Notes under the pieces: model-generated | Database searches by the model: none | Told to the model about the DNA's origin: nothing | The model's input: only the letters and a program-made list of their open reading frames with translations | Position numbers and translations under genes: made by a program | Source: Kribbia dieselivorans NBRC 106261 | GTDB lineage: Bacteria; Actinomycetota; Actinomycetes; Actinomycetales; Dermatophilaceae | Direction: 5' to 3' | Length of the DNA stretch: 64,000 bases | Assembly (NCBI RefSeq): GCF_001552435.1 | Contig: NZ_BCRE01000043.1 | Location: 1-64,000, forward strand | In this document: positions 1-64,000 of the stretch, piece by piece | Position numbering within the stretch: the stretch's first letter is position 1 | Layout of the letters: each line of letters opens with the position of its first letter

Positions 1-2624
1 GGGTCGTGCTGCACTCCCCCTACGGCTCGCGCGTGCACGCCCCGTGGGCCCTGTGCATCGCCGCCCGCCTCCGCGCCCGGTTCGGGGTCGAGGTGCAGGC
101 CATGCACGGGGACGACGGCATCGTGCTGCGCCTGCCGAACATCGAGGTCGACGATGTGGCCGGTTTCGACGCTGAACTCATCGAACTGGTCGTCCCGCCG
201 GCCGACGACGTCGCCGAACTGGTGACGACGGAGGTCGGGGGCTCGGCGGTGTTCGCCGCACGGTTCCGCGAGTGCGCCGCCCGAGCGCTGCTCCTGCCTC
301 GCCCCAACCCCACCCGACGCCAACCACTGTGGCAGCAGCGCCAACGCGCCTCCCAACTGTTGCAGGTCGCCGCCCAGTTCCCGGACTTCCCCATCACTTT
401 GGAGGCGGTGCGCGAGTGCCTCCAGGACGTGTTCGACGTGCCCGCGCTGGTTGACCTCATGCGGGCCGTCGAATCCCGACGGATCGGCGTGACCGCCGTC
501 GAGACCGCGCAGCCCTCGCCCTTCGCCCGGAATCTGCTGTTCGGGTACGTTGCCGAACACCTCTACGACGGTGACACCCCCTTGGCGGAGCGTCGGGCGG
601 CCGCGTTGTCGCTCGACCCTGCGCTGCTCGACGAACTCCTCGGCCGCGACCAGGGGCTCTCGCTGCGTGACCTCCTCGACCCCGAGCAGGTCGCCCGCAC
701 CGAGAACGAACTGCAACACCTGACGGAGGGCCGTGCGGCTCGCGATGCCGAGGACGTCCTGGACCTCATTCGCGTGCTCGGACCGCTGCCGGCCGCCGAG
801 GTGGCCCGCCGCTGCGTCCCCGAGGTGGCCGCGCGGGTCGAGGGGGTGCTCACCGACCTCGTGGACCGGCGGTTGGTCATCGCCGTGCATGTCGCCGAGC
901 AGGAGCAGTACGTCGTCGTCGAGGACGCCTCGCGGGTGCGGGACGGCCTCGGTGCCGCGTTGCCCGTCGGCGTCGCGCAGGTGTTCCTCGAACCCGTGGC
1001 CGACCCGATGGCCGACCTCGTCGCCCGCCACGCCCGCACGCACGGTCCGTTCACCGCGACGATGATCAGCGGGCGGTTCGGGTTGAGTGTGCCCGTCGTG
1101 CAGGGGGTGCTCGCCAGGCTCGTGGCCGCCGGGACCGTCACCTCAGGTGAGCTCATCCCCCTCGAGGCCGGCGGTGGCCGCGAGAGCGAGTACTGCGACC
1201 TGGAGGTGCTGCGGCTGCTGCGTCGGCGCAGTCTGGCGGCGTTGCGGGCCGAGGTCGAACCGGTCACCACCGCCGACTACGCCCGGTTCCTGCCGGTGTG
1301 GCAGCACGTCGGCGAGCCGGTGCGCGGGTCAGAGGGGCTGCTGGTCGTTCTCGAACAGTTCGCCGGAGTCGTCGTGCCGGCCAGTGCGTTGGAGTCGTTG
1401 ATCCTGCCCGCCCGGGTTCGCGGGTACTCCCCCGGCATGCTCGACGAGGTGCTGGCCAGCGGCGAGGTCGTCTGGCGCGGGCACGGCGCGTTGGCCGGGG
1501 ACGACGGGTGGATCTCGCTGCACCCGACCGAGACCGCACACCTGACCCTGCCGCGGCCCACGGATCTGGCCGAGCTCTCGGAGCTGGCGCGGCAGATCTG
1601 GGCGGCGGTGCCCGACGACGCGGCGGTCTTCGCCAGGTCCCTCGCCGAGACGGTCATCGACCCCGATGCGACTGCGGCCTCCGCACCGTCCGAGGCCCAG
1701 GTCGCCGAAGCCATCTGGGAGCTGGTGTGGGCCGGGCACCTGACCGCCGACACGCTGGGCCCGCTGCGCACCCGGCTCGCGGGCAGCCACACGACCCACC
1801 GCCGCCCGACCGGACCGCGCTCCGCTCGTCTCGGCCGTTTGGGCCGGGTGCCGTTGGGCGGGCCGGGCTCGGTCGCGGCCGCCGCTCGCGCGGCCCGGGT
1901 GGCCTCGCAGGGGTTGCGTGAGGTCTCGGGGCGCTGGTCCCGCCTGCCAGAGGTTGAGACGGACCCGACCGTGCGGGCCTGGGCGGCCGCCGAGGTGTTG
2001 CTCGACCGGTACGGCGTGCTGACGCGCGGCCCGGTGACTATGGAGGAGGTGCCGGGCGGGTTCGCCGCGATCCACAAGGTGCTCACCGCGGCCGAGGAGG
2101 CCGGGCGGGTCCGGCGCGGGTATTTCATCGAGTCGCTCGGCGGATCGCAGTTCGGCTCGACCGGCTCGATCGACCGCCTGCGGTCCCTGTCTCGCCTCCC
2201 GGCTCCAGAGGCGGACCGCGACCCGTGGCAGGTCGGTCCCGCCGAAGTTCCCACGGCCACGGTGCTCGCCGCCTGCGACCCGGCCAACCCGTACGGCGCC
2301 GGCCTGGAGTGGCCCGACGTCGCCGAGTCCGTCGGGCACCGTCCGGGGCGCAAGGCCGGAGCCCTCGTCGCGCTCGTCGACGGTTCACTCGTGCTGTTCC
2401 TCGAGCGCGGCGGTCGCACCGCGCTGACCTTCACCAGCGATCGCGCGCACCTGACCGCGGCCGCCACCGCGCTCACCGAACTGGTCTCGGCCGGGCGGCT
2501 GAGCGGGCTGACGATCGAGCGCATCGACGGGCAGGGCGTGCTGGGCGCCGAATCCGCGCTCGGTGGGGTGCTCCAGGAGGCGGGGTTCCACCTGACTCCG
2601 CGCGGGCTGCGACTGCGGGGGTGA
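1..2624 (+). CDS. lhr: ATP-dependent helicase Lhr, C-terminal part (5' end outside window)
   Basis: The reading frame is open from the first base, so the gene starts upstream; the visible part is about 873 residues. It opens with the VLHSPYGSRVHAPWAL segment typical of the Lhr core beyond the RecA motor domains, so the ATPase motifs lie outside the window. The rest matches the long Lhr C-terminal region of winged-helix-like and beta-rich modules. Lhr is a 3'-5' translocase that unwinds RNA:DNA hybrids and acts in DNA repair. The stop lies only 3 bases before a nei-type glycosylase gene, the same pairing as lhr-nei in mycobacteria (known context), which supports joint transcription and a repair role. 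The family is clear; the subtype cannot be checked without the N-terminus. Confidence 0.9.
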   Translation, partial: VVLHSPYGSRVHAPWALCIAARLRARFGVEVQAMHGDDGIVLRLPNIEVDDVAGFDAELIELVVPPADDVAELVTTEVGGSAVFAARFRECAARALLLPRPNPTRRQPLWQQRQRASQLLQVAAQFPDFPITLEAVRECLQDVFDVPALVDLMRAVESRRIGVTAVETAQPSPFARNLLFGYVAEHLYDGDTPLAERRAAALSLDPALLDELLGRDQGLSLRDLLDPEQVARTENELQHLTEGRAARDAEDVLDLIRVLGPLPAAEVARRCVPEVAARVEGVLTDLVDRRLVIAVHVAEQEQYVVVEDASRVRDGLGAALPVGVAQVFLEPVADPMADLVARHARTHGPFTATMISGRFGLSVPVVQGVLARLVAAGTVTSGELIPLEAGGGRESEYCDLEVLRLLRRRSLAALRAEVEPVTTADYARFLPVWQHVGEPVRGSEGLLVVLEQFAGVVVPASALESLILPARVRGYSPGMLDEVLASGEVVWRGHGALAGDDGWISLHPTETAHLTLPRPTDLAELSELARQIWAAVPDDAAVFARSLAETVIDPDATAASAPSEAQVAEAIWELVWAGHLTADTLGPLRTRLAGSHTTHRRPTGPRSARLGRLGRVPLGGPGSVAAAARAARVASQGLREVSGRWSRLPEVETDPTVRAWAAAEVLLDRYGVLTRGPVTMEEVPGGFAAIHKVLTAAEEAGRVRRGYFIESLGGSQFGSTGSIDRLRSLSRLPAPEADRDPWQVGPAEVPTATVLAACDPANPYGAGLEWPDVAESVGHRPGRKAGALVALVDGSLVLFLERGGRTALTFTSDRAHLTAAATALTELVSAGRLSGLTIERIDGQGVLGAESALGGVLQEAGFHLTPRGLRLRG

Positions 2625-2627
2625 GCG

Positions 2628-3482
2628 GTGCCTGAGGCCGACACCGTCTGGCGCGTGGCACAGCGCCTCAACACCGTGCTCGCCGGGCAGCCCCTGCGGC
2701 TGGTCGAGCTGCGCTGGCCGACGGCCGCGGACATCGACCTGACCGGCCGCTCGACGCTGGAGGTCACCCGCCGCGCCAAGCACATCCTTCACCGCATCGA
2801 GGGCGGCTGGACGCTGCGCACCCACCTGGGGCTGGACGGCATGTGGCAGGTGTGGCGGCCCACCGACATGACGCCAACGTCGTGGCACAACCCGGAGACG
2901 CGTGCCGTGCTCGGGACCGACGACTGGCTGTGTCTGGGACAGCGACTGCGGATGGTCGACGTCTGGCGCACGTCGAGCGAGGGTGAGAAGTTGGCCCACC
3001 TCGGGCCCGACATTCTCGCCCCCGACTGGAACGCCGACGTCGCCGCGTCGGCGGCGGCCGCCCTGTCCGCCCACGGCGACACCATCGGTGCCGCGATGCT
3101 CGATCAGCGGCCCATGTCCGGGGTGGGCACGTTGTGGTCCGCGGAGGTGCTGTTCGCGTATCGCACACACCCGTGGCTGGCCGCCCGCGATGTCGATCCA
3201 GAACTCGTCACGGAGATGGTCGATTGGTTGCGCGTGATGATGCTGCGCTCCGTCGAGCACCCGGTGCCATCGGTGACCGGATCGCAACGGCGCGGCGAAC
3301 GCACATACGTCCACGCCCGCTCGGGTCACCCCTGCCGCCGCTGCGGAACCATCGTGCGCGTTCAGGGCATCGGGCCGCCGACCCGGCAGCGTCCCATGTT
3401 CTACTGCCCGACCTGCCAAGGCGGTCTCGCCCCGGGCGACCGTGGGGGGCGCCTGGGACCACTCGGCAGCCGGGGTCGGTGA
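2628..3482 (+). CDS. nei2: Fpg/Nei-family DNA glycosylase (Nei2, endonuclease VIII-like)
   Basis: The 284-residue protein excises oxidised bases and nicks the abasic site. After GTG it begins MPEADTVW, giving the catalytic Pro2 and Glu3 of the family; the usual Gly4 is Ala here. A Lys in RAKHILHR fits the conserved N-terminal-domain lysine. The middle holds the helix-two-turn-helix region, and the C-terminus holds a four-cysteine zinc finger (CRRC ... CPTC) that contacts the minor groove. The GTG at 2628 is chosen because Pro-Glu must follow directly. It sits 3 bases after the lhr stop, so the two genes are probably co-transcribed. It converges on clgR with about a 10-base gap and no obvious terminator. 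Confidence 0.9.
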   Translation: MPEADTVWRVAQRLNTVLAGQPLRLVELRWPTAADIDLTGRSTLEVTRRAKHILHRIEGGWTLRTHLGLDGMWQVWRPTDMTPTSWHNPETRAVLGTDDWLCLGQRLRMVDVWRTSSEGEKLAHLGPDILAPDWNADVAASAAAALSAHGDTIGAAMLDQRPMSGVGTLWSAEVLFAYRTHPWLAARDVDPELVTEMVDWLRVMMLRSVEHPVPSVTGSQRRGERTYVHARSGHPCRRCGTIVRVQGIGPPTRQRPMFYCPTCQGGLAPGDRGGRLGPLGSRGR

Positions 3483-3492
3483 CCCGTCGGGC

Positions 3493-3783
3493 TCAGGCGG
3501 CGGAGGCGGCCTGCACGACGGGTTCACGCACCGGCAGGGTGGTGACCGTCTCGGCGGAGGCCGCGTGCTCGGTGACGACCTCGAGCAGTTCACTCAGGCG
3601 CAGGCCGAGGGCACGACACACGGAGGCGATCAGTTCGGACGAGGCCTCCTTCTCACCGCGTTCGATCTCACTGAGGTAGCCCAGCGACACCGACGCATCG
3701 GCCGACACCTCACGCAGCGTGCGGCCCAACTCACGGCGGCGGGCCCGCAGGGCGCTGCCGATCTCCTGGCGCAGCAGAACCAT
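3493..3783 (-). CDS. clgR: Helix-turn-helix regulator ClgR
   Basis: This 96-residue Xre/Cro-type regulator has a HTH at about residues 22-66 ([20 protein letters not shown]). The family and its place after rimO-pgsA-cinA identify it as ClgR, the actinobacterial activator of clpP1P2, clpC and related protease genes (known). The protein ends ...QAASAA. A C-terminal Ala-Ala is the kind of tail by which ClgR is itself degraded by Clp in Streptomyces, so a feedback loop is inferred. The clpP1, clpP2 and clpX genes lie at the other end of this window behind candidate ClgR sites. A 210-base gap from cinA, two palindromes and a GAGGAGG ribosome site before the ATG indicate an independent promoter. 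Confidence 0.88.
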
Positions 3784-3804
3784 GTCGCTCCCTCCTCAGC
3801 TCGC

Positions 3805-3836
3805 TCTGAAGTCAGAACACCACGGTATCCCGTGGT
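3805..3836 (-). promoter_or_regulatory. Two palindromes in the clgR promoter region
   Basis: TCTGA-AG-TCAGA (3805-3816) and ACCACGG-tatc-CCGTGGT (3819-3836) stand side by side 22-53 bases before the clgR start codon. Both are perfect inverted repeats and sit where a promoter must lie. Neither matches the CGC-N5-GCG core of a ClgR box, so another regulator may act here. Function is inferred from position only. Confidence 0.45.
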
Positions 3837-3993
3837 TCCGACAACCGCAGCCATCGACATGGCCGTGACGTGAACAACGCTCCGTCGCTCGTCCCTCTTC
3901 CCGGGCGTCGGCTTGGGCCGCCCCACCCGTGGGACCTACCACGCCACCTTCCGACCGACGACGTCCCGCGGGCGTCGCCCGACGACGGATCAG

Positions 3994-4464
3994 TCACCCA
4001 CGACCGTGGAGGCCGTCCTCTACGAGGTCGAGGACGGCCTCCACGGTCGCGGCGCGGATCTGCGCGCGGTCACCGTGCAGAGCCAACGGCCGCACGTCCT
4101 CCCCCAAGGCCCCCGACACCGCCACGAACACCGTCCCCACCGGCTGCCCGTCCTGCTCGCTCGGACCGGCCACCCCGGTGGTCGCCACCCCGACGTCGGC
4201 GCCGAGCACCCGCGCCGCGCCGGCCGCCATCTGCGCCGCGACCTCGGGGTCAACCGCACCGCGCTCCGCCAACAACACTCGGTCGACGCCCAACACAGTG
4301 GCCTTGATCTCCGTGGCATAGGCGACGACCCCGCCGCGCAGCACCGCCGACGCCCCCGGCACATCGGCGATCCGCGCCGCGACCAACCCCGCGGTCAGGG
4401 ATTCGCCCGTCGCGATCGTCAATCCCGCGGCGGTCAACCGCGCCACGACGTCGGCGGCGCTCAC
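3994..4464 (-). CDS. cinA: CinA C-terminal-domain protein (nicotinamide-nucleotide amidohydrolase family)
   Basis: The 156-residue protein is a stand-alone CinA C-terminal domain. The ATGESLTAGLVAARIADVPGAS segment near the N-terminus and TTGVAGPSEQDGQPVGTVFVA in the second half are diagnostic. PncC enzymes of this family deamidate NMN to NaMN in pyridine nucleotide recycling (known). The N-terminal molybdopterin-binding-like domain of full CinA is absent, as is usual in actinobacteria. The GTG at 4464 overlaps the pgsA stop by four bases (GTGA), implying translational coupling. An open frame continues upstream across pgsA but does not encode family sequence, so the longer start is rejected. 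Confidence 0.9.
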   Translation of the reverse strand: MSAADVVARLTAAGLTIATGESLTAGLVAARIADVPGASAVLRGGVVAYATEIKATVLGVDRVLLAERGAVDPEVAAQMAAGAARVLGADVGVATTGVAGPSEQDGQPVGTVFVAVSGALGEDVRPLALHGDRAQIRAATVEAVLDLVEDGLHGRG

Positions 4465-5096
4465 GAGCCGCCCCGACTGGCACGACGCTCCGCCGTGCGG
4501 GCGCTGCCGGCCACCAATTGCCGCGCCTTGATGACGTAGTCCACCCCGGTCACGACGGTGACCAGCACGGCCGCGATGAGCACGATCCACGCGATGGCGA
4601 CCCACACTCCCGACAGCGGCAGGGTCCACAGCGGCATCGTGAACAGCGTCAGGCTGACCGCCTGGAGCACGGTCTTGAGCTTGCCCCCGCGCCCGGCCGG
4701 CATGACGCCGTGTCTGATGACGACGAAGCGGAGCGCGGTGATCCCCCATTCGCGCACGAGCACGATGATCGTCAGCACCCACGGGATGTCGCCGATGATC
4801 GACAGGCCGATGAAGCCCATGCCGGTCAACGCCTTGTCGGCGATGGGATCGGCGATCTTGCCGAAGTTCGTCACGAGCCCGCGGCTGCGCGCCAGGTCAC
4901 CGTCGATCTTGTCGGTGGCCATGGCGACGACGAACACCACGAACGCCCACCACCGCAGGGTCGCGTCCTCACCACCGTGGGTCAGCAGTAGCCACCCGTA
5001 GACGGGGACGAGGATGATCCGCAGGACCGTCAGCGCGTTCGGCAGGTTCCACGGGCTCGGTTCGGGGCTCTGCGCCGGCCCGGGCGCAGCGCTCAC
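4461..5096 (-). CDS. pgsA: CDP-alcohol phosphatidyltransferase, phosphatidylglycerophosphate synthase
   Basis: A 211-residue membrane enzyme expected to make phosphatidylglycerol phosphate from CDP-diacylglycerol and glycerol-3-phosphate. The complete CDP-alcohol phosphotransferase signature is present: D62, D65-G66, A69-R70, G79, D83 and D87. Several hydrophobic helices fit an inner-membrane protein. The first 15 residues are Pro/Ser-rich and probably cytoplasmic. The GTG start overlaps the rimO stop (GTGA) and its own stop overlaps cinA, so rimO-pgsA-cinA form a coupled operon. In M. tuberculosis the equivalent pgsA3 also precedes clgR. Confidence 0.92.
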
Positions 5097-6568
5097 CGCA
5101 CCTCACCGACCAGGTCGATGCCCTCACTGTCGACGAATCGCACGTCGACGTAGTCGCCGACCTTCAGAGCGGCGGTGACGTCGGCGGCGCCCGTGACGTA
5201 CGTGACTCCGTCAACCTCGGGGCCCTGATGCGCGGCGCGCCCGACGGCCCGGCCGTCCTCGTCGAACTCCTCGATGAGCACCCGCGCGTCCTGCCCGACC
5301 CGGTCGGCGGCGCGTTGGGCGCTGAGTTCCTCGACGAGGTCGGTGAGTCGCTGCACGCGCGCGGCAATCGTCGCGTCGTCGACCTTGCCGTCGAGGGTCT
5401 CACCCTCGGTGCCGTCCTCATCGGAGTACCCGAACACGCCCACGACGTCGAGGCGCGCGCGGGTGAGAAAGTCCTCGAGCACGGCGACGTCGGCGTCGGT
5501 TTCACCGGGGAATCCGACGATGACGTTGGCGCGCAGGCCGGCCTGGGGCACGAGGGTGCGCACCCGCTGGATGAGGTCCAGGAACGATTCGGCGTCACCG
5601 AACCGACGCATGCGACGCAGCAGCGGCCCGGAGGCGTGCTGGAACGAGATGTCGAACCACGGCACGACCTTCTCGGTCGCGGCCATGGCCTCGAGCAGGC
5701 CGGGTCGGATCTCCGCGGGCTGGAGGTAGGACACCCGCACCCATTCGATCCCCTCGATCGCGGCCAACTCCGGCAGCAGGGTCTGCAGCAGGTCGAGGTC
5801 GCCGAGGTCCTTGCCGTAGGACGTCGAGTTCTCCGAGACGAGGAACAGTTCGGTCACGCCCTGCTGGGCGAGCCAGCGCGCCTCGGCGACGATGTCGGTC
5901 GGGCGGCGGGAGATGAACGAGCCGCGGAACATCGGGATGGCGCAGAACGCGCAGCGCCGGTCGCACCCGGAGGCGATCTTCAGCGGCGCCCACGGGCGAC
6001 CATCGAGCCGGGCCCGCGTCACGCGCGTCGCCACGACGCTCCCGGTCTCGGTCGGATCGCCGTTGACGACCGGAGCGCCGTGACTGGCCGGATCGCCGTG
6101 GCCGGGCACCACGACGGATCCGGCCCCCGCTTGGCGCTCGATCGGCGACAACGGCAGGCGGGTGCGCCGGTCACCGGGGGCGTGAACCTCGGGCTTGCCG
6201 CCGTCGAGCACGGTGCGCAGGTGGGTGGACATGTCGGCGTACGAGTCGAAACCCAGGACCGCATCGGCCTCGGGCAGTTCGGCGGCCAGTTCGGAGCCGT
6301 AGCGCTCGGCCAGGCAGCCCACCGCGACGACAGCTTGGGTGCGGCCGTTCTCCTTGAGGTCGGCGGCCTCGAGGACGGTGTCGATGGAGTCCTTCTTCGC
6401 CTGGGCGATGAACCCGCACGTGTTGATGACGGCGACGTCGGCCTGCGCCGCGTCGTCGACGAGCAGCCATCCCTCGGCGGAGAGTCGGCCCGCCAACTCC
6501 TCGGAGTCGACCTCGTTGCGGGTACAGCCGAGGGTGACGAGGGCGACGCTACGGGGGGTGTCAGGCAT
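5093..6568 (-). CDS. rimO: Ribosomal protein S12 methylthiotransferase RimO
   Basis: A radical SAM enzyme of 491 residues that methylthiolates an Asp of ribosomal protein S12. The N-terminal MTTase domain carries the second-cluster cysteines C15, C51 and C85. The radical-SAM motif is GCDRRCAFC, with C202, C206 and C209. A TRAM domain occupies the C-terminus. An insertion of roughly 50 residues (about 130-185), rich in Gly, Pro and His, lies between the MTTase and radical-SAM domains and looks like a flexible linker. A TAGGCT -10-like hexamer at 6575-6580 ends six bases before the ATG, suggesting a leaderless transcript. It is the first gene of the rimO-pgsA-cinA group. Confidence 0.93.
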
Positions 6569-6623
6569 GGGGTCAGCCTAGTGTGCCCGCGCCGGCCCCC
6601 CGGGATGCTCGTAGGCTGGGCCG

Positions 6624-7631
6624 GTGACTGCCGCCGCGCCGTGGGTGCTCCCCCAACTGCTCATCGTCATCGTGCTCGTCGTCAGCGGCGTCGCGAAACT
6701 GCGTGAATCCGTCTCGACGGCCAGTGCGTTCGCCCAACTCCAGCTGCCAGGGTTCCTCCGGACGCTCCGCGCTCCGCGCCTGCTGCCGTGGGGTGAACTG
6801 GCCCTCGCCGCGCTCCTGCTCGTCGTGCCGCGGCCGTGGGCGTGGCTGCCGGCCGCGGCGGGGCTCGTGCTCATGCTCACCTATCTGGGAATCATCGTGC
6901 GCGCGCTGCGTTTCCCGTACCCGGTCACGTGCAACTGCTTCGGCCGGCTCGGGTTGGGGCTGGTCGAGGCGAAGACCGCGTGGCGCAACGCGCTGCTCAG
7001 CGCCATCGCGGCCGTGTCGGTGTACACCGCGTGGCGGCAGGGCTCGGTCGTGCAGCAGCTCATCGCGGCCCCCGCCGCGGTCTGGTGGTGGCTCCTCGGA
7101 ATCGCCGTCACGGTACTCCTGACGTGGTTCGTCGTCGGTGGCTCGGGCACGCGCATCGTGCACGTGCCGGCGGCCCCGGCCGCCGACGGCGCGCTCGACG
7201 ACGCCGATTACCTGCGCACGCCCACGCCGCTGACCACCGTTGTCGACGCCCAGGGCATCCCGCAGTCCATTCGCACGTTGGCGCGGCGCGAGGCGCACCT
7301 GTTGATCTTCCTCAGCCCCACGTGCGGGGCGTGCGAGGTTGTCGCCGAGGCCATGCCGCGATGGGCCGAGCGGCTCGGGCCGGTGCGCCTGCGGGCCGTG
7401 TTCTACGTGCCGCTCGACACCCTGCCCGACGAACCGATGTGGAATGCCCTCACGGCCGATGCCCTCCACGACAAGGACGGAGCCCTCTCCGATGCGTTCG
7501 GTGGCCTGGCCACCCCCAGTGCCGTGCTGCTCGGCACCGATGACCTGCTGGCCGGTGGGCCGATCACGGGCAATGGTGATGTCGTGGAGTTCGTCGAGGA
7601 CGTCATCGGTCAGATCCACGAGGCCGAATAG
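6624..7631 (+). CDS. MauE/DoxX-like membrane protein with a thioredoxin-like C-terminal domain
   Basis: A 335-residue protein. Residues 1 to about 175 hold four or five hydrophobic helices of the MauE/DoxX type (VVSGVAKLRES near the start, then a PVTCNCFGRLG loop with paired cysteines). After a linker, residues about 205-330 form a thioredoxin-like fold with the redox motif SPTCGACE. MauE-type proteins pass electrons across the membrane for disulphide chemistry on exported proteins (known); here the partner domain is fused. The substrate cannot be told. A TAGGCT -10-like element at 6612-6617 lies six bases before the GTG, pointing to leaderless transcription divergent from rimO. Confidence 0.72.
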   Translation: MTAAAPWVLPQLLIVIVLVVSGVAKLRESVSTASAFAQLQLPGFLRTLRAPRLLPWGELALAALLLVVPRPWAWLPAAAGLVLMLTYLGIIVRALRFPYPVTCNCFGRLGLGLVEAKTAWRNALLSAIAAVSVYTAWRQGSVVQQLIAAPAAVWWWLLGIAVTVLLTWFVVGGSGTRIVHVPAAPAADGALDDADYLRTPTPLTTVVDAQGIPQSIRTLARREAHLLIFLSPTCGACEVVAEAMPRWAERLGPVRLRAVFYVPLDTLPDEPMWNALTADALHDKDGALSDAFGGLATPSAVLLGTDDLLAGGPITGNGDVVEFVEDVIGQIHEAE

Positions 7632-7661
7632 CCGCTGCGCGGACGATGCCCGACGAGTCGG

Positions 7662-10517
7662 TCACCGACCGGTGAGCTGCCAGGCGTCCTCGTCCGGATC
7701 GTCGTCGACGGGGATGTCGGTGCCGATCGGGTCCTCCGCGTAGCGGTCGTACGGCACCGGCTGCGTGTCGCGCTGCCCCTCGGTCTGCAGTCCCCGCTGC
7801 GCCAGCGTGTGGGCGTCGCCGTCCAGGGGCGTACCGGGGTCGCCGGTGACGTCGTCGCCACCGTCGGCCGGCACGTCCTCGCCACGCAGCAGCGCCAGCG
7901 TTGTCGGCAGGTCGTCCGGGCGCACCAGCACGTCACGCGCCTTCGAGCCCTCCGACGGCCCGACCACGCCACGCGACTCCAGCAGGTCCATGAGGCGCCC
8001 GGCCTTGGCGAACCCGACGCGCAACTTGCGCTGCAGCATCGACGTCGACCCGAACTGGCTGGTGACGATGAGCTCGGTCGCCTGCAGCAGCAGTTCGAGG
8101 TCGTCGCCGATGTCCTCGTCGATCTGCTTCTTGGGCGCCTCGACGACGACGTCCTCGCGGTAGGTCGGCTGGAGCTGGGTCTTGACGCTTTCGACGACCT
8201 CGTGGATCTCGGTCTCGGTCACCCAGGCGCCCTGCACGCGCATCGGCTTGGACTTGCCCATCGGCAGGAACAGCGCGTCACCCTGGCCGAGCAGCTTCTC
8301 GGCGCCGGGCTGGTCGAGCACGACCCGCGAGTCGGCCAGCGACGACGTCGCGAACGCCATCCGGCTGGGCACGTTGGCCTTGATCAGACCCGTGACGACG
8401 TCGACGGAGGGACGCTGGGTCGCGAGCACGAGGTGGATGCCGGCGGCGCGGGCGAGCTGGGTGATGCGCACGATCGACTCCTCGACGTCGCGCGGCGCGA
8501 CCATCATCAGGTCGGCGAGCTCGTCGACGATGACGAGCAGGTACGGGTAGGGGTGGATCTCCCGTTCGCTGCCCGGCAGCGGCTGTACCTTGCCGGCGCG
8601 CACCGCCTTGTTGAAGTCGTCGACGTGCTTGTACCCGAAGTGGGCGAGGTCGTCGTAGCGCATGTCCATCTCGCGCACGACCCACTGCAGCGCCTCAGCG
8701 GCCTTCTTCGGGTTCGTGATGATCGGGGTGATCAGGTGCGGGATGCCGTCGTAGGCGGTCAGCTCCACCCGCTTGGGGTCGACGAGCACCATGCGCACCT
8801 CGTCGGGGGTCGAGCGCATGAGGATCGACGTGATCATCGAGTTGACGAAGCTGGACTTACCCGAGCCGGTGGCACCGGCCACGAGCAGGTGCGGCATCTT
8901 GGCCAGGTTGGCGATGACGTAGCCGCCCTCGACGTCCTTGCCGACACCCATGACCATGGGGTGGTCGTTGCCGCGCGCGACCTGGCTGCGCAGCACGTCA
9001 CCGAGGCAGACCATCTCCTTGTCGGCGTTGGGGATCTCGATACCGATGGCCGACTTGCCCGGGATCGGGCTGAGGATGCGCACATCGGCCGAGGCCACCG
9101 CGTAGGCGATGTTCTTCGACAGCGAGATGACCTTCTCGACCTTGACGCCGGGCCCGAGCTCGACGACGTAGCGCGTCACCGTCGGGCCACGGTGGAAGCC
9201 GGTGACCTGGGCGTCGATGTTGAACTCGTCGAGCACGGCGGTGAGGGCCTCGACGACGCGGTCGTTGGCCTCCGAGCGCTCCTTGTGCGGCGCTCCCGGC
9301 TTGAGGATCGACGAGTCGGGGAGGGTGTAGGTCACGTCGCCGGCGAGGGCGAGTTGCTCCACGCGAGGCGGCAGTTGCGTCGTCGGCGGGGGTTCGAGAA
9401 CGGGCTTTTCGGAGGACGGTGCAAGCACCCCGGGCGCGGTGGGTCGCTTCTCCCCGGGGCGGGGTCCGGCAGCGCGCTGCAGCGCGAGTTCCTCGGTGAC
9501 CTCCATCGCCGAACGGCCCGGGTTGGTCTCAGGCTCCTCGGTGGATGTGGCCGCCGCCGAGCGTTTGGCCTTGTCACCCGACGCGCCCTCGACGGTCGCG
9601 GCCTGGTCGTAGGCGATGTCGTGGGCGCGCTGGTCCTTGAGCACGTCGGCGTCATCGACGTCGCCGTTGCCCCTGCGACCGCGTCGACGTTGACGCTTGA
9701 CCGCCTGGGCCGGAGCGTCGTCGCCCGCGGCGTCCGCGTGCGCGTCACCGAGGTCGTCGGTCTCCTCCGGGTCGGGCAGGCCGAACAGTCGGCGGCGGAA
9801 GGCCAGGAACCGCTGGGGAACCTGGTTGACGGGCGTGCCGGTGAGCACGAGCAGGCCGAAGATGCCCAGCAGCGCGAGCAGCGGGACGGCGCCCCAGACC
9901 GTCACCGCCGTGACGAGCGGGTCGGCCGCGAGGAAGCCGAGGATGCCGCCGGCGCCGCGCATCGCCTCCGGTCCCTCGGGCGGGGTGGGCAGCCCGTGGC
10001 GGATGTGCGTCAGGCCGGTCAGGGCCAGGGTGAGGAACGCCGTGCCGAACCCGAGCCGAGCGTCGGCGGCGTCATCGGGATCGCTCTGGCGGAAGAACGT
10101 TGCTCCGAGCAGGATGAGCACGATCGGCAGGGCGTAGGCGAACTGGCCGACCGTGCCGGCCGCGACGGCGTGCACGGCCTCACCGAATCGGCCGGGCAGG
10201 CCCCACCACTCGCGGGCGGCCACGACGATGCCGGCCGCGATGAGGACCATGCCCCACCCGTCGCGGCGGTGCTCGCGAGGGATGTTGTCGGCCGAGGCGC
10301 TGATCCTGCGGACCGCTCCGCCCGTGGCGCTGGCCAAGCCCGAGGCGGCCCGCCCCACGGCGCTCCCGCTGTGGTGCGTCGAGGCGCCCTTGGCCTTCGT
10401 CGACCGCCCCTTCGCGTTGCTGGTGGAGGCACTGGCCCGCGGCGACCGACTCGCGGGTCGGGTGGACCCACGGGCGCCGGTGCGCGGGCGCGACGAACTG
10501 TCAGGGCGGTTGGCCAT
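7662..10517 (-). CDS. ftsK: DNA translocase FtsK/SpoIIIE
   Basis: This 951-residue protein pumps chromosome termini through the division septum. After a basic, Ser-rich N-terminus (about residues 1-65) come four or so membrane helices within about residues 85-235. A charged linker follows, then the motor. The Walker A GATGSGKSS is near residue 545, with a Walker B-like VIVDELADLMM further on. The C-terminal gamma winged-helix domain (TSQFGSTSMLQRKLRVGF, about 810-880) reads KOPS-type sites. A short acidic tail ends the protein. TAGTCT at 10525-10530, seven bases before the ATG, suggests a leaderless mRNA. Confidence 0.96.
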   Translation of the reverse strand: MANRPDSSSRPRTGARGSTRPASRSPRASASTSNAKGRSTKAKGASTHHSGSAVGRAASGLASATGGAVRRISASADNIPREHRRDGWGMVLIAAGIVVAAREWWGLPGRFGEAVHAVAAGTVGQFAYALPIVLILLGATFFRQSDPDDAADARLGFGTAFLTLALTGLTHIRHGLPTPPEGPEAMRGAGGILGFLAADPLVTAVTVWGAVPLLALLGIFGLLVLTGTPVNQVPQRFLAFRRRLFGLPDPEETDDLGDAHADAAGDDAPAQAVKRQRRRGRRGNGDVDDADVLKDQRAHDIAYDQAATVEGASGDKAKRSAAATSTEEPETNPGRSAMEVTEELALQRAAGPRPGEKRPTAPGVLAPSSEKPVLEPPPTTQLPPRVEQLALAGDVTYTLPDSSILKPGAPHKERSEANDRVVEALTAVLDEFNIDAQVTGFHRGPTVTRYVVELGPGVKVEKVISLSKNIAYAVASADVRILSPIPGKSAIGIEIPNADKEMVCLGDVLRSQVARGNDHPMVMGVGKDVEGGYVIANLAKMPHLLVAGATGSGKSSFVNSMITSILMRSTPDEVRMVLVDPKRVELTAYDGIPHLITPIITNPKKAAEALQWVVREMDMRYDDLAHFGYKHVDDFNKAVRAGKVQPLPGSEREIHPYPYLLVIVDELADLMMVAPRDVEESIVRITQLARAAGIHLVLATQRPSVDVVTGLIKANVPSRMAFATSSLADSRVVLDQPGAEKLLGQGDALFLPMGKSKPMRVQGAWVTETEIHEVVESVKTQLQPTYREDVVVEAPKKQIDEDIGDDLELLLQATELIVTSQFGSTSMLQRKLRVGFAKAGRLMDLLESRGVVGPSEGSKARDVLVRPDDLPTTLALLRGEDVPADGGDDVTGDPGTPLDGDAHTLAQRGLQTEGQRDTQPVPYDRYAEDPIGTDIPVDDDPDEDAWQLTGR

Positions 10518-10600
10518 GCCAGCCAGACTAGTCGTTCGTCACACCTGCCCCGGGGAGCACACGCGGCACGGGAGTCTCACCGAGCCGCGTGACCCTCTCG

Positions 10601-12283
10601 TCAGGCTTCGATGACCACCGGGATGATCATCGGCCGGCGGCGGATCTTGCCGCCGACCCAGGAGCCGATGGCCCGGCGCATGATCTGCTGCAACTGCTGC
10701 GGATCGGTCGTGCCCTTGCCCAGCGCCGCCTCGAGGGCCTCGACGAGGCGGGGTCGCACCTGGTCGAAGATCTGCTGGTCCTCGGCAAAACCGCGAGCGG
10801 TGATCTCCGGGCCGGCGATGATCTTGCCGTCCGCTGCATCGATGACCGCGACCACGGTGATGAAGCCCTCGTCACGCAGGATCTGCCGATCCTTGAGCAC
10901 GTCACCGCCATCGCCGATCCGCGACCCGTCGACGTAGACGAACCCACACGGCACGGCTCCGACGATGCGGGCCCGACCGTCGATGAGGTCGACGACGACA
11001 CCGTCCTCGGCGAGCACGACGTTGTCCTCCGGCACCCCGGTGTCGATGGCCAACTGGGCGTTGGCGACGAGGTGACGCCATTCGCCATGCACCGGCATGA
11101 CCGAACTGGGCTGGACGATGTTGTAGCAGTACAGCAACTCGCCGGCCGCGGCGTGACCGGAGACGTGCACCTTGGCGTTGCCCTTGTGCACGACGTCGGC
11201 ACCGAGGCGCATCAGGCCGTTGATGACCCGGTAGACCGCGTGCTCGTTGCCGGGGATGAGCGACGACGCGAGGAGCACCGTGTCGCCCGGGCCGATCTCG
11301 ATCTGGTGGTCGCGGTTGGCCATGCGCGACAACGCGGCCATCGGCTCACCCTGCGAACCGGTGCACATGAGCACGACCTTGTGGTCGGGCAGTTGGTCGA
11401 GCTTCTTGAGGTCGACGAGCACGCCGGGCGGCACGTGGAGGTACCCCAAGTCCGCCGCGATCCCCATGTTGCGCACCATCGAGCGCCCGACCAGGGCCAC
11501 CTTGCGACCGGCCGCGGCGGCGGCGTTGAGCACCTGCTGCACGCGGTGGACGTGACTGGCGAAGGAGGCCACGATGATCCGTCGCTCGGCGTCGCGGAAG
11601 ACCTTGTCGATCGCCGGGGCGATGTCCTTCTCCAGCGGCGTGAAGCCGGGCACCTCGGCGTTGGTCGAGTCGGTCATGAACAGGTCCACGCCCTCCTCAC
11701 CGAGCCGGGCGAAAGCACGCAGGTCGGTCAGGCGACCGTCGAGGGGCAACTGGTCCATCTTGAAGTCGCCGGTGTGCAGGATCGTGCCACCGTCGGTGCG
11801 GATCGCCACGGCCAGTGCGTCGGGGATGGAGTGGTTGACGGCGACGAACTCGCAGTCGAAGACGCCGAACGACTCCTCTTGGCCCTCGGTGACCGACATC
11901 GTGTAGGGCTTGAGCCGGTGTTCCTTGCACTTGGCCTCGACCAGCGCGAGCGTCAACTGTGATCCGATGAGCGGCAGGTCCGGCTTGAGCTTGAGCAGGT
12001 ACGGGACGGCGCCGATGTGATCCTCGTGGCCGTGGGTGAGGATGACGGCCTGGACGTCGTTGAGGCGGTCCTTGATGTAGCTGAAGTCGGGCAGGATCAG
12101 GTCGATGCCCGGCTGAGAGTCGTCGGGGAAGAGCACGCCACAGTCGACGATGAGCAACTGCCCCTGGTGCTCGATGACGGCCATGTTGCGGCCGACCTCG
12201 CCGAGTCCGCCGAGCGCGACGATCCGGACAGCACCGTCGGCCAGCGGCGGCGGCGTGGTGAGTTCGGGATGCGGGTGGCTCAC
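10601..12283 (-). CDS. rnj: Ribonuclease J
   Basis: A 560-residue metallo-beta-lactamase/beta-CASP ribonuclease with 5'-exo and endo activity in mRNA decay and rRNA maturation. The zinc ligands are in LTHGHEDHIGAVPYL at about residues 80-90, and the HTGDFKMD motif follows. The C-terminal part matches the RNase J dimerisation region. The GTG start at 12283 gives the normal actinobacterial length; a longer open frame runs upstream across dapA but is Arg/Pro-rich noise. The start overlaps the dapA stop as GTGA, reproducing the common dapA-rnj pairing and implying coupling. Confidence 0.95.
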   Translation of the reverse strand: MSHPHPELTTPPPLADGAVRIVALGGLGEVGRNMAVIEHQGQLLIVDCGVLFPDDSQPGIDLILPDFSYIKDRLNDVQAVILTHGHEDHIGAVPYLLKLKPDLPLIGSQLTLALVEAKCKEHRLKPYTMSVTEGQEESFGVFDCEFVAVNHSIPDALAVAIRTDGGTILHTGDFKMDQLPLDGRLTDLRAFARLGEEGVDLFMTDSTNAEVPGFTPLEKDIAPAIDKVFRDAERRIIVASFASHVHRVQQVLNAAAAAGRKVALVGRSMVRNMGIAADLGYLHVPPGVLVDLKKLDQLPDHKVVLMCTGSQGEPMAALSRMANRDHQIEIGPGDTVLLASSLIPGNEHAVYRVINGLMRLGADVVHKGNAKVHVSGHAAAGELLYCYNIVQPSSVMPVHGEWRHLVANAQLAIDTGVPEDNVVLAEDGVVVDLIDGRARIVGAVPCGFVYVDGSRIGDGGDVLKDRQILRDEGFITVVAVIDAADGKIIAGPEITARGFAEDQQIFDQVRPRLVEALEAALGKGTTDPQQLQQIMRRAIGSWVGGKIRRRPMIIPVVIEA

Positions 12284-13167
12284 AGCAGACCCGCCTGCGT
12301 CAGGCCGGCTTCGAGCACCTCGAGGTGCTCTGGTGGCCCCTCCACCAGCGGCAACCGGACGGTCGCGTGCTCGATGATGCCCAGGCGCGTGAGTGCGGCC
12401 TTGGCCATGATCGCGCCCTGGCTCGTCGTCATGATCGCGTTGACCGCGGGGATGAGGCGGGTGTGGACCTCGCGGGCGGCCTGGAGGTCGCCGGCGTCGA
12501 CGGCGTCGAGCATCGACCGGTAGCGGTTGCCGGCGACGTGGCCGACCACCGAGACGATGCCGACCGCGCCCTGGGCGAGGTGGGCGAGGTTGACCTCGTC
12601 GGCCCCGGAGTACCAGAGCAAGTCGGTGGCGGCCATGACCTCGCTGGCGGCCCACAGGTCACCCTTGGCGTCCTTGACAGCGACGATGTTGGGGTGGGCG
12701 GCGAGCTCGATGAGGGTCTGGGTGGCAAACGGGATCCCCGTGCGGCCGGGGATGTCGTAGAGCAGCACCGGGAGGTCGGTGGTGTCGGCCACGGCGCGGC
12801 AGTGGGCGATGAGCCCGGGCTGGGTCGGCTTGTTGTAGTACGGCGAGACGAGCAGCAGTCCGTCGGCGCCGGCCTCGCGGGCGCGGGTGGCCATCTCGAC
12901 GCTGTGCGCGGTGTTGTTCGACCCGACTCCGGCAACGACCTTGGCCCGACCGGAGGTCTGCTTCGCCACGAGCGCGACCATGTCGATGCTCTCGTCGGAG
13001 GTCAGGGTGGCCGACTCCCCCGTGGTGCCATTGACGACGATCCCGTCGTGACCGGTGGTCAGGAGGTGCTCGACCAGTGAGGCGACACCGTCCCGATCGA
13101 TGGCTCCGTCAGGGGTCATGGGGGTCACCATGGCCGTCAGAACGCGGCCGAACGGGGTTTCAGACAT
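12280..13167 (-). CDS. dapA: 4-hydroxy-tetrahydrodipicolinate synthase
   Basis: This 295-residue enzyme condenses pyruvate with aspartate semialdehyde in the lysine/diaminopimelate pathway. Visible features are the GTTGESATL substrate loop near residue 45, the active-site Tyr region YDIPGRTG (about 135) and the Schiff-base Lys in VAVKDAKGD (about 163). The ATG at 13167 gives standard family length. A TACCGT -10-like hexamer at 13175-13180, seven bases upstream, suggests leaderless transcription. The next pathway gene, dapB, is about 6.5 kb away on the same strand rather than adjacent. Confidence 0.95.
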
Positions 13168-13209
13168 GAGCCCAACGGTATCCCCTCGACACAAGGTAGC
13201 GTCGACGCC

Positions 13210-14019
13210 GTGCGCCAGTACCTCGACCTCCTCGATCACGTGATGACCAACGGACGCGACAAGTCCGACCGAACCGGCACCGGCACCCGCTCGGTCTTCG
13301 GCCACCAGATGCGCTTCGACCTCTCCGCGGGTTTCCCCGTTCTGACGACGAAGAAACTGCACCTGCGCTCGATCATCGGCGAGTTGCTGTGGTTCCTGCG
13401 CGGCGACACGAACGTCGCGTGGTTGCACGAGCGCAACATCTCCATCTGGGACGAGTGGGCCGACGATAACGGCGACCTCGGCCCGATCTACGGCCACCAG
13501 TGGCGCTCCTGGCCCACGCCCAGCGGCGAGTCGATCGATCAGATCACCAAGGTCATCGAGTCGATCCGCACCAACCCGGACAGCCGGCGGCACATCGTCT
13601 CGGCCTGGAACGTCGCCGACGTCGATGACATGGCCCTGCCGCCGTGCCACACGATGTTCCAGTTCTACGTCACGCCCGGCGTGGACGGTGCCCGCGGGAA
13701 GCTGAGCTGCCAGCTCTACCAGCGCAGTGCCGACATCTTCCTCGGCGTGCCGTTCAACATCGCGGCGTACGCCCTGCTGACGATGCTCGTCGCGCAGCAG
13801 ACCGACCTCGAACCCGGCGAGTTCGTGCACACCTTCGGCGACGCGCACATCTACTCCAACCACTTCGACCAGGTGCGCGAGCAGTTGACCCGCACGCCGA
13901 AGCCGCTGCCGACCATGCGGATCACCCCGCGCGTGTCGATCGACGCCTACGACCTCGGCGACTTCGACCTGGTCGGGTACGAGGCGGACCCGACCATCAA
14001 GGCCCCCGTCGCGGTGTGA
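13210..14019 (+). CDS. thyA: Thymidylate synthase ThyA
   Basis: A 269-residue folate-dependent enzyme converting dUMP to dTMP with methylenetetrahydrofolate. The catalytic cysteine is C146 in [12 protein letters not shown], the same number as in E. coli. The phosphate-binding Arg residues ([14 protein letters not shown]) and [15 protein letters not shown] are all present. The GTG start lies seven bases after TAGCGT (13197-13202), so it may be leaderless, and it is divergent from dapA. Dihydrofolate reductase follows 39 bases downstream and regenerates the folate that ThyA oxidises. Confidence 0.97.
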
Positions 14020-14058
14020 CATCGCGGCGCGAACTCGGCTCGTGAAACGGAGAACGAC

Positions 14059-14541
14059 ATGACGACGATCACCCTGCTGGCCGCGGTCGCGCGCAACGGC
14101 GTCATCGGCGACGGCACGACGATGCCTTGGCACCTCCCCGAGGACCTGCGCCATTTCAAGGAGACGACGATGGGGCATGCCATCGTCATGGGCCGGCGCA
14201 CGTTCGAGTCGATCGGCCGCGCCCTGCCGGGCCGACACACCGTCGTCATCACCCGCAACACCGCGTGGCACCACGCCGATGTCGAGGTCGCACACTCGCT
14301 CGGCGAGGCCCTGATGCTGGCCGGGTCGGGTGAGGAGGTCTTCGTCGTCGGTGGCGGAGAGGTGTACCGCGAGGCGATGCCGATGGCGCACCGGTTGAAC
14401 ATCACGCAGGTCGATCTCGAACCCGAGGGCTCGGTGACGTTCCCGGCGATCGACGGAGCAGTGTGGCGCGAGATCTCGCGCCGGCCCGGCGAGTCCGTCG
14501 AGGGCCCGGGTGTGGAGTTCGTGCTGTACGAGCGTCGGTAG
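14059..14541 (+). CDS. folA: Dihydrofolate reductase
   Basis: The 160-residue enzyme reduces dihydrofolate with NADPH. Family landmarks are in order: AAVARNGVIGDGTTMPWHLPEDL at the N-terminus with the substrate-binding Glu/Asp in the loop-helix region, MGRRTFESIGRALPGR for NADPH, and the VVGGGEVYREAMP glycine turn near residue 100. It follows thyA by 39 bases with a weak GGAGAA-type ribosome site, so the two form a thymidylate operon. An abrupt change to AT-rich DNA begins just after the stop. Confidence 0.95.
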   Translation: MTTITLLAAVARNGVIGDGTTMPWHLPEDLRHFKETTMGHAIVMGRRTFESIGRALPGRHTVVITRNTAWHHADVEVAHSLGEALMLAGSGEEVFVVGGGEVYREAMPMAHRLNITQVDLEPEGSVTFPAIDGAVWREISRRPGESVEGPGVEFVLYERR

Positions 14542-14545
14542 CCCC

Positions 14546-14637
14546 GCTTCATTCTCGCCAGATCAACCACATCGCTTCATTTATGGCTTCTTCAGTGAAG
14601 AAATTTGCTTCATTTTTTAGATATGCAGCGATAACAT
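14546..14637 (+). promoter_or_regulatory. AT-rich promoter with repeated GCTTCAT boxes and a palindrome before the SatD gene
   Basis: GCTTCAT occurs at 14546, 14574 and 14607, and a near copy GCTTC-T at 14586. The perfect palindrome TTCTTCA-G-TGAAGAA spans 14588-14602. A TAACAT -10-like hexamer (14632-14637) ends six bases before the ATG at 14644, and no Shine-Dalgarno is visible, so the transcript is probably leaderless. The stretch is strikingly AT-rich against its GC-rich surroundings. It is probably the operator/promoter for the SatD-family gene, whose product has a HTH and may bind here (inference). Confidence 0.6.
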
Positions 14638-14643
14638 GAATCC

Positions 14644-15297
14644 ATGTCACCCAGCACCGGGGGTCCCGTCGCCACGCTGATCGGCGATGTGGTCCGCTCA
14701 CGCGAGCACGACGACCGCGAGGCCCTGCACGACCGACTCGTCGCGGCGATCGAGCACGTCAACGCCGAGGTGCGCCCCACCCGCCCGTTGCACATCGTGC
14801 TCGGAGACGAGTACCAGGGCACCTTCGCCACGGTGGGGCAGGCGCTCCACGCGGCCATGACGCTGCGCCTGCACCTCGCACCGGGCATCGACGTGCGCCA
14901 TGGTGTGGGGTGGGGTCCGGTCACCCAACTCGACGACGCCACCAGCGACGGGCCCGGGTGGTGGGCGGCCCGCCGGGCGATCACCGAGGTGCACGACGAC
15001 GAGGAGAAGGCCGCGTTGCGCCTGACCCGAACGGCGTACGCCGCAGCCGAAGGTGACGACGGAGCCGGCGGCCCGACCGTGGAAGCCGTCAACGCGGCGC
15101 TCCGTTGTCAGGACCATCTGCTGGGATCGTGTGATGAACGGTCCGTGCGCATCCTCCGCCGGTTGATGACGGGCGAGGCCCAGGTGCGCATCGCGGCGGC
15201 GGAGGGCATCTCGCCCTCGGCCGTCTCGCAGCGCATCCGCAGCGATGGGCTGGCCGTCATCGCCCTGTCCCACGACCTGCTCAGGAGTGCGTCATGA
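14644..15297 (+). CDS. SatD-family protein with C-terminal HTH
   Basis: The 217-residue protein starts VATLIGDVVRSREHDDREALHDRL, the SatD-family signature, and continues with HIVLGDEYQGTFATVGQAL, similar to a nucleotide-cyclase-like fold core. The last 60 residues read as a sigma-like HTH (ITS-type LMTGEAQVRIAAAEGISPSAVSQRI). SatD proteins are linked to acid tolerance in streptococci, but the biochemical role is unknown. The stop overlaps the next gene, a small membrane protein, as ATGA; such pairs recur in the family, so a sensor/regulator plus membrane partner is inferred. Autoregulation through the palindrome upstream is plausible. Confidence 0.75.
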   Translation: MSPSTGGPVATLIGDVVRSREHDDREALHDRLVAAIEHVNAEVRPTRPLHIVLGDEYQGTFATVGQALHAAMTLRLHLAPGIDVRHGVGWGPVTQLDDATSDGPGWWAARRAITEVHDDEEKAALRLTRTAYAAAEGDDGAGGPTVEAVNAALRCQDHLLGSCDERSVRILRRLMTGEAQVRIAAAEGISPSAVSQRIRSDGLAVIALSHDLLRSAS

Positions 15298-15692
15298 CCA
15301 TCCTCGACCACCTGTCATGGGTGTCGGTCCTCGTGGCGACCGCGGTGGGCCTGGTCTGCGTCGCGCTCGGCGGTGTGGTCACCACCGGGGTGTTCCGACT
15401 GGTCGACCGCGACGCCGGCGGTCATGCCCTGACGGGCGCCGGTGACCTGCTGCGCGGGGGCACGTGGGTCGGCGCGCTCGAACGGATCGCCGTGTTCACG
15501 ACGCTCCTGCTGGGGTGGCCCGAGGGCATCGCCGTGGTGTTGGCGATCAAGGGGCTCGGGCGCTACGCCGACCTCAAGTCCCCGAACGGAGCCGCGGGCG
15601 AGCGATTCATCATCGGCACGTTCACGAGCCTACTGACGGCGTGCCTGGGTGCCGGAGTGGCGCTATGGCTCGCCGCGGTGGTGACCCCCTGA
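15294..15692 (+). CDS. Small integral membrane protein paired with SatD
   Basis: A 132-residue protein with three hydrophobic segments: about residues 10-35, about 60-85 (a shorter segment ending LLGWPEGIAVVLAIKGLG) and about 108-130. It has a conserved-looking cytoplasmic stretch GRYADLKSPNGAAGERFIIGTFTS. No enzyme motif is visible. It is translationally coupled to the SatD gene by an ATGA overlap, so it probably works with it; the function itself is not recognised. It ends 30 bases before the convergent reductase gene. Confidence 0.7.
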   Translation: MTILDHLSWVSVLVATAVGLVCVALGGVVTTGVFRLVDRDAGGHALTGAGDLLRGGTWVGALERIAVFTTLLLGWPEGIAVVLAIKGLGRYADLKSPNGAAGERFIIGTFTSLLTACLGAGVALWLAAVVTP

Positions 15693-15722
15693 CACGGCCG
15701 GCCGTACGACGCTCCGCCGCGC

Positions 15723-16520
15723 TCAGGCCGAGTGGTGGACGGTGTGGAAGACCTCGTGGTGCACCCGCTGCGCCGGCACCCGGTGACGCTGCAACCAGCC
15801 GGTGACCGCGTCGACCAGACCCTCCGGACCGCACAGCCACCAGTCGTCGACATCGGCGACGGGCGCGATGCCCTCGATGAGCGCGTCGAGCAGGTCGGGT
15901 TCGATCCGGCCCAGGAGGACATCCTCGCTGGCCTCCTGCGAGTGCACCGGGATGATGCGCAGCCGGGGGGTGTACTGCTCCGCCATCGCGGACAGTTCGG
16001 CATCGAACATCGCTGCCGCCCGGCTCCGTGTGCCGTACAGGACGGTGAAGCGAGAGGTCGGCTCGGCCGCCAGAGCCGTCGTGATGATGGAGAGCACGGG
16101 GGTGATCCCCGAGCCGCCGGCGACGGCGACATGGAGGCGCTCGGTCTCGGGCGCCGGGGTGTAGGTGAACTCCCCCATCGGGGCGAGCACGTCGATGACG
16201 TCGCCGGGTGCGACCTGCGTGTTCAGCCACGTCGACATGCGGCCACCGGGGACCAGCGCCACGCCGATCCGCAGGGCCTGCTCGCGCTGGGCGCGCTCCG
16301 GGGACCAGGTGATGGAGTAGGACTGCCGGACGCGCTCACCGTCGATCGTCGCCGAGAGCGTCACGTGCTGCCCGGCGGTGAACTCGAGGAACTCCGCACT
16401 CCAGTCGTCGGGCACGTCGAAGGTGATCGCGACCGCCGCCTCGGCGACCTGCTCGACCGCACGCACCGTCAGCGGCCGGAACCTCGGCCGCGCGTGATGC
16501 ACAGGTGACAGGAGTGACAC
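15723..16520 (-). CDS. Flavin-dependent ferredoxin-reductase-type oxidoreductase without a 2Fe-2S domain
   Basis: A 265-residue protein with the FAD-binding barrel (RQSYSITW, about residue 70) and NAD(P)-binding Rossmann domain (AVAGGSGITPVLSI near 145; WWLCGPEGLVDAV near 235) of the PaaE/Hmp family. PaaE and similar reductases carry a C-terminal plant-type ferredoxin domain of about 90 residues; here the protein stops at ...VFHTVHHSA. No ferredoxin remnant can follow because only 30 bases separate it from the next gene. It must pass electrons to a separate partner. No oxygenase lies next to it, so the partner is unknown. Confidence 0.8.
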   Translation of the reverse strand: MSLLSPVHHARPRFRPLTVRAVEQVAEAAVAITFDVPDDWSAEFLEFTAGQHVTLSATIDGERVRQSYSITWSPERAQREQALRIGVALVPGGRMSTWLNTQVAPGDVIDVLAPMGEFTYTPAPETERLHVAVAGGSGITPVLSIITTALAAEPTSRFTVLYGTRSRAAAMFDAELSAMAEQYTPRLRIIPVHSQEASEDVLLGRIEPDLLDALIEGIAPVADVDDWWLCGPEGLVDAVTGWLQRHRVPAQRVHHEVFHTVHHSA

Positions 16521-16606
16521 GAGGTCAGAGTAACCATGGCCGGGCCCGGTGCGCTGACGCCACGCGCGATCGGAGCACCGTGGGCGACGGTGGGTAGAGT
16601 CGGCAC

Positions 16607-17335
16607 GTGCCGATCCTCCGCAGCCTCAATGACCGTGTCTCCGTCATCACCATCGACCGACCCGAGCGCCGCAACGCGCTCAACCTCGACCTGCTCAACG
16701 ACGTGCACGACGCCGTCGTGGGCTCGCTCGACGACGGGGCGCGCGCGATCGTCATCACCGGTTCGGGGGGTCACTTCTGCGCCGGCGCCGACCTCAAGGA
16801 GCTCGAGGACGTGTCGTTCACCGAGCGACTCGCCGAGGTGCTGGAGCACTTCGCGTCCGTGCCGGTGACGACCATCGCCGCCATCGAGGGCTCCTGCATG
16901 GGCCTGGGCATGCAGCTGGCCGTCGGGTGTGACCTGCGCGTCGTCGCGGACTCGGCGAAGTTCGCGGTGCCGGTCTCGAAGCTCGGGCTCATGGTCAACC
17001 ACTGGACGATCGACCGTCTGACCCGCTTCTGGGGTGAGGGTGCCGCACGGCACATGGTGCTCACCGCCGAGGTGCTCACCGCCGACGATGCCTGGCGTCT
17101 CGGGTTCGCGCAGAAGCGCGGCACGCTCGAGGATGCGATAGCGCTGGCGGCGCGGGCCGTGCCGCTGGCGCCGTTGAGCCAGAGCGGGTCCAAGGTCGGG
17201 TTCGACCACCACGCGCTGCCGGAGGACATCAGTGCCTACGAGGCGGCGTTCCACCGGGCCTGGGCGAGTGAGGACCTCGCCGAGGGGCAGCGGGCGTTCG
17301 GCGAGCGACGCACGCCGGAGTTCAACGGCCGATGA
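16607..17335 (+). CDS. Enoyl-CoA hydratase/isomerase family protein
   Basis: A 242-residue crotonase-fold protein. IDRPERRNALN near residue 17 and GHFCAGADLKELED (about 53-66) form the CoA and oxyanion-hole region; GSCMGLGMQLAVGCDLRVVAD gives the second oxyanion Gly. The length fits short hydratases. The exact reaction (hydratase, isomerase or ring-opening) cannot be told. TAGAGT at 16595-16600, six bases before the GTG, suggests a leaderless mRNA. The stop overlaps the ATG of the His-rich GNAT gene (ATGA), so the two are coupled, though a functional link is not obvious. Confidence 0.85.
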   Translation: MPILRSLNDRVSVITIDRPERRNALNLDLLNDVHDAVVGSLDDGARAIVITGSGGHFCAGADLKELEDVSFTERLAEVLEHFASVPVTTIAAIEGSCMGLGMQLAVGCDLRVVADSAKFAVPVSKLGLMVNHWTIDRLTRFWGEGAARHMVLTAEVLTADDAWRLGFAQKRGTLEDAIALAARAVPLAPLSQSGSKVGFDHHALPEDISAYEAAFHRAWASEDLAEGQRAFGERRTPEFNGR

Positions 17336-18003
17336 GCGATTCGCACGGTCACTCGGGGCACGGTCACGCGGGGCACGATCACGCGGGGCACGATCACGCG
17401 GGGCACGATCACGCAGGGCACGACGGTCACGGTCACGGGCATGTCGCCGGTCCGGTGCCGGATGCGAGTGTGCGCCGGGCACGCGTCAACGACGCTCCGG
17501 CAGTCGGTCTGGTGCAGTCGGAGGTGTGGCGCGACAGCTACGCCGAGATCGTCCCGGCCGAAGTGCTCGCAACCTTCGAGCCGCAGGCGTTCGCCGGTCC
17601 GTGGCGTGAATCGCTGAGCAACCCGCCGGAGGGTGTCTGGACGCTGCTCGTGGCGTGCCTGGGCCAGCAGGTCGTCGGGTTCGTCGCGGTCGGTCCCAGC
17701 CAGGACCCCGACGCCGACGAGTTGGCCGGTGAGATCACGACGATCGCGGTGCATCCGGCGGCGCGTCGGCAGGGGCACGGCTCGCGGCTGCTCAACGCGG
17801 CCGTGGACATCCTGCGCGAGGCGGGGGCGACGAGCCTGGGCGTGTGGGCGCTGACGACGCAGGAGGACGTGCAGTCCTTCCTGCGCAGCAGTGGCATCCA
17901 GCCCGACGGCGCCTACCGCGATCGGGTGGTCTCGCCCGCGGGTGACACCGTGCGCGAGGTGCGGCTGACCGCACGGTTGGTCGACGACGCTCCCGCTGGC
18001 TGA
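17332..18003 (+). CDS. GNAT N-acetyltransferase with an extended His-rich N-terminus
   Basis: A 223-residue protein in two parts. Residues 5-37 are built from GHDHA repeats, with about sixteen histidines, and resemble the metal-binding loops of zinc and nickel chaperones or transporters. Residues about 48-215 form a GNAT fold, with the acetyl-CoA motif VHPAARRQGHGSRLL near residue 145. The acceptor is unknown. A His-rich head on a GNAT is unusual and suggests metal sensing, storage or metal-dependent control (inference). The repeats are encoded by 15-bp tandem copies (17356-17415), which should vary in number between strains. The start overlaps the upstream hydratase stop (ATGA). Confidence 0.78.
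   Translation: MSDSHGHSGHGHAGHDHAGHDHAGHDHAGHDGHGHGHVAGPVPDASVRRARVNDAPAVGLVQSEVWRDSYAEIVPAEVLATFEPQAFAGPWRESLSNPPEGVWTLLVACLGQQVVGFVAVGPSQDPDADELAGEITTIAVHPAARRQGHGSRLLNAAVDILREAGATSLGVWALTTQEDVQSFLRSSGIQPDGAYRDRVVSPAGDTVREVRLTARLVDDAPAG
17356..17415 (+). repeat. Four 15-bp tandem repeats coding GHDHA
   Basis: Four adjacent 15-bp units of gggcacgatcacgcg (first unit has one change, last unit one change) encode the His-rich repeats of the GNAT protein. Near-identity at the nucleotide level indicates recent slippage or expansion rather than old protein conservation. Confidence 0.9.
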
Positions 18004-18015
18004 CGCGACCCCGTC

Positions 18016-18546
18016 GTGGTGAACGAATTGACCGTCGAGCGGGTCCTGACGCTGGTCGAGTTGGTGCCGCCCGGCCGGGTCGTGGCCTACGGTGACCTCG
18101 GTGCCATCGTGGGGATCGGACCCCGGCAGGTCGGCGCGTTCATGGCGCACTACACCGGCGGTCTGCCGTGGTGGCGGGTGACGAACGCCGCCGGGGATCT
18201 GCCCGCGCCGCTGCTCGAGCGGGCGCGGCCGCACTGGACCGATGAGGGGATCCTCGTCAAGCCGAACGGTCGGGGGTGCCGCATCAGCCGTTACCGCGCG
18301 GATCTGGCGGCGTTGGCCGCGGAGTACGAGAGCCGGATCGCCGCGACCCTGGCCGAGTTGGGGACTCCGCTGCCGCGAACGAGCGCCCCAGCGGGCCGTG
18401 CGCTGGCCCAGGTGGGCGTCACCACCGTCGAGGAGCTCTCCGAGCACCACCGCGCCGAGGTCGCCGCGCTGCACGGGATGGGCCCGAAGGCGCTGGGCAT
18501 CCTGGACCAGGCCCTCGCCGCCGCCGACCTCACCTGGCGCCCCTGA
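18016..18546 (+). CDS. Alkyltransferase-like (ATL) protein fused to a helix-hairpin-helix domain
   Basis: The 176-residue protein begins with an MGMT-type DNA-binding domain: VPPGRVVAYGDLGAIVG and the base-flipping PRQVG (R37). The repair motif PCHRV is replaced by PWWRV (51-55), so the alkyl-accepting cysteine is absent. ATL proteins bind O6-alkylguanine and flag it for nucleotide excision repair (known). Most ATLs have PWHRV; here the His is also Trp. Residues about 122-176 (LAQVGVTTVEELSEHHRAEVAALHGMGPKAL in part) look like a helix-hairpin-helix or RNA-polymerase-alpha-CTD-like DNA-binding domain, an addition to the usual ~100-residue ATL. GTG at 18016 or 18019 is the start. Confidence 0.8.
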   Translation: MVNELTVERVLTLVELVPPGRVVAYGDLGAIVGIGPRQVGAFMAHYTGGLPWWRVTNAAGDLPAPLLERARPHWTDEGILVKPNGRGCRISRYRADLAALAAEYESRIAATLAELGTPLPRTSAPAGRALAQVGVTTVEELSEHHRAEVAALHGMGPKALGILDQALAAADLTWRP

Positions 18547-18566
18547 CAGGGCAAGGGCCCCGCACC

Positions 18567-18606
18567 GTCCTCACTTTCGTGCGATAACCGCAACGTTTGT
18601 GAGGAC
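18567..18606 (+). repeat. Left 40-bp palindromic repeat of a bounded cassette
   Basis: The unit begins GTCCTCAC and ends GTGAGGAC, so its own ends are inverted repeats. Its reverse complement recurs at 19637-19676 with about 35 of 40 positions equal. The pair encloses the DUF559-type gene. Each copy could form a hairpin in RNA or single-stranded DNA. Confidence 0.85.
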
Positions 18607-18707
18607 CGCGACAGCCTCCAGTCCATGTCCACAAGGACGAGCCAACGGTGGTGCCTGTCCACAGGGCGGCGGTGGTGGCTGTTCGGCGCCGCGGCGGCCG
18701 CCACAGA

Positions 18708-19625
18708 ATGCGGTCCATGGAACGCATCCAGAGAACTGCTGTTGCTGAACGGTTGGCGCGAGATCACGGCGGTGTGGTTCACCGGAAGAATCTGCGCGCT
18801 CACGGTGTGTCGCGATTCGATGTCCGGTCCGAGATCCTGGCTGGCCGCTGGGCTCGTTGGGGAATCCACACCGTGCGGATCCTCGCCGTGACAGCCGAGC
18901 CAGTCGCACACCACTGGCGCGCCGTTTGGGAGTCCGGTCCGAGAGCGGTTCTCGACGGGCCGGCAGCCCTGGTGGCGCAGGGCATGAAGGGGTTCGAACC
19001 GAGCACGATCGATATCAGCCTGCCGAGATCGGCCTCGGTCCGACAGTTGGAGGGAGTGACCACCCACCAGCGACGGCAACTTGAGCGGCTCATAGCCGCT
19101 GGCGTGCCCAGGATCGCGCCGGAGTGGGCGACGATTCATGCGGCAGAGTGGGCGGTAACGGATCGACAAGCTGCCCTGCTGATTTGCCTGCCTGTGCAGC
19201 AACGGCTGGTTCCGCCGCAGCGCCTGCTGACCGTGTGGCGCACGGTCGCCCGATCACGGCGTCGCGAAGTTCTCGACCACATCATCGCTGACGTCTGCGA
19301 CGGTGCACACTCGCTGGGTGAACTGGAGTTCGCCACGTGGTGCCGCCGGTATCGCCTGCCCGTTCCATCACGACAGAGCGTGAAGACCGGCCCCTCCGGC
19401 AGGGTCTACCTTGACGTTGAGTGGAAAGGGCTGGTCGTGGAGATCGATGGCGGGCACCACCTCTTGGGCCTCAACCCCACCGATGACGCCTTGCGCGCCA
19501 ACGAGTTGGTCCTCGGCACATCCCGCGTCCTGCGGATCCCGCTGTTGGGGCTGCGACTTGAGCCCGGACGCTTCATGGACCAAGTCGCTCGCGGTCTGAG
19601 GCTTTCGCCGGCCGAGGCAGCCTGA
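18708..19625 (+). CDS. AbiEi-like HTH / DUF559 (VSR-like endonuclease fold) protein
   Basis: From the ATG at 18708 the protein has 305 residues; the ATG at 18717 and an upstream start at 18648 are alternatives. The N-terminal 75 residues (AERLARDHGGVVHRKNLRAHGVSRFDVRSE in part) resemble the AbiEi antitoxin-type winged helix. The C-terminal 90 residues fit DUF559: YLDVEWKGLVVEIDGGHHL carries the D...E-x-D-G pattern of a PD-(D/E)XK/VSR nuclease, followed by RANELVLGTSRVLRIPLLGL. No cognate toxin gene is adjacent. Such proteins are common and multicopy in actinobacteria, with unknown role. The gene sits alone between inverted 40-bp palindromic repeats and has a less GC-biased composition than its neighbours, as expected of a mobile cassette (inference). 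Confidence 0.7.
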   Translation: MRSMERIQRTAVAERLARDHGGVVHRKNLRAHGVSRFDVRSEILAGRWARWGIHTVRILAVTAEPVAHHWRAVWESGPRAVLDGPAALVAQGMKGFEPSTIDISLPRSASVRQLEGVTTHQRRQLERLIAAGVPRIAPEWATIHAAEWAVTDRQAALLICLPVQQRLVPPQRLLTVWRTVARSRRREVLDHIIADVCDGAHSLGELEFATWCRRYRLPVPSRQSVKTGPSGRVYLDVEWKGLVVEIDGGHHLLGLNPTDDALRANELVLGTSRVLRIPLLGLRLEPGRFMDQVARGLRLSPAEAA

Positions 19626-19636
19626 CCGGGGTCAGG

Positions 19637-19676
19637 GTCCTCACAACCGTTGCGGTATCTGCACGAAAGTGAGGAC
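19637..19676 (-). repeat. Right 40-bp palindromic repeat of the bounded cassette
   Basis: Inverted copy of the unit at 18567-18606, starting GTCCTCAC and ending GTGAGGAC. The main differences are a four-base patch in the middle and one further base. It starts 11 bases after the DUF559-type stop codon and 20 bases before the dapB stop, so it may also serve as a shared terminator. Confidence 0.85.
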
Positions 19677-19696
19677 CCCGGCGGGGAGCCCAGGCC

Positions 19697-20437
19697 TCAG
19701 AGGCCGAGGAAGTGCTCCAGGCCGACGGTGACGCCGGGGTGGTCTGCCACCGCGCGCACGCCGGCGACGACACCGGGCATGAACGACACGCGATCGAACG
19801 AGTCGTGGCGGATCGTCAGCATCTCGCCCTCGGCCCCGAAGAGCACCTCCTGGTGTGCCACCAGCCCACGCAATCGCACCGCATGCGTCGGCACCCCGTG
19901 CACCCGCGCGCCGCGAGCCCCGTCCGGATCCTGCGTCGTCGCATCCGGCACCGGTCCCAGGCCAGCCGCCTCACGCGCCGCTCCGATGAGGTCTGCCGTG
20001 CGCGCCGCCGTGCCCGAGGGTGCGTCCACCTTGTTCGGGTGGTGCAGCTCGATGACCTCGACGGACTCGTAGAACCGCGCAGCCTGCTCGGCGAACTTCA
20101 TCATGAGGATCGCGCCGATGGCAAAGTTCGGCGCGATGAGCACCCCGACGCCGGGCTGCGCCGCCACCTGCTCGCGCAGCACCGCCAAGCGCTCCTCGTT
20201 CCACCCGGTGGTACCCACGACGACATGCACCCCGCGCGACACGCAGTGGGCGACATTGGTCGGTGACGCATCCGGCACCGAGAACTCGACGACGACATCG
20301 GCCCCACCGAGGTCACCCAACTCGTCTCCGACATCGAACCGGCCCACGAGCTCGAGCCCATCGGCAGCCTCAACCGCGTCACACACCGTGGCACCCATTC
20401 GGCCGGCCGCACCGATCACCGCAACCTTCGTCGTCAT
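19697..20437 (-). CDS. dapB: 4-hydroxy-tetrahydrodipicolinate reductase
   Basis: The 246-residue enzyme reduces the DapA product with NAD(P)H in lysine and diaminopimelate synthesis. The Rossmann motif VAVIGAAGRMG is at residues 5-15. ELHHPNKVDAPSGTA (about 130-145) holds the catalytic His and Lys. The TTGW and APNFAIGA segments bind cofactor and substrate. The family and length are clear. TAGGCT at 20444-20449, six bases before the ATG, suggests leaderless transcription. It stands alone rather than beside dapA, with the DUF559 cassette placed just 3' of it. Confidence 0.95.
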   Translation of the reverse strand: MTTKVAVIGAAGRMGATVCDAVEAADGLELVGRFDVGDELGDLGGADVVVEFSVPDASPTNVAHCVSRGVHVVVGTTGWNEERLAVLREQVAAQPGVGVLIAPNFAIGAILMMKFAEQAARFYESVEVIELHHPNKVDAPSGTAARTADLIGAAREAAGLGPVPDATTQDPDGARGARVHGVPTHAVRLRGLVAHQEVLFGAEGEMLTIRHDSFDRVSFMPGVVAGVRAVADHPGVTVGLEHFLGL

Positions 20438-20520
20438 GGCGTCAGCCTAGTCACGCGGCGCCGGCGATCCACGCCCACACACAATGATACGTATGTACGA
20501 CTCGTTAACCGTTGCATCCT

Positions 20521-20576
20521 TTGTCGTTCACCTTTTGTTCACTTTCTGCTACGGTGGAGTTAACGAAAGAAGGAGG
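20521..20576 (+). promoter_or_regulatory. AT-rich promoter and strong ribosome site of the 51-residue gene
   Basis: GTTCAC occurs at 20526-20531 and 20537-20542, exactly 11 bases (one helical turn) apart. TACGGT at 20550-20555 is a possible -10, with a weak -35 (TTCACC) 17 bases upstream. AAGGAGG at 20570-20576 is a near-perfect Shine-Dalgarno eight bases before the ATG. The AT-rich patch and strong ribosome site imply high expression of the small gene. The direct repeats are candidate activator or repressor half-sites. Confidence 0.55.
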
Positions 20577-20584
20577 TGCGCACA

Positions 20585-20740
20585 ATGAAGGCCACCAACA
20601 TGAAGTTCCGCCAGAAGGCGGCGCAGACCCGTCTGCGCCCGCAGTGCCACTGGGTCACAGTGCCGACCCACGACGGCGGAGTTCGGCTGGAGATGCGCTG
20701 GACCCTCGGCTCTCCGCAGTCTCACCGCCGCGCCGCCTGA
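20585..20740 (+). CDS. 51-residue basic small protein, unknown function
   Basis: The reading frame begins MKATNMKFRQKAAQTRLRPQ and ends RRAA; it has one Cys, two Trp and many Arg/Lys but no signal peptide or membrane helix. I do not recognise the family. It is believed real because of an AAGGAGG ribosome site at ideal spacing, a recognisable AT-rich promoter, and a strong hairpin terminator (20785-20820) 44 bases after its stop. The basic charge would suit an RNA-, DNA- or ribosome-binding peptide (inference). The strong translation signal contrasts with the weak or absent ones of most neighbours. Confidence 0.65.
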   Translation: MKATNMKFRQKAAQTRLRPQCHWVTVPTHDGGVRLEMRWTLGSPQSHRRAA

Positions 20741-20784
20741 CCTGATCGGGTAGCGGCACCGGGCCCACGGCCCGCAGAACGCCA

Positions 20785-20820
20785 CAGTGGCCCGACACCC
20801 ATCCGGGTGTCGGGCCACTG
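20785..20820. terminator. 16-bp hairpin terminator between the small gene and pnp
   Basis: CAGTGGCCCGACACCC (20785-20800) pairs perfectly with 20805-20820 around a four-base loop. It lies between convergent genes and can serve both. There is only a weak T-rich tail (tgttggttgg) on the plus side. Confidence 0.8.
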
Positions 20821-20841
20821 TTGGTTGGTCAGACGAGGCGA

Positions 20842-23223
20842 TCAGCCCTCCGAGGACTCGCCGCCCTCGGCACCGCCGTCACGGGACTCCCCGTCACGAC
20901 GCGGGGCGCGACGACGACGGTTGCGACCACCACCGGAGCGACGATCGCCGAACTCCCCCGACTCACCGTCACCCTGGTCGCCACCACCGGCACCGCCAGA
21001 CTCCTGCAGCGCCGCCTCCTGCTCCTCGGTCAGCACCGCACCGAGGGAGAGCTTGCCGCGCGGGTCGATCTCCTTGAGCTCGACCTGGACCTTCTGGCCC
21101 ACCCCCAGCACGTCCTCGACCGCGTCGATGCGCTTGCCGCCGACGAGTTTGCGCACCTCGGAGATGTGCAGCAGACCGTCCTTGCCCGGCATGAGCGAGA
21201 TGAACGCGCCGAACGTCGTCGTCTTGACGACGGTGCCCAGGAAGCGCTCACCGATCTCCGGCATCTGCGGGTTGGCGATGGCGTTGACCGCGTTGCGCGC
21301 CGCCTCCGCCGACTCACCATCGGCCGCACCGATGAAGACGGTGCCGTCGTCCTCGATGGTGATGTCGGCGCCGGTGTCCTCCTGGATCTGGTTGATCATC
21401 TTGCCCTTCGGGCCGATGACCTCACCGATCTTGTCGACCGGGACCTGGACGGTGATGATCCGCGGGGCAGTCGGGGCCATCTCGTCCGGAGCGTCGATGG
21501 CCTCGTTCATCACGTCGAGGATGTGCAGACGCGCGTCGCGAGCCTGGGTCAGCGCACCGGCCAGCACCGAGGCGGGGATGCCGTCGAGCTTGGTGTCGAG
21601 CTGGATCGCGGTGACGAACTCGCGGGTGCCGGCGACCTTGAAGTCCATGTCGCCAAACGCGTCCTCCGCACCGAGGATGTCGGTCATCGCCGCGTAGCGG
21701 GCCTCACCGTCGACCTCGTCCGAGACCAGACCCATGGCGATACCGGCAACGGGAGCGCGCAGCGGCACACCGGCGTTGAGCAGCGACAGGGTCGAGGCAC
21801 ACACCGAACCCATGGACGTCGAGCCGTTGGAGCCCAGCGCCTCGGAGACCTGACGGATCGCGTAGGGGAACTCCTCGCGGGTCGGCAGCACCGGCATCAG
21901 GGCCCGCTCGGCCAAGGCGCCGTGACCGATCTCGCGACGCTTCGGCGCTCCAACGCGACCGGTCTCACCAGTCGAGTACGGCGGGAAGTTGTAGTTGTGC
22001 ATGTAGCGCTTGCGCGTCACCGGCGAGAGCGTGTCGAGTTGCTGCTCCAGCTTGAGCATGTTCAGCGTCGTGACACCCATGATCTGGGTCTCGCCACGCT
22101 CGAACAACGCGGAGCCGTGCACGCGCGGCAGCACCTCGACCTCGGCCGAGAGGGCACGAATGTCCTTGAGACCACGGCCGTCGATGCGCACGCCGTCGAC
22201 GAGGATGCGCCGACGCACGACCTGCTTCTGCACCGTGCGGTAGGCCGCGGAGATCTCCTTCTCGCGACCGGCGAACTCCTTGGGCTCCTCGGCGGTGCCG
22301 GCGAGGGCCGTCTTGACCTCGGCCTTGTAGGCGTCGAGGCGCTCCTCGCGCTCCTGCTTGCCCGCGATCGACAGGATCGTGGTCAACTCGTCGGCGGCGA
22401 ACGCCTCGACGGCAGCGAGCACATCGTCCTCGTAGTCGAGGAAGACGGGGAACTCCTCGACCTCCTTGGCGGACTTCGCGGCCAGCTCGGCCTGCGCCTC
22501 GCACAGCACCCGGATGAACTTCTTCGATGCCTCGAGGCCCTCGGCGACGATCTCCTCGGTCGGAGCCTGCTTGCCCTCGCTCTTGACGAGGTTCCAGGTC
22601 GACTCCGTGGACTCGGCCTCGACCATCATGATCGCGACGTCGTCACCGGCGATGCGGCCGGCCACGACCATGTCGAACGTCGAGCGCTCGATGTCGCTGA
22701 AGTTCGGGAAGGCGACCCACTGGCCGTCGATGAGGGAGACGCGCGTCGCTCCGACCGGGCCCGAGAACGGCAGTCCGGAGATCTGCGTGGAGGCACTCGC
22801 GGCGTTGATCGCCACGACGTCGTACTGGTGGTCCGGGTGCAGGGCCATGACCGTGATGACGACCTGGACCTCGTTGCGCAGGCCCTTGCGGAAGGTCGGG
22901 CGCAGCGGGCGGTCGATGAGACGGCAGGTGAGGATGGCGTCGGTGCTGGCCCGACCCTCACGGCGGAAGAACGAGCCGGGGATCTTGCCCGCGGCGTACA
23001 TGCGCTCCTCGACGTCCACCGTCAGCGGGAAGAAGTCGAACTGGTCCTTGGGCTGCTTGCTGGCCGTCGTGGTCGACAGCAGCATGGTCTCGCCGTCGAG
23101 GTAGGCCGCCACGGCTCCGCCGGCCTGCTTGGCCAGGCGCCCGGTCTCGAACCGGACCGTGCGGGTGCCGAACGAACCGTTGTCAATGACGGCTTCGGCG
23201 AACTGGATGTCTGGACCCTCCAT
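20842..23223 (-). CDS. pnp: Polyribonucleotide nucleotidyltransferase (PNPase / GPSI)
   Basis: A 793-residue 3'-5' phosphorolytic exoribonuclease; actinobacterial forms can also make guanosine pentaphosphate. Two RNase PH-like domains are joined by a helical linker. The [10 protein letters not shown] and [10 protein letters not shown]-like regions of the second core domain are visible ([13 protein letters not shown]). A KH domain ([15 protein letters not shown]) and an S1 domain ([28 protein letters not shown] in part) follow. A 50-residue Arg/Gly/Glu-rich tail ends the protein. The ATG is preceded by AGAAGGAGG. It lies 225 bases downstream of rpsO, with a terminator and a promoter-like palindrome between, so it is transcribed at least partly on its own. 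Confidence 0.96.
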
Positions 23224-23343
23224 GGGCCCTCCTTCTCTTCATTTGAACCTCGTGCATCGTCGTTGTGCACGGGTCTCCATCGGTAAGCAGGTCGACGCGA
23301 GCGCCGGCCGGGCGTGGCGAACCACATCAAACGGTTCCCACTC

Positions 23344-23357
23344 TGCCGTATACGGCA
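23344..23357 (-). promoter_or_regulatory. 14-bp palindrome in the pnp promoter region
   Basis: TGCCGTATACGGCA is a perfect palindrome about 120 bases before the pnp start and just after the rpsO terminator. GTATAC could act as a -10 on either strand, and the symmetry suits a dimeric regulator. No known regulator is matched. Confidence 0.4.
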
Positions 23358-23398
23358 GCGTCGCCGCACCTCACGCAGACGGTGAGTCGCGGCGACAC

Positions 23399-23443
23399 AG
23401 CGAAGGGAGCGGTTCCCCGAGGTGGGAAACCGCTCCCTTCGCT
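23399..23443 (-). terminator. rpsO terminator hairpin
   Basis: AGCGAAGGGAGCGGTT (23399-23414) pairs with 23428-23443, a 16-bp perfect stem, directly after the rpsO stop on the minus strand. It separates rpsO from pnp and may also be a PNPase or RNase III processing site, as in the E. coli rpsO-pnp region (analogy). Confidence 0.75.
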
Positions 23444-23448
23444 GACAA

Positions 23449-23718
23449 TCAGCGGCGCAGGCCGAGTCGCTTGATCAGCGAACGGTAGCGCTCGATGTCG
23501 ATCGACTCGAGGTAGCGCAGCAGGCGGCGACGACGACCGACGAGCAGCAGCAGACCGCGGCGGCTGTGGTGGTCGTGCTTGTGCTGACGCGAGTGCTCGG
23601 TCAGGTCCTTGATGCGCTGGGTGAGGAGCGCAATCTGCACCTCGGGGGAGCCGGTGTCGCCCTCGGTGGTGGCGTACTCGGTCATGATCTGCTTCTTGAC
23701 CTCAGTCGTCAGCGGCAT
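23449..23718 (-). CDS. rpsO: 30S ribosomal protein S15
   Basis: An 89-residue protein that binds 16S rRNA helices in the platform and helps S6/S18 assembly. The sequence [30 protein letters not shown] at the start and [25 protein letters not shown] are classic S15. The usual rpsO-pnp order is kept. The start is the family-standard ATG with a GGAG-type site upstream. Confidence 0.98.
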
Positions 23719-23887
23719 ACGTGTGCTACTCCTTCACTGCGTTGTTGCGCGGCGCGCCCGGGCTGGTTCACCGGGGCTCTGGGATCCGCGGCCGATCTAC
23801 GGCATCGGACCATGCTAGCAGCCACCCCGTGCACCCCGATAATCGGCAAGAATCGAGCAGGACCCCCTCAACGTCAAGGAGCAGATC

Positions 23888-24910
23888 GTGGAACTGGGCC
23901 TCAACACCTTCGGCGACATCTACCCCGGCGAGGACGGTCGGGATCTCTCCGCCGCGCAGGTCATCCGCAATGTCGTCGCCGAGGCGGTGCTCGCCGACGA
24001 GGTCGGGCTCGACTTCATCGGCCTGGGCGAGCACCACCGCGACGATTTTGCCATCTCGACACCGGAGACGGTCCTGGCCGGCATCGCCACGCGCACCGAG
24101 AACATCCGGCTCGGGAGCGCGGTGACCGTGCTCTCCTCCGATGACCCGGTGCGTGTCTACCAACGGTTCGCCACGGTCGACGCCCTCTCCGGAGGGCGGG
24201 CCGAGGTCATTCTCGGGCGCGGGTCGTTCATCGAGTCGTTCCCGTTGTTCGGGCTGCCGCTGGATCAGTACGAGGAGCTCTTCGAGCAGAAGCTCGAACT
24301 CTTCACGCGTCTACAGGCCGAGGGGCCGATCCACTGGGAGGGTGGTCTGCGCCCGGCGATCGACGGGCTCGAGGTCTATCCGAAGACCGAGGGTGGCCGC
24401 CTGCCGGCGTGGATCGCCGTGGGTGGCACACCGGCCTCGGTCGTGCGGGCCGCGCATTACAGCCTGCCGGTCATCTTCGCCATCATCGGCGGCGACCCGG
24501 CCCAGTTCGGCGCCTTCGCCACCTACTACCGCCGCGCCCTGGCGGAGTTCGGCAAGGACCCGCTGCCCGTGGCCTGGCACTCCCCCGGACACGTCGCTGC
24601 CACCGACGAGCAGGCGCGCGAGGAGTTCTTCCCGGCCCAGGCCGCCAACCACGCCCGTATCGGAGCGGAGCGCGGCTGGCCCCCGCTCTCGCGCGCGGCC
24701 TTCGACGCCGGGTGCGGCCCGGACGGCGCGTACTACGTCGGTTCCCCCGAAACGGTCGCGCGCAAGATCGTCAAACACCGCGCCGATCTCGACGCCGTGC
24801 GGTTCGACCTCAAGTATTCAGTCGGCACCTTGCCGCACGCGGCCATGATGCGCTCGATCGAGTTGTACGGCACCGAGGTTCGTCGATTGGTGGAGGACAT
24901 GCTCGGCTGA
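23888..24910 (+). CDS. LLM-class flavin-dependent oxidoreductase
   Basis: A 340-residue luciferase-like monooxygenase. The N-terminus MELGLNTFGD, the DFIGLGEHH motif, TENIRLGSAVTVLSSDDPVRVYQ and GGRAEVILGRGSF are typical of the FMN/F420-dependent TIM-barrel family. The substrate cannot be read from sequence. GTG at 23888 is preceded by AAGGAG with 7-8 base spacing. It stands alone between rpsO (divergent) and hmp, with a 118-base gap before hmp that contains that gene's operator-like repeats. Confidence 0.85.
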   Translation: MELGLNTFGDIYPGEDGRDLSAAQVIRNVVAEAVLADEVGLDFIGLGEHHRDDFAISTPETVLAGIATRTENIRLGSAVTVLSSDDPVRVYQRFATVDALSGGRAEVILGRGSFIESFPLFGLPLDQYEELFEQKLELFTRLQAEGPIHWEGGLRPAIDGLEVYPKTEGGRLPAWIAVGGTPASVVRAAHYSLPVIFAIIGGDPAQFGAFATYYRRALAEFGKDPLPVAWHSPGHVAATDEQAREEFFPAQAANHARIGAERGWPPLSRAAFDAGCGPDGAYYVGSPETVARKIVKHRADLDAVRFDLKYSVGTLPHAAMMRSIELYGTEVRRLVEDMLG

Positions 24911-24927
24911 GGAGGCGATCGGGTCCC

Positions 24928-25004
24928 GTGTGACGAATCTCGCGGCCATCGCCAAAGGGCGGACACCGGTGAATCGGCGCCGCTAGGTTCCGAGATCGTC
25001 ACAC
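24928..25004 (+). promoter_or_regulatory. Pair of inverted operator-like repeats at the hmp promoter
   Basis: GTGTGACGAATCTCG (24928-24942) is repeated in inverse orientation as CGAGATCGTCACAC (24991-25004), with one base inserted in one arm. A possible -10 (TAGGTT, 24984-24989) and weak -35 (GGACAC, 24961-24966) lie between, so one arm covers the start of transcription and the other lies upstream of -35. The layout fits a looping repressor or paired regulator sites for flavohaemoglobin. Confidence 0.55.
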
Positions 25005-25028
25005 CCCTCCCCCCAGAAGGGCAGCAGC

Positions 25029-26246
25029 ATGAAGCTCTCCCCCGCGTCCGAGGCCGTTGTCAAGGCCACCGCCGGTGTTGTCGCCGAGAACGCCGAAGCG
25101 ATCACCAAGGTGTTCTACCCGGACATGTTCGAAGCGCATCCGGAACTGATGCGGGTGTTCAACAAGGCCAACCAGGCCATTGGTGAGCAGCCCAAGGCGT
25201 TGGCGGCCTCGGTGGTGGCGTACGCGGTCAACCTCATCGACCCCGACGCGCCGGACTTCACCCCGGTCATGCAGCGCATCGCGCACAAGCACGTCTCGCT
25301 GGGCATCAAGGCGCAGGAGTACACCATCGTCGGCCACCACCTGCTCAAGGCAGTGGGCACGGTCCTCGGCGACGCGGTCACGCCCGAGATCGCGGCCGCG
25401 TGGGACGAGGTCTACTGGCTCTTCGGCTGTGCCCTGATCGCCGAGGAGGCCAAGCTGTACGCCCTCGGCGGGACCGACCCGGAGCACCCCTGGCGTCAGT
25501 ACCGCGTCGTCGAGCGCCACGAGGAGAGCGCGGACATCTTCACCCTCGTGCTCAGCCCCGTCTCGGGTCAGACTCCCCCGCACGAGACCGGCCAGTACGT
25601 CGCCATCGCGGTGGATCTGCCCGACGGCGAGCGCCAGCCCCGCCAGTACACGATCAGTTCCGGACCGCGGGGCGATGCCCTCCAGGTGACGATCAAGCGC
25701 GTGCGGGGCGTCGACGGGACTCCGGATGGCCAGGTCTCGAACTGGCTGGCCGACCATGCCCAGCCGGGCACGATCCTCGACGTCTCACAACCGGCCGGAG
25801 ATCTCGTCCTCGACGATTCCGAGGGCCCGATCGTGCTCGTCTCCGCCGGTATCGGCATCACGCCGGTCGCCGCGATCCTCGAGGACCTCAACCGGCGCCA
25901 GCCCCACCGCACGGTGCGTCTGTTCCACGCCGACCGCTCGCACGACACGCACCCGCTCTACGCCACCCTGCGCCGCCAGGTCCTGTCGATGGAGGACGCC
26001 AAGGCCCAGAACTGGTACGAGGAGGACGCCGAGAGCGCGCCGACGCTGCACCCGGCGAAGTCCGGTCTGATGGACCTCACCGATGCCGACGTCCCGGCCG
26101 ACTCGACGGTCTTCATGTGCGGCCCGCTGCCGTTCATGAACGCCATGCGCAAGCAGCTCATCGGTCGCGGTGTCTCCCCCGAGCGCATCAAGTACGAGGT
26201 CTTCGGCCCCGACCTGTGGGCGCAGAACCCCGACGCCGCGGAGTAG
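25029..26246 (+). CDS. hmp: Flavohaemoglobin, nitric oxide dioxygenase
   Basis: A 405-residue protein that oxidises NO to nitrate with O2 and NAD(P)H. Residues 1-140 are a globin: the distal Tyr in KVFYPDMF, and the proximal His region HKHVSLGIKAQEY. Residues about 155-260 bind FAD (RQYTISSGP), and 265-400 bind NAD (VSAGIGITPVAAI; MCGPLPFMNAM). The domain order and length match Hmp exactly. The promoter carries an unusual inverted operator pair. No NsrR- or Fnr-type regulator gene is adjacent. Confidence 0.95.
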   Translation: MKLSPASEAVVKATAGVVAENAEAITKVFYPDMFEAHPELMRVFNKANQAIGEQPKALAASVVAYAVNLIDPDAPDFTPVMQRIAHKHVSLGIKAQEYTIVGHHLLKAVGTVLGDAVTPEIAAAWDEVYWLFGCALIAEEAKLYALGGTDPEHPWRQYRVVERHEESADIFTLVLSPVSGQTPPHETGQYVAIAVDLPDGERQPRQYTISSGPRGDALQVTIKRVRGVDGTPDGQVSNWLADHAQPGTILDVSQPAGDLVLDDSEGPIVLVSAGIGITPVAAILEDLNRRQPHRTVRLFHADRSHDTHPLYATLRRQVLSMEDAKAQNWYEEDAESAPTLHPAKSGLMDLTDADVPADSTVFMCGPLPFMNAMRKQLIGRGVSPERIKYEVFGPDLWAQNPDAAE

Positions 26247-26276
26247 GGCGGCCCGAGGCGTGACGGCCGAGGGCGA

Positions 26277-27500
26277 TCAGCGCGACTGGAACTCCACGAT
26301 CCGCTCGATCGCCTCGGCCACCGCCGCGCGACCCGCTGCAAAGCTCAACCGCACGGAGCGCCGTCCGCCCACCTCGTCGAAATCGACGCCGGGGGTCAAC
26401 GCGACCCCGGCCTCCTCGAGCAGCGCCGCGCAGTAGGCCGACGACGTCGACCAGTGGGAAAGCACGTCGTCGCCGAGGTCGGCGTAGTAGTAGAACGCCC
26501 CGTCAGCGGGCGCGGCGGTGCCCCACCCGAGCCGAGCGGCGTTGTCCAGCAACAGTTCTCGCGTTGCGGCGAACCCGGCCACTGCAGCGTCACATTCGGC
26601 ATACGACTCGGGTGTGAACGCGGCGATCGCCGCCTGCTGCGCCGGCGTGGGCGGTGACAGCGCGAGGTTCCCGGCGAGGGCATCGACCGGCCTGGCGAGG
26701 TCCTCGGGCAGCAGCATCCATCCCAGCCGCCACCCGGTCATGCCCCAGTACTTCGAGAACGACGAGATGACGATGGCGGACTCGTCGATTTCCCACGCAC
26801 ACACCCCGCGCGGATCGGCGCCGCCAGGCTCCGGGTAGGTCACGCCGTGGTAGATCTCGTCGCTGACCAGACGCACCCCGTGCGCGGCACACCACTGCGC
26901 CACCGCGGTCAGCTCGGCGCGATCGACCATCGTGCCCGTCGGATTGGCCGGCGACGCCAGCACGAGCCCCGCCAACGGCGCTCCGTCGTGCGCGGCGTCG
27001 AGCAACTCAGGTGTCGGTTGGAAACGCACGTCAGGCCCACACTCGATTTCGACGACCTCGCACCCGAGGGCCTGCAGGATGTTGCGGTACGCGGGGTACC
27101 CGGGTCGGGCCAGCGCCACGCGGTCCCCGGCGTCGAAGGCGGCGAGGAACGCCAGCAGGAACGCGCCCGACGACCCGGTGGTGATGCCGACCTGCTCCGG
27201 CGCCAGATCCAGCCCGTACCAGCGGCCGTAGTGCTGCGCGATCTCGGCACGCAACTCCCGGATCCCCAGGGCCGACGTGTACGTCAACGCGCGACGGGAC
27301 GCGTGCAGCGCCTCGGAGGCCGCCGACACCGCCGACGGCGCGCCCTGCGACGGCTCCCCCGCACAGAGCGAGATGACGTCACGGCCTTCGGAGCGCAGCA
27401 CGGCCACGCGGTCGAGGATGTCCATCACCTCGAACGACGCCACGGCGGAGCGTCGTGACGCGTGCAGTCGGGGCGGGCCGGGGTCGGTGGGGTGCGTCAT
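26277..27500 (-). CDS. Class I/II PLP-dependent aminotransferase
   Basis: A 407-residue fold-type I aminotransferase. ITTGSSGAFLLAF, SPANPTGTM, SDEIYHGVTY and the PLP-lysine motif SFSKYWGMTGWRLGW are in order, with the C-terminal substrate Arg in RRSVRLSFA. It most resembles aspartate/aromatic-type aminotransferases of the AspC family; the amino donor is not determinable. It lies three bases 3' of the MmcQ-like gene on the same strand, so the two probably share a transcript. Confidence 0.88.
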   Translation of the reverse strand: MTHPTDPGPPRLHASRRSAVASFEVMDILDRVAVLRSEGRDVISLCAGEPSQGAPSAVSAASEALHASRRALTYTSALGIRELRAEIAQHYGRWYGLDLAPEQVGITTGSSGAFLLAFLAAFDAGDRVALARPGYPAYRNILQALGCEVVEIECGPDVRFQPTPELLDAAHDGAPLAGLVLASPANPTGTMVDRAELTAVAQWCAAHGVRLVSDEIYHGVTYPEPGGADPRGVCAWEIDESAIVISSFSKYWGMTGWRLGWMLLPEDLARPVDALAGNLALSPPTPAQQAAIAAFTPESYAECDAAVAGFAATRELLLDNAARLGWGTAAPADGAFYYYADLGDDVLSHWSTSSAYCAALLEEAGVALTPGVDFDEVGGRRSVRLSFAAGRAAVAEAIERIVEFQSR

Positions 27501-27503
27501 ACC

Positions 27504-27908
27504 TCAATCATCCGACGCGGGCAGCGTGGCCCGGTGCGCGGCCGCCAGTCGTTTCGGCGCCCGGTCGAACCAGGCCTGGGTGACGACCTCGGTCAACTCG
27601 TCCACGGCGATCCGGTCGAGGCGCAGCAGCACGGCCGGGTAGCCCTCGAAGTGCGACGTGATGAAGAAGAGGTCGGGCTCGGCGAGCAGCAGTTCGTCCT
27701 TGGCGTCGAGGTCGGCCACGCGAAGACCCATGATCTCGCCCGCCGGAGCGTCGTCGCCCAACTCCTCGAGGTCTCGGCGCCGGAGTGGCCGTTCCCAGAC
27801 GAAGGACTTGTTCCGCACCTTCCACGCGATCTGGCCGTCGTAGGACGGGGCTTCGGTCACCTCGGGGAGCGCGAGGGCAATGCGACGGACATCATCGAGA
27901 GTCGCCAT
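27504..27908 (-). CDS. MmcQ/YjbR family protein
   Basis: The 134-residue protein matches the MmcQ/YjbR fold: DDVRRIALALPEVTEAPSYDGQIAWKV at the start, then LLLAEPDLFFITSHFEGYPAVLLRL and a WFDRAPKRLAA tail. The fold is CyaY-like and often called DNA-binding, but the role is not established. TACCCT at 27916-27921 lies seven bases before the ATG, consistent with a leaderless transcript. Its stop is three bases before the aminotransferase start. Confidence 0.85.
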   Translation of the reverse strand: MATLDDVRRIALALPEVTEAPSYDGQIAWKVRNKSFVWERPLRRRDLEELGDDAPAGEIMGLRVADLDAKDELLLAEPDLFFITSHFEGYPAVLLRLDRIAVDELTEVVTQAWFDRAPKRLAAAHRATLPASDD

Positions 27909-27993
27909 GCTGTCGAGGGTATCGATGTGGGCGCGCCCCGACCAGCGGCAGACCCCGGGGCGAGCGCCCCTCCCGACGTGTCAGAGTGACTCC

Positions 27994-28746
27994 ATGAACA
28001 CCCTGACCGGCACCTGGCGTCGGTTGCGGTTCATCGCCGGGCCGACCCGCACTCCCCGACGCAACCTGCACTTGGCCAACTTTCTCGCGCTGCACGCGGG
28101 GGTGCTGAACTCCGTCGGGTTCGTCGCTACGGCGACGTACACCTCCCACATGACCGGGCTGACCGCGGCGCTGGCGGACCATCTCGTGCTCGGTGACCTC
28201 GGGTTGGTCGGCATCTCGGTGGTGGCCATCGTCAGCTTCGTCGTCGGATCGGCGACGTGCGCGATCCTCTTCAACTGGGGTCGGCGGCGTCAGTTGCGCA
28301 GCAAGTATGCCAGTGTGCTCGTGCTGGAGGCCTCGGTCGTGCTGCTCTTCGGGCTGTTGGCCGATGCCGTGACCTGGTCACACCGGGCGTGGCTGTTCAT
28401 CCCGGTGCTGTGCTTCACCATGGGTCTGCAGAACGCCCTGGTGACGAAGGCGTCGCAGGCGCGCATCCGCACGACGCACATCACCGGGATGGTGACCGAC
28501 ATCGGGATCGAGCTCGGCAAGGCGCTCTACCGACCGCGGCGCGCCGACCTGCCGCCCGTCGTCGCGAACACCGAGCAGTTGCGCCACCACCTGACGCTGG
28601 TCTCGTTGTTCTTCCTGGGCGGTGTCATCGGCGCCGCGGGGTACCTCGTGGTGGGTTTCGTGACGTTGGTGCCGGCCGCGGTGCTGCTGCTCGTGCTGGC
28701 CCTGCCCCCGCTGGTCGCCGATCTGCGTGACTGGCCGACCCCTTGA
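27994..28746 (+). CDS. YoaK family (DUF1275) membrane protein
   Basis: A 250-residue integral membrane protein with six predicted helices. The family landmarks are LHAGVLNSVGFVATATYTSHMTGLTA at the N-terminus and MGLQNALVTKASQARIRTTHITGMVTDIGIELG in the middle. DUF1275 proteins are of unknown function and may be transporters. ATG at 27994 is chosen because the upstream open frame is Arg-rich noise. Its last 122 bases overlap the PucR reading frame on the other strand, an unusual convergent overlap. Confidence 0.85.
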   Translation: MNTLTGTWRRLRFIAGPTRTPRRNLHLANFLALHAGVLNSVGFVATATYTSHMTGLTAALADHLVLGDLGLVGISVVAIVSFVVGSATCAILFNWGRRRQLRSKYASVLVLEASVVLLFGLLADAVTWSHRAWLFIPVLCFTMGLQNALVTKASQARIRTTHITGMVTDIGIELGKALYRPRRADLPPVVANTEQLRHHLTLVSLFFLGGVIGAAGYLVVGFVTLVPAAVLLLVLALPPLVADLRDWPTP

Positions 28747-29917
28747 GTGCCGCCGGAGAACTCGCCTCGCCGCCGGACGGACCGGCCAGTCCGATGGCGA
28801 CCAGCGAGGCGATCAATCCCTCGGGCGTGAAGGCGTCCCATCCGGTGAGGGCCGCCCAGCGCTCAAGGCGGTACTTCGCGGAGTTGGGATGAACGTGCAG
28901 GGCGCGTGCGGCAGCGGCGACGGAGAATCGTGACTGCCCGAATGCCCGGACGGCCTCGGCGAGGTGGGGGTGTGCGGCCGCCGTCTCGACCGCGCCGTGC
29001 ATGAGCGGTTCGATCGGGTCCGCCTCCGCGCCGAGGATCGCGAGCGGCCACACCTGCGCAAACTCGACCACCGGCTGCTCCGGGGTGACCCAGGCCAGAG
29101 CCAGCGTGGCGTCGACCAGGCTGCGCGCGGCCCCGGCCAGCCCACGACGCTCCACACCCTGGCCCACGCGACCTCCGGTCGTTTCCTGCACGATCTGCGC
29201 CGCCCACCCGGCATCGATGCCCTGACCGACGAGGACGACCCGCTCCTGCGTGTCCAGTGCCGCGTGCGCCCGCTCCCCAGCGCCCAGCCGATCGTGAAGT
29301 ACGTCGATGACCCCGACCGACGTGGGCTGGGAGACGATCACGACGAAGTCGCCCTTGATGTCGAAGTCCAGTGCCGTCGCCACCGATGCGAGCAGGCCGC
29401 TCTGACCGCCCTCCGTCAGCAACGTCACGAGCCGGCTGCGCAGCCCCGCGCGTCCGGCCTCCATTCGCGCGACCTCGGCGGTGTGAGCCGTGCTGAAGGC
29501 GAGGCTGAGCCGGTGGGAGGTCTCCCAGAGCACGTTGACCTCCTGCGCCAACTCGACCACTGCGTGCGGCCCCTGGGCCCTGGCACGGTCGAGCAGGTGG
29601 CCCCAGATCTCCCGATAGGCAACGTGGTAGGCCTGAATCCCGTCGGACAGCGGGACGCCGTCTCGGGAGCGGTCCCGGCCGAGGTCGAAAGCGTGCTGCA
29701 CGTGGGCCTCGTCGGCGCCCCTCCCGCTGCGCAGACCGGCCAGGAAGGATCGGATACCGACCACGCTGTCCGCCCGGTGTCGTTCGTACGGGACGGTGCG
29801 CAGGGCTGGTGTCTCCCGGCGAATGGCCGCCACCACGCGGTCGATGAGGTCATCCGATTCCGCCTCGACCTCGTCCAGCAGACCTTCGATGATCGGCGAT
29901 CGTCTTGTGGTTTCCAC
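28625..29917 (-). CDS. PucR/CdaR-type transcriptional regulator
   Basis: A 430-residue regulator. The first 170 residues form an RsbT-co-antagonist-like helical domain (LLDEVEAESDDLIDRVVAAIRRE). A GGDEF-derived CdaR region lies in the middle, and the HTH_30 domain is at about residues 340-395 (FSVAAAARALHVHPNSAKYRLERW). PucR proteins sense catabolic substrates. It is divergent from the alpha-hydroxy-acid oxidase, so that gene and the SDR are its likely targets (inference). The last 40 residues are Ala/Pro/Arg-rich and read antisense through yoaK, so they are probably a non-functional extension. GTG at 29917 is preferred over TTG at 29950 because GGGGGTGAT lies upstream. Confidence 0.82.
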   Translation of the reverse strand: METTRRSPIIEGLLDEVEAESDDLIDRVVAAIRRETPALRTVPYERHRADSVVGIRSFLAGLRSGRGADEAHVQHAFDLGRDRSRDGVPLSDGIQAYHVAYREIWGHLLDRARAQGPHAVVELAQEVNVLWETSHRLSLAFSTAHTAEVARMEAGRAGLRSRLVTLLTEGGQSGLLASVATALDFDIKGDFVVIVSQPTSVGVIDVLHDRLGAGERAHAALDTQERVVLVGQGIDAGWAAQIVQETTGGRVGQGVERRGLAGAARSLVDATLALAWVTPEQPVVEFAQVWPLAILGAEADPIEPLMHGAVETAAAHPHLAEAVRAFGQSRFSVAAAARALHVHPNSAKYRLERWAALTGWDAFTPEGLIASLVAIGLAGPSGGEASSPAALKGSASHADRRPAGAGPARAAAPRPAPTSRNPPRGTPRRR

Positions 29918-30014
29918 GAAATCACCCCCCCAGATTCTCGCGATGGTCAATGTTCCTTCGTGGAATCACCCTGCCACACTGTCCGGCAGACCACTCAATG
30001 AGGAGCATTGCCGC

Positions 30015-31298
30015 GTGAACCACCCACCGAACCGTCCGTCCCTCGTGGAGAGCATCCGTCGTGCGTGGGAGATGGTCGATCTCACCCCGCCGCCGCGTGA
30101 TCCGGTCGAACGGGCGCTGCGCCGCTGCCTGACCATCGACGACCTACGTGAGACGGCGCGCGTTCGGGTCCCCCGCCCTGTCTTCGAGTTCGTCGATGGC
30201 GCGGCCGGCACCGAGGCCAGCCGTGATCGCGCACTGGCCGCCTTCGATCGGATCCACCACCACCCCGGCCCGCTGGCCGCCACGGCCCGAGTACCGATCG
30301 ACCTCTCCACCGAGATCTTCGGTCGCCGGGTGGCCCTGCCCCTGATCATGGGTCCGACCGGCTTCACCCGCATGTCCCACACCGACGGTGAGTTGGCCGT
30401 GGCGCGGGCCGCCGCGCACGCCGGCATCCCCTACACCCTCTCCACGCCGGCCACCACCTCGATCGAGGACGTGGCTGCCGCGACGCCGGACGCCGACCGG
30501 TGGTTCCAGCTCTACGTGCTCCGCGACCGTGCCCGAGCGGTCGACCTCATGGCCCGCGCCGCAGCCACGGGGTATCGCACCCTCGTCGTCACGGTCGACA
30601 CGCCCACCACCGGTGATCGACGCCGGGACACCCGGAACGGCTTCACGATCCCGGCTCGGATTCGCCCGCGGGAACTGCTGCAGATCGCGCGTCACCCCGG
30701 ATGGGCCACACGGTTCCTGCGCGCCGAACCGCTGGGGCTGGCGTCGTTTCCGATCGACGGCCACGGCGACATGTGGCAGGGGCTCAAGGCCATCTCCGGA
30801 GCCGACTTCACCTTCGACGAGATTGCGTGGGTGCGGGAGCGCTGGGACGGGCCGCTGGTCGTCAAGGGCATCCTCGACGCCGACCTGGCGCGCCGCGCGG
30901 TGGAGCTCGGCGCCGACGGCGTCGTCGTCTCGAATCACGGCGGGCGGCAACTGGATCGGACCGTGGCCCCGCTCGACGTGCTCGAGCCGGTCGCCCAGGC
31001 CATCGGCGGGCAGGCCGCGGTGTTCCTCGACAGCGGGGTGCGCGAGGGCTCCGACATCGCCGCCGCGATCGCGCTGGGTGCCACGGCGGTCCTCGTCGGG
31101 CGGCCCTACCTCTACGGCCTCATGGTCGGTGGGGAGCGCGGCGCGGCCCACGCCATCGAGATCTTCCGCCGGGGTCTCGATCACCACCTGCGACTGCTGG
31201 GCGTGACCTCGGTGGGTCAGCTCAACCGTCGTCACGTCACGCTGGCACCGGCCCCGCACCTCAACGCGGATCGCCGTGAACGAAAGGTCTCCCTGTGA
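30015..31298 (+). CDS. FMN-dependent alpha-hydroxy acid dehydrogenase/oxidase
   Basis: A 427-residue TIM-barrel flavoenzyme of the L-lactate dehydrogenase / mandelate dehydrogenase / glycolate oxidase family. PRPVFEFVDGAAG begins the barrel; GPTGFTRMSHTDGELAVARAA and the catalytic SNHGGRQLDRTVAPLDVL are present. GVREGSDIAAAIALGATAVLVGRPYLYG binds FMN phosphate. GTG at 30015 has AGGAG nine bases upstream; a longer frame exists but crosses the promoter. It is coupled to the SDR by a GTGA overlap. With benzoate genes 10 kb away a mandelate-type role is possible, but the substrate is not proven. Confidence 0.88.
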   Translation: MNHPPNRPSLVESIRRAWEMVDLTPPPRDPVERALRRCLTIDDLRETARVRVPRPVFEFVDGAAGTEASRDRALAAFDRIHHHPGPLAATARVPIDLSTEIFGRRVALPLIMGPTGFTRMSHTDGELAVARAAAHAGIPYTLSTPATTSIEDVAAATPDADRWFQLYVLRDRARAVDLMARAAATGYRTLVVTVDTPTTGDRRRDTRNGFTIPARIRPRELLQIARHPGWATRFLRAEPLGLASFPIDGHGDMWQGLKAISGADFTFDEIAWVRERWDGPLVVKGILDADLARRAVELGADGVVVSNHGGRQLDRTVAPLDVLEPVAQAIGGQAAVFLDSGVREGSDIAAAIALGATAVLVGRPYLYGLMVGGERGAAHAIEIFRRGLDHHLRLLGVTSVGQLNRRHVTLAPAPHLNADRRERKVSL

Positions 31299-32119
31299 AC
31301 GCCCCGACTCCCACTCACCCGGTCCCGCCCGAGTACGCGGGCCTGCGCGTCCTGATCACCGGCGGTTCGGCCGGGCTCGGGCTGGCCACCGCCGAACACC
31401 TGATCACTCGCGGCGCGCGGGTGGCGATCTGTGGCCGCGATGCCGGTCGACTCGAGTCGGCGGCCCACACCCTCGAGGCCGCCGCGAAGTCCACGGGTTA
31501 TGGTGGCGCGGTGCTGACGCAGGCGCTCGATGTCACCGACGGTCCGGCGTTGACCGCGCTGTTCGACCGGATTGGTCACGAGTGGGACGGACTCGACGGC
31601 CTGGTCAACAGTGCCGGCGTGCACACCGGAGGATCGTTCCTCTCGGTCACCGACGAGCAGTGGCAGGCCGATTTCGAGCTCAAACTGCTCGCCGCCATTC
31701 GCGGGACGCGGCTGGCGGTTCCGCTGATGGAACGGGCCGGCGGCGGTTCCGTCGTCAACGTGCTCAGCGTCTACGCGCGGTTCCAGACCGTCGGGTCCAT
31801 GCCGAGCTCCGTGTTCCGGGCCGCCGGTTTGGCCATGACCAACGGGGCCTCAAAGGAGCTCGCGGCCCACGGGGTGCGGGTCAACGCGATTCTCATCGGA
31901 TTCGTCCGCAGCGACCAGTGGGTGCGGCAGGCCGCGGCGAAGGGGATCGACGAGGAGGACTTCGAGAACGCGATGGTGAAGCGACTGGCCGTACCGATGA
32001 ACCGCCCCGGGACCTCGGAGGAGGCGGCCGAGGCGATCGCCTTCTTCCTGTCCTCGCGCTCCTCGTACCTGACCGGCACGTCGCTCAACGTCGACGGCGG
32101 CTGGTCACCGGCCATCTGA
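31295..32119 (+). CDS. SDR-family oxidoreductase with atypical active site
   Basis: A 274-residue Rossmann protein. ITGGSAGLGLATAEHL near residue 22 is the cofactor loop, LVNSAGVHTGGSF the NAG-type motif, and SVVNVLSVYARF holds the Ser region. The expected YxxxK tetrad is missing: the aligned segment is SSVFRAAGLAMTN, with Ser for Tyr and Arg for Lys. The C-terminus YLTGTSLNVDGGW is normal. A few SDR subfamilies have this RAAG form. It may use another proton donor, or act as a binding protein. It is coupled to the FMN enzyme, so it could act on the keto acid made there (inference). Confidence 0.8.
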   Translation: MNAPTPTHPVPPEYAGLRVLITGGSAGLGLATAEHLITRGARVAICGRDAGRLESAAHTLEAAAKSTGYGGAVLTQALDVTDGPALTALFDRIGHEWDGLDGLVNSAGVHTGGSFLSVTDEQWQADFELKLLAAIRGTRLAVPLMERAGGGSVVNVLSVYARFQTVGSMPSSVFRAAGLAMTNGASKELAAHGVRVNAILIGFVRSDQWVRQAAAKGIDEEDFENAMVKRLAVPMNRPGTSEEAAEAIAFFLSSRSSYLTGTSLNVDGGWSPAI

Positions 32120-32155
32120 ACCGGCCCAACTCCGACCTCGACCGGAGGGAATCGA

Positions 32156-32190
32156 CGAGGGCCTCCACCCGAACCGGGTGGAGGCCCTCG
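32156..32190. terminator. Hairpin terminator between SDR and lpd
   Basis: CGAGGGCCTCCACCCG (32156-32171) pairs perfectly with 32175-32190 around a three-base loop. It sits between two convergent genes and can end transcription from either side. Confidence 0.85.
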
Positions 32191-32220
32191 CGCGGAGAGT
32201 CGGTGTCGATCAGAAGTCGA

Positions 32221-33618
32221 TCAGAAGTTGATCATGTGACCGGAGATGCCCTCGACGGCCTCCTTGACGGCCTCGGTCAGCGTCGGGTGCGCGAAGACGT
32301 TGCGGCTGACCTCGTCCGCGGTGAGGTCCCACTTCTGGGCCAGCGTCAGCACCGGCAGGAGCTCGGTGGTGTCCGGGCCGATCATGTGGGCACCGAGGAT
32401 CTCGTTGTATGTCGCGTCGGCGACGACCTTGACGAAGCCGACGGTCTCGCCCAGGCCGCTGGCCTTGCCGTTGGCGCTGAAGGGGAACGTCGCGGTCTTG
32501 ACGTCGTAACCGCGCTCCTTGGCCTGGGCCTCGGAGTACCCGAACGAGCCGATCTGCGGGTGGCAGTAGGTCGCGCGCGGGATGAAGTCGTAGTCGATCG
32601 GCATCGTCTCGGCGCCGGCCATCGTCTCGGCGGCGACGATGCCCATGGCCTCGGCGACGTGCGCGAGCATCATCTTGGCGGTGACGTCACCGATGGCGTA
32701 CACGTTCGGCACGTTGGTGCGGCAGTACTCGTCGATGGCGATCGCGCCACGTTCGGTGAGCTGGACTCCGAGGTTCTCCAGGCCGTAGCCCTGCGTGCGC
32801 GGGGCGAAACCGATGGCCGAGAGCATCTTGTCGGCCTCGAGCACCTGCTGGTCGCCGCCGGCGGCCGGTGAGACGGTCACGCGCACGCCGGAGCCGGTGT
32901 CCTCCACCGACTCGACCTTCGTGCCGAGCATGACCTTGACGCCGAGCTTCTTGTACTGCTTGAGCAGCTCCTTGGAGACGTCGGCATCCTCGGTCGGGAC
33001 CATGCGGTCGAGGAACTCGACGATCGTCACATCGACGCCGAAGTTCGTCATGACGTAGGCGAACTCGACGCCGATGGCGCCGGAGCCGGCGATGATGATC
33101 GAGTTCGGCAGGTTCGGATCGAGGATCTGCTCCTCGTAGGTGACGACGTTCTGGCTGACCTGGACACCGGGGAGCATGCGGGTCACGGCGCCGGTGGCGA
33201 TGATGAGGTTGTCGAAGGTCAGGTCGCGCTGACCACCGTCGTTGAGCGCCACCGACATCGAGGTCGGGCTGGTCAGCGTCCCCCACCCGTCGATCTCGGT
33301 GATCTTGTTCTTCTTCATGAGGAAGTGGACGCCCTTGACGATGCCCTCGGAGACCTGACGGCTGCGCGCGTGGGTCGGGCCGTAGGACATCGTGGCGTCA
33401 CCCTCGATGCCGAACCTCTTCTTGTCGTGGGTCAAGGTGTGCGCGAGTTCGGCGTTCTTGAGCAGCGCCTTGGACGGGATACACCCGACGTTGAGGCACA
33501 CGCCGCCCCAGTACTTCTTCTCCACCACGGCCACCTTGAGACCGAGTTGAGAGGCGCGAATCGCCGAGACGTAACCACCAGGACCTGCACCGAGCACCAC
33601 GAGATCGAAGTCAGCCAT
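32221..33618 (-). CDS. lpd: Dihydrolipoyl dehydrogenase
   Basis: A 465-residue flavoprotein disulphide reductase, the E3 of 2-oxo acid dehydrogenase complexes. The FAD motif [16 protein letters not shown] is at the start, the redox-active pair is C41/C46 in [13 protein letters not shown], the NAD site is [16 protein letters not shown], and HAHPTLTE-type [12 protein letters not shown] near the end holds the catalytic His. ATG at 33618 is chosen by family alignment. TAGGCT at 33626-33631 lies seven bases upstream, suggesting leaderless transcription. An 11-bp tandem duplication spans the stop codon region (32206-32227). Confidence 0.96.
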
Positions 33619-33701
33619 GAGCGCCAGCCTAGTGGCCCGCATCACCCGATCGGAGCCCGGCCTCCGACCTCGTCACCTGCCGGCGGGAACCGCCCGTCGG
33701 C

Positions 33702-34130
33702 TCAGAGGTTCGGGAACCAGATGCCGATCTCGCGCGTGGCCGACTCCGGCGAATCGGAGCCGTGCACGATGTTCTGCTGGACCGCGGTGCCCCAGTCGCG
33801 GCTGAGGTCTCCGCGGATCGTGCCCGGCGCGGCGTCGGTCGGGTTCGTCGCCCCGGCCAGCGACCGGAACCCCGGGATGCAGCCCTGACCCTCGATGACC
33901 ACCGCGGCGATCGGGCCGGAGGACATGAACTCGACGAGCGGCTCGTAGAACGGCTTGCCCTCGTGCTCGGCGTAGTGCGCGGCCAGCTGCTCCCGCGTCG
34001 GGGTGAGCACGGCCAGCGCGGCCAAGGTGTACCCCTTGGCCTCGATCCGGCGCAGCACCTCACCGGTGAGTCCGCGACGAAAACCGTCGGGCTTGACGAG
34101 GACCAGGGAGCGTTCCGTCTGAGAAGTCAC
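33702..34130 (-). CDS. ndk: Nucleoside diphosphate kinase
   Basis: A 142-residue enzyme balancing nucleoside triphosphates. SLVLVKPDGFRRG starts the ATP site, and the phospho-histidine is H123 in NIVHGSDSPESA. The length and sequence are standard. The GTG start lies six bases from TAGGCT (34137-34142); this -10-like box overlaps the end of the DUF4233 gene, so ndk may have its own leaderless promoter besides operon transcription. folC-DUF4233-ndk is a conserved actinobacterial order, here split upstream. Confidence 0.97.
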   Translation of the reverse strand: MTSQTERSLVLVKPDGFRRGLTGEVLRRIEAKGYTLAALAVLTPTREQLAAHYAEHEGKPFYEPLVEFMSSGPIAAVVIEGQGCIPGFRSLAGATNPTDAAPGTIRGDLSRDWGTAVQQNIVHGSDSPESATREIGIWFPNL

Positions 34131-34139
34131 GTCGTCAGC

Positions 34140-34529
34140 CTAGCGAGGGTCGGGGTCGGCTCCCCCGGCAGCCTCACGCTCCCGCGCAGCCACCTCGGCG
34201 TCGATCCGGCGACCTTGCACGAGGCACACCACCCAGAGCAACAGGAACACCAGCCCGGCCAGGAACATCATCGGCACGAACAGCCCGCTGATGAGCACGA
34301 GGATCTGCAGCGCCCAGCCGAGGGTCAGCCCGAACGGTCGGCGAATCAGCCCGGCGCCGACCACGAACGCCACGGCGAGCGCGCACAGCGGCCAGAAGAG
34401 GTCGGCGCCCCGTCCGCCCAGCCCGCGGGCCACGAGGGCCCCGAAGAAGACGATCACCGATTCCGTGCCCAGGATGACGGCCAACATGCGCCAGGTGAAC
34501 TTGCCCAGGGGGCCGCGGAACAGTGACAT
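34140..34529 (-). CDS. DUF4233 membrane protein
   Basis: A 129-residue membrane protein with four hydrophobic helices. The start MSLFRGPLGKFTWRMLAVILGTESVIVFF is typical of the DUF4233 family, which lies between folC and ndk in most actinobacteria; function is unknown. The C-terminus is charged and cytoplasmic (RRIDAEVAAREREAAG). TACGCT at 34538-34543, eight bases before the ATG, may be its -10. In this window folC is not adjacent: about 2 kb of plus-strand genes separate them. Confidence 0.85.
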   Translation of the reverse strand: MSLFRGPLGKFTWRMLAVILGTESVIVFFGALVARGLGGRGADLFWPLCALAVAFVVGAGLIRRPFGLTLGWALQILVLISGLFVPMMFLAGLVFLLLWVVCLVQGRRIDAEVAAREREAAGGADPDPR

Positions 34530-34581
34530 GGGGCCCAAGCGTAGGCGGCGATGCCCGGCAAGCTGTGATTGGCTGCCTCGG

Positions 34582-35253
34582 GTGACCACGGAGAACGCCC
34601 CCACCAACGGCAGTCCCGCCGAAAGGCCGACGAACCCCGATTCCATCGCGCCGGCAGTATTGCGCCGCACGGTGATCATCGTCGCCCTGCTCAACCTCGC
34701 CTACTTCTTCATCGAGGCGACGGTGGCCTGGCGGATCGGGTCGGTCGCCCTGCTGGCGGACTCGGTCGACTTCCTGGAGGACACGGCGGTCAATCTGCTC
34801 ATCGCCCTGGCCCTGGGCTGGTCGCTCCACCGACGCGCCATGATGGGCAAGGTCATGGCGGGCATCATCCTCCTGCCGGCGATCGCGGCCCTGTGGCAGG
34901 CCATCGAGAAGTTCGGCGATCCGCAACCACCGGCAGTGCTCTCCCTGGTCCTCACCGCCGGCGGCGCGCTGGTCGTCAACTCCGTCTGTGCCGCGATGCT
35001 GGCCAACATGCGTCACCACGGCGGCAGCATGTCGACCGCCGCATTCCTGGCCGCGCGCAACGACGTCTACGCCAACGCCGCAATCATCCTCATGGCCGGG
35101 GTGACGGCACTGACCCACTCGGGCTGGCCGGACATCATCCTCGGACTGGCGATCGTGCTGCTCAACGGGTCGGCGGCCAAGGAGGTCTGGGAGGTGGCCG
35201 AGGAGGAGCGGCTCGCCGCCCGCGCCCTGGCCGGAGAAGCGATCGACGACTGA
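34582..35253 (+). CDS. Cation-efflux (CDF-like) transporter, short form
   Basis: A 223-residue membrane protein with about six helices. SVALLADSVDFLEDTAVN is the metal-site helix of cation diffusion facilitators, with Asp residues in the usual spacing; a second site is suggested by AAFLAARNDVYANAAIILMAG. The C-terminal cytoplasmic metal-binding domain of most CDF proteins is absent. The metal is unknown. GTG at 34582 is chosen because the upstream frame overlaps the divergent DUF4233 gene. It begins a plus-strand group that interrupts the folC-ndk block. Confidence 0.75.
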   Translation: MTTENAPTNGSPAERPTNPDSIAPAVLRRTVIIVALLNLAYFFIEATVAWRIGSVALLADSVDFLEDTAVNLLIALALGWSLHRRAMMGKVMAGIILLPAIAALWQAIEKFGDPQPPAVLSLVLTAGGALVVNSVCAAMLANMRHHGGSMSTAAFLAARNDVYANAAIILMAGVTALTHSGWPDIILGLAIVLLNGSAAKEVWEVAEEERLAARALAGEAIDD

Positions 35254-35329
35254 GTCACCGACACGCGGGCGCGGTGGTGGCCCTGGTCGCGCTCTCCCCT
35301 AGATTGGACAGCGCCCCCGAGGAGGTGTC

Positions 35330-35722
35330 ATGAGCAAGTCGCTCACCCAGATCGCACAGTTTCGCAACCCCGGCGCCGTCATGGCCGTGCTGGTGCTGGT
35401 CGGGGCGGCCGTGACCTCCCTCGGCGCCGCCGTGGGTGGTCGCTGGTCGATGGCCCGAATCCCCGAGGCCGGTCCCGATGCCCACCCCATCTGGATGAGT
35501 CTGCTCGCCCTGACCCTCGTGTTGGGTGGAGCATTGATCGGAGCGCTGATCGCCGCGGGCATCTTCGCCGCCGCCTGTGTCGCGGCCTACTACCCGCTAC
35601 GTCACCGACTCGGCGACGGCATCCACGATCACCGTGACGAGAGTCCCGACGAGGGCACGGCGGGGTTGGCCGACCTCTTCGACCAAGCCGATCTCGTCGA
35701 CGTCCGAGGCGTAAAATCCTGA
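35330..35722 (+). CDS. Two-helix membrane protein, unknown function
   Basis: A 130-residue protein with two strong hydrophobic segments (about residues 16-38 and 55-88) and an acidic, Asp/Glu/His-rich tail. No family is recognised. GAGGAGG eight or so bases before the ATG at 35330 and an upstream CCTAGATT, a possible -10, support it. The lipoprotein gene starts two bases after its stop, so the two are likely co-expressed. Confidence 0.65.
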   Translation: MSKSLTQIAQFRNPGAVMAVLVLVGAAVTSLGAAVGGRWSMARIPEAGPDAHPIWMSLLALTLVLGGALIGALIAAGIFAAACVAAYYPLRHRLGDGIHDHRDESPDEGTAGLADLFDQADLVDVRGVKS

Positions 35723-35724
35723 GA

Positions 35725-36558
35725 ATGACCCGCTCCTCGCGCCGTTCTGGCCTGGTGGTCATCACCCTCGCCGGTGCCATGGCACTGACCGGGTGCGGCG
35801 GTGGTTCGCAGCCCCCCGCCGCGTCGGACACCACGACGTCCTCGACCACATCCACCACCTCGTCGACGTCGACCAGTTCGACGCCCGACACGTCCACGTC
35901 GAGCACGACGTCGACCTCCAGTACGTCAACCTCCAGTACCTCGAGCACCTCGAGTACCTCAGAACCGTCGACGTCAGGCGACTCCGCGGTCATCACCAGA
36001 CGACTGCCCGGCGCGGAGGTGGCCAGCATCGTCTTCCCCGCCGCCGGGTTCTCGAAGTACGACTCACCGCGGGATGTGGCCGAACACTTCGCGGAGGACT
36101 ACATCGGCTTCACCGATCCGCGCATCGGCAGTTTCCAGCAGGGCGACAGTCGCTCCGGTGAGGTGCCGGTGCGACCGACGCGCCGTGGGCCGGTGACGAC
36201 GGTGCTGGTGCGCAAGATGAGTGACCAACGGTGGTACGTCATCGCCGCCACCACGCCCCAGATCGAGATCACCCGACCGCGGGCCAGCAGCCGGATCACC
36301 TCCCCGGTGCGCGTGACCGGGCGGGCCAGCGCCTTCGAGGGCAACGTCCTGGTCCAGGTCCGACGCGGCACGGCCGGCAAGGTCCTCGGACAGGCACCGG
36401 TGACCGGTCGTGGTGACGGTGTCCTGGGTCCGTACACCGGCCGGGTGCGGTTCACCAACCCTGGCAGCGGCCGAGGCGCGATGGTCTACCTCATCGACAG
36501 CCCCAAGGACGGCAGCATCTGGCAGGCCGCGGCCATCCCGATCGGCTTCACGAGGTAG
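35725..36558 (+). CDS. Lipoprotein with Ser/Thr-rich stalk and Gmad2 Ig-like domain
   Basis: A 277-residue secreted protein. The signal peptide ends in the lipobox LTGC near residue 26. Residues about 33-88 are almost only Ser, Thr and Asp/Pro, a likely glycosylated stalk through the cell wall. The C-terminal 90 residues (ITRPRASSRITSPVRVTGRASAFEGNVLVQV in part) match the Gmad2 immunoglobulin-like domain found in spore germination and actinobacterial lipoproteins. Function is unknown. TAAAAT at 35712-35717, seven bases before the ATG, suggests a start of transcription at the gene itself. Confidence 0.8.
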   Translation: MTRSSRRSGLVVITLAGAMALTGCGGGSQPPAASDTTTSSTTSTTSSTSTSSTPDTSTSSTTSTSSTSTSSTSSTSSTSEPSTSGDSAVITRRLPGAEVASIVFPAAGFSKYDSPRDVAEHFAEDYIGFTDPRIGSFQQGDSRSGEVPVRPTRRGPVTTVLVRKMSDQRWYVIAATTPQIEITRPRASSRITSPVRVTGRASAFEGNVLVQVRRGTAGKVLGQAPVTGRGDGVLGPYTGRVRFTNPGSGRGAMVYLIDSPKDGSIWQAAAIPIGFTR

Positions 36559-36573
36559 CGGAGCGTCGTCCGC

Positions 36574-37968
36574 TCACGCCGACTCGACGCCGAGCAGTAG
36601 GCGCACGTCGGCCGCGGTCGTCACCGACCCGGTCGCGAGCACGCCTCCGGCCACGCCGCCCTCGTCGGCCAGTTCAGCTGCGAGATCCAGTGCGTCGGGC
36701 AGCGCCTCGACCACCGTGACCCGGTGCTCGCCGAACACCTCGCCGGCGAGCTGACCGAGTTCATCGGGGCGCATCGACCGCGGCGAGGTCGACCGCGACA
36801 CCACGACGTGGTCGAGCACGGGCTCGAGCGCCTCCATGATGCCGACCGCGTCCTTGTCCTTGAGGATCGCCAGCACACCCACGAGGCGGGTGAAGGTGAA
36901 CTCCTCCTCCAGCGCCTGGCGCAGGGCGACGGCTCCGTGCGGGTTGTGCGCAGCGTCGACGATGACGGTCGGGCTGCGGCGCACGATCTCCAGGCGCCCG
37001 GGCGAGGTGACGTTCGCCAGCGCGCTGCGCAGGACGTCGTCGTTGAACGGCTGCTCTCCCCCGCCGAGGAACGCCTCGACCGCGGCAATCGCCAGGGCGG
37101 TGTTGCCGGCTTGATGAGCGCCATGCAGGGCCAGGAACAGGTCGGTGTGGTCGCCGGCCAGGCTCCGCACACTGATCTGCTGACCACCGACGGCCACGTC
37201 TCGGGTCAGGACGCCGAAGTCGCGGCCCTCGAGGCGCAGGTCGGCGCCGACCTCCTCGGCCCGCGCTCGGAGCACCTCGATCACCTCGTCCGCCTGTGGC
37301 GCGGACACCGTGATCGCGCCGGGCTTGATGATGCCGGCCTTCTCGGTGGCGACCTCCGTGAGCGTGTCGCCCAGGAAATGCTGGTGGTCCAACCCGACGG
37401 GGGTGACGACGCTGACGACCCCGTCGGCGACGTTGGTCGCGTCCCACCCCCCACCCATGCCGACCTCGACCACGGCGACATCGACCGGCGCGTCGGCGAA
37501 CGCCGCGTAGGCGACGACGACGAGGACCTCGAAGAACGTCATCCGCGGTCCACCGTCGGCGGCGGACCTGGCGTCGACCATCTCGACGAACGGGAGGATG
37601 TCGGCGTACGCGTCGAGGAATCGCTCGATGGAGACCGGCTGACCGCCGAGGCTGATCCGCTCGCGCAGGTGGTGAAGGTGCGGTGAGGTGAACCGGCCGA
37701 CGTTCAGACCGGACTCGCGCAGGATCTTCTCGATGATCCGCGCCGTGCTCGTCTTGCCATTGGTCCCGGTGACATGAATGACCGGGTACGCGTGTTGCGG
37801 CTGACCGGCGAGGTCCATGACCGCGGCGATCCGGTCCAGGCTCGGCTCGAGGTCATGCTCGGGAGCCCGCGCCAAGATGGCCTCCTCGGCCTCGCGCATC
37901 TGCTTGCGCAGGTCGAGTTGGCGGGCGGCTTCACGCTGAGCGGCATCGGGGGCTGGCATGCCGTCCAT
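36574..37968 (-). CDS. folC: Bifunctional folylpolyglutamate / dihydrofolate synthase
   Basis: A ligase of about 464 residues that adds glutamate to folates. The P-loop HVTGTNGKTSTA is near residue 65, followed by the omega-loop TSPHLHHLRERI. VEVGMGGGWDATNV and the C-terminal FVDAAHNPHG-type VDAAHNPHGAVAL are present. ATG at 37968 or 37959 are the likely starts; GTG at 37992 overlaps the end of the benR gene and is less likely. It normally precedes DUF4233-ndk; here it is separated from them, and the ben cluster lies on its 5' side. Confidence 0.93.
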   Translation of the reverse strand: MDGMPAPDAAQREAARQLDLRKQMREAEEAILARAPEHDLEPSLDRIAAVMDLAGQPQHAYPVIHVTGTNGKTSTARIIEKILRESGLNVGRFTSPHLHHLRERISLGGQPVSIERFLDAYADILPFVEMVDARSAADGGPRMTFFEVLVVVAYAAFADAPVDVAVVEVGMGGGWDATNVADGVVSVVTPVGLDHQHFLGDTLTEVATEKAGIIKPGAITVSAPQADEVIEVLRARAEEVGADLRLEGRDFGVLTRDVAVGGQQISVRSLAGDHTDLFLALHGAHQAGNTALAIAAVEAFLGGGEQPFNDDVLRSALANVTSPGRLEIVRRSPTVIVDAAHNPHGAVALRQALEEEFTFTRLVGVLAILKDKDAVGIMEALEPVLDHVVVSRSTSPRSMRPDELGQLAGEVFGEHRVTVVEALPDALDLAAELADEGGVAGGVLATGSVTTAADVRLLLGVESA

Positions 37969-37994
37969 TGTCGCGCACCCCGCGCGCACCAAGG

Positions 37995-40727
37995 TCAGTC
38001 GTCGCCCAATTCTGGATGCTCCGAGGCCAGGGCCGTGCGGCTCGTCACCCGGAGCTTGCCGTAGATGTGTGTCAAATGAAACTGCACCGTCTTGACCGAG
38101 ACGAACAACTGGTCGGCCACCTCTCGGTTGCCCAAGCCCCGCACGACGAGGCGCGCGACGGCCCGTTCCTGCGGAGTCAGGCTCGTCGGATCGACGGAGC
38201 GCGCCGCCGCCACTCCCCCCGCCTTGAGCTCGCGGTCTGCCTGCGCGGTGAGGGCCACCGCGCCGAGCGAGTCGAACAGCAACCGCGCCCGACGCAACTC
38301 ACCGTCGGCATCGCGCCGACTGCCGGCACGACGCAGCACCATGCCCAAGGCGAAATGCGCCCGACCGAGCTCCAGCGGCAGCGGCAAGGTCGCCAGGGCC
38401 GTCACGGCCTCGGTCGTCCGCTCGACCGCCGCCTTCGGATCACCCTGGGCCGCCTCCACCCGACCGCGAGCCACGGCCAGTCGGGCGCTCTGCGAGACGT
38501 GACCTCGTTCGGCGGCCAGCGCCTCATGCGGTCGCAGGAACAGGTCCGCCTCGTCCAGTCTCCCGGTGCCGACCAAGGCCGTGGCCCACAGGTGCTGCCA
38601 CGGCCAGAAGCCCGGCTCATCGACATCGGCGGGCATGGTCCCGGAGGCCAATGGCTCCAAGGCGTCCAGCACCGCCCCGTGCGCGTTGGCTGCATCGGCG
38701 ACCTCCGCCCGGGCCAGGGCGGCCGGCACGGCCATCACGGGATAGCCGTGAGCCCCGTCGCCAAGTCGGCGCAGATGCCAGGCCGAGGCCGAGTCATCGC
38801 CGCGCAGCACGGCCGCGGTGGCGCCGGTCCAGTGCAGCATGGGACCGATCAGCTCTATGCCGGTGAGTTCGAGCAGCGCCACCCCATCGTCGACCAGGCG
38901 CCGCGCCTCGTCCCACCGCCCCAGGAGGAGGTGGGCGCGGGCCAGCCAGGCATGGATCCACAACGAGATGCGCGCCGACACCTGGCCGGCACGATTCGAC
39001 AACGCCTCCTCGAACAGGTGGCGAGCCCGTTCCGGGTGGTCACGGGCCAGGAGGACCCAGCCATGGCCCAGCAGGGCCCGCTGGTGCTGAGCCGGCGGAA
39101 GACCGACCTTGGCCAGGGCACCATACTCGGTCAGGGCCGCGGGGCCTTGGCCGCTCATCGCCAGCCCGAGCCCGACGACCGCGGCCGACTCACTCCACGC
39201 GGGATCGTGCCGTTGGGCCAGGTCCATGCCTCGCGAGGCCCACTCCACGAGGTCCGCTCCACGCCACTGGGCCAAGGCATGGATCACCCGCCGCTGGGCG
39301 ATCGTCGCCGCCAAGGCGCGGTCCTCACCCACGTGCTGCCACGCGGTCTCCAGCAACGCACCGGCCTCCGCGGTCCTACCCCGCAAGGTGGCGAGATAGC
39401 CGCGAGCTGCCAGTGCCCCGGCCGAGTCAAGGACCTCCAGCTCGGGCAGGAGTGCCAGCGCCTCCGGCACCCGCCCGGCATCGAGCACCGCGTCCACTGC
39501 GGCGCGCAGTCGCTCGGCCGCCACCATCGGGTCGCTCGCCACGCGGCTGGCCAGCAACCACGCTTCGGATGCCTCACCCCACAGACCCTGCCGAGCCCGA
39601 CGGCGCGCGAACTCGACGAGGAGCGTGCCCAACTGCGGACCCGGCAGGGGTGCCGAGCGCACTCGGTGGCGCAGCTGTGCCCACTCATCGGTCACCACAT
39701 CGGCAGCGCGGGCATGCAGGTCGAGGCGCATCTCGAGCGGCATCAGATCGAGTACGGCCGGCGCGTCCATGGGATTCGGCTGCCCAAGCCTGACGGGGAT
39801 GTCACGGGTCAGCACCACGAGCAGCCCCGCCTCAATGGCAGCCGACAAGGCCGGCACCGGATCGGCGATCCGGCTGATGGCGACCGCATCAACCAGGGTG
39901 CACCCATGACCGAGAACGGCTGCCGAGCACACGAGGTCCCAGGCCGCTGGTGTGAGCCGTTCCAGCTTGGCCGCCACGGCCGCGCGGTGACTGAAGGGGG
40001 CGGGGAGTTCGGTGGTGGACACCTGCAGCACGGTCGCGGGCACTTGGTCGAGCAGTTCTTGGACCGCCCGTGGCGCGCCTCCTGTGTGGTCCCGCAAACG
40101 ACGAGCAGCGGTGGACGACAAGGGAATACGGTGTTCGACCAGAGCCAGTTGTCGCACGTCCTCACTGCGAAGCGGGGGCAGCGTCACCCGCAGAACGTCC
40201 GCTCCCTCCAGTGGGACCGGGAGCCGGTCGTGGTTCGGGACCGTGGCGGCGATCAGCACGAACAACGGAACGGGCGGGCGTCGGGCCCCGGACACCAGGG
40301 CTTGCAGCGAGAGGACATCGGCGTGCATCCCGCCCTCCACAGCGAGCAGAAGCGGCCCGCTGGCCAGTGCCACACATGCGTGCAACGCCACGACCTCCCG
40401 TTGGACCTCCTCGGGCCGTGCTCGCTGCTGCGACCAAGCACCCAGGTGCGCGCGGCCTCCGAGTCGGTGGCACAGCGCGTCCAGCACCCCACCTTGACGG
40501 CTCTGCTCCCACGCGAGGGCTTGCACCGGAGCCGGTGCTTCCCACCCTTGGTTGGCCAGTTGCGACCGGACCGCGGCGAGCACCTCCGAACTCCCCATTC
40601 CGGAAGCCCCGCTGATGCAGGCGACGCGTCCACTCCCGGTGGCGATGGCTTCGTCGGCCACACCGATCAGCCGTGCCACCTGGGCGATACGGCCGATCGG
40701 CGCGGGAACGGCGGCGGGGTTGGCCAT
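37995..40727 (-). CDS. benR: LuxR/LAL-type regulator, BenR-like
   Basis: A 910-residue regulator with an N-terminal AAA-like region, a long helical repeat (TPR-like) middle and a LuxR HTH at about residues 848-898 (LTPQERAVARLVVRGLGNREVADQL). It directly follows benD, the same place as the LuxR-type BenR in the Corynebacterium benABCD cluster (known), so it is the likely activator of benzoate use. The Walker A is degenerate: GASGMGSS at residues 40-47 lacks the lysine, so ATP switching may be lost. ATG at 40727 is chosen; a CTAGGTC motif shared with the benA promoter lies 12 bases upstream, suggesting autoregulation. Confidence 0.8.
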   Translation of the reverse strand: MANPAAVPAPIGRIAQVARLIGVADEAIATGSGRVACISGASGMGSSEVLAAVRSQLANQGWEAPAPVQALAWEQSRQGGVLDALCHRLGGRAHLGAWSQQRARPEEVQREVVALHACVALASGPLLLAVEGGMHADVLSLQALVSGARRPPVPLFVLIAATVPNHDRLPVPLEGADVLRVTLPPLRSEDVRQLALVEHRIPLSSTAARRLRDHTGGAPRAVQELLDQVPATVLQVSTTELPAPFSHRAAVAAKLERLTPAAWDLVCSAAVLGHGCTLVDAVAISRIADPVPALSAAIEAGLLVVLTRDIPVRLGQPNPMDAPAVLDLMPLEMRLDLHARAADVVTDEWAQLRHRVRSAPLPGPQLGTLLVEFARRRARQGLWGEASEAWLLASRVASDPMVAAERLRAAVDAVLDAGRVPEALALLPELEVLDSAGALAARGYLATLRGRTAEAGALLETAWQHVGEDRALAATIAQRRVIHALAQWRGADLVEWASRGMDLAQRHDPAWSESAAVVGLGLAMSGQGPAALTEYGALAKVGLPPAQHQRALLGHGWVLLARDHPERARHLFEEALSNRAGQVSARISLWIHAWLARAHLLLGRWDEARRLVDDGVALLELTGIELIGPMLHWTGATAAVLRGDDSASAWHLRRLGDGAHGYPVMAVPAALARAEVADAANAHGAVLDALEPLASGTMPADVDEPGFWPWQHLWATALVGTGRLDEADLFLRPHEALAAERGHVSQSARLAVARGRVEAAQGDPKAAVERTTEAVTALATLPLPLELGRAHFALGMVLRRAGSRRDADGELRRARLLFDSLGAVALTAQADRELKAGGVAAARSVDPTSLTPQERAVARLVVRGLGNREVADQLFVSVKTVQFHLTHIYGKLRVTSRTALASEHPELGDD

Positions 40728-40738
40728 GTGGAGCAACT

Positions 40739-40745
40739 CTAGGTC
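40739..40745 (-). promoter_or_regulatory. CTAGGTC motif before benR
   Basis: The 7-mer reads GACCTAG on the coding strand, 12 bases before the benR ATG. The same word occurs twice before benA in the same orientation. It is a candidate BenR half-site for autoregulation; CTAG is generally scarce in high-GC DNA, which makes the match more telling. Confidence 0.4.
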
Positions 40746-40767
40746 CCCAGCGTCTGTCCGGCGGCTG

Positions 40768-43311
40768 TCAGCCCAGGTCGCCGCCACCGACCGGCACGAC
40801 CGTACCGGTGATGTAGGCCGCTTCCCGGGAGGCCAGGAAGCAGATCGCTGCGGCCTGCTCGTCCAACGTGCCGTAGCGCTTGAGCAGACTGGAATCGAGG
40901 GTCTGGTCGATGTGCGCCTGGTACCACTCCTCCTCCTGCTCCCCCTCCGGACCGGGACCACGCGGGATCCGGCGCGGCGGTGCCTCGGTGCCACCGGGTG
41001 CAGCGGCCACGACCCGCACCCCGTGCTCAGCGGCCTCGACGGCCAGCGAGCGGGTGATCGCGTTGACCCCTCCCTTGGCCGCGGCGTAGGGCACTCGGTG
41101 GATGCCGCCGGTGGCGATGGACGAGACGTTGACGATGGTCCCGCCCCCCTGCTCGATCATCTGCGGCAGCACCGCGCGGCACCCCCACAGGGTCGGGTAG
41201 AGCGAGCGGTTGATCTCCGCGGTGATCTGGTGCGGGCTGAACTCCTGCAGCGGGGTGAACCGGATCGCGCCACCGACGTTGTGGACGGCCACGTCGACCC
41301 GGCCGTGAAGGGCGATGGCTTGGGCGACAACGGACTCGGCACCTTCCCACTGCTCCAGGTCGGCCTCGACGACGGCGACCTCGGTACCCGCCGCACTGAG
41401 CTCCGCCGCAACCTCACGCACCACCGGTGACCGGTCGGCCAGCACGAGGTGGCCACCCTCGGCGTGGATGCGTCGGGCCACCCGTTCACCGATCCCCTGG
41501 GCGGCCCCGGTGACGATGACGACCTGGCCCTCGAAGCGACGGGGGGTCACCCAGGCCGGCAACCGGCGCGCGTCCTCCTCGGCCATCGCCCGACGAGTGG
41601 TCACCATGGAGCGCTCACCGTGATCGCGCACCAACTGTCGGGCCCGGTCGAGGTCACCGACCTCCATCGCGTCGACGATATCGAGATGGTCCTGGGTGCA
41701 CTGCGGGTGGCACCACGTCGCCCGGCTCAAGGTGGTCTCCATGTGGCCCTTGACACCGAGACTGCGATAGGCCTCGAGCAGGTGCTCGTTTCCGCTCAAG
41801 GAGAACGGGTACTCGTGGAAGGCCGCGTTGACCTCGGTGTAGGCCGCCGCGTCGACGAAGCGGTCGCCCTCGACGTAGGGCACGGTTGCCTCGGCCAGCA
41901 GTCGATAACCGGCGATCTGCTGGCTCGAGAGACGGCCGAGCACCAGCTCCAACACTCCCATTTCCAGCGCGGTGCGAGCTTGGAAGAGGGCGTCGGACGC
42001 GCCCACAGCCGGGTGTTCCTCACCGATCTCGTACCCGTCGGGCGCGACCTCACCCGAGATCGGAGCGACGACGGGCAGGGGCGGCAGCATCTCCTGACCA
42101 GCGATCCCGCGGGCCTGCGGATCACCGCTGGGCAATCCCTCCTCGGGGTCGAGCGGCATGCTCGGGCCGGTGCCCACCGCCGGGAGGATGCCCTGCCCGG
42201 CCAGAGAACGGGCCTGCGGGTCGCCGGGATTGGCCCAGCCAGCGGGAGTGGAGTCGACCACCACGGCCTCGGCGCGGGTCGACACAGCCGGGTCGGTGTC
42301 CGGTGTGCCGGCCAGGGCGAACTTCTCGTAGTAGAAGCCGGTCGGCTCGAGGTCGCGCGCCTTCAGGTCGGCGCGGACCGCTTCGACCATGACGGGTGGG
42401 CCGCACAGGTAGATCGCCACGTCCCCGTCGTGGAGATGCTCGGGCCCGATCAAGGACATGACGTAGCCCTTGTTGCGCGCCGTGCTGTTCGGGTCCGAAA
42501 CGACGTGGTCGAAGCTGAAGCCAGGTAGCGTGGCGGCGAGTTCGGCGAGGGTGTCGAGTTCGACCAGGTCGGCGTCGCTGGAGACCCCGTAGATGAGGTG
42601 GACGGATCGCCGGGAGCCGGTGGCGCGCAAGCGACGCAGGATCGACAGGATTGGCGCCAACCCGGTGCCGCCGGCCAGCAGGAGCGCCGGGCGGTCGGTG
42701 TCGCGCAGGAAGAACGACCCGTTCGGGCCGGTGAAGCGCACCGTGTCCCCGACTGCGGCCTGCTCGGCGAGCCAGGTCGACATCACGCCACCGGGGGTCA
42801 GTTTGACGAGAAAGGAGACGTGCTCGTCCTCCGGGTCGCTGCTGAACGAGTACGAACGGCTCTGGTCCGTGCCGGGCACGTGGATGTTGACGTACTGACC
42901 GGGCAGGAAGGCCAGCTCGCTGCGCCCGGCCACCTCGAGGGTGAAGGCCATCGTCGTCGGCGACAACCGCTGCACCTCGGTGATGGTTGCCTCGAAGGTC
43001 GCTGCCTGGGTCTTGGCCACCGCGGAGGTGCTGGCGATCTGCAGCACCAGGTCGCCGCGTGGCATGAGCTGGCATGGCAGGACATAACCTTCGGCGGCCT
43101 CGTCCGGGGAAAGTGCGTCATCGACGTACGGACCGTGGTCGTAGTCGCCGGACTCACACATGGCCTTGCACGTCCCACAGGCACCGTCGCGACAGTCGAG
43201 CGGGATGTTGATGCGCGCGCGATAGGAGGCATCGGCGACGGTCTGGCCGTCTTGGCACTGGATGAACTTCGTGACGCCGTCCTCGAAGGACAGCGCGACC
43301 TGGTACGTCAC
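40768..43311 (-). CDS. benCD: Fusion: benzoate dioxygenase reductase BenC - FCD sensor domain - cis-diol dehydrogenase BenD
   Basis: One 847-residue reading frame joins three modules. Residues 1-95: plant-type 2Fe-2S ferredoxin (C40, C45, C48, C80). About 105-335: FAD (RSYSFSS) and NAD (GGTGLAPILSI; YLCGPPVMVEAV) domains, together BenC. About 355-430: a linker with two copies of GDPQARx(L/I)AGQ. About 432-577: an all-helical FCD ligand-binding domain, as in GntR regulators, with its metal-type His residues (AAFHEY, QDHLDI, VRDHGER) but no HTH. About 592-847: a complete SDR, with TGAAQGIG and YAAAK, matching BenD. The protein would pass electrons to BenAB and oxidise the benzoate cis-diol to catechol. 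Start GTG 43311 follows GAGAGG. Confidence 0.9.
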   Translation of the reverse strand: MTYQVALSFEDGVTKFIQCQDGQTVADASYRARINIPLDCRDGACGTCKAMCESGDYDHGPYVDDALSPDEAAEGYVLPCQLMPRGDLVLQIASTSAVAKTQAATFEATITEVQRLSPTTMAFTLEVAGRSELAFLPGQYVNIHVPGTDQSRSYSFSSDPEDEHVSFLVKLTPGGVMSTWLAEQAAVGDTVRFTGPNGSFFLRDTDRPALLLAGGTGLAPILSILRRLRATGSRRSVHLIYGVSSDADLVELDTLAELAATLPGFSFDHVVSDPNSTARNKGYVMSLIGPEHLHDGDVAIYLCGPPVMVEAVRADLKARDLEPTGFYYEKFALAGTPDTDPAVSTRAEAVVVDSTPAGWANPGDPQARSLAGQGILPAVGTGPSMPLDPEEGLPSGDPQARGIAGQEMLPPLPVVAPISGEVAPDGYEIGEEHPAVGASDALFQARTALEMGVLELVLGRLSSQQIAGYRLLAEATVPYVEGDRFVDAAAYTEVNAAFHEYPFSLSGNEHLLEAYRSLGVKGHMETTLSRATWCHPQCTQDHLDIVDAMEVGDLDRARQLVRDHGERSMVTTRRAMAEEDARRLPAWVTPRRFEGQVVIVTGAAQGIGERVARRIHAEGGHLVLADRSPVVREVAAELSAAGTEVAVVEADLEQWEGAESVVAQAIALHGRVDVAVHNVGGAIRFTPLQEFSPHQITAEINRSLYPTLWGCRAVLPQMIEQGGGTIVNVSSIATGGIHRVPYAAAKGGVNAITRSLAVEAAEHGVRVVAAAPGGTEAPPRRIPRGPGPEGEQEEEWYQAHIDQTLDSSLLKRYGTLDEQAAAICFLASREAAYITGTVVPVGGGDLG

Positions 43312-43398
43312 GGAACAACGCCTCTCGTCGTTGAGGGACCGGCCGGGCAACGGGGCACACCGTGTGCGCGCCGCGCCGACGCCCGACCGGCCGATGAA

Positions 43399-43893
43399 TC
43401 AGATGTGGTAAATGTCGACCACGTGGTGGATGTAGTCGTTCTTCAGGACGACGACCTTGCGGCGGATCAGCGGCGACTCGCCGCCGAAGTCGATCGTGTA
43501 GAAGGACGTGCCGTAGTACGGGTCCACCTGGTTGTACCGGAAGTACATCGTGTGCCAGTTGAAGCGCACGTCGACGACATCTCCGCGGCGCTCGATGAGT
43601 TCGACGTTGGAGATGTTGTGGCTGGTACGCGGCTCGGGCAGACTCGTCGCGCTGGAACGCTCGGTGCGAATGCGGAAGACCCGATCCTCCAGACCACCCT
43701 TGTTCGGGTAGTAGATCAGCGAGATCTCGCTCTGCGGGTCACGCGTGAGGGCGTCGTCGTCGGCCCAGGCCGGCATCCAGTATTCAACATCCTGGTGGTA
43801 ACAGGTCAGCCAGTTCTCGAACTCCCGGTCGTCGAGGTAGCGGGCTTCCCGGAAGAGGAACTGCTCGATGGTGTTCTGGTCGATGGTGCTCAT
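43399..43893 (-). CDS. benB: Benzoate 1,2-dioxygenase small subunit
   Basis: The 164-residue beta subunit of the ring-hydroxylating dioxygenase. EQFLFREARYLDDREFENWLTCYHQDVEYWMPAW at the start and TSFYTIDFGGESPLIRRKVVVLKNDYIHHVVDIYHI in part at the end are typical of BenB/XylY. It gives structure to the alpha3-beta3 enzyme and has no cofactor. It lies 11 bases after benA and 87 bases before the BenC-FCD-BenD fusion, in the canonical benABCD order. Confidence 0.95.
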   Translation of the reverse strand: MSTIDQNTIEQFLFREARYLDDREFENWLTCYHQDVEYWMPAWADDDALTRDPQSEISLIYYPNKGGLEDRVFRIRTERSSATSLPEPRTSHNISNVELIERRGDVVDVRFNWHTMYFRYNQVDPYYGTSFYTIDFGGESPLIRRKVVVLKNDYIHHVVDIYHI

Positions 43894-43904
43894 GTCCCTG
43901 CCCC

Positions 43905-45293
43905 TCAGGCCTGCGTGGCGGTGCGCTGCCGATCGGCGGCGGCCCGGTGGTCGGCGGCCACGCCGCGGCGCATGGTCTCGAGCCAGAACCCATGCTGGAG
44001 CGGGTAGAGGCCTTCATCCTCGTTCTTGATGCCGCTGGAGCGGACATCGTCCATTCCCAAGGAGAGGGCGGTCTCATCCGGGCCCGTGACCCAGTGCTGG
44101 GCGCCGCGGCTCATGTCGTTCCACGGGGCGGCGGTGGCCAGGAACGTCTTCTGGCAGGAGCGGAACTCCTCGAGGTCGTCCGGGGTGGCCATGCCCGAGG
44201 CGTTGAAGAAGTCCTCGTACTGCCGGATCCGGTGGGCGCGAGCTGCCGCCGGCTCACCCTTGGGGGCGATGCAGTAGATCGTCACCTCGGTCTGGTCAAC
44301 GGCGACCGGGCGGAAGGTGCGGATCTGAGTGGAGAACTGGTCCATGAGGTAGACGTTCGGGTAGAGGCACAGATTGCGCGAGCCCTTGACCATGAAGTCC
44401 GCCTTGGCCGGGCCGAACTTCTCGGTCAGCTCGGGCAGTTCGTCCCATAGTGGGCGGTCCTGCGGGTTGCCCGTCCAGGTCCACAGGCACAGGTGGCCGT
44501 TGTCGAAGGACCAGTAACCGCCCCCGCTCTTGCCCCAAGCGCCGGCGTCGACCGCCTTGGTGGTGTTGATCGAGTCGCCGGTGCTCCGTCGCGACGTGGT
44601 GGCCGCGTAGTTCCAGTGCGTCGAAGAGACGTGATAACCGTCGGCACCGTTCTCGGCTTGCACCTTCCAGTTGCCGTCGTAGGTGTAGGTCGAGGAGCCG
44701 CGCAGGACCTCCAGGCCCTCGGGCGACTGGTCGACGAGCATGTCGATGACGGTGGTGGCGTCACCGAGGTGCTCCGCCAAGGTGGGGACATCCGCGTTGA
44801 GGCTGCCGAAGAGGAACCCGCGGTAGGACTCGAACCGCGCGACCTTCGTCAGGTCGTGGGAGCCGTCCTTGTCAAAGGTGGCCGGGTAGCCGGCACCCTC
44901 CGGGTCCTTGACCTTGAGCAGTTTCCCGTCGTTGCGGAAGGTCCAGCCGTGGAACGGGCAGGTCAGCGTGGTGCGGTTGTCGGTCTTGCGCCGGCACAGC
45001 ATGGCGCCACGGTGCGCACAGGCGTTGATCAGACAGTGGAGGGTGCCCTCCTTGTCGCGCGTGATGACGACCGGCTGCCGCCCGATGTACGTGGTGAAGT
45101 AGTCGCCCGGATTGGGCAGCTGGCTGTCGTGGGCCAAGTAGACCCAGTTGCCCTCGAAGATGTGGCGCATCTCCAGGTCGAAGAGCTCCTCGCTGGTGAA
45201 CATCGCGCGGTTGGCCCGGAAGACTCCGGCTTCGGGGTCGTCGACGAGCATCTGGTCAAGATCGACCCGCAGCGCAGCGGTCGTCTCCGTCAT
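43905..45293 (-). CDS. benA: Benzoate 1,2-dioxygenase large subunit
   Basis: The 462-residue catalytic alpha subunit. The Rieske cluster ligands are C92, H94, C112 and H115 (CAHRGA, CPFHGW). The mononuclear iron ligands are H221 and H226 in DGYHVSSTH, with the bridging D218. The ...[18 protein letters not shown] region fits the BenA/XylX branch, so benzoate or a substituted benzoate is the likely substrate; the sequence does not settle which. AGGAGG six bases before the ATG gives strong translation, unlike most neighbours. The CTAGGTC repeats 100-120 bases upstream are the likely activator site. No benzoate transporter or catechol dioxygenase gene is adjacent. Confidence 0.95.
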
Positions 45294-45391
45294 GGTTCCT
45301 CCTGTGGGGTGGCAGCAGCGGCACCGGCCGAAACACGTCGGCCAATGCCCCGTACCGTCCCAAGGAATCCGCCGCAGTGGACTAGGCCCCC

Positions 45392-45412
45392 ACCTAGGTC
45401 TGACCTAGGTCT
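45392..45412 (-). promoter_or_regulatory. Direct repeat ACCTAGGTCT x2 upstream of benA
   Basis: ACCTAGGTCT occurs at 45392-45401 and 45403-45412, 11 bases apart, each holding the palindrome ACCTAGGT. A third partial CTAG copy is at about 45382. The repeats lie 99-119 bases before the benA start, where a LuxR/LAL activator would bind; CTAGGTC is also present before benR. This is inferred as the BenR operator. Confidence 0.55.
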
Positions 45413-45430
45413 TGATCCATGAGTGGTGGA

Positions 45431-46156
45431 TCAGTGACGAGAATGGCCACCCATCGTGGAGGAGGACTCTTCGGCCGGTGTGGAGGCCGACGGCGAGTTT
45501 GGGCCCATGATCGCCGAGACGTCCTCGCGGGGCTGCGAACCGCGCTCCGTCAGCATCGTCGTCATCAGTTCGACCTCGCCGGATTGGGCACGGACCATCT
45601 TCTCCGCCAACGAGCGCACCTGCGGGTCACGGCCCAGATCGAGGCCGGCACGGGCCATCTCCACCCCCGCGAGGTGGTGGGTGGTCATCAGCTGCAGGTA
45701 CAGGACCTCGGCCGCCTTGCCCCGGCTCGAGGTGAGTTTCGCGATCTCCGCCGGGGTGGCCATGCCGGGCATGGGCACGCCGGCGGGCATGTCCATGGTG
45801 GCGTGGTCGTGGCCCGCCATCCACGCCATCCGCTCCCCCGGCCGGGCCTGCGGCAGCCCCCACTCCACCAGCCAGGTGCCCATCTGCCCCTGCTGGTAGG
45901 CCTGCGAGGTGGCGATGTCGCTGGCCAGTCGGACGACGTCCGGGTCGTCGGTGCGTTGCATGACAAGCAGGGACATCTCCACCGCCTGCGCGTGGTGTTC
46001 GCTCATGTCGCGGGCGAATCCGGCGTCGGCGCTGTCGTCACCGGGGTGTCGAGGCGCGAAGGCCACCCACCCGAGCAGCGCGCCGAGGGCCAGCCCGACA
46101 GCCGCGGCGAAGGCGATCCACCCGGAGACCGATAGCCGCGGCGCCGGTTGCGTCAC
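45431..46156 (-). CDS. DUF305 family membrane-anchored protein
   Basis: A 241-residue protein with one N-terminal membrane anchor (about residues 12-33) and an exported DUF305 ferritin-like domain. FARDMSEHHAQAVEMSLLVM and LMTTHHLAGVEMA are the family's His/Met motifs; a HDHATMDMPAGVPMPGMA stretch adds many potential Cu/Ag ligands. DUF305 proteins are associated with copper or silver handling. GTG at 46156 overlaps the DUF3105 stop (GTGA), so the pair is coupled. It lies upstream of benA but is separated by the benA promoter. Confidence 0.85.
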   Translation of the reverse strand: MTQPAPRLSVSGWIAFAAAVGLALGALLGWVAFAPRHPGDDSADAGFARDMSEHHAQAVEMSLLVMQRTDDPDVVRLASDIATSQAYQQGQMGTWLVEWGLPQARPGERMAWMAGHDHATMDMPAGVPMPGMATPAEIAKLTSSRGKAAEVLYLQLMTTHHLAGVEMARAGLDLGRDPQVRSLAEKMVRAQSGEVELMTTMLTERGSQPREDVSAIMGPNSPSASTPAEESSSTMGGHSRH

Positions 46157-46785
46157 GGCGCGAGATCGGTCGTTGTGCCACCGGTGCAGGCCGCACCCGG
46201 CTCCGGGGTCTGCGGTCCTTGGCGGTAGGTGCGGATGAAGTCGGCGATGCGCGTGTCGTCGGCGCTGTCCACGCTCAACTGCTTGCCCCAGGCGGTGGCC
46301 TTGATCGGCGAGTCCTGACCCTTGACCGGTGAGAGCAGCATGAACTCCTGGGAGGCCAGCTTCTGCAACTTCTCGAGGTCGGCCTGGGGCAGGCCGGGCT
46401 CGTAGGTCAGCCACACCGCGCCGTGCTCGAGGCTGTGCACGGCGTGGTACTCGGGGATCTCCTCGGTGTAGATGCCGCAGTTCCACCACGCCGGGTGGTG
46501 GTCGCCACCAACGGCCGGGGTCTGGGGGTAGTCGGCCTTGCCGGCGGTGACGTGCTCCCGCCCGAGGTTGTCGTACGACTTCACCGCGGACAGGTCGCCC
46601 CCGGCCGGGTCGCGGGCGATCTGCCACGTGACCAGACCGCCGACGAGCGCGACGATCGCCACCGCCACGACCCACAGGGAGGCCGTTCGACGACGATCCG
46701 CCGAGCGCGCCTCCTTGCGGAGTTGGTCGAGCTTGGCGGCTCGCTGGTCGTTGCCTCCGGTGGAGGATCGGTCGGGTCGGGGCAT
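46153..46785 (-). CDS. DUF3105 family membrane-anchored protein
   Basis: A 210-residue protein with a charged N-terminus (Arg/Lys rich), one membrane helix (about residues 34-56) and an external DUF3105 domain: GGDHHPAWWNCGIYTEEIPEYHAVHSLEHGAVWLTYEPGLP in part is diagnostic. Function is unknown; His residues suggest metal binding. ATG at 46785 has GGAGAG six bases upstream and is preferred over 46830. It is translationally coupled to DUF305, a pairing common in actinobacteria. Confidence 0.85.
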   Translation of the reverse strand: MPRPDRSSTGGNDQRAAKLDQLRKEARSADRRRTASLWVVAVAIVALVGGLVTWQIARDPAGGDLSAVKSYDNLGREHVTAGKADYPQTPAVGGDHHPAWWNCGIYTEEIPEYHAVHSLEHGAVWLTYEPGLPQADLEKLQKLASQEFMLLSPVKGQDSPIKATAWGKQLSVDSADDTRIADFIRTYRQGPQTPEPGAACTGGTTTDLAP

Positions 46786-46861
46786 GAGGCTCTCCAGAGA
46801 TCGGCCGGTCGAGGTGGAACGTTCAACCATCCTACCCGGCCGACCTTGGGAGAACCCTGAG

Positions 46862-49800
46862 TCAGCCGATCTTCATCACCTTGATGCGCGCGGATTCGCC
46901 CTCACCGACGGTCGCCTCGGCGACGTCGTCACGCGCCGGCAGCGCATCGAGTTGCGGCGCCGAGGAGAACTGCGTGGCCAGGGTTTCCTCGACGATCAGA
47001 TCGCGGTGGGTCACGGTCGCCTCGAACACGGTCGCCGATCCGGTGATCGTCAAGGAGATGCGATCGGAGACGTCCAGGCCGGCGTCACGTCGGGCCTGCT
47101 GCACCGCCCGGACGAGGTCGCGCGCCAACCCCTCCTGCTCGAGCTCCGGAGTCACCGTCGTGTCGAGCACGATGAACCCGCCGCCGGGCAGCATGGCCGT
47201 CGCCCGCGAGCCGTCGCCGTCCTGGGCGACCACGGTCTCCAGGGTGTACTCGCCCTCGACGAGCGCGATGCCACCACTGGTGACGTCGCCGTCCGGGGTC
47301 ACCGACCAGTCCCCCGACTTCGAGCCCCTGATCGCGACCTGGACCTCCTTGCCCAGACGAGGCCCGGCAGCCCGGGCGTTGACGACCAACTGCTGGGAGA
47401 TGCCGTAGTCGGCCGCCTGCGCGGTCGAGGCATCCTGCAGCGAGACCTGCCGCACGTTGACCTCGTCGGCGACGATCGGCGCGAACTCCTGCAACGCCGC
47501 GGCGTCGTCGGTGACCACGGTGAGGTCGGACAGCGGCAGCCGCACGCGCAACTTGTTCGCCTTGCGCAGCGACGACGCGGCCGAGCACACCGCCCGGGCC
47601 GTGTCCATCTGCACGACGAGGGCGTGGTCCTGCGGCAGGTCGCTCGGGTCCGGCGCGTCCGTGAGGTGCACCGAGCGCCCGCCGGTCAGGCCCCGCCAGA
47701 TCTCCTCGGTGGTCAGCGGCAGCAGCGGCGCGATGGCCCGGGTGAGCACCTCGAGGCAGGTGTACAGCGTGTCGAACGCCTGACGCGCCACGGCACCGTC
47801 CTGGGCGGAGGTGTCCCAGAACCGGTCGCGGCTGCGACGCACGTACCAGTTCGTCAGCACGTCGAGGAAGGTGCGCGTGCTCTCGCAGGCGTCGGCGATG
47901 TCGAACCGGTCCATCTGGCCCTGCAGTTCGGTGACGAACTCGCGCAGCTTGGCCAGCAGGTACCGGTCGAGCGGATCGGTGCTCGCCGTGCTCCACTTCG
48001 CCTCGTACCCCGCGCCGCCGTCGAAGGCGTTGGCGTAGAGCGAGAAGAAGTACCACGTGCTCCACAACGGCAACATGACCTGCCGCACCCCGTCGCGAAT
48101 GCCCGGCTCGGTGACGATGAGGTTGCCGCCGCGCAGGATCGGGCTGGCCATGAGGAACCAGCGCATCGCGTCGGCCCCGTCGCGGTCGAAGACCTCATTG
48201 ACGTCGGGATAGTTGCGCAGCGACTTCGACATCTTCTGGCCGTCGGAGCCGAGCACGATGCCATGGCTGATGCACGACTTGAACGCGGGCCGGTCGAACA
48301 ACGCGGTCGCCAGCACGTGCAGGGTGTAGAACCACCCGCGGGTCTGGCCGATGTACTCGACGATGAAGTCACCCGGGTAGTGGTTCTCGAACCAGTCGCG
48401 GTTCTCGAACGGGTAGTGCACCTGCGCATACGGCATCGAGCCGGAGTCGAACCACACGTCGAGCACATCGGTGACGCGGCGCATCATCGACTGCCCCTCC
48501 TCGGGGGTGCGCGGGTCGTCCGGGTTCGGGCGCACGAGGTCGTCGACGTACGGGCGGTGCAGGTCACGCTCGCCGTCGGCGTTGACCGGCAGGCGACCGA
48601 AGTCCCGCTCGAGCTCCTCGAACGAGCCATACACGTCGATCCGCGGGTACGCCTCGTCGTCGGACTTCCACACCGGCACCGGGCTGCCCCAGAACCGGTT
48701 GCGCGTGATCGACCAGTCGCGCGCGTTCTCCAGCCACTTGCCGAACTGGCCGTGCTTGATGTGCTCCGGGGTCCACGTGATCTGCTCGTTGAGCTCGACC
48801 ATGCGGTCCTTGAACTGCGTCACCGCGACGAACCAGGACGAGACACCCTTGTAGATCAACGGCTGACGGCAACGCCAACAGTGCGGGTAGGAGTGGTCGT
48901 ACGTCTCGCGCCGCAGGAGCACGGTGCCCTCGGTGACCGACCCGGTCTCACCCTCACCACGGGTCGCGGCCTTGAGGTGCTCCATGATCGGGGCGTTGGC
49001 ATCGAACACGAGCTGACCGAGGTAGTCATTGACCGGCGCGGTGAACTTGCCGTCCTTGCCCACCGGCATGACCGCCTCGATGTTCTCGCGGTCGGTGACG
49101 ACCTTGTCGTCCTCACCGAAGGCCCCGGCAGTGTGCACCAGGCCCGTACCGTCGGTCGTCGTGACGAACTCGGCCGTGACGACGCGGAACGCGTTCTCGT
49201 GCCCGAGGTAGTACGAGAACGGAGGCGTGTACGTGCGGCCCGCGAGCTGCGCTCCGGTCAATCGTTCGACGACGACCGGCTCGTCGCCGAGCTCGCGCGC
49301 ATACGCGCCCAAACGGGCCTCCGCCAGGATGAAACGCTCGATGCGCTCGGGGTTGCCGGGCACCGGAGCCTCGATGACGACGTAATCGATGTCCTCACCG
49401 ACCATGATCGCCAGGTTCGACGGCAGGGTCCACGGCGTCGTCGTCCACACCAGGGCCAGTTCGCCGGTGTTCAGGCGCAGACCGACGGTGACGGCCGGGT
49501 CCTGACGCGACTGGTAGACGTCGTCGTCCATGCGCAGTTCATGGTTCGAGAGCGGAGTCTCGTCGTTCCAGCAGTAGGGCAGCACGCGGAAGCCCTCGTA
49601 CACCAGGCCCTTGTCGTGGAGGGTCTTGAACGCCCAGATGACCGACTCCATGTAGTCGGGGTTGAGCGTCTTGTAGTCGTTCTCGAAGTCGACCCACCGC
49701 GCCTGGCGGGTGACGTACTCCTGCCATTCCTTCGTGTACTTCAGCACCGAGGAGCGGCAGGCCTCGTTGAACTCCGCGATGCCCATCTCGACGATCTCGT

Positions 49801-50215
49801 CGGTGGTCTTGATGCCGTTGAGGCGCATGGCCTCGAGTTCGGCGGGCAGACCGTGGGTGTCCCAGCCGAAGCGTCGCTCGACCCGCTTGCCGCGCATGGT
49901 CTCGTAGCGGGGAACGATGTCCTTGACGTAGCCGGTCAGGAGGTGGCCGTAGTGCGGCAGGCCGTTGGCGAAGGGCGGGCCGTCGTAGAAGACGAACTCG
50001 TTGGAGCCGTGATCACCGGCGGGACGATTGTCGATCGAGGCCTGGAAGGTGCCGTCCTGCTGCCAGTACGCGAGCACCCCCTCCTCGAGCTTCGGGAAGT
50101 GCGGGCTGGCGGGGACGCCGAAGGCCGCGCCCGGAGCGTCGTTCGCCGGGGTGGCAGGGTCGCCCGAGGTCGCTTCGGGCTGAGCGGGGAACATGGAGAC
50201 CTTGGGGTAGGTCAT
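46862..50215 (-). CDS. ileS: Isoleucyl-tRNA synthetase (type 2)
   Basis: A class I synthetase of 1117 residues. The HIGH motif is the HYGH form in [15 protein letters not shown], and the KMSKS motif is [13 protein letters not shown]. The CP1 editing domain lies between. HYGH and the length fit the eukaryote-like IleRS2 type, which is generally mupirocin-resistant (known for the type; not tested here). ATG at 50215 has AGGAG nine bases upstream, within a T-box leader that should control translation by tRNA-Ile charging. It is transcribed toward the DUF3105-DUF305-ben cluster, from which it is separated by 76 bases. Confidence 0.97.
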
Positions 50216-50436
50216 GGCGTGCGGCTCCTGGCGGTCGTCACTCGGCTCGGTCCACGAGGACGACGCCCGCGCCCGAATCGGACGGAGCACCGCGGTACCA
50301 CCTCGCTTGCCGCGACCCCGGAGCACGGGAGCACGACCGCTCTGCACTGGCTGTGACGGGCCACCCGTCCGGGTCTAGTGAGGCCCTGGTCGCTGGCCCG
50401 TTCTTCCGGAGGCTCGCCGCTGATGACGGCTCGAAC
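50216..50436 (-). promoter_or_regulatory. T-box leader of ileS (translational, short stem I type)
   Basis: The T-box sequence AGGTGGTACCGCGG lies at 50303-50290 on the minus strand. Upstream, a short specifier hairpin offers ATC (50424-50422), the isoleucine codon, followed by AGCGGCGAGCCTCCGGAAGA, a signature of actinobacterial T-boxes. Uncharged tRNA-Ile should open the AGGAG ribosome site (50225-50229); no intrinsic terminator is seen, so control is translational. The leader start overlaps the divergent promoter of the ParD-tail-like gene. Confidence 0.88.
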
Positions 50437-50465
50437 GCCTATGCGCCCAAGGATAACCTCGGAAC

Positions 50466-50618
50466 ATGGCCGAGAGCACCTCGATCCACCCTGACACCCC
50501 CGAGACGCCGATGGCGACGCTGCGCGCAGCGCTGAGTGAGGGTGAGATCAGCGGCCCGGCCGAGCCCTTCGACTTCGACGCCTTCATCGCGTCGAAGAGG
50601 TCGTCGGGCAAGCCATGA
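50466..50618 (+). CDS. 50-residue ParD-tail-like protein
   Basis: The short protein has the C-terminal signature of a ParD-type antitoxin: LRAALSEGEISGPAEPFDFD, then AFIASKR. It lacks the N-terminal ribbon-helix-helix DNA-binding half, so it could neutralise a ParE-like toxin but not repress. No ParE gene is adjacent. TAACCT at 50454-50459, six bases before the ATG, is a -10-like element, and the stop overlaps the FAD-oxidase ATG (ATGA), so the short gene is likely translated. It may be a remnant of a toxin-antitoxin operon or a genuine short antitoxin acting in trans (inference). Confidence 0.6.
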   Translation: MAESTSIHPDTPETPMATLRAALSEGEISGPAEPFDFDAFIASKRSSGKP

Positions 50619-51982
50619 CCATGGCCCCTGAGTTGCCGACCGCGGCGATCGTCACCGACCCCGACATCAAGGCCGGGTACGCCGTCGACTCGTCGCTGGG
50701 GGCGCACTGCGACGGGGACTTCACCCTCGTGCGGGCGCGCGATCTCGATGACGTCGTCACCGTGCTCCGCCACGCGCAGGCGACCCGCACCCCGGTCGTG
50801 CCGCAAGGGGCACGGACCGGTCTGGCCGGCGGGTCGGTGGCCATTCCCGGCGGGATCGTGCTCAACCTCGAGGGTCTCGACACCGTGACCGAGATCGACC
50901 CGATCGAGGGGATCGCCGTGTGCGGCCCGGGCACGATCAACGCCGACCTCAAGGCCGCCGCCGCGCAGCAGGGGCTGTGGTACGCGCCCGATCCGGCCTC
51001 CTCGGGGTCGTGCACGATCGGCGGCAACGTCGCCACCAACGCCGGTGGACTGTGCTGCGTCAAGTACGGCGTGACCGCCGACCACATCCGGGGCCTTCAG
51101 GTCGTGCTCGCCTCGGGCGAGGTCATCACGACCGGGCGCCGCACGAGCAAGGGTGTGGCCGGGCTGGACCTGACCGGGTTGTTCGTCGGCTCGGAGGGCA
51201 CGCTCGGGGTCGTGACCGAGGTCGTCGCGCGCCTCATTCCACGCCCGGAGCCGCCGCTGACCGCGCTGGCGATCTTCGATTCGATGGCGGCGCTGACCCG
51301 GGCCATCGTCGCGCTGCGCCTCGAACCGCATCGTCCGAGCCTGATCGAGGTGCTCGACTCCCCCACGATGGCGGCCATCCAGGCCCTGGGTGACTACGGC
51401 TACCCGGCCGAGGCGACGGCCGTGCTGCTCGTGCAGTCCGACCGCGCCGGGCACGCCACCGAGGACATCGCCCGCTACGCGCAGGTGCTGGAGGCGGCCG
51501 GTGCCAGTGACCTCGCCACGGCCGATGACCCCCAGGAGGCGGAGTTGCTCATGGGCGGCCGGCGCATGCTCAACCCCGGCCTCGAAGCGAAGGGGCCGCG
51601 GTTCCTGGAGGACATCTGCGTGCCGATCGTCCGACTCGGCGATCTCATCGAGGCCGCGCATCGCGTCGGGGCGGCGCACGGCATCGAGGTGACGACCAGC
51701 GGCCACGGCGGTGACGGCAACCTGCACCCCTCGTTCTTCTTCGACCCGGAGGTGCCCGGCGGCCCGGGCAGCCGGGCCGCCGCAGAAGCCGCGTTCGGCG
51801 AACTCGTCACCATCGCCCTGGCGATGGGCGGCACGATCAGTGGGGAGCACGGTATCGGCACCCTCAAGGCCCGCTGGCTGGAGCAGGAAGTGGGTGCGGC
51901 CTCGCTGCAGCGCCAACGCGACCTCAAGCACCTGTTCGACCCGACGGAGATCCTCAACCCCGGCCGCGTGTACTGGTCCTGA
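50615..51982 (+). CDS. GlcD-type FAD-linked oxidase (glycolate / D-lactate dehydrogenase family)
   Basis: A 455-residue vanillyl-alcohol-oxidase-fold flavoprotein. PVVPQGARTGLAGGS and SSGSCTIGGNVATNAGG bind FAD; GLFVGSEGTLGVVTEV and the C-terminal TTSGHGGDGNLHPSFF and ISGEHGIGTLKARWL complete the family pattern. Glycolate, D-lactate or 2-hydroxyglutarate are possible substrates. The ATG at 50615 overlaps the upstream mini-gene stop; ATG at 50621 is an alternative. No iron-sulphur subunit (GlcF) is adjacent. Confidence 0.9.
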   Translation: MTMAPELPTAAIVTDPDIKAGYAVDSSLGAHCDGDFTLVRARDLDDVVTVLRHAQATRTPVVPQGARTGLAGGSVAIPGGIVLNLEGLDTVTEIDPIEGIAVCGPGTINADLKAAAAQQGLWYAPDPASSGSCTIGGNVATNAGGLCCVKYGVTADHIRGLQVVLASGEVITTGRRTSKGVAGLDLTGLFVGSEGTLGVVTEVVARLIPRPEPPLTALAIFDSMAALTRAIVALRLEPHRPSLIEVLDSPTMAAIQALGDYGYPAEATAVLLVQSDRAGHATEDIARYAQVLEAAGASDLATADDPQEAELLMGGRRMLNPGLEAKGPRFLEDICVPIVRLGDLIEAAHRVGAAHGIEVTTSGHGGDGNLHPSFFFDPEVPGGPGSRAAAEAAFGELVTIALAMGGTISGEHGIGTLKARWLEQEVGAASLQRQRDLKHLFDPTEILNPGRVYWS

Positions 51983-52007
51983 CCGTCGTTCTGTCAGAAT
52001 CACGATC

Positions 52008-52538
52008 ATGCCCACCGAAGTCGAACGCCAGTGGCTGAGCGAGGAGCACCTCCAGGACGTGCGCGGTCGCGTGCCGATCCTCTACGTCCAGGCCATCCCG
52101 GTGCGGGTCGACGAGAACGGAGATGTCGCCTCCGTCGGGCTGCTCTTGCGTGCCAACGACGACGGCCGGCTGACCCGCGAACTCATCGCCGGTCGCGTCC
52201 TGTATCACGAGCGGGTGCGCGACGCCCTGATGCGCCACCTCGAGAAGGATCTCGGTCCGGTCGCCCTGCCGCGGGTACCGGCCAGTCCCCAGCCGTTCAC
52301 CGTCGCGGAGTACTTCCCCACCCCGGGCGTGACGCCCTTCCACGACCCGCGCCAGCACGCGGTCGCGCTGTGCTACATCGTGCCGGTCGCCGGTGACTGC
52401 GCCCCGCAACAGGACGCCCTCGATCTGGCGTGGCTGACCCCGCAGGAGGCGTTGGCTCCCGAGGTCATCAGCCAGATGGCCAACGGCCACGGTGTGCTGC
52501 TGCGCCAAGCGCTCGCGCACCTGGGTCACAGCGTCTGA
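52008..52538 (+). CDS. NUDIX-like protein (DUF4916)
   Basis: A 176-residue protein similar to the DUF4916 NUDIX-hydrolase family of actinobacteria: VPILYVQAIPVRVDENGDVASVGLLLRAN in part and a C-terminal ALDLAWLTPQEAL. The classical NUDIX box GX5EX7REUXEEXGU is not intact (ELIAGRVLYHERVRDALMRHLEKDLGP), so pyrophosphatase activity is doubtful. ATG at 52008 follows the FAD-oxidase stop by 25 bases, with CAGAAT upstream as a weak -10. The role is unknown. Confidence 0.75.
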   Translation: MPTEVERQWLSEEHLQDVRGRVPILYVQAIPVRVDENGDVASVGLLLRANDDGRLTRELIAGRVLYHERVRDALMRHLEKDLGPVALPRVPASPQPFTVAEYFPTPGVTPFHDPRQHAVALCYIVPVAGDCAPQQDALDLAWLTPQEALAPEVISQMANGHGVLLRQALAHLGHSV

Positions 52539-52556
52539 GGGTCAACGTGTGACGCG

Positions 52557-53090
52557 TCAGCCCAGGTCGGCGCCCCGCGTCAGGTCGTGCGCTTCGGACA
52601 GCCCCACGTAGGTTGGGGCATTTGCGGCGACCAACGCCACCTCGGCCTCGGTCAGTGGGCGCACCGCCTTGGCCGGTGACCCCATGATCATCCAGCCTGT
52701 TTCCGCCTTCAGACCCGGCAGCACGAGCGACCCGGCGGCGACCATGCAGCCCTCGGGCACGACGGCTCCGTTGATGACGGTCGCGCGCATCCCGATCAGG
52801 CTCCCCGCACCGATCCGGCAGCCGTGGAGCACCGCCCCGTGACCGACACCGACGTCGTCACCGACCTCCAGCGGAATGCCCGGGTCGGCGTGCCCGATGA
52901 CTCCGTCCTGCAGGTTGGTGCGGGCGCCAATGGTGATCGACGCGCTCTCGGCGCGCAGCACGACGTTGTACCAGAGGTTCGCCTGCGCACCGATGGTCAC
53001 CGCTCCGGCGACGACGGCCGAGGCGGCCAAGCGGGCGGCGGGGTCGATGGTCGGGTCGACGCCGTTGACGCCGTAGATCAGGGGTGACAT
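52557..53090 (-). CDS. Gamma-class carbonic anhydrase family protein
   Basis: A 177-residue left-handed beta-helix trimer-forming protein of the YrdA/CaiE gamma-carbonic-anhydrase family. Hexapeptide repeats run from about residue 18 to 125. The metal histidines are in GVIGHADPG and GHGAVLHGC. Many members lack measurable anhydrase activity, so the catalytic role is uncertain. It is convergent to the NUDIX gene and lies 48 bases downstream of the plsC start-to-stop group on the same strand. Confidence 0.88.
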   Translation of the reverse strand: MSPLIYGVNGVDPTIDPAARLAASAVVAGAVTIGAQANLWYNVVLRAESASITIGARTNLQDGVIGHADPGIPLEVGDDVGVGHGAVLHGCRIGAGSLIGMRATVINGAVVPEGCMVAAGSLVLPGLKAETGWMIMGSPAKAVRPLTEAEVALVAANAPTYVGLSEAHDLTRGADLG

Positions 53091-53138
53091 GGGGTACCTC
53101 GAAGCTGGTGGTGATCGGGCCGGGTGACGGAGCGTCGT

Positions 53139-53897
53139 TCAGCCGGTGAACTCGTCGCGCGTGCGCTGCATGTCCGACAGGTCCTGGTGATAGGCGTCGT
53201 CATAGGTCGGGGCCGTACCGCCCAGCCGGGCCGGCAGATACCGCAGGTCCTCGCCGGTCAGGGGCGGGTACGCGGCGATGACCTCATCGAGCATGCGCTG
53301 CATCGTCTCCCGGAGGTGCTGCGTGACCGCGGTGACGTCGTCGTCGGGGCCGACCTCGATCGGCGCTCCGATCGCGACGTGGATGGGGATGTGGCTGCGG
53401 GAGAAGTTCTTCGGGATGTCCTTGGTCCAGATGCGGTGGGCGCCCCAGACGATCGTCGGGAGGATCGGGACTCCGGCCTCTTGTGCCATGCGTACCGCAC
53501 CGGGCTTGAGTTCCTTGATCTCGAACGACCGTGACATCGTCGCCTCGGGGTAGACCCCGACGATCTCCCCGTCCTTGAGCGCGGCGACGGCCAGGCGGTA
53601 GGCCTCCCCGCCGGAGCGGCGGTCCACCGGGATGTGCTTCAGGGCGCGCATCACCGGACCGGCGTACTTGTGCGACCAGATGGACTTCTTGGCCATGAAG
53701 CGCACCCAGCGGTGCTGCTTGCGCGCGCCGAGCCCCGCCATGAGGAAATCGGGGTAGGCCGTGTGGTTGATCGCCATGACTGCGCCGCCCGTGCGCGGCA
53801 CGTTCTCCCGCCCGGTGAAGGTGAAGCGATATCCGGCCAGGGCAAAGGCCCCGCGGGCCGCCAGCTCGACGCCGCGGTAGGGCAGTTCAAGGCTCAT
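53139..53897 (-). CDS. PlsC-type 1-acyl-glycerol-3-phosphate acyltransferase
   Basis: A 252-residue membrane-associated acyltransferase. The catalytic HxxxxD is in INHTAYPDF (about residue 45), the phosphate motif PVDRRSGGEAYRL and the V-Y-PEATMS motif (VGVYPEATMSRSF) follow. It transfers acyl groups in phospholipid synthesis; the precise acceptor is not known. TAACAT at 53904-53909, six bases before the ATG, indicates leaderless transcription divergent from valS. Confidence 0.88.
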   Translation of the reverse strand: MSLELPYRGVELAARGAFALAGYRFTFTGRENVPRTGGAVMAINHTAYPDFLMAGLGARKQHRWVRFMAKKSIWSHKYAGPVMRALKHIPVDRRSGGEAYRLAVAALKDGEIVGVYPEATMSRSFEIKELKPGAVRMAQEAGVPILPTIVWGAHRIWTKDIPKNFSRSHIPIHVAIGAPIEVGPDDDVTAVTQHLRETMQRMLDEVIAAYPPLTGEDLRYLPARLGGTAPTYDDAYHQDLSDMQRTRDEFTG

Positions 53898-53987
53898 GCG
53901 GCGATGTTAAGGGCCCAACCCGGGTCAAACCACCCTTGTCGACAACCGATTCGCGGGGCCGCGGGCGCAGGTGGGAAGATTGCGCGC

Positions 53988-56615
53988 ATGACCGAAGCGA
54001 GTGCCATCCGGACCACACCGATCCCCGACAAGCCCACCATCGACGGGCTCGAAGAGGTATGGGGACCGGTATGGGAGGAGCAGGGCACCTACCGCTTCGA
54101 CCGCGAGGCCGCCCTGGCCGCGCCGCGCGAGCAGATCTACGCGATCGACACTCCCCCGCCCACCGCATCGGGCTCGCTGCACGTCGGGCATGTGTTCTCG
54201 TACACCCACACCGACTGCCTTGCGCGCTACAAGCGCATGCAGGGTCACCACGTCTTCTACCCGATGGGCTGGGACGACAACGGCCTGCCGACGGAGCGTC
54301 GTGTGCAGAACTACTACGGCGTGCGCGGCGACGCGACCCTGCCGTACGAGCCCGGTTTCACCCCGCCTCAGGAGGGCGGTGACGGCAAGTCGACCAAGGC
54401 CGCGGACCAGAAGCCGATCAGCCGGCAGAACTTCATCGAGCTGTGCGACATCCTCACCGTCAAGGACGAGGAGACCTTCGAACACCTCTGGCGTCGCCTC
54501 GGACTGTCGGTGGACTGGCAGGTCAACTACCGCACCATCGACGACAACTCCCGCGCGACGGCACAGCAGGCGTTCCTGCGCAACCTGGCCCGTGGCGAGG
54601 CCTACACCGCCGAGGCTCCGGGTCTGTGGGATGTGACGTTCCAGACCGCGGTGGCCCAGGCCGAGCTCGAGGCCCGCGACTACCCCGGTGCCTTCCACCG
54701 CCTCGGGTTCCACACGTCCGACGGCAGCGGGCCGGTGTACATCGAGACCACGCGCCCCGAACTGCTGCCGGCGTGTGTGGCGCTGATCGCCCACCCCGAC
54801 GACGAGCGCTACCAGCCGCTGTTCGGCACCACCGTGCGCACGCCGCTGTTCAACGTCGAGGTGCCCGTGGTGGCCCACCCCGCTGCCGAGATGGACAAGG
54901 GCGCCGGCATCGCGATGTGCTGCACCTTCGGTGACCTCACCGACGTGCAGTGGTGGCGCGAGCTGCAGCTGCCGACCCGTTCCATCATCACGCGCAACGG
55001 AAGGATCCAGGCCGAGACGCCGGAGTGGATCACCGACCAGGCCGGCCGTGAGCTGTTCGCCCAGGCGGCGACCAAGACGGTGCACTCGGCTCGAGAGGTC
55101 ATCGTCGACGCGCTGCGTTCCTCCGGCGACATGGAGGGCGAGCCCCAGAAGACCCAGCGCAAGGCCAACTTCTTCGAGAAGGGCGACAAGCCGCTCGAGA
55201 TCGTCACCTCGCGGCAGTGGTACATCCGCAACGGCGGTCGCGACGCCGACCTCAACGCCGCGCTGCTGGCCCGCGGTGACGAGCTCGAGTTCCACCCGGG
55301 CTTCATGCGGACCCGCTACGAGAACTGGGTCAGCGGCCTCAACGGCGACTGGCTCATCTCACGGCAACGGTTCTTCGGCGTGCCGATCCCGGTGTGGTAC
55401 CGCCTCGACGAGGCCGGTGAGCCCGACTACGACACCCCGATCGTGCCCGACGAGGCGGCCCTGCCCGTTGATCCCGTGGTGCAGGCTCCGCCCGGTTTCA
55501 CCGAGGAGCAGCGTGGGGTCGCCGGCGGTTTCATCGGCGACACCGACATCATGGACACGTGGGCGACGTCGTCGCTGACCCCGCAGATCGCCGCCGGGTG
55601 GCGCGACGACCCGGAGTTGTTCGACACGATCTTCCCGATGGACCTGCGCCCGCAGGGTCAGGACATCATCCGCACATGGCTGTTCTCCACGGTCGTGCGC
55701 TCCCACCTCGAACACGACTCATTGCCCTGGCGGCACGCGGCGATCTCGGGCTGGATCCTCGACCCGGACCGCAAGAAGATGTCCAAGTCCAAGGGCAACG
55801 CCCAGACCCCCGAGGACGTCGTGCGCGAACACGGGGCCGACGCGGTGCGCTACTGGGCAGCCTCGGCCAAGCTCGGCACCGACGCGGCCTACGACACCGG
55901 CCAGATGAAGGTCGGCCGCCGTCTGGCCATCAAGGTGCTCAACGCGAGCAAGTTCGCCCTGTCGTTCGGCGAGGTCGACGGAGCGTTGCTCGCGGCCATC
56001 ACCCAGCCCCTCGACACCGCGATGCTCGCCTCCCTGGCCGACGTCATCACCCGAGCCACGGACGCGTTCGAGAAGTACGACCACGCCCGGGCCCTCGAAC
56101 TGACCGAGTCGTTCTTCTGGACCTTCTGCGACGACTACCTGGAACTCGTCAAGGACCGCGCCTACGGCGGTCAGGGCGAGGAGGCCGCTGCCTCGGCGCG
56201 CGCCGCCCTGCGCGTGGCGCTCGACGCCGTGCTGCGGCTGCTGGCTCCGTTCCTGCCCTACGCGACCGAGGAGGTCTGGTCGTGGTTCCAGACCGGGTCG
56301 GTGCACCGTGCTCCGTGGCCCACCGTCGCCGAGGTGACCCCGGAGACGGTCGGCGACCCGGCGGTGCTCACCGCGGTCAGCGAGGCCCTCTCACAGGTGC
56401 GCAAGGCCAAGTCCGACGCCAAGGTCGGGATGAAGTCCGAGATCACCTCGACGACGTTGGTCGGCCCGCCCGCTCAGGTGGCGTTGGTCAAGCTGGGCGA
56501 GGGCGACCTGCGCGCCGCCGGCCGCCTGACCGGCACGATCGAGTTCGCCGACGGTGACTCGATGGCGCTGCGCGACACCGAACTCGTGCCGTTCGTCAAG
56601 CCGCCGAAGGCCTGA
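53988..56615 (+). CDS. valS: Valyl-tRNA synthetase
   Basis: An 875-residue class I synthetase. HIGH is HVGH in ASGSLHVGHVFSYTHTD, and KMSKS is RKKMSKSKGNA near residue 600. The CP1 editing domain lies between. The protein ends soon after the anticodon-binding domain (...LVPFVKPPKA), so the C-terminal coiled coil of many ValRS is reduced. ATG at 53988 gives family length. In relatives valS usually runs with folC; here it is on the opposite strand, about 16 kb away, indicating rearrangement. Confidence 0.96.
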   Translation: MTEASAIRTTPIPDKPTIDGLEEVWGPVWEEQGTYRFDREAALAAPREQIYAIDTPPPTASGSLHVGHVFSYTHTDCLARYKRMQGHHVFYPMGWDDNGLPTERRVQNYYGVRGDATLPYEPGFTPPQEGGDGKSTKAADQKPISRQNFIELCDILTVKDEETFEHLWRRLGLSVDWQVNYRTIDDNSRATAQQAFLRNLARGEAYTAEAPGLWDVTFQTAVAQAELEARDYPGAFHRLGFHTSDGSGPVYIETTRPELLPACVALIAHPDDERYQPLFGTTVRTPLFNVEVPVVAHPAAEMDKGAGIAMCCTFGDLTDVQWWRELQLPTRSIITRNGRIQAETPEWITDQAGRELFAQAATKTVHSAREVIVDALRSSGDMEGEPQKTQRKANFFEKGDKPLEIVTSRQWYIRNGGRDADLNAALLARGDELEFHPGFMRTRYENWVSGLNGDWLISRQRFFGVPIPVWYRLDEAGEPDYDTPIVPDEAALPVDPVVQAPPGFTEEQRGVAGGFIGDTDIMDTWATSSLTPQIAAGWRDDPELFDTIFPMDLRPQGQDIIRTWLFSTVVRSHLEHDSLPWRHAAISGWILDPDRKKMSKSKGNAQTPEDVVREHGADAVRYWAASAKLGTDAAYDTGQMKVGRRLAIKVLNASKFALSFGEVDGALLAAITQPLDTAMLASLADVITRATDAFEKYDHARALELTESFFWTFCDDYLELVKDRAYGGQGEEAAASARAALRVALDAVLRLLAPFLPYATEEVWSWFQTGSVHRAPWPTVAEVTPETVGDPAVLTAVSEALSQVRKAKSDAKVGMKSEITSTTLVGPPAQVALVKLGEGDLRAAGRLTGTIEFADGDSMALRDTELVPFVKPPKA

Positions 56616-56622
56616 CGACTCT

Positions 56623-56642
56623 CCGACACACCGACAGGGTCC
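56623..56642 (+). repeat. 20-bp direct repeat, left copy
   Basis: CCGACACACCGACAGGGTCC is repeated exactly at 57375-57394, in the same orientation. The two copies flank the secreted-protein gene, as if that 750-bp segment had been inserted or duplicated. The last seven bases also belong to the terminator hairpin. Confidence 0.85.
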
Positions 56643-56681
56643 TGCGAAGCGCGCGCTATACCGCGCGTTTCGCAGGACCCT
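56636..56681. terminator. 20-bp hairpin after valS
   Basis: AGGGTCCTGCGAA pairs with its inverse complement at 56669-56681, and inner CGCGCG arms (56550-type spacing, 56650-56655 with 56662-56667) extend the stem to about 20 bp including one G-T pair, leaving a six-base loop. It lies between valS and the convergent secreted-protein gene and could end both transcripts. There is no T-tract. Confidence 0.8.
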
Positions 56682-56722
56682 GCGTTGCGTCAGCGCGGGG
56701 TCACCTCGTGGCGAGCGACTGC

Positions 56723-57256
56723 TCAGCGGATCCTGACGTCGGCATAGGCCACGGCATATTCAGAACTCGAGCAGCGCGAGGGGAGTTCACCATACGTGGC
56801 CTCCAGTCGAGTGCGGACGTCCGCGGGGACCTCCCCAACGAAGCCGATCCACCCCGTCGGGCCGTCGATGTCGTAGCCGGCGAAGGTGCTCTCGTGCTTC
56901 TGTGCGACCTCCGCAACCTTCATGATCCGCTCGTGCTGCCGCTGGCGCTCAAGAATCGTTCGCCCGCTGATCCCGTCCTGCTTCGCCAACAAAGCAGCGT
57001 CCTGCACGTCAGCGATGGAGACGCCATCAATGTCCCCCTCCGGAACGCCGTCCGGGGAAATCGTCAGGCGGACCGCCACGTCAGGAAGCTTCTCGGGACC
57101 CACCCCCGCCGCCACGGCCCGGTCGATCACCTCGGCGACGGTGGTCTCGTCCTGATCTCCCCCCCTGTCAGCAAGTGCCTGGCTCGACAGTGCAAGCACC
57201 CCCGTCACTGTCGAAAGCAGCGCGATACCCATCACCGATGAATGCCGAAACCTCAC
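56723..57256 (-). CDS. Secreted protein of unknown function
   Basis: A 177-residue protein with a clear signal peptide (VRFRHSSVMGIALLSTVTGVLALSSQALA in part, cleavage after ALA). The mature part is mostly helical, then ends STFAGYDIDGPTGWIGFVGEVPADVRTRLEATYG in part, which recalls the propeptide of alpha-lytic-type serine proteases, without any protease domain. This resemblance is weak. Two cysteines are absent or unpaired (one Cys near the end). The gene is enclosed by 20-bp direct repeats. GTG at 57256 is chosen for the signal peptide. Confidence 0.55.
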   Translation of the reverse strand: MRFRHSSVMGIALLSTVTGVLALSSQALADRGGDQDETTVAEVIDRAVAAGVGPEKLPDVAVRLTISPDGVPEGDIDGVSIADVQDAALLAKQDGISGRTILERQRQHERIMKVAEVAQKHESTFAGYDIDGPTGWIGFVGEVPADVRTRLEATYGELPSRCSSSEYAVAYADVRIR

Positions 57257-57374
57257 GTCGCCCCCCGTGCCCCGTGTGAACCATGCATTGCCATCGTAGG
57301 CCCTCGCGCCAAGCGAGTCCCACGGAATCGCGCATCTGCCGAGCCTGCCGTTCCTGCGGAGCACCGGTTGCTCC

Positions 57375-57394
57375 CCGACACACCGACAGGGTCC
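57375..57394 (+). repeat. 20-bp direct repeat, right copy
   Basis: Exact copy of the 56623-56642 unit, 752 bases away in the same orientation, just before the stop codon of the next minus-strand gene. Here it is not part of a hairpin. Confidence 0.85.
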
Positions 57395-57400
57395 CGTGCG

Positions 57401-58024
57401 TCACCGCTCCGCTGTGTCCGCCTTCTCCGCCTTGCGACGGCGCCACTTGCGATCGAGGGTCCACCAGACGAGGAACCCGATGATGACCAATGCGAGGACC
57501 AGGCCGACCGTGACACCGGTCTGGTAACCGCGTCCATCGGTGAGCATCTGGTACTCCAGTGACCCCTTGTTGTCGTTGATCTCGTTCAGCCGCACACGCA
57601 GCGAGAAGGCCAGCGGCAGCAGGGGCAGCGCGGCGAACACCCCGAGGGTGACGCGCAGCCACATCCACATCTTCCGCCGGAACAGCAGCCACAGGAAGAT
57701 CGCCGACGCCAGGGTGCAGCCGAAGCCGATGACGAAACCGAAGGTCCACCCGCGGAAGACGCTGCCGGCCACCTGATTGCGGACGATGCTGATCCACCAC
57801 TCGCCGAAGAGGAACCAGCCGAACATCAGCGCCAGGACCGCACCGACGGCGAACGCGCCGAAGATCAGGGCTCGGCGGCCGCCTTCGACGGCTTGGCCGG
57901 CCAGTCGTTGACCGGTCTCTTTGCTGTGGTCGAGGAAGGAGGGTCGTTCGGGTGTCGTCGGTGCGGGTTGAGCGGGTGTGGGGTCCGTGGGCTGGGAGGG
58001 CGTCGAACCGGTCTGGTCAGGCAT
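57401..58024 (-). CDS. Four-helix membrane protein, unknown function
   Basis: A 207-residue protein with a Pro/Thr-rich N-terminus (SQPTDPTPAQPAPTTP), then about four hydrophobic segments (residues about 50-72, 88-112, 122-140 and 165-190) and a charged C-terminus (DRKWRRRKAEKAD). I recognise no family. It is ten bases downstream of the C39-like peptidase gene on the same strand, so a shared transcript is likely. The ATG at 58024 is favoured because of family-like acidic start MPDQTG. Confidence 0.65.
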   Translation of the reverse strand: MPDQTGSTPSQPTDPTPAQPAPTTPERPSFLDHSKETGQRLAGQAVEGGRRALIFGAFAVGAVLALMFGWFLFGEWWISIVRNQVAGSVFRGWTFGFVIGFGCTLASAIFLWLLFRRKMWMWLRVTLGVFAALPLLPLAFSLRVRLNEINDNKGSLEYQMLTDGRGYQTGVTVGLVLALVIIGFLVWWTLDRKWRRRKAEKADTAER

Positions 58025-58034
58025 GCCGCCATTC

Positions 58035-58775
58035 TCACCCACGCGCGCCCCGAGTGGGAGACACCTCGCTGGTCGTGACGTGACCGCCGTGCGGCATGGG
58101 CCGCGGCAGGGCGTCGCGCACCAGGTCGCCGACCGTGTCCAGGATCGGCTTGCGCTCGCTCGGCTGGACCAGCACCCACGGCAGATCCCAGCCCGCCAAC
58201 CCGAGACGCCCCGAGGCGAACCGCCGGTCATCGAGCAACGTGACCTGCCCGGTGTACGGGTCGTAGACATCGAGATAGGAGTCCCCATCCCCCGGCAGCA
58301 CGAGCGTCACGTGTCGCGGCAACGTGCGACTGCCGACGTACAGCAGGGCCGGGACCCCGACCTCGACGAGCTCAACGAGACGAGCGTGGCGGCGACGGAG
58401 CGCCGTGGCCGAGTCCGCGCGGATCGGCACGATGTCGTAATCCAGACCCCGCCGCGCGGCGCCCGCCTCCAGTTCACGCCGAGCCCCCCACGGAGGGGTG
58501 CCCAGCGACCGCGGCCAGGGCATGCTCAGTCGCCCGTCGGGGGCCCGGAAGGCATTGGTGCGCCGATGCACGACCGCCTCATAGGCGGAGAATCGTTCGG
58601 CCTCGGTGGCCCCGTCGGGCGCCCCCACGGGTCGGCCTTCCCCGGCGATGATCCACCGCGCGAACGGCGGGTCGACGAGCATCCGCGCCACGGTCAGGCA
58701 GGCAGCCCCGCAGGTGGTCGGCGTCGTCTGTCGGGGCGCCTGGTCGCCCGAGTGCAACCGGAACGAGGTGTTCAC
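58035..58775 (-). CDS. C39-like papain-fold cysteine peptidase
   Basis: A 246-residue cytosolic protein (no signal peptide). The N-terminus holds the oxyanion Gln and catalytic Cys in QTTPTTCGAACLTVARML (Q16, C22). LPRHVTLVLPG supplies the His and YDPYTGQVTLL the Asp/Asn, the triad order of peptidase C39/papain-like enzymes. No transporter or leader-peptide gene is adjacent. The substrate is unknown; processing of a peptide or polyglutamate are possibilities. It lies 26 bases upstream of clpX's stop, on the same strand, so it follows clpX in the same direction. Confidence 0.7.
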   Translation of the reverse strand: MNTSFRLHSGDQAPRQTTPTTCGAACLTVARMLVDPPFARWIIAGEGRPVGAPDGATEAERFSAYEAVVHRRTNAFRAPDGRLSMPWPRSLGTPPWGARRELEAGAARRGLDYDIVPIRADSATALRRRHARLVELVEVGVPALLYVGSRTLPRHVTLVLPGDGDSYLDVYDPYTGQVTLLDDRRFASGRLGLAGWDLPWVLVQPSERKPILDTVGDLVRDALPRPMPHGGHVTTSEVSPTRGARG

Positions 58776-58801
58776 CCCCTCATCCTGCCCCGTACGCGAA
58801 C

Positions 58802-60073
58802 TCAGGCGGAACGCTTGCGCTTCTTGTCGGCGCCGCCGTGATGGAGCACCGTCGCGCCCACGTCGGTGGTGACGGTCTCCTTGGTCACGACGACCTTGGC
58901 GATCTGGTCGTCACTGGGCACGTCGAACATGACCGGAAGGAGGACCTCTTCGAGGATCGCGCGCAGGCCGCGCGCCCCGGTGCCGCGGGCCATGGCCTTG
59001 TCGGCGATGGCCTCGATGGCCTCGTCGGTGAACTCCAACTCGACGCCGTCGAGGTCGAACATCTTCGTGTACTGCTTGATCAGGGCGTTGCGGGGCTCGG
59101 TGAGGATCCGGACGAGGGCCTGCTGGTCAAGCTGGTTGACCGTGGTGATGATCGGCAGACGGCCGATGAACTCGGGGATCAGCCCGAACTTCATCAGATC
59201 TTCCGGCATGACATCGGCGATCGACTCCGAGAGGTCCTTGGGCGTGTGGAGCTCGGAACCGAACCCCAGACCCTTCTTGCCCGACCGGGACTCGATGATC
59301 TTCTCCAGCCCGGCGAACGCTCCTCCGACGATGAAGAGCACGTTCGTCGTGTCGATCTGGATGAACTCCTGATGCGGGTGCTTGCGCCCGCCCTGGGGTG
59401 GCACCGACGCGGTGGTGCCCTCGAGGATCTTGAGCAGGGCCTGCTGAACACCCTCACCGGAGACATCCCGGGTGATCGACGGGTTCTCGCTCTTGCGGGC
59501 GATCTTGTCGACCTCGTCGATGTAGATGATGCCGGTCTCGGCCTTCTTGGTGTCGTAGTCGGCCGCCTGGATGAGCTTGAGCAGGATGTTCTCAACATCC
59601 TCACCGACGTAACCGGCCTCGGTCAGGGCGGTGGCGTCGGCGATGGCGAACGGCACGTTGAGCATGCGGGCCAGCGTCTGGGCGAGGTAGGTCTTGCCCG
59701 ATCCGGTCGGGCCCACCAGGAGGATGTTCGACTTGGCGATCTCGACGTGCTCGCCGTCGCGCTTGGAGCCGGCGTCCTGGGACTGGATGCGCTTGTAGTG
59801 GTTGTACACCGCGACGGACAGGGCCTTCTTGGCGTCGTCCTGGCCGATGATGTACGTCTCGAGGAAGTCGAAGATCTCGCGTGGCTTCGGCAGCTCGTCG
59901 AACGAGAGGTCGCTGTGCTCGGAGAGCTCCTCCTCGATGATCTCGTTGCACAGTTCGATGCACTCGTCGCAGATGTACACCGCGGGCCCGGCGATGAGTT
60001 TCTTGACCTGCTTCTGCGACTTGCCGCAGAAGGAGCACTTGAGCAGGTCGCTGCTCTCACTCATGCGTGCCAC
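58802..60073 (-). CDS. clpX: ATP-dependent Clp protease ATP-binding subunit ClpX
   Basis: A 423-residue AAA+ unfoldase. The N-terminal zinc-binding domain has four Cys (CSFCGK ... CDECIELC). Walker A is VGPTGSGKT and Walker B is [10 protein letters not shown]. The [15 protein letters not shown] sensor-2 region is near the end. It delivers substrates to ClpP1P2. GTG at 60073 is favoured over ATG at 60064 because GGAG lies eight bases upstream. A long hairpin with ClgR-box-like arms separates it from clpP2, so clpX may be read separately. Confidence 0.96.
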
Positions 60074-60141
60074 GCGGGATTCTCCTTCGTCCGTCCGATG
60101 TCATCCGACGCTACCCGCGTCGGGCCGGTTGTGCTCGGTCA

Positions 60142-60188
60142 TTCGCTGTCAGCGGACACCCGTGTCGGTCGTGTCCGCTGACAGCGAA
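60142..60188 (-). promoter_or_regulatory. Inverted pair of ClgR-box-like sequences / hairpin before clpX
   Basis: TTCGCTGTCAGCGGACAC (60142-60159) pairs perfectly with 60171-60188 around an 11-base loop. Each arm contains CGCTG-N-CAGCG, an 11-bp near palindrome that fits the core CGCYNANRGCG given for ClgR sites. It may be a transcription terminator after clpP2, a double ClgR site before clpX, or both. Confidence 0.55.
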
Positions 60189-60203
60189 ATCCCATCAGGC
60201 TGG

Positions 60204-60863
60204 TCAGGCCTGTACGGAGGCCTTGCGCGAGGCGAGCACCTCGTCGATGAGGCCGTACTCCTTGGCCTCGGCCGCGCTGAGGATCTTGTCGCGCTCGATG
60301 TCGTCGCGCACCTGCTCCACGGTCTTGCCCGAGTGCAGCGCCCAGGTCTCCTCGAGCCAGCTGCGCATGCGGAGCACCTCGTTGGCCTGGATCTCGATGT
60401 CGGAGGCCTGGCCGTAGTCACCACCGGCCAGCGCGGGCTGGTGGATGAGGATGCGGCTGTTCGGCAGGGCGAACCGCTTGCCCTTGGCACCGGCGGCCAG
60501 CAGCACGGCTCCGGCGGAGGCGGCCTGACCGATGACGAACGTCTGCACATCGGGGCGGATGTACTGCATCGTGTCGTAGATCGCCGTCATGGCGGTGAAC
60601 GAGCCACCGGGGCTGTTGATGTACATGAGGATGTCGCGGTCGGGGTCCTGGGACTCAAGCACGATGAGCTGGGCGATGACGTCATCGGCCGAGGCGTCGT
60701 CGATCTGGGTGCCCAGGAAGATGATGCGGTCCTCGAAGAGCTTGGCGTAGGGGTCGAGTCGCTTCATGCCATACGAGGTGCGCTCCTCGAACTGCGGCAG
60801 GATGTAGCGGCTCGCGGGAGCGCCGTGCGCGGCCAGGCGGCCGATGGGGTTGATCTGCGTCAT
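60204..60863 (-). CDS. clpP2: ATP-dependent Clp protease proteolytic subunit ClpP2
   Basis: A 219-residue serine peptidase. The catalytic triad is S116 (GQAASAGAV), H141 (IHQPALAGG) and D192 (ERDKILSA). It has a longer N-terminus than ClpP1, as ClpP2 of actinobacteria does. It forms a heteromeric 14-mer with ClpP1 (known). It starts 20 bases after the clpP1 stop, GGAG-type ribosome site present, so the pair is one operon. Confidence 0.95.
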   Translation of the reverse strand: MTQINPIGRLAAHGAPASRYILPQFEERTSYGMKRLDPYAKLFEDRIIFLGTQIDDASADDVIAQLIVLESQDPDRDILMYINSPGGSFTAMTAIYDTMQYIRPDVQTFVIGQAASAGAVLLAAGAKGKRFALPNSRILIHQPALAGGDYGQASDIEIQANEVLRMRSWLEETWALHSGKTVEQVRDDIERDKILSAAEAKEYGLIDEVLASRKASVQA

Positions 60864-60883
60864 GGTGATGGCTCCTTGGGCGC

Positions 60884-61516
60884 TCAGTTGTCGGAGACCG
60901 GGTTGTCGTCGTTGCCGGTCTGGCTGGAGCGCTCGAAGACGTGGTCGACGAAGCCGTACTCCAGCGCATCCTGGGCGCTGAACCAGCGGTCACGGTCGGA
61001 GTCGGCCGAGATCTGCTCGACGCTCTGGCCGGTGTGCTGGGCGATGAGCTCGGCCATCTGGTTCTTGATGTAGAGCATCTGCTCGGCCTGGATCTTGATG
61101 TCCGAGGCGGTACCGCCGATGCCGCCCGACGGCTGGTGCATCATGACGCGGGCGTGCGGGGTCGCGTAGCGCTTGCCCTTGGTGCCGGCCGAAAGCAGGA
61201 ACTGCCCCATGGAGGCGGCCATGCCCATCGCGACGGTGGCCACGTCGTTCGGGATCCACTTCATGGTGTCGTAGATCGCCATGCCGGCCGAGATCGACCC
61301 ACCGGGGCTGTTGATGTACAGCCAGATGTCCTTCTCCGGGTCCTCCGCGGCCAGGAGCAGCATCTGGGCGCAGATCGCGTTGGCGTTGTCATCGCGCACG
61401 TCGGAGCCCAGGAAGATGATCCGTTCCTTGAGCAGGCGCTGGTAGATGTGGTCGTCCATGCCGTTGCCGCCCTGCGGTCCGGCTGCGACGACGTCGTTGC
61501 TGTGGCTCACGCTCAC
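60884..61516 (-). CDS. clpP1: ATP-dependent Clp protease proteolytic subunit ClpP1
   Basis: A 210-residue serine peptidase with S102 ([10 protein letters not shown]), H127 ([10 protein letters not shown]) and D176 (DRDRWFSA). ClpP1 and ClpP2 are both needed for activity in actinobacteria (known). The GTG at 61516 has GAGAGG just upstream; ATG-type alternatives further in would cut the N-terminal loop. A ClgR-box-like sequence lies 81-91 bases upstream, fitting activation by the ClgR encoded at 3.5 kb. Confidence 0.95.
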
Positions 61517-61596
61517 TGCCTCTCGTCGGTTCTGCGAGTTCTGTCGCTGACACTAACGCCCAACCGGCCCGGCTCAATCCCGCCACGGCTCGTGTT

Positions 61597-61607
61597 CGCC
61601 GTCAGCG
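61597..61607 (-). promoter_or_regulatory. Candidate ClgR box upstream of clpP1
   Basis: On the minus strand the site reads CGCTGACGGCG followed by AAC, fitting the ClgR core CGCYNANRGCG-WWS. It lies 81-91 bases before the clpP1 start. It differs by one base from the arms of the clpP2-clpX hairpin (CGCTGACAGCG), which suggests one regulator for both. Confidence 0.55.
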
Positions 61608-61612
61608 CAAGG

Positions 61613-62866
61613 TCAGACGCCCTCGGGCTCCACCTCGGCGCGGCGGGCCGGCTCGCGGGTGGCCGGCACAAGCGCCAGCGCCACCAGCGCCAAGCCACCG
61701 ACGAGCAGCAGGGAGTTCAGCACGCCGACGTGGTCGCCGAGGAAACCGAGCACGGTCGGACCGGTCAGGAAGGCGGTGTAGCCGATGGTCGAGACCACCG
61801 ACATGCGGGCCGCCGCCCGAGCGGGCTCGTCGGCGGCCGCGGACATGCCGACCGGGAAGCCGAGGCTGGCGCCCATGCCCCAGAGCACCGCTCCGGCAAA
61901 GGCCACACCCGGCGAGCCGAACACGACGAGCAGCGAACCGATCCCGGCGAGGACGAAGAGGACCCGCAGCGTCGCCACGCGCCCGTGCCGCTCGAGGATG
62001 GCCGGGCCGACCAGGCGCCCGATCGTCATGGCGGTCAGGAACGTCGCGAAGGCGAGGACTCCGGCGTAGGCGGGCAGGTGGTGCCCCTCGACGAACGCCA
62101 CGGAGACCCAGTCGTTCGCGGTGCCCTCGGTGAGCGCGGCGACGAGCACGACGACGCCGATGAGCAACGTGCGCGGCTCAAGCCAGGCGCTACCGGAGCG
62201 AGCGGTCGATGCCTCGTCGGTGTCCTCCACCGCTGCGTCCTCGACGCCCTCCTCGGCCGTGCGCGGCAGGAAGCCCCGCAGCGCGAACACCATGAGAATC
62301 GGGATGACGACCGCGGCCACGAGGGTCTGTGGCACGATGCCGACGTCCAGGCGCAAGAGCAACGCCGTGGTCAGGGCGCTGAGCACCGTGCCACCGCTGA
62401 AGGCGGCGTGGAAGCGCGGCATGATCACGCGGCCGGAGGAGTGCTCGACGGCCGCACCCTCGAGGTTCATCGCGACGTCCCACAGCCCGTTGCCGAAGCC
62501 GAGGGCGAACAGCGCGAAGGCCACGAGCACCGGCGAGTGCCACACGGCCACGGCCAGTCCGAGCAGAACGAGCCCGGAGATCGCCCCGGTGACTCCCGCC
62601 CAGACGGTGCGCGCCGCTCCGATGCGCATGACGACCCGCCCGGCGGTGGGCAGGCTGATCAGCGAGCCGATGGAGCCGATGAAGAGGACCAGGCCGAGCT
62701 CCCCGGCGGTCAGGCCCAGGGTCTGCTTGATCGTCGGGATGCGTGAGGACCAGACGGCGAACGTCAATCCATTGAGCAGGAAGACAGCGGCCACGGACCA
62801 CGCGGCACGCAGATCCCGAGGGTCGGCGAACGTGCCCGCTCGGGCCTTGTCGGTGGTCACGGTCAC
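61613..62866 (-). CDS. MFS transporter
   Basis: A 417-residue major facilitator with twelve hydrophobic helices in two halves joined by an acidic loop (about residues 205-225). GRVVMRIGAAR-type loop 2-3 motif is present. It resembles the YbjJ/YfkF-like group, often sugar or drug exporters; the substrate is unknown. The start has GAGGAG upstream. It is divergent from a LacI regulator with operator palindromes between, so it is probably repressed by that protein and may carry a sugar-like ligand (inference). Confidence 0.85.
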   Translation of the reverse strand: MTVTTDKARAGTFADPRDLRAAWSVAAVFLLNGLTFAVWSSRIPTIKQTLGLTAGELGLVLFIGSIGSLISLPTAGRVVMRIGAARTVWAGVTGAISGLVLLGLAVAVWHSPVLVAFALFALGFGNGLWDVAMNLEGAAVEHSSGRVIMPRFHAAFSGGTVLSALTTALLLRLDVGIVPQTLVAAVVIPILMVFALRGFLPRTAEEGVEDAAVEDTDEASTARSGSAWLEPRTLLIGVVVLVAALTEGTANDWVSVAFVEGHHLPAYAGVLAFATFLTAMTIGRLVGPAILERHGRVATLRVLFVLAGIGSLLVVFGSPGVAFAGAVLWGMGASLGFPVGMSAAADEPARAAARMSVVSTIGYTAFLTGPTVLGFLGDHVGVLNSLLLVGGLALVALALVPATREPARRAEVEPEGV

Positions 62867-62883
62867 TGCTTCTCCTCGGGCAT

Positions 62884-62910
62884 CGAAACGTTTCGCTCAA
62901 TCGATTCGAT
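62884..62910. promoter_or_regulatory. LacI-type operators in the divergent region
   Basis: CGAAACGTTTCG (62884-62895) is a perfect 12-bp palindrome with the central CG of LacI-family operators. ATCGA-T-TCGAT (62900-62910) is a second palindrome. Both lie in the 55 bases between the MFS and LacI start codons, so they should control both genes. Confidence 0.75.
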
Positions 62911-62921
62911 ATTGTGCTCCC

Positions 62922-63998
62922 ATGTCGGAGCATCGTCAAACGGGCCAGCGCCCCACGTTGCGTGATGTGGCGCAACAGGCCGGAGTCTCGATCTCGACCG
63001 CCTCGCACGTCTACAGCGGCAAGCGCGCGGTCGCCCCGGAGACGGCGCAGCGGGTCCGCGCCGCGGCCGACGACCTCGGGTACCTCGGACCCGACCCGCT
63101 GGCCTCCTCACTGCGCCAGGGTCGCGCCGGGGTGGTCGCCGCCCACTTCGACGACGCCCTGCGCTACGCCTTCGCCGATCCGTTCGCGGTGTCGGTGCTC
63201 GACGGGCTGAGCCAGGTTCTGGACGACCTGGGGGTGGGGCTCCTGCTCGCGTCCGGGCACGGCGATGCCGACCGGTCATCGATCCTGGATCGGCAGGCCC
63301 TCGACGCCGTCGTCTTCCCCCTGTGCGGCTCCGCCCAGGAGCCACTCATCGCCCGCCTGGTCGCCCGCGGCATCCCCGTGATCGGCACCGGGATGCCCAC
63401 GACCGACGGCACGTCGCGCCTGACCGTGGACGAGGCGGGTTCGCTGGCCCTGATCACCGAGCACGTCATGTCCCTCGGCCACATGCGCATCGGCCACATC
63501 GCCATGCCCCTGAACCAGCCCGGGGTGCTACGACCCATCGCACCCGACCTGCTCGCGACCGCGGCCTACCTCGACAGCCGGGAACGGGTGGTCGGCTTCC
63601 GCTCCGTGGCCGGCGCCGACGCGCCCATCGTCGAGGCCGCGGCCCTGACCATCGACGCCGGTGCGGCCGCGGCGGCGCTCCTGCTCGACGGCGCTCCGGA
63701 TCTCACCGCGATCGTGGCCCAATCGGACCTGCTGGCCGCGGGCGTGCTGCGTGAGGCCGCCGAACGCGGGCTGCGGGTGCCGCACGACCTGAGCGTGACC
63801 GGCTTCGACGGGATCGACCTGCCGTGGGTCGACGGCTCCCTGACGACCATCGTCCAGGACGGCGCCGCCAAGGGCCGCCGGCTCGGTGAGATGGTCGTGG
63901 CCCGCCTCGCCGGCGACGCAGGGACGGTCGTCCACGAGGAGTTCCCGACGCATCTGCGCATCGGAACGACGACCGCCGCTCCCCCTGGGGCCCGCTGA
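62922..63998 (+). CDS. LacI-family transcriptional regulator
   Basis: A 358-residue repressor. The HTH is TLRDVAQQAGVSISTASHVYSGKRAV (about residues 12-37) followed by the hinge helix GYLGPDPLASSLRQG. The effector domain is a periplasmic-binding fold ending in SVTGFDGIDLPWVDGSLTTIVQD. The inducer is unknown. The gene is divergent from the MFS transporter with operators between, so it is probably its local, autoregulated repressor. It is complete, ending two bases before the window end. Confidence 0.92.
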   Translation: MSEHRQTGQRPTLRDVAQQAGVSISTASHVYSGKRAVAPETAQRVRAAADDLGYLGPDPLASSLRQGRAGVVAAHFDDALRYAFADPFAVSVLDGLSQVLDDLGVGLLLASGHGDADRSSILDRQALDAVVFPLCGSAQEPLIARLVARGIPVIGTGMPTTDGTSRLTVDEAGSLALITEHVMSLGHMRIGHIAMPLNQPGVLRPIAPDLLATAAYLDSRERVVGFRSVAGADAPIVEAAALTIDAGAAAAALLLDGAPDLTAIVAQSDLLAAGVLREAAERGLRVPHDLSVTGFDGIDLPWVDGSLTTIVQDGAAKGRRLGEMVVARLAGDAGTVVHEEFPTHLRIGTTTAAPPGAR

Positions 63999-64000
63999 CG

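Follow-up and report, generated by a model that had tools for sequence, protein, structure and literature searches.

A one-gene cassette bounded by private palindromes, with a predicted AbiEi-nuclease fusion, in Kribbia dieselivorans and related actinobacteria

What kind of unit is formed by a single gene enclosed between two inverse palindromes? The question is raised by a locus of Kribbia dieselivorans NBRC 106261, in a window of 64,000 nucleotides (the whole stretch analysed, contig NZ_BCRE01000043.1, positions 1 to 64,000). The initial annotation of this DNA had described two 40-bp repeats, alike at about 35 positions in inverse orientation and enclosing a nuclease gene, and had proposed a mobile unit reminiscent of the REP/RAYT systems. 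We report here which parts of this proposal stand, and which reading of the locus is best supported by the comparison with related genomes.

The window locus and its gene

The two repeats were confirmed at the expected places (Table 1). Compared in inverse orientation, the left and right 40-mers match at 35 of 40 positions without gap, where none is expected by chance. Both have the form GTCCTCAC-N24-GTGAGGAC, a pattern with two occurrences in the window and none in 100 dinucleotide shuffles. The 46-nt arms around the gene are 85% complementary, and 93% complementary across 42 columns with a 1-nt shift. Folded as single-stranded DNA, both palindromes are much more stable than their shuffled versions (see the z scores in Table 1). 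An Rfam search for known structured RNA returned none, and no terminator consisting of a hairpin and a T-run was detected in 18400-19900, a criterion that leaves the T-less type outside it. The single enclosed gene of the initial annotation was also recovered, since the gene on the + strand is the only plausible one between the palindromes.

Table 1. Features of the window locus, and a solo palindrome of the same family elsewhere in the window
Feature	Positions	Strand	Remarks
ATL (alkyltransferase-like) gene	18016-18546	+	neighbour of the gene
Left 40-bp palindrome, GTCCTCACTTTCGTGCGATAACCGCAACGTTTGTGAGGAC	18567..18606		110 bp 5′ of the probable start codon; DNA hairpin z -5.4
AbiEi-DUF559 fusion gene (predicted), 302 aa	18717..19625	+	ATG 18717; ORF open from GTG 18648; AF2 model pLDDT 92
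Predicted winged-helix DNA-binding domain, residues 1-58	18717..18890	+	AbiEi 6y8q within Z 13.3 (residues 1-194); many winged-helix matches at 1-60
Predicted second AbiEi domain, nucleotidyltransferase-like fold, residues 59-190	18891..19286	+	MenT1 8an5 Z 8.2; ANT(2″) 4wqk Z 6.6 (residues 60-197)
Predicted DUF559-like PD-(D/E)XK nuclease domain, residues 195-302	19299..19622	+	invariant columns, PF04480 in relatives, weak fold matches
Right 40-bp palindrome, GTCCTCACAACCGTTGCGGTATCTGCACGAAAGTGAGGAC	19637..19676		11 bp 3′ of the stop; inverse of left; DNA hairpin z -5.1
dapB	19697-20437	-	neighbour of the gene
Solo palindrome, same 40-bp family, other arms (GTCCTGCGAAGCGCGCGCTATACCGCGCGTTTCGCAGGAC)	56639..56678		between convergent genes; DNA hairpin z -8.3

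The ATG of Table 1 was taken as the probable start codon because the alignments with homologs begin at about residue 24 of the ORF. An AlphaFold2 model of the protein was built on 56 relatives, with a mean pLDDT of 92. Two known structures can be overlaid on its residues 1-194, an AbiEi antitoxin from Streptococcus agalactiae (6y8q, Z 13.3, rmsd 3.9 for 183 residues) and Rv2827c from M. tuberculosis (1zel, Z 8.6). The AbiEi profile of PADLOC also matches the window protein (E 2.8e-9). With Pfam, AbiEi_4 was detected in 27 and DUF559 (PF04480) in 18 of the 56 relatives, the window protein itself remaining below threshold. No Pfam transposase was found in the window protein or the 56 relatives, and no DDE, serine, tyrosine or HUH transposase was recognised in this set.

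Across the relatives, residues E202 (19320-19322), D233 (19413-19415), E242 (19440-19442) and H248 are invariant. The nuclease domain modelled alone gave weak fold matches (Z ≤4.3) to EndoMS, the Can/Cdn nucleases, Hjc and I-Bth0305I, with PD-(D/E)XK enzymes at the top, while Foldseek with this domain alone gave no significant match. We name it PD-(D/E)XK-like because of its motif and family, the fold matches adding weak support. We conclude from the model that the window protein is most simply described as a complete AbiEi-antitoxin fold fused to a predicted DUF559-like PD-(D/E)XK nuclease domain. The VSR-type nuclease first proposed is thus retained as a domain and abandoned as a plain nuclease, the AbiEi fold making up two thirds of the protein. 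Next to this locus, a GNAT acetyltransferase (window 17332-18003) has a long, repetitive N-terminus rich in His and Asp (HDHAGHDHAGHDHAGHD), perhaps metal-binding.

Palindromes at cassettes and as solo copies

Homologs of the gene were found in 53 of the 396 genomes of the order. The named relatives (Knoellia, Janibacter, Ornithinimicrobium, Flexivirga, Terrabacter and others) place the host in the Dermatophilaceae/Intrasporangiaceae. The window genome has only one such gene, even by profile search, and no paralog. A plasmid search gave no match to the gene. Carriage by phages is not supported either, as the sole match in a phage collection lies on an unverified scaffold from faeces, next to bacterial genes such as a trmB-like one. 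MT837139.1 (L281), filed as a phage of human faeces, contains a 57% homolog among bacterial housekeeping genes and is likely a mislabelled actinobacterial contig.

Inverse repeats linking the upstream and downstream flanks (E<1e-4) were present at 26 of 78 relatives' loci, whereas none of 151 mismatched flank pairs had them. A palindrome-aware scan raised the matched flanking pairs to about 42 of the relatives, and nearly half of the relatives have no clear matched pair. The palindromes of these cassettes are 40-50 bp long, and some units carry the interior in direct orientation. Arms are common to the left and right of one gene and differ between genes, even at the same orthologous site.

Palindromes of the same type also occur alone. 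The window genome has about 26 such solos; others are found in Knoellia/Janibacter, and an additional genus has solos with arms of a different type. Within the window genome, the GTCCTCAC form occupies ~10 sites and the related GTCATGCA form ~15, every one of 40 bp. A loose 40-bp pattern, of 16 fixed bases only, detected 21 sites in this genome and 2-9 in each of six Knoellia/Janibacter genomes; it had no site in 25 other genomes within the family, nor in a backward-read control. Copy numbers are low, from 2 to about 26.

The gene of Knoellia sp. Soil729 has GTCATGCC palindromes (GGTCATGCC); the only GTCATGCC elements of that genome are the two at the gene, and it has no element of the GTCCTCAC family. 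K. remsis has GTCATGCC solos and no GTCATGCC gene. Most solos of the window genome have GTCATGCA arms and not the GTCCTCAC arms of its sole gene, and with a single gene in the genome, the GTCATGCA solos are therefore left with no visible cognate. This cognate gene may be lost or hidden by a gap in the assembly; alternatively, these solos may be served by the window gene. In the additional genus (genome G213), unit 2, which has TTCGAGGTA arms, is accompanied by four solos in the 1.2 of 4.0 Mb searched, all of 44 bp and sharing their loop (37 of 40 arm shuffles gave none); the other unit of this genome had no solo copy in 1.2 of 4.0 Mb.

Forty-one solos were placed relative to genes, using heuristic gene calls. 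The flanking genes are convergent for 14 of them, tandem for 17 and divergent for 6, and the solos are mostly <60 bp from a 3′ end, and the sole one flagged as intragenic sits just at the edge of a predicted ORF. One orthologous gene end in Knoellia has a solo in two genomes and none in seven. Palindrome copies on the same contig resemble each other more than those on different contigs (0.78 versus 0.66, 3/2000 permutations).

Several other arrangements were noted in passing. In the window genome, GTCATGCA palindromes form clusters on contigs C71 (L221, L222) and C122 (L223, three in 550 bp). On contig C171 (L076:2840-3636), a higBA-like TA pair lies between two near-identical direct palindromes of the 40-bp family, a possible passenger cassette, and on contig C162 (L224:36-1105) a gene of the predicted secreted endonuclease/exonuclease/phosphatase type lies inside two near-identical direct GTCATGCA palindromes ~1 kb apart. 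An identical GTCATGCC pair surrounds one 240-aa gene in Knoellia remsis (L228:537-1406, G277:C20), a genome with no GTCATGCC-type nuclease gene.

Palindrome arms covary as hairpins. When 67 elements were aligned, 90.6% of the cells paired and double changes were found in 145 cells, against 57 in shuffles; the ends (GTC/GAC) are invariant and the arms variable. Because some of these elements had been chosen as palindromes, covariation was recounted at positions not fixed by the pattern: over 54 loose-pattern sites, 82% were Watson-Crick pairs, compared to 51% after shuffling (maximum 58%).

Could all these palindromes simply be bidirectional GC-rich terminators devoid of a T-run, insulating genes, alike through local gene conversion, with a nuclease that mobilises nothing? 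Strong hairpins with covarying stems, set mainly beside the 3′ ends of genes and in convergent intervals, would suit such a role. We find it highly improbable nevertheless, as one copy is upstream of the gene, six solos separate divergent genes, and no site was found in 18400-19900 by the T-run criterion. Moreover, arms are private to a gene and common to its left and right copies, and the 25 related genomes lacking the family need terminators equally. The last two observations also dispose of the generic terminator unrelated to DUF559 genes, which the initial annotation had kept as its counter-hypothesis.

A pair of 23-bp inverted repeats separated by 3 bp is the binding site of a known AbiEi, which requires its second domain too (PMC7319586). 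The 40-50-bp size of the palindromes is that of such paired repeats. Among 43 units, partial Mantel tests related arm similarity to the winged-helix domain (p 0.014) and to the nucleotidyltransferase-like domain (p 0.001), with small effect sizes, and no tracking was found for the nuclease domain (p 0.19). In these sequence comparisons, arm similarity is thus seen to track the AbiEi half, not the nuclease.

Exchange and flips at fixed sites

Cassette sites were named from a comparison of flanks, the gene names being read off the sequences and not all by profile: site A (ispG-GNAT / SRPBCC-ATL), site B (DUF4229 / menA), site C (beside rpmE), site D (MerR / aldehyde dehydrogenase-like) and site E (purF / purM). 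Both gene orientations are encountered at sites A, B, C and E, where a quick gene tree requires at least 1, 2, 4 and 2 changes, respectively. Site E, filled in both orientations in other genomes, is empty in an Ornithinimicrobium genome, where about 80 bp separate purF and purM and no palindrome is found. No target-site duplication was seen, the empty sites being too diverged (about 80%) for breakpoints to be placed.

Two pairs of genomes are informative. In the Humibacillus pair L109/L113, the 5.8 kb to either side of site C are 92% identical, whereas the cassette gene is reversed and bordered by other palindromes, and its four-fold sites are 44% identical, compared to 73-88% in the flanking genes. 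In L161/L165, at site E, the corresponding values are 39% and 79-88%, with no flip. The L157/L158 pair shows no cassette replacement. From the first two pairs we conclude that cassettes are exchanged as palindrome-bounded units. Simple inversion of one cassette in L109/L113 was ruled out, since the silent sites of the gene are far more diverged than the flanks, and the same silent-site excess ruled out that the gene diverged because its protein evolves faster.

The window gene itself groups with the Knoellia genes of site A in a quick tree and adjoins ATL as at this site, yet it is flipped, with a breakpoint; the other half of site A lies elsewhere in the window genome, with neither unit nor palindrome. 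A unit beside dapB is missing in 29 other genera, bar one with a distant homolog (39%). The dapB-ATL junction was rejected as a clean empty site, ATL not being adjacent to dapB in other genera. The distant homolog of the nuclease gene (about 39%) beside dapB in another genus (L194, G408) is apparently an independent use of the site.

Two further observations concern cassette borders. At site A, a GTCATGCC palindrome (L234:1656-1695, G359:C1:2758655) lies ~400 bp from a GTCCTCAC cassette and is possibly the relic of a replaced one. At site E, tandem palindrome duplications border the cassettes of L162 and L148 at either end and that of L150 at its downstream end, which suggests palindrome arrays growing at the cassette border.

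The mobility put forward at the outset is therefore partly upheld: exchange and flips occur in related soil bacteria, whereas the unit does not hop freely, many copies being at shared inherited sites.

The chief rival to our reading is an anti-phage or other defence-type gene, a nuclease with an AbiEi regulator, swapped at hot spots by homologous recombination between flanks, the palindromes being operators and terminators and the solos remnants of lost cassettes. Defence genes typically show the rapid exchange of highly diverged genes that the cassettes display at their fixed sites. AbiEi domains belong to abortive-infection systems (PADLOC match, E 2.8e-9), and AbiEi autoregulates via inverted repeats (PMC7319586). 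Set against this are a palindrome that is also present downstream of the gene, solos that outnumber cassettes, lie mainly next to the 3′ ends of genes, at positions that species do not share, and cluster as near-identical neighbours, and the flips themselves, as exchange driven by the flanks would leave the cassette unflipped. On balance we consider a pure defence gene unlikely.

Fixed intergenic sites with empty and filled alleles, and resident cassettes that are replaced, also call to mind homing, in which the nuclease cuts the recipient allele and repair copies the cassette in, palindromes being recognition sites and borders and solos by-products. The nuclease domain also weakly resembles Hjc and the homing enzyme I-Bth0305I in fold. 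Intact palindromes on both sides would however stay cut sites, and the empty purF/purM site has no palindrome, so that homing appears very unlikely to us.

Proposed mechanism and comparison with known systems

The reading we prefer, at a probability of roughly 60%, is that of a one-gene, palindrome-bounded cassette, REPtron-like, whose AbiEi-PD-(D/E)XK fusion would act on its own palindromes. From the observed architecture, private arms, solos, covariation, exchange and flips, we infer binding, cutting and movement as follows. By analogy with the known AbiEi, the AbiEi half would bind the palindrome as two half-sites; at the left copy this would repress the gene, and at all copies it would mark the palindrome for the nuclease half, which would nick or cut there. 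Repair from another copy would then homogenise the left and right palindromes, seed new solos, preferentially nearby, flip the cassette and let a newly arrived cassette displace the one already present. Folding of the palindrome into a hairpin would probably help recognition or resolution. Replacement and inversion could be carried out by the host's own recombination.

More tentatively, at somewhat less than even odds, the cassettes may represent a class of repeat-spreading elements, in which an AbiEi-type DNA binder with a restriction-like nuclease copies its own palindromic site with a fast-changing specificity, leaving sister species with mutually foreign families, as a non-homologous counterpart of REP/RAYT. 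To our knowledge, the HUH tyrosine transposases (RAYTs) are the only enzyme family tied to dispersed bacterial palindromes. If the proposal is true, a second, non-homologous enzyme would mean that palindrome populations can evolve independently, in a simple and testable system. In that case a role would also be given to solitary AbiEi-DUF559 proteins, whose annotation is that of an antitoxin or an unknown. The many natural enzyme/palindrome pairs would also serve for deriving recognition rules. For the CGTC-type REPs, no enzyme is known (PMC3733652). In the openly accessible literature searched, no paper ties DUF559 to palindromes or transposition.

Compared to known systems, the cassette shares terminal inverted repeats with insertion sequences and TIR transposons, and is not an insertion sequence because it has no transposase. 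With the type IV TA system AbiE (AbiEi; Rv2827c) it has in common the predicted full AbiEi fold with an N-terminal winged helix (residues 1-194) and palindromes of 40-50 bp that resemble the paired 23-bp operator repeats (PMC7319586). Unlike AbiE, it has no adjoining AbiEii toxin gene (the neighbours are ATL and dapB), which is why we do not file it there, and it has a fused nuclease and repeats on both sides and elsewhere. The DUF559 (PF04480)/Vsr-like proteins share the conserved E, D and ExDG-H motif, with PF04480 in 18/56 relatives, and differ by lacking the AbiEi fusion and private palindromes, while the cassette has no methyltransferase link. Vsr-like homing genes (I-Bth0305I) are likewise mobile single-gene units at fixed sites, with a small PD-(D/E)XK-fold nuclease, but the cassette has its own palindromic borders and flips orientation.

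The closest parallel is REP/RAYT (REPtrons, REPINs, TIRtrons), with its short dispersed intergenic palindromes mostly 3′ of genes (PMC3733652, PMC3116915), its dedicated single-copy gene flanked by its own private palindromes, and presence or absence between relatives. The enzyme there is an HUH/Y1 tyrosine transposase, against a predicted AbiEi-PD-(D/E)XK fusion here, and the GTAG/CGTC tag of REPs is found at none of the ends of the 67 aligned elements. Lower copy number, exchange and flips at fixed sites, and actinobacterial hosts also set the cassette apart. The likeness to REP/RAYT that prompted this analysis therefore holds as an analogy (cognate flanking palindromes, solos, gene-private specificity, cassette replacement at fixed sites) and not as membership, the cassette not being a REPtron because it has no HUH transposase. 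We rate it as new in kind, with a putative function, because its enzyme is unrelated to the known repeat-propagating enzymes.

Follow-up and report, generated by a model that had tools for sequence, protein, structure and literature searches.

Fusion of a benzoate dioxygenase reductase, an FCD domain and a dehydrogenase in Kribbia dieselivorans and other actinobacteria

Benzoate dioxygenase is a textbook Rieske system: benzoate and O2 give catechol and CO2, and the NAD-dependent steps of BenC and BenD form a redox-neutral pair. In Proteobacteria (the XylZ/XylL type of pWW0; reductase structure 1krh), the two are separate proteins with neither an FCD domain nor a long linker, although they belong to the same reductase and dehydrogenase families as the actinobacterial protein described here. 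Its FCD fold is shared with the regulators Atu1419, TM0439, PS5454, NanR and DhdR, which carry a wHTH and act on DNA. A site of Asn or Asp with three His is documented for the first three of these. In Atu1419, zinc is held by Asn137, His141, His192 and His214, and citrate is touched by Arg86 and Tyr133 (PMC7797058); CitO has a corresponding ligand-contacting residue, Arg97 (PMC6608401).

AbHpaC, the flavin reductase of the A. baumannii 4-hydroxyphenylacetate hydroxylase, resembles our protein in that a regulator-type ligand domain is fused to the reductase of an aromatic oxygenase. Its MarR domain is autoinhibitory, and 4-HPA relieves the inhibition at least 30-fold (PMC10816480, a review). 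The likeness does not extend to homology, as AbHpaC joins a flavin-reductase fold to a MarR domain and our protein an FNR-type reductase to an FCD; moreover, substrate gating has been tested in AbHpaC, whereas in BenC-FCD it is putative.

The sequence-only reading of this DNA had implied that the fusion was new, but a BenC-FCD-BenD fusion was already described in 2019, in one sentence of the Gordonia alkanivorans YC-RL2 genome paper (PMC6362181). The benC of Rhodococcus ruber Chol-4 has been annotated as a reductase/dehydrogenase (PMC6498646), and a Rhodococcus transcriptome paper calls benC an ‘FCD domain-containing protein’ (PMC11858498). The Gordonia and Tsukamurella (WP_068741130.1) fusions contain all three parts, as in Kribbia, and databases name them ‘BenC’, a label that conceals two further functional parts; for Chol-4, just the reductase and the dehydrogenase are named. 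The ben genes of these relatives lie near a LuxR-type regulator. All of these records consist of a sentence or an annotation, without conservation, kinship or mechanism, and no functional or biochemical study of the fusion was found in the literature searched, which included few subscription papers. What is new here is the distribution of the fusion, its invariant site, the kinship of its FCD with other reductase-borne FCDs and a linker motif that has not been reported previously.

The fused gene and its neighbours

The window is the whole stretch of DNA analysed, the first 64,000 nucleotides of contig NZ_BCRE01000043.1 of Kribbia dieselivorans NBRC 106261; its ben features are listed in Table 1. 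The fused gene had been read as one frame without a stop, running through a full BenC, an FCD lacking a DNA-binding part and a full BenD, and Pfam and NCBIfam both agree. The frame runs on the minus strand, which the sequence-only reading did not name, and has no internal stops across its 847 codons, whereas the plus strand at the same coordinates is interrupted by stops; the sequence GAGAGG lies about 9 nt upstream of the GTG start. The Pfam domains occur in the order Fer2 (residues 10–84), FAD_binding_6 (108–200), NAD_binding_1 (211–313), FCD (442–565) and adh_short (596–777). The NCBIfam equivalog models place the ends of the protein in BenC (NF040810, 486 bits against a cut-off of 430) and BenD (NF040811, 411 bits against 380), and the central domain belongs to the FCD family (E 6.6e-15, 56.1 bits against a cut-off of 24.3). 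Pfam detects no GntR wHTH, nor any other HTH family, at E values up to 1, and the protein does not qualify as a GntR regulator.

Table 1. Features of the ben locus in the Kribbia window
Feature	Position	Strand	Basis or remarks
Large LuxR-type regulator gene	37995..40727	-	C-terminal LuxR-type HTH matches
benC-FCD-benD fusion gene	40768..43311	-	847 aa; GTG start 43311; stop 40768-40770
BenD part, SDR dehydrogenase, aa 592-847	40771..41538	-	Pfam and NCBIfam
FCD domain, aa 442-565, all-helical, no wHTH	41617..41988	-	Pfam PF07729; AF2; Foldseek
His564, predicted metal ligand	41620..41622	-	His214 in Atu1419
His542, predicted metal ligand	41686..41688	-	His192 in Atu1419
His499, predicted metal ligand	41815..41817	-	His141 in Atu1419
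Asn495, predicted metal ligand	41827..41829	-	Asn137 in Atu1419
Arg446, counterpart of ligand-contacting Arg	41974..41976	-	Atu1419 Arg86, CitO Arg97, by motif position
BenC-FCD linker, low-complexity, aa 335-430	42022..42309	-	Predicted disordered
Linker motif copy 2, ARGIAGQEMLP, aa 400-410	42082..42114	-	Position-weight matrix score 28.6
Linker motif copy 1, ARSLAGQGILP, aa 367-377	42181..42213	-	Position-weight matrix score 23.9
BenC part, aa 3-332	42316..43305	-	Fer2, FAD_binding_6 and NAD_binding_1
benB, oxygenase small subunit	43399..43893	-	TIGR03232, 272 bits against cut-off 226
benA, Rieske oxygenase large subunit	43905..45293	-	TIGR03229, 807 bits against cut-off 781

Both enzymes keep their motifs. 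The BenC cluster cysteines (C40, C45, C48 and C80) and the FAD motif R152-S-Y-S are invariant in 43 aligned fused proteins, and invariance also holds for the TG-x3-GIG-like motif (T601, G602, G606, I607, G608) and the Y742/K746 pair of BenD. The fusion protein is present once in the Kribbia genome. The objection that a sequencing error might hide a stop or frameshift was not upheld, since the frames of relatives are unbroken at both junctions; with all three parts in one frame in 88 proteins, such an error is ruled out. Translation of a separate BenD, starting internally at the conserved Met576, was also considered and is unlikely, because none of 77 sequences has a Shine-Dalgarno-like site before that codon, against 12% of control codons.

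The oxygenase genes benB and benA lie upstream of the fusion and the LuxR-type gene downstream, with a probable ATG about 40 bp past the fusion stop. The LuxR-type gene is the probable regulator of the operon. It follows the fusion likewise in the Tsukamurella plasmid, and a matching order is reported for G. alkanivorans (PMC6362181).

Distribution and history of the fusion

A scan of one genome per species with the full-length protein returned at least 80 loci, and all 80 of those listed have the three parts in one frame, a biased count because a full-length query favours full-length matches; whole-genome surveys are fairer. The listed fused loci come from Amycolatopsis, Saccharopolyspora, Rhodococcus, Gordonia, Williamsia, Nocardia, Mycolicibacterium, Nocardioides, Kribbella, Tsukamurella, Kitasatospora and other genera, and on the Tsukamurella plasmid BenC-FCD-BenD is annotated as a single CDS. 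The fused relatives listed are about 57–66% identical to the Kribbia protein. Domain by domain, relatives share about 63–76% identity in the FCD, 61–73% in BenC and 63–71% in BenD; the FCD is thus no less conserved than the catalytic domains. Some long BenC-like frames of mycobacteria (L103-L106 and L162) resembled further fusions of this kind but proved to be another protein.

How far the fusion extends had been posed as a check, and sets of whole genomes from the class, the order and the family were searched with BenC or the whole protein. BenC scored above the cut-off in 13 of 395 genomes of the class: 11 fused, one BenC-FCD with a separate BenD (G002) and one BenC-only (G346). Among 396 genomes of the order, 14 have BenC above the cut-off; four are fused, every one of them in Kribbia's own family, Dermatophilaceae, while seven have BenC-FCD and three BenC alone, each with a separate BenD. 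Thirteen of 188 genomes of the family match, 12 of them full-length in one open frame and the thirteenth broken by a contig end. In proteobacterial plasmid copies, including pWW0, BenC and BenD are encoded separately and there is no FCD. The pathway can do without the FCD, since BenC-only enzymes also exist among actinobacteria (L152, L153, L156 and L161).

The proteins thus fall into three grades: BenC alone, BenC-FCD beside a separate BenD, and the fusion of all three parts. When a maximum-likelihood tree was built from the BenC domain, the fused proteins fell into a single clade (100/100), which also takes in the contig-cut copy and, nested within it, the mycobacterial BenC-only protein L161. 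The triple fusion arose once, and L161 would most simply represent a loss. The unfused BenC-FCD proteins and the three BenC-only proteins of the order lie outside the fused clade without a supported branching order, and proteobacterial BenC lies outside all these groups. On the simplest reading, the FCD was gained first and BenD was fused later; the three BenC-only proteins of the order may have lost an FCD, or the FCD may have been gained twice. The fusion is old and widespread in actinobacteria, many of which build their benzoate dioxygenase reductase with an extra ligand-binding domain and the next enzyme attached.

The FCD domain, its relatives and its role

The AF2 model of the FCD has seven helices (pLDDT 93.7). 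A search of solved structures with the FCD sequence profile gave weak matches (NanR, E 0.0035), so fold comparison was used; the best Foldseek matches are DhdR with its inducer, Atu1419, NanR, PdhR, PS5454 and TM0439, and for the ligand-bound structures among them (DhdR, Atu1419, NanR) E values go down to 2.4e-4. The metal-type His residues claimed from the sequence are present (H499, H542 and H564), and Asn495 takes the fourth ligand position, giving the Asp/Asn-plus-three-His set of the metal-binding FCD subgroup. The order and spacing of the site agree with Atu1419 (Y-x3-N-x3-H). A loss of ligand residues in close relatives would have counted against the claim; instead, none of the 88 fused and seven unfused BenC-FCD proteins departs from Arg446, Asn495, His499, His542 and His564, and position 491, which matches Tyr133 of Atu1419, is Tyr in 86 of the 88. 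Judged by its residues, the metal/ligand site is intact. Arg446 and the His set are, however, common to most GntR FCDs sampled. What is kept is therefore an FCD site and not a benzoate site, and it does not inform on the identity of the ligand.

A BenC-FCD profile run over 397 genomes of the phylum found, beyond BenC, three proteins (L180, L181 and L182) and more weakly a fourth (L187). By Pfam, L180 and L187 consist of a flavin reductase (Flavin_Reduct), a GntR wHTH and an FCD, and L181, L182 and the later finds L192 and L193 are of the same kind, as read from their sequences. These six proteins from other Actinomycetota are the closest FCD relatives found. They resemble BenC-FCD in carrying the FCD on a reductase, but the reductase fold is different, the wHTH is kept and BenD is missing. 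Flavin monooxygenase genes lie near five of the six, of the HpaB type (L180, L181) or luciferase-like (L187, L192, L193). Our literature search on flavin reductase-GntR/FCD fusions returned nothing relevant.

Our FCD tree combined 34 GntR FCDs, taken from the Kribbia genome and others, with those of BenC and of the six flavin reductases. Two ordinary GntRs (L183 and L184) join the BenC FCDs and all six flavin-reductase FCDs in one clade (96/86), leaving 32 of the 34 regulator FCDs outside, although GntR sampling was limited and more regulators may fall within it. The sisters of the BenC FCDs are the flavin-reductase FCDs of L181 and L182 (97/72). L183 and L184 are placed inside the flavin-reductase part of the clade, and the AU test does not reject a constrained tree in which the reductase FCDs group to their exclusion (p 0.25). 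The FCDs of L192 and L193 have lost one or two histidines. Since the BenC and flavin-reductase FCDs share a clade, one FCD lineage thus appears to have been joined to two unrelated oxygenase-linked reductase folds. A source in a regulator of the Kribbia genome was considered and rejected: the FCD profile finds just the fusion there at E ≤ 1, and of three other FCDs detected by Pfam, the two that could be placed in the tree both fall outside the 96/86 clade.

Our preferred reading, to which we give an even chance, is that the FCD works as an allosteric switch on the reductase, one that depends on a metal, probably binds a carboxylate and is tethered to the NADH-regenerating BenD. BenC would pass electrons from NADH through FAD and the 2Fe-2S cluster to the BenAB oxygenase, and BenD would oxidize the cis-diol product and return NADH, so that the NADH-consuming and NADH-producing half-reactions of a redox-neutral cycle would sit on one chain. 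The FCD would hold a divalent metal through Asn495, His499, His542 and His564 and bind beside it a small ligand, probably a pathway carboxylate such as benzoate or the diol-carboxylate. Binding of this ligand would change how active the attached reductase is, and perhaps BenD too, limiting futile NADH oxidation when substrate is absent. Metal binding, the identity of the ligand, allosteric gating and in-place NADH recycling are all points that we infer. By analogy with AbHpaC, the FCD most likely takes up an acid of the pathway at its metal and gates the oxidation of NADH by BenC. The control of electron flow by an effector, as suggested in the sequence-only reading, gains indirect support from the flavin-reductase FCD clade and the AbHpaC precedent. 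Weighing against the switch are the histidine losses in L192 and L193 and the existence of BenC-only enzymes. If the FCD does gate NADH use, this would explain how uncoupled NADH oxidation may be avoided, provide biocatalysis and sensing with a reductase already under ligand control, and connect two unrelated reductase folds by a single recruited sensor lineage; the sharing of that lineage by two kinds of oxygenase reductase makes effector gating directly and cheaply testable.

The main rival to ligand gating, a real possibility although we lean against it, is that the FCD is a zinc-stabilized dimerization scaffold without an effector, which would set the oligomeric state of BenD, tether BenC and bring together the two enzymes and their NAD pool. 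FCDs are the dimerization domains of GntR regulators, and zinc stabilizes their fold: a triple His mutant of Atu1419 melts almost 20 °C lower (PMC7797058). A structural zinc is accordingly possible, and the conserved histidines are by themselves no proof of sensing. The geometry of the chain also suits a scaffold. The joint between FCD and BenD is short and near-constant (10–16 aa, and 13 aa in 68 of the 88 fused proteins), whereas BenC hangs on a variable, Ala/Pro-rich linker of 72–239 aa, with an AF2 pLDDT of about 27–54 over residues 331–430 in Kribbia. FCD and BenD may thus make up a rigid core to which BenC is flexibly tethered; in the full-length AF2 model the individual domains are mostly reliable, but their arrangement is unreliable (pTM 0.48). 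The existence of a single BenC-FCD-BenD clade is likewise compatible with a scaffold. Against it, ligand-contact positions are kept besides the zinc ligands, the unfused BenC-FCD proteins have an FCD without BenD, so that the domain did not originate for tethering BenD, and the kinship with flavin-reductase FCDs suggests a role linked to the reductase.

The same geometry bears on a further reading, which we consider unlikely, that ligand sensing by the FCD mainly affects BenD or the docking to BenAB rather than NADH oxidation by BenC. The last long FCD helix runs towards BenD through the short joint, and with BenC on so long a linker, the FCD may be more strongly coupled to BenD, to which it is joined directly. 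However, BenC-FCD occurs without a fused BenD in other families of Kribbia's order, and the sister FCDs sit on reductases. We think it very improbable that the metal site has a catalytic part, such as binding the diol-carboxylate intermediate and helping to decarboxylate it: we know of no FCD enzyme, and proteobacterial BenC and BenD are without an FCD, even though FCD metal sites do bind carboxylates, as with citrate in Atu1419 (PMC7797058). Least credible of all, with no supporting points found, is that the FCD is a degenerate, hitch-hiking domain or the fusion an assembly artefact, a reading refuted by the relatives, 88 proteins across many families in which a single frame is open throughout and conservation is equal, and among which are fusions on complete chromosomes and as a plasmid CDS.

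A repeated motif in the linker

The linker between BenC and the FCD contains a repeated motif, [AGS]-R-x-[IVL]-[AG]-G-Q-x-[VMIL]-[FLW]-P. A position-weight matrix finds at least one copy in all 88 linkers and three copies in 62 of them, at a spacing of about 31 residues (mostly 28–37). The Kribbia linker has two copies, the second starting 33 residues after the first, and R368, G372 and Q373 of copy 1 are nearly invariant. The matrix gives about 0.1 matches over the whole set of shuffled linkers, although these linkers also served to train it. Used by itself, the regular expression matches 172 times in the 88 linkers, compared with 0.085 in shuffled ones. A strict form of the motif matches once in 1.86 million residues from other frames of these loci.

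We tentatively extend the gating reading to this motif: NADH use by this Rieske-dioxygenase reductase would be gated by a metal-dependent FCD sensor for a pathway acid, a second, independent case, after AbHpaC, in which the effector domain of a transcription factor serves as an allosteric switch on an aromatic-oxygenase reductase, and the copies of the AR-x-[IV]-A-G-Q motif would form an array to which the oxygenase or another partner docks. If this were true, one FCD lineage would be in use on two unrelated reductase folds. The motif is absent from the unfused BenC-FCD proteins. One copy is present at the C-terminus of L161, which has neither an FCD nor a BenD fusion; this makes the FCD or BenD of the same chain an unlikely partner for the motif, and BenAB is a candidate.

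Linker repeat and cysteine pair of the fused proteins

The linker between BenC and FCD carries a short repeat, AR-x-[IV]-A-G-Q-x-[VM]-[FL]-P, usually present in three copies at a spacing of ~31 residues across the 88 fused proteins. L161, a mycobacterial protein consisting of BenC only, branches within the fused clade and retains a single copy of this motif as its C-terminal tail; the FCD and BenD fusion have apparently been lost. Within the fused FCDs, Cys534 and Cys538 are conserved in 85 and 87 of the 88 proteins, respectively, and both positions are occupied by Ile/Val in the unfused BenC-FCDs. The pair is a possible second metal or redox feature.

Features discussed in this section and their locations
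Feature	Location	Strand	Remark
Repeated short motif, BenC-FCD linker	window 42082-42213	-	also in linkers of 88 fused proteins
Cys534-His-Pro-x-Cys538	window 41698-41712, aa 534-538	-	
L161, mycobacterial BenC-only protein	G346 (its genome) C1:3890000-3902000		
Whole fusion, public annotation example	NZ_LR134459.1 90414-92996		
Further BenC-like reductase, mycobacteria	L162:5804-8572; also L103-L106		
Regulator-like gene	window 28625-29950	-	sequence only
500-aa frame resembling FMN-dependent alpha-hydroxy-acid dehydrogenases	window 29796-31298	+	sequence only
924-aa open frame, antisense to LuxR-type gene	window 37968-40742	+	

Related reductases and public annotation

Six loci (L180, L181, L182, L187, L192 and L193) encode a flavin reductase-wHTH-FCD architecture, with HpaB or luciferase-like monooxygenase genes close to five of them and one or two metal histidines lost in L192 and L193. 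These proteins are possible effector-gated reductases, which may bind DNA in addition. A further mycobacterial BenC-like reductase (~35% identity) is joined to a C-terminal part of ~450 aa, for which a Pfam search returned zero matches and which contains a GxGxxG-like dinucleotide motif (VVIGGSIAGIAAAKV). Public annotation gives the whole fusion the sole name 'benzoate 1,2-dioxygenase electron transfer component BenC', and because only BenC is named, genomes with the fusion can seem to lack benD.

Other genes in the window

The 924-aa antisense frame is most likely just a shadow frame in coding DNA with a high GC content. At 28625-31298, the regulator-like gene adjoins the alpha-hydroxy-acid dehydrogenase-like frame in divergent orientation.
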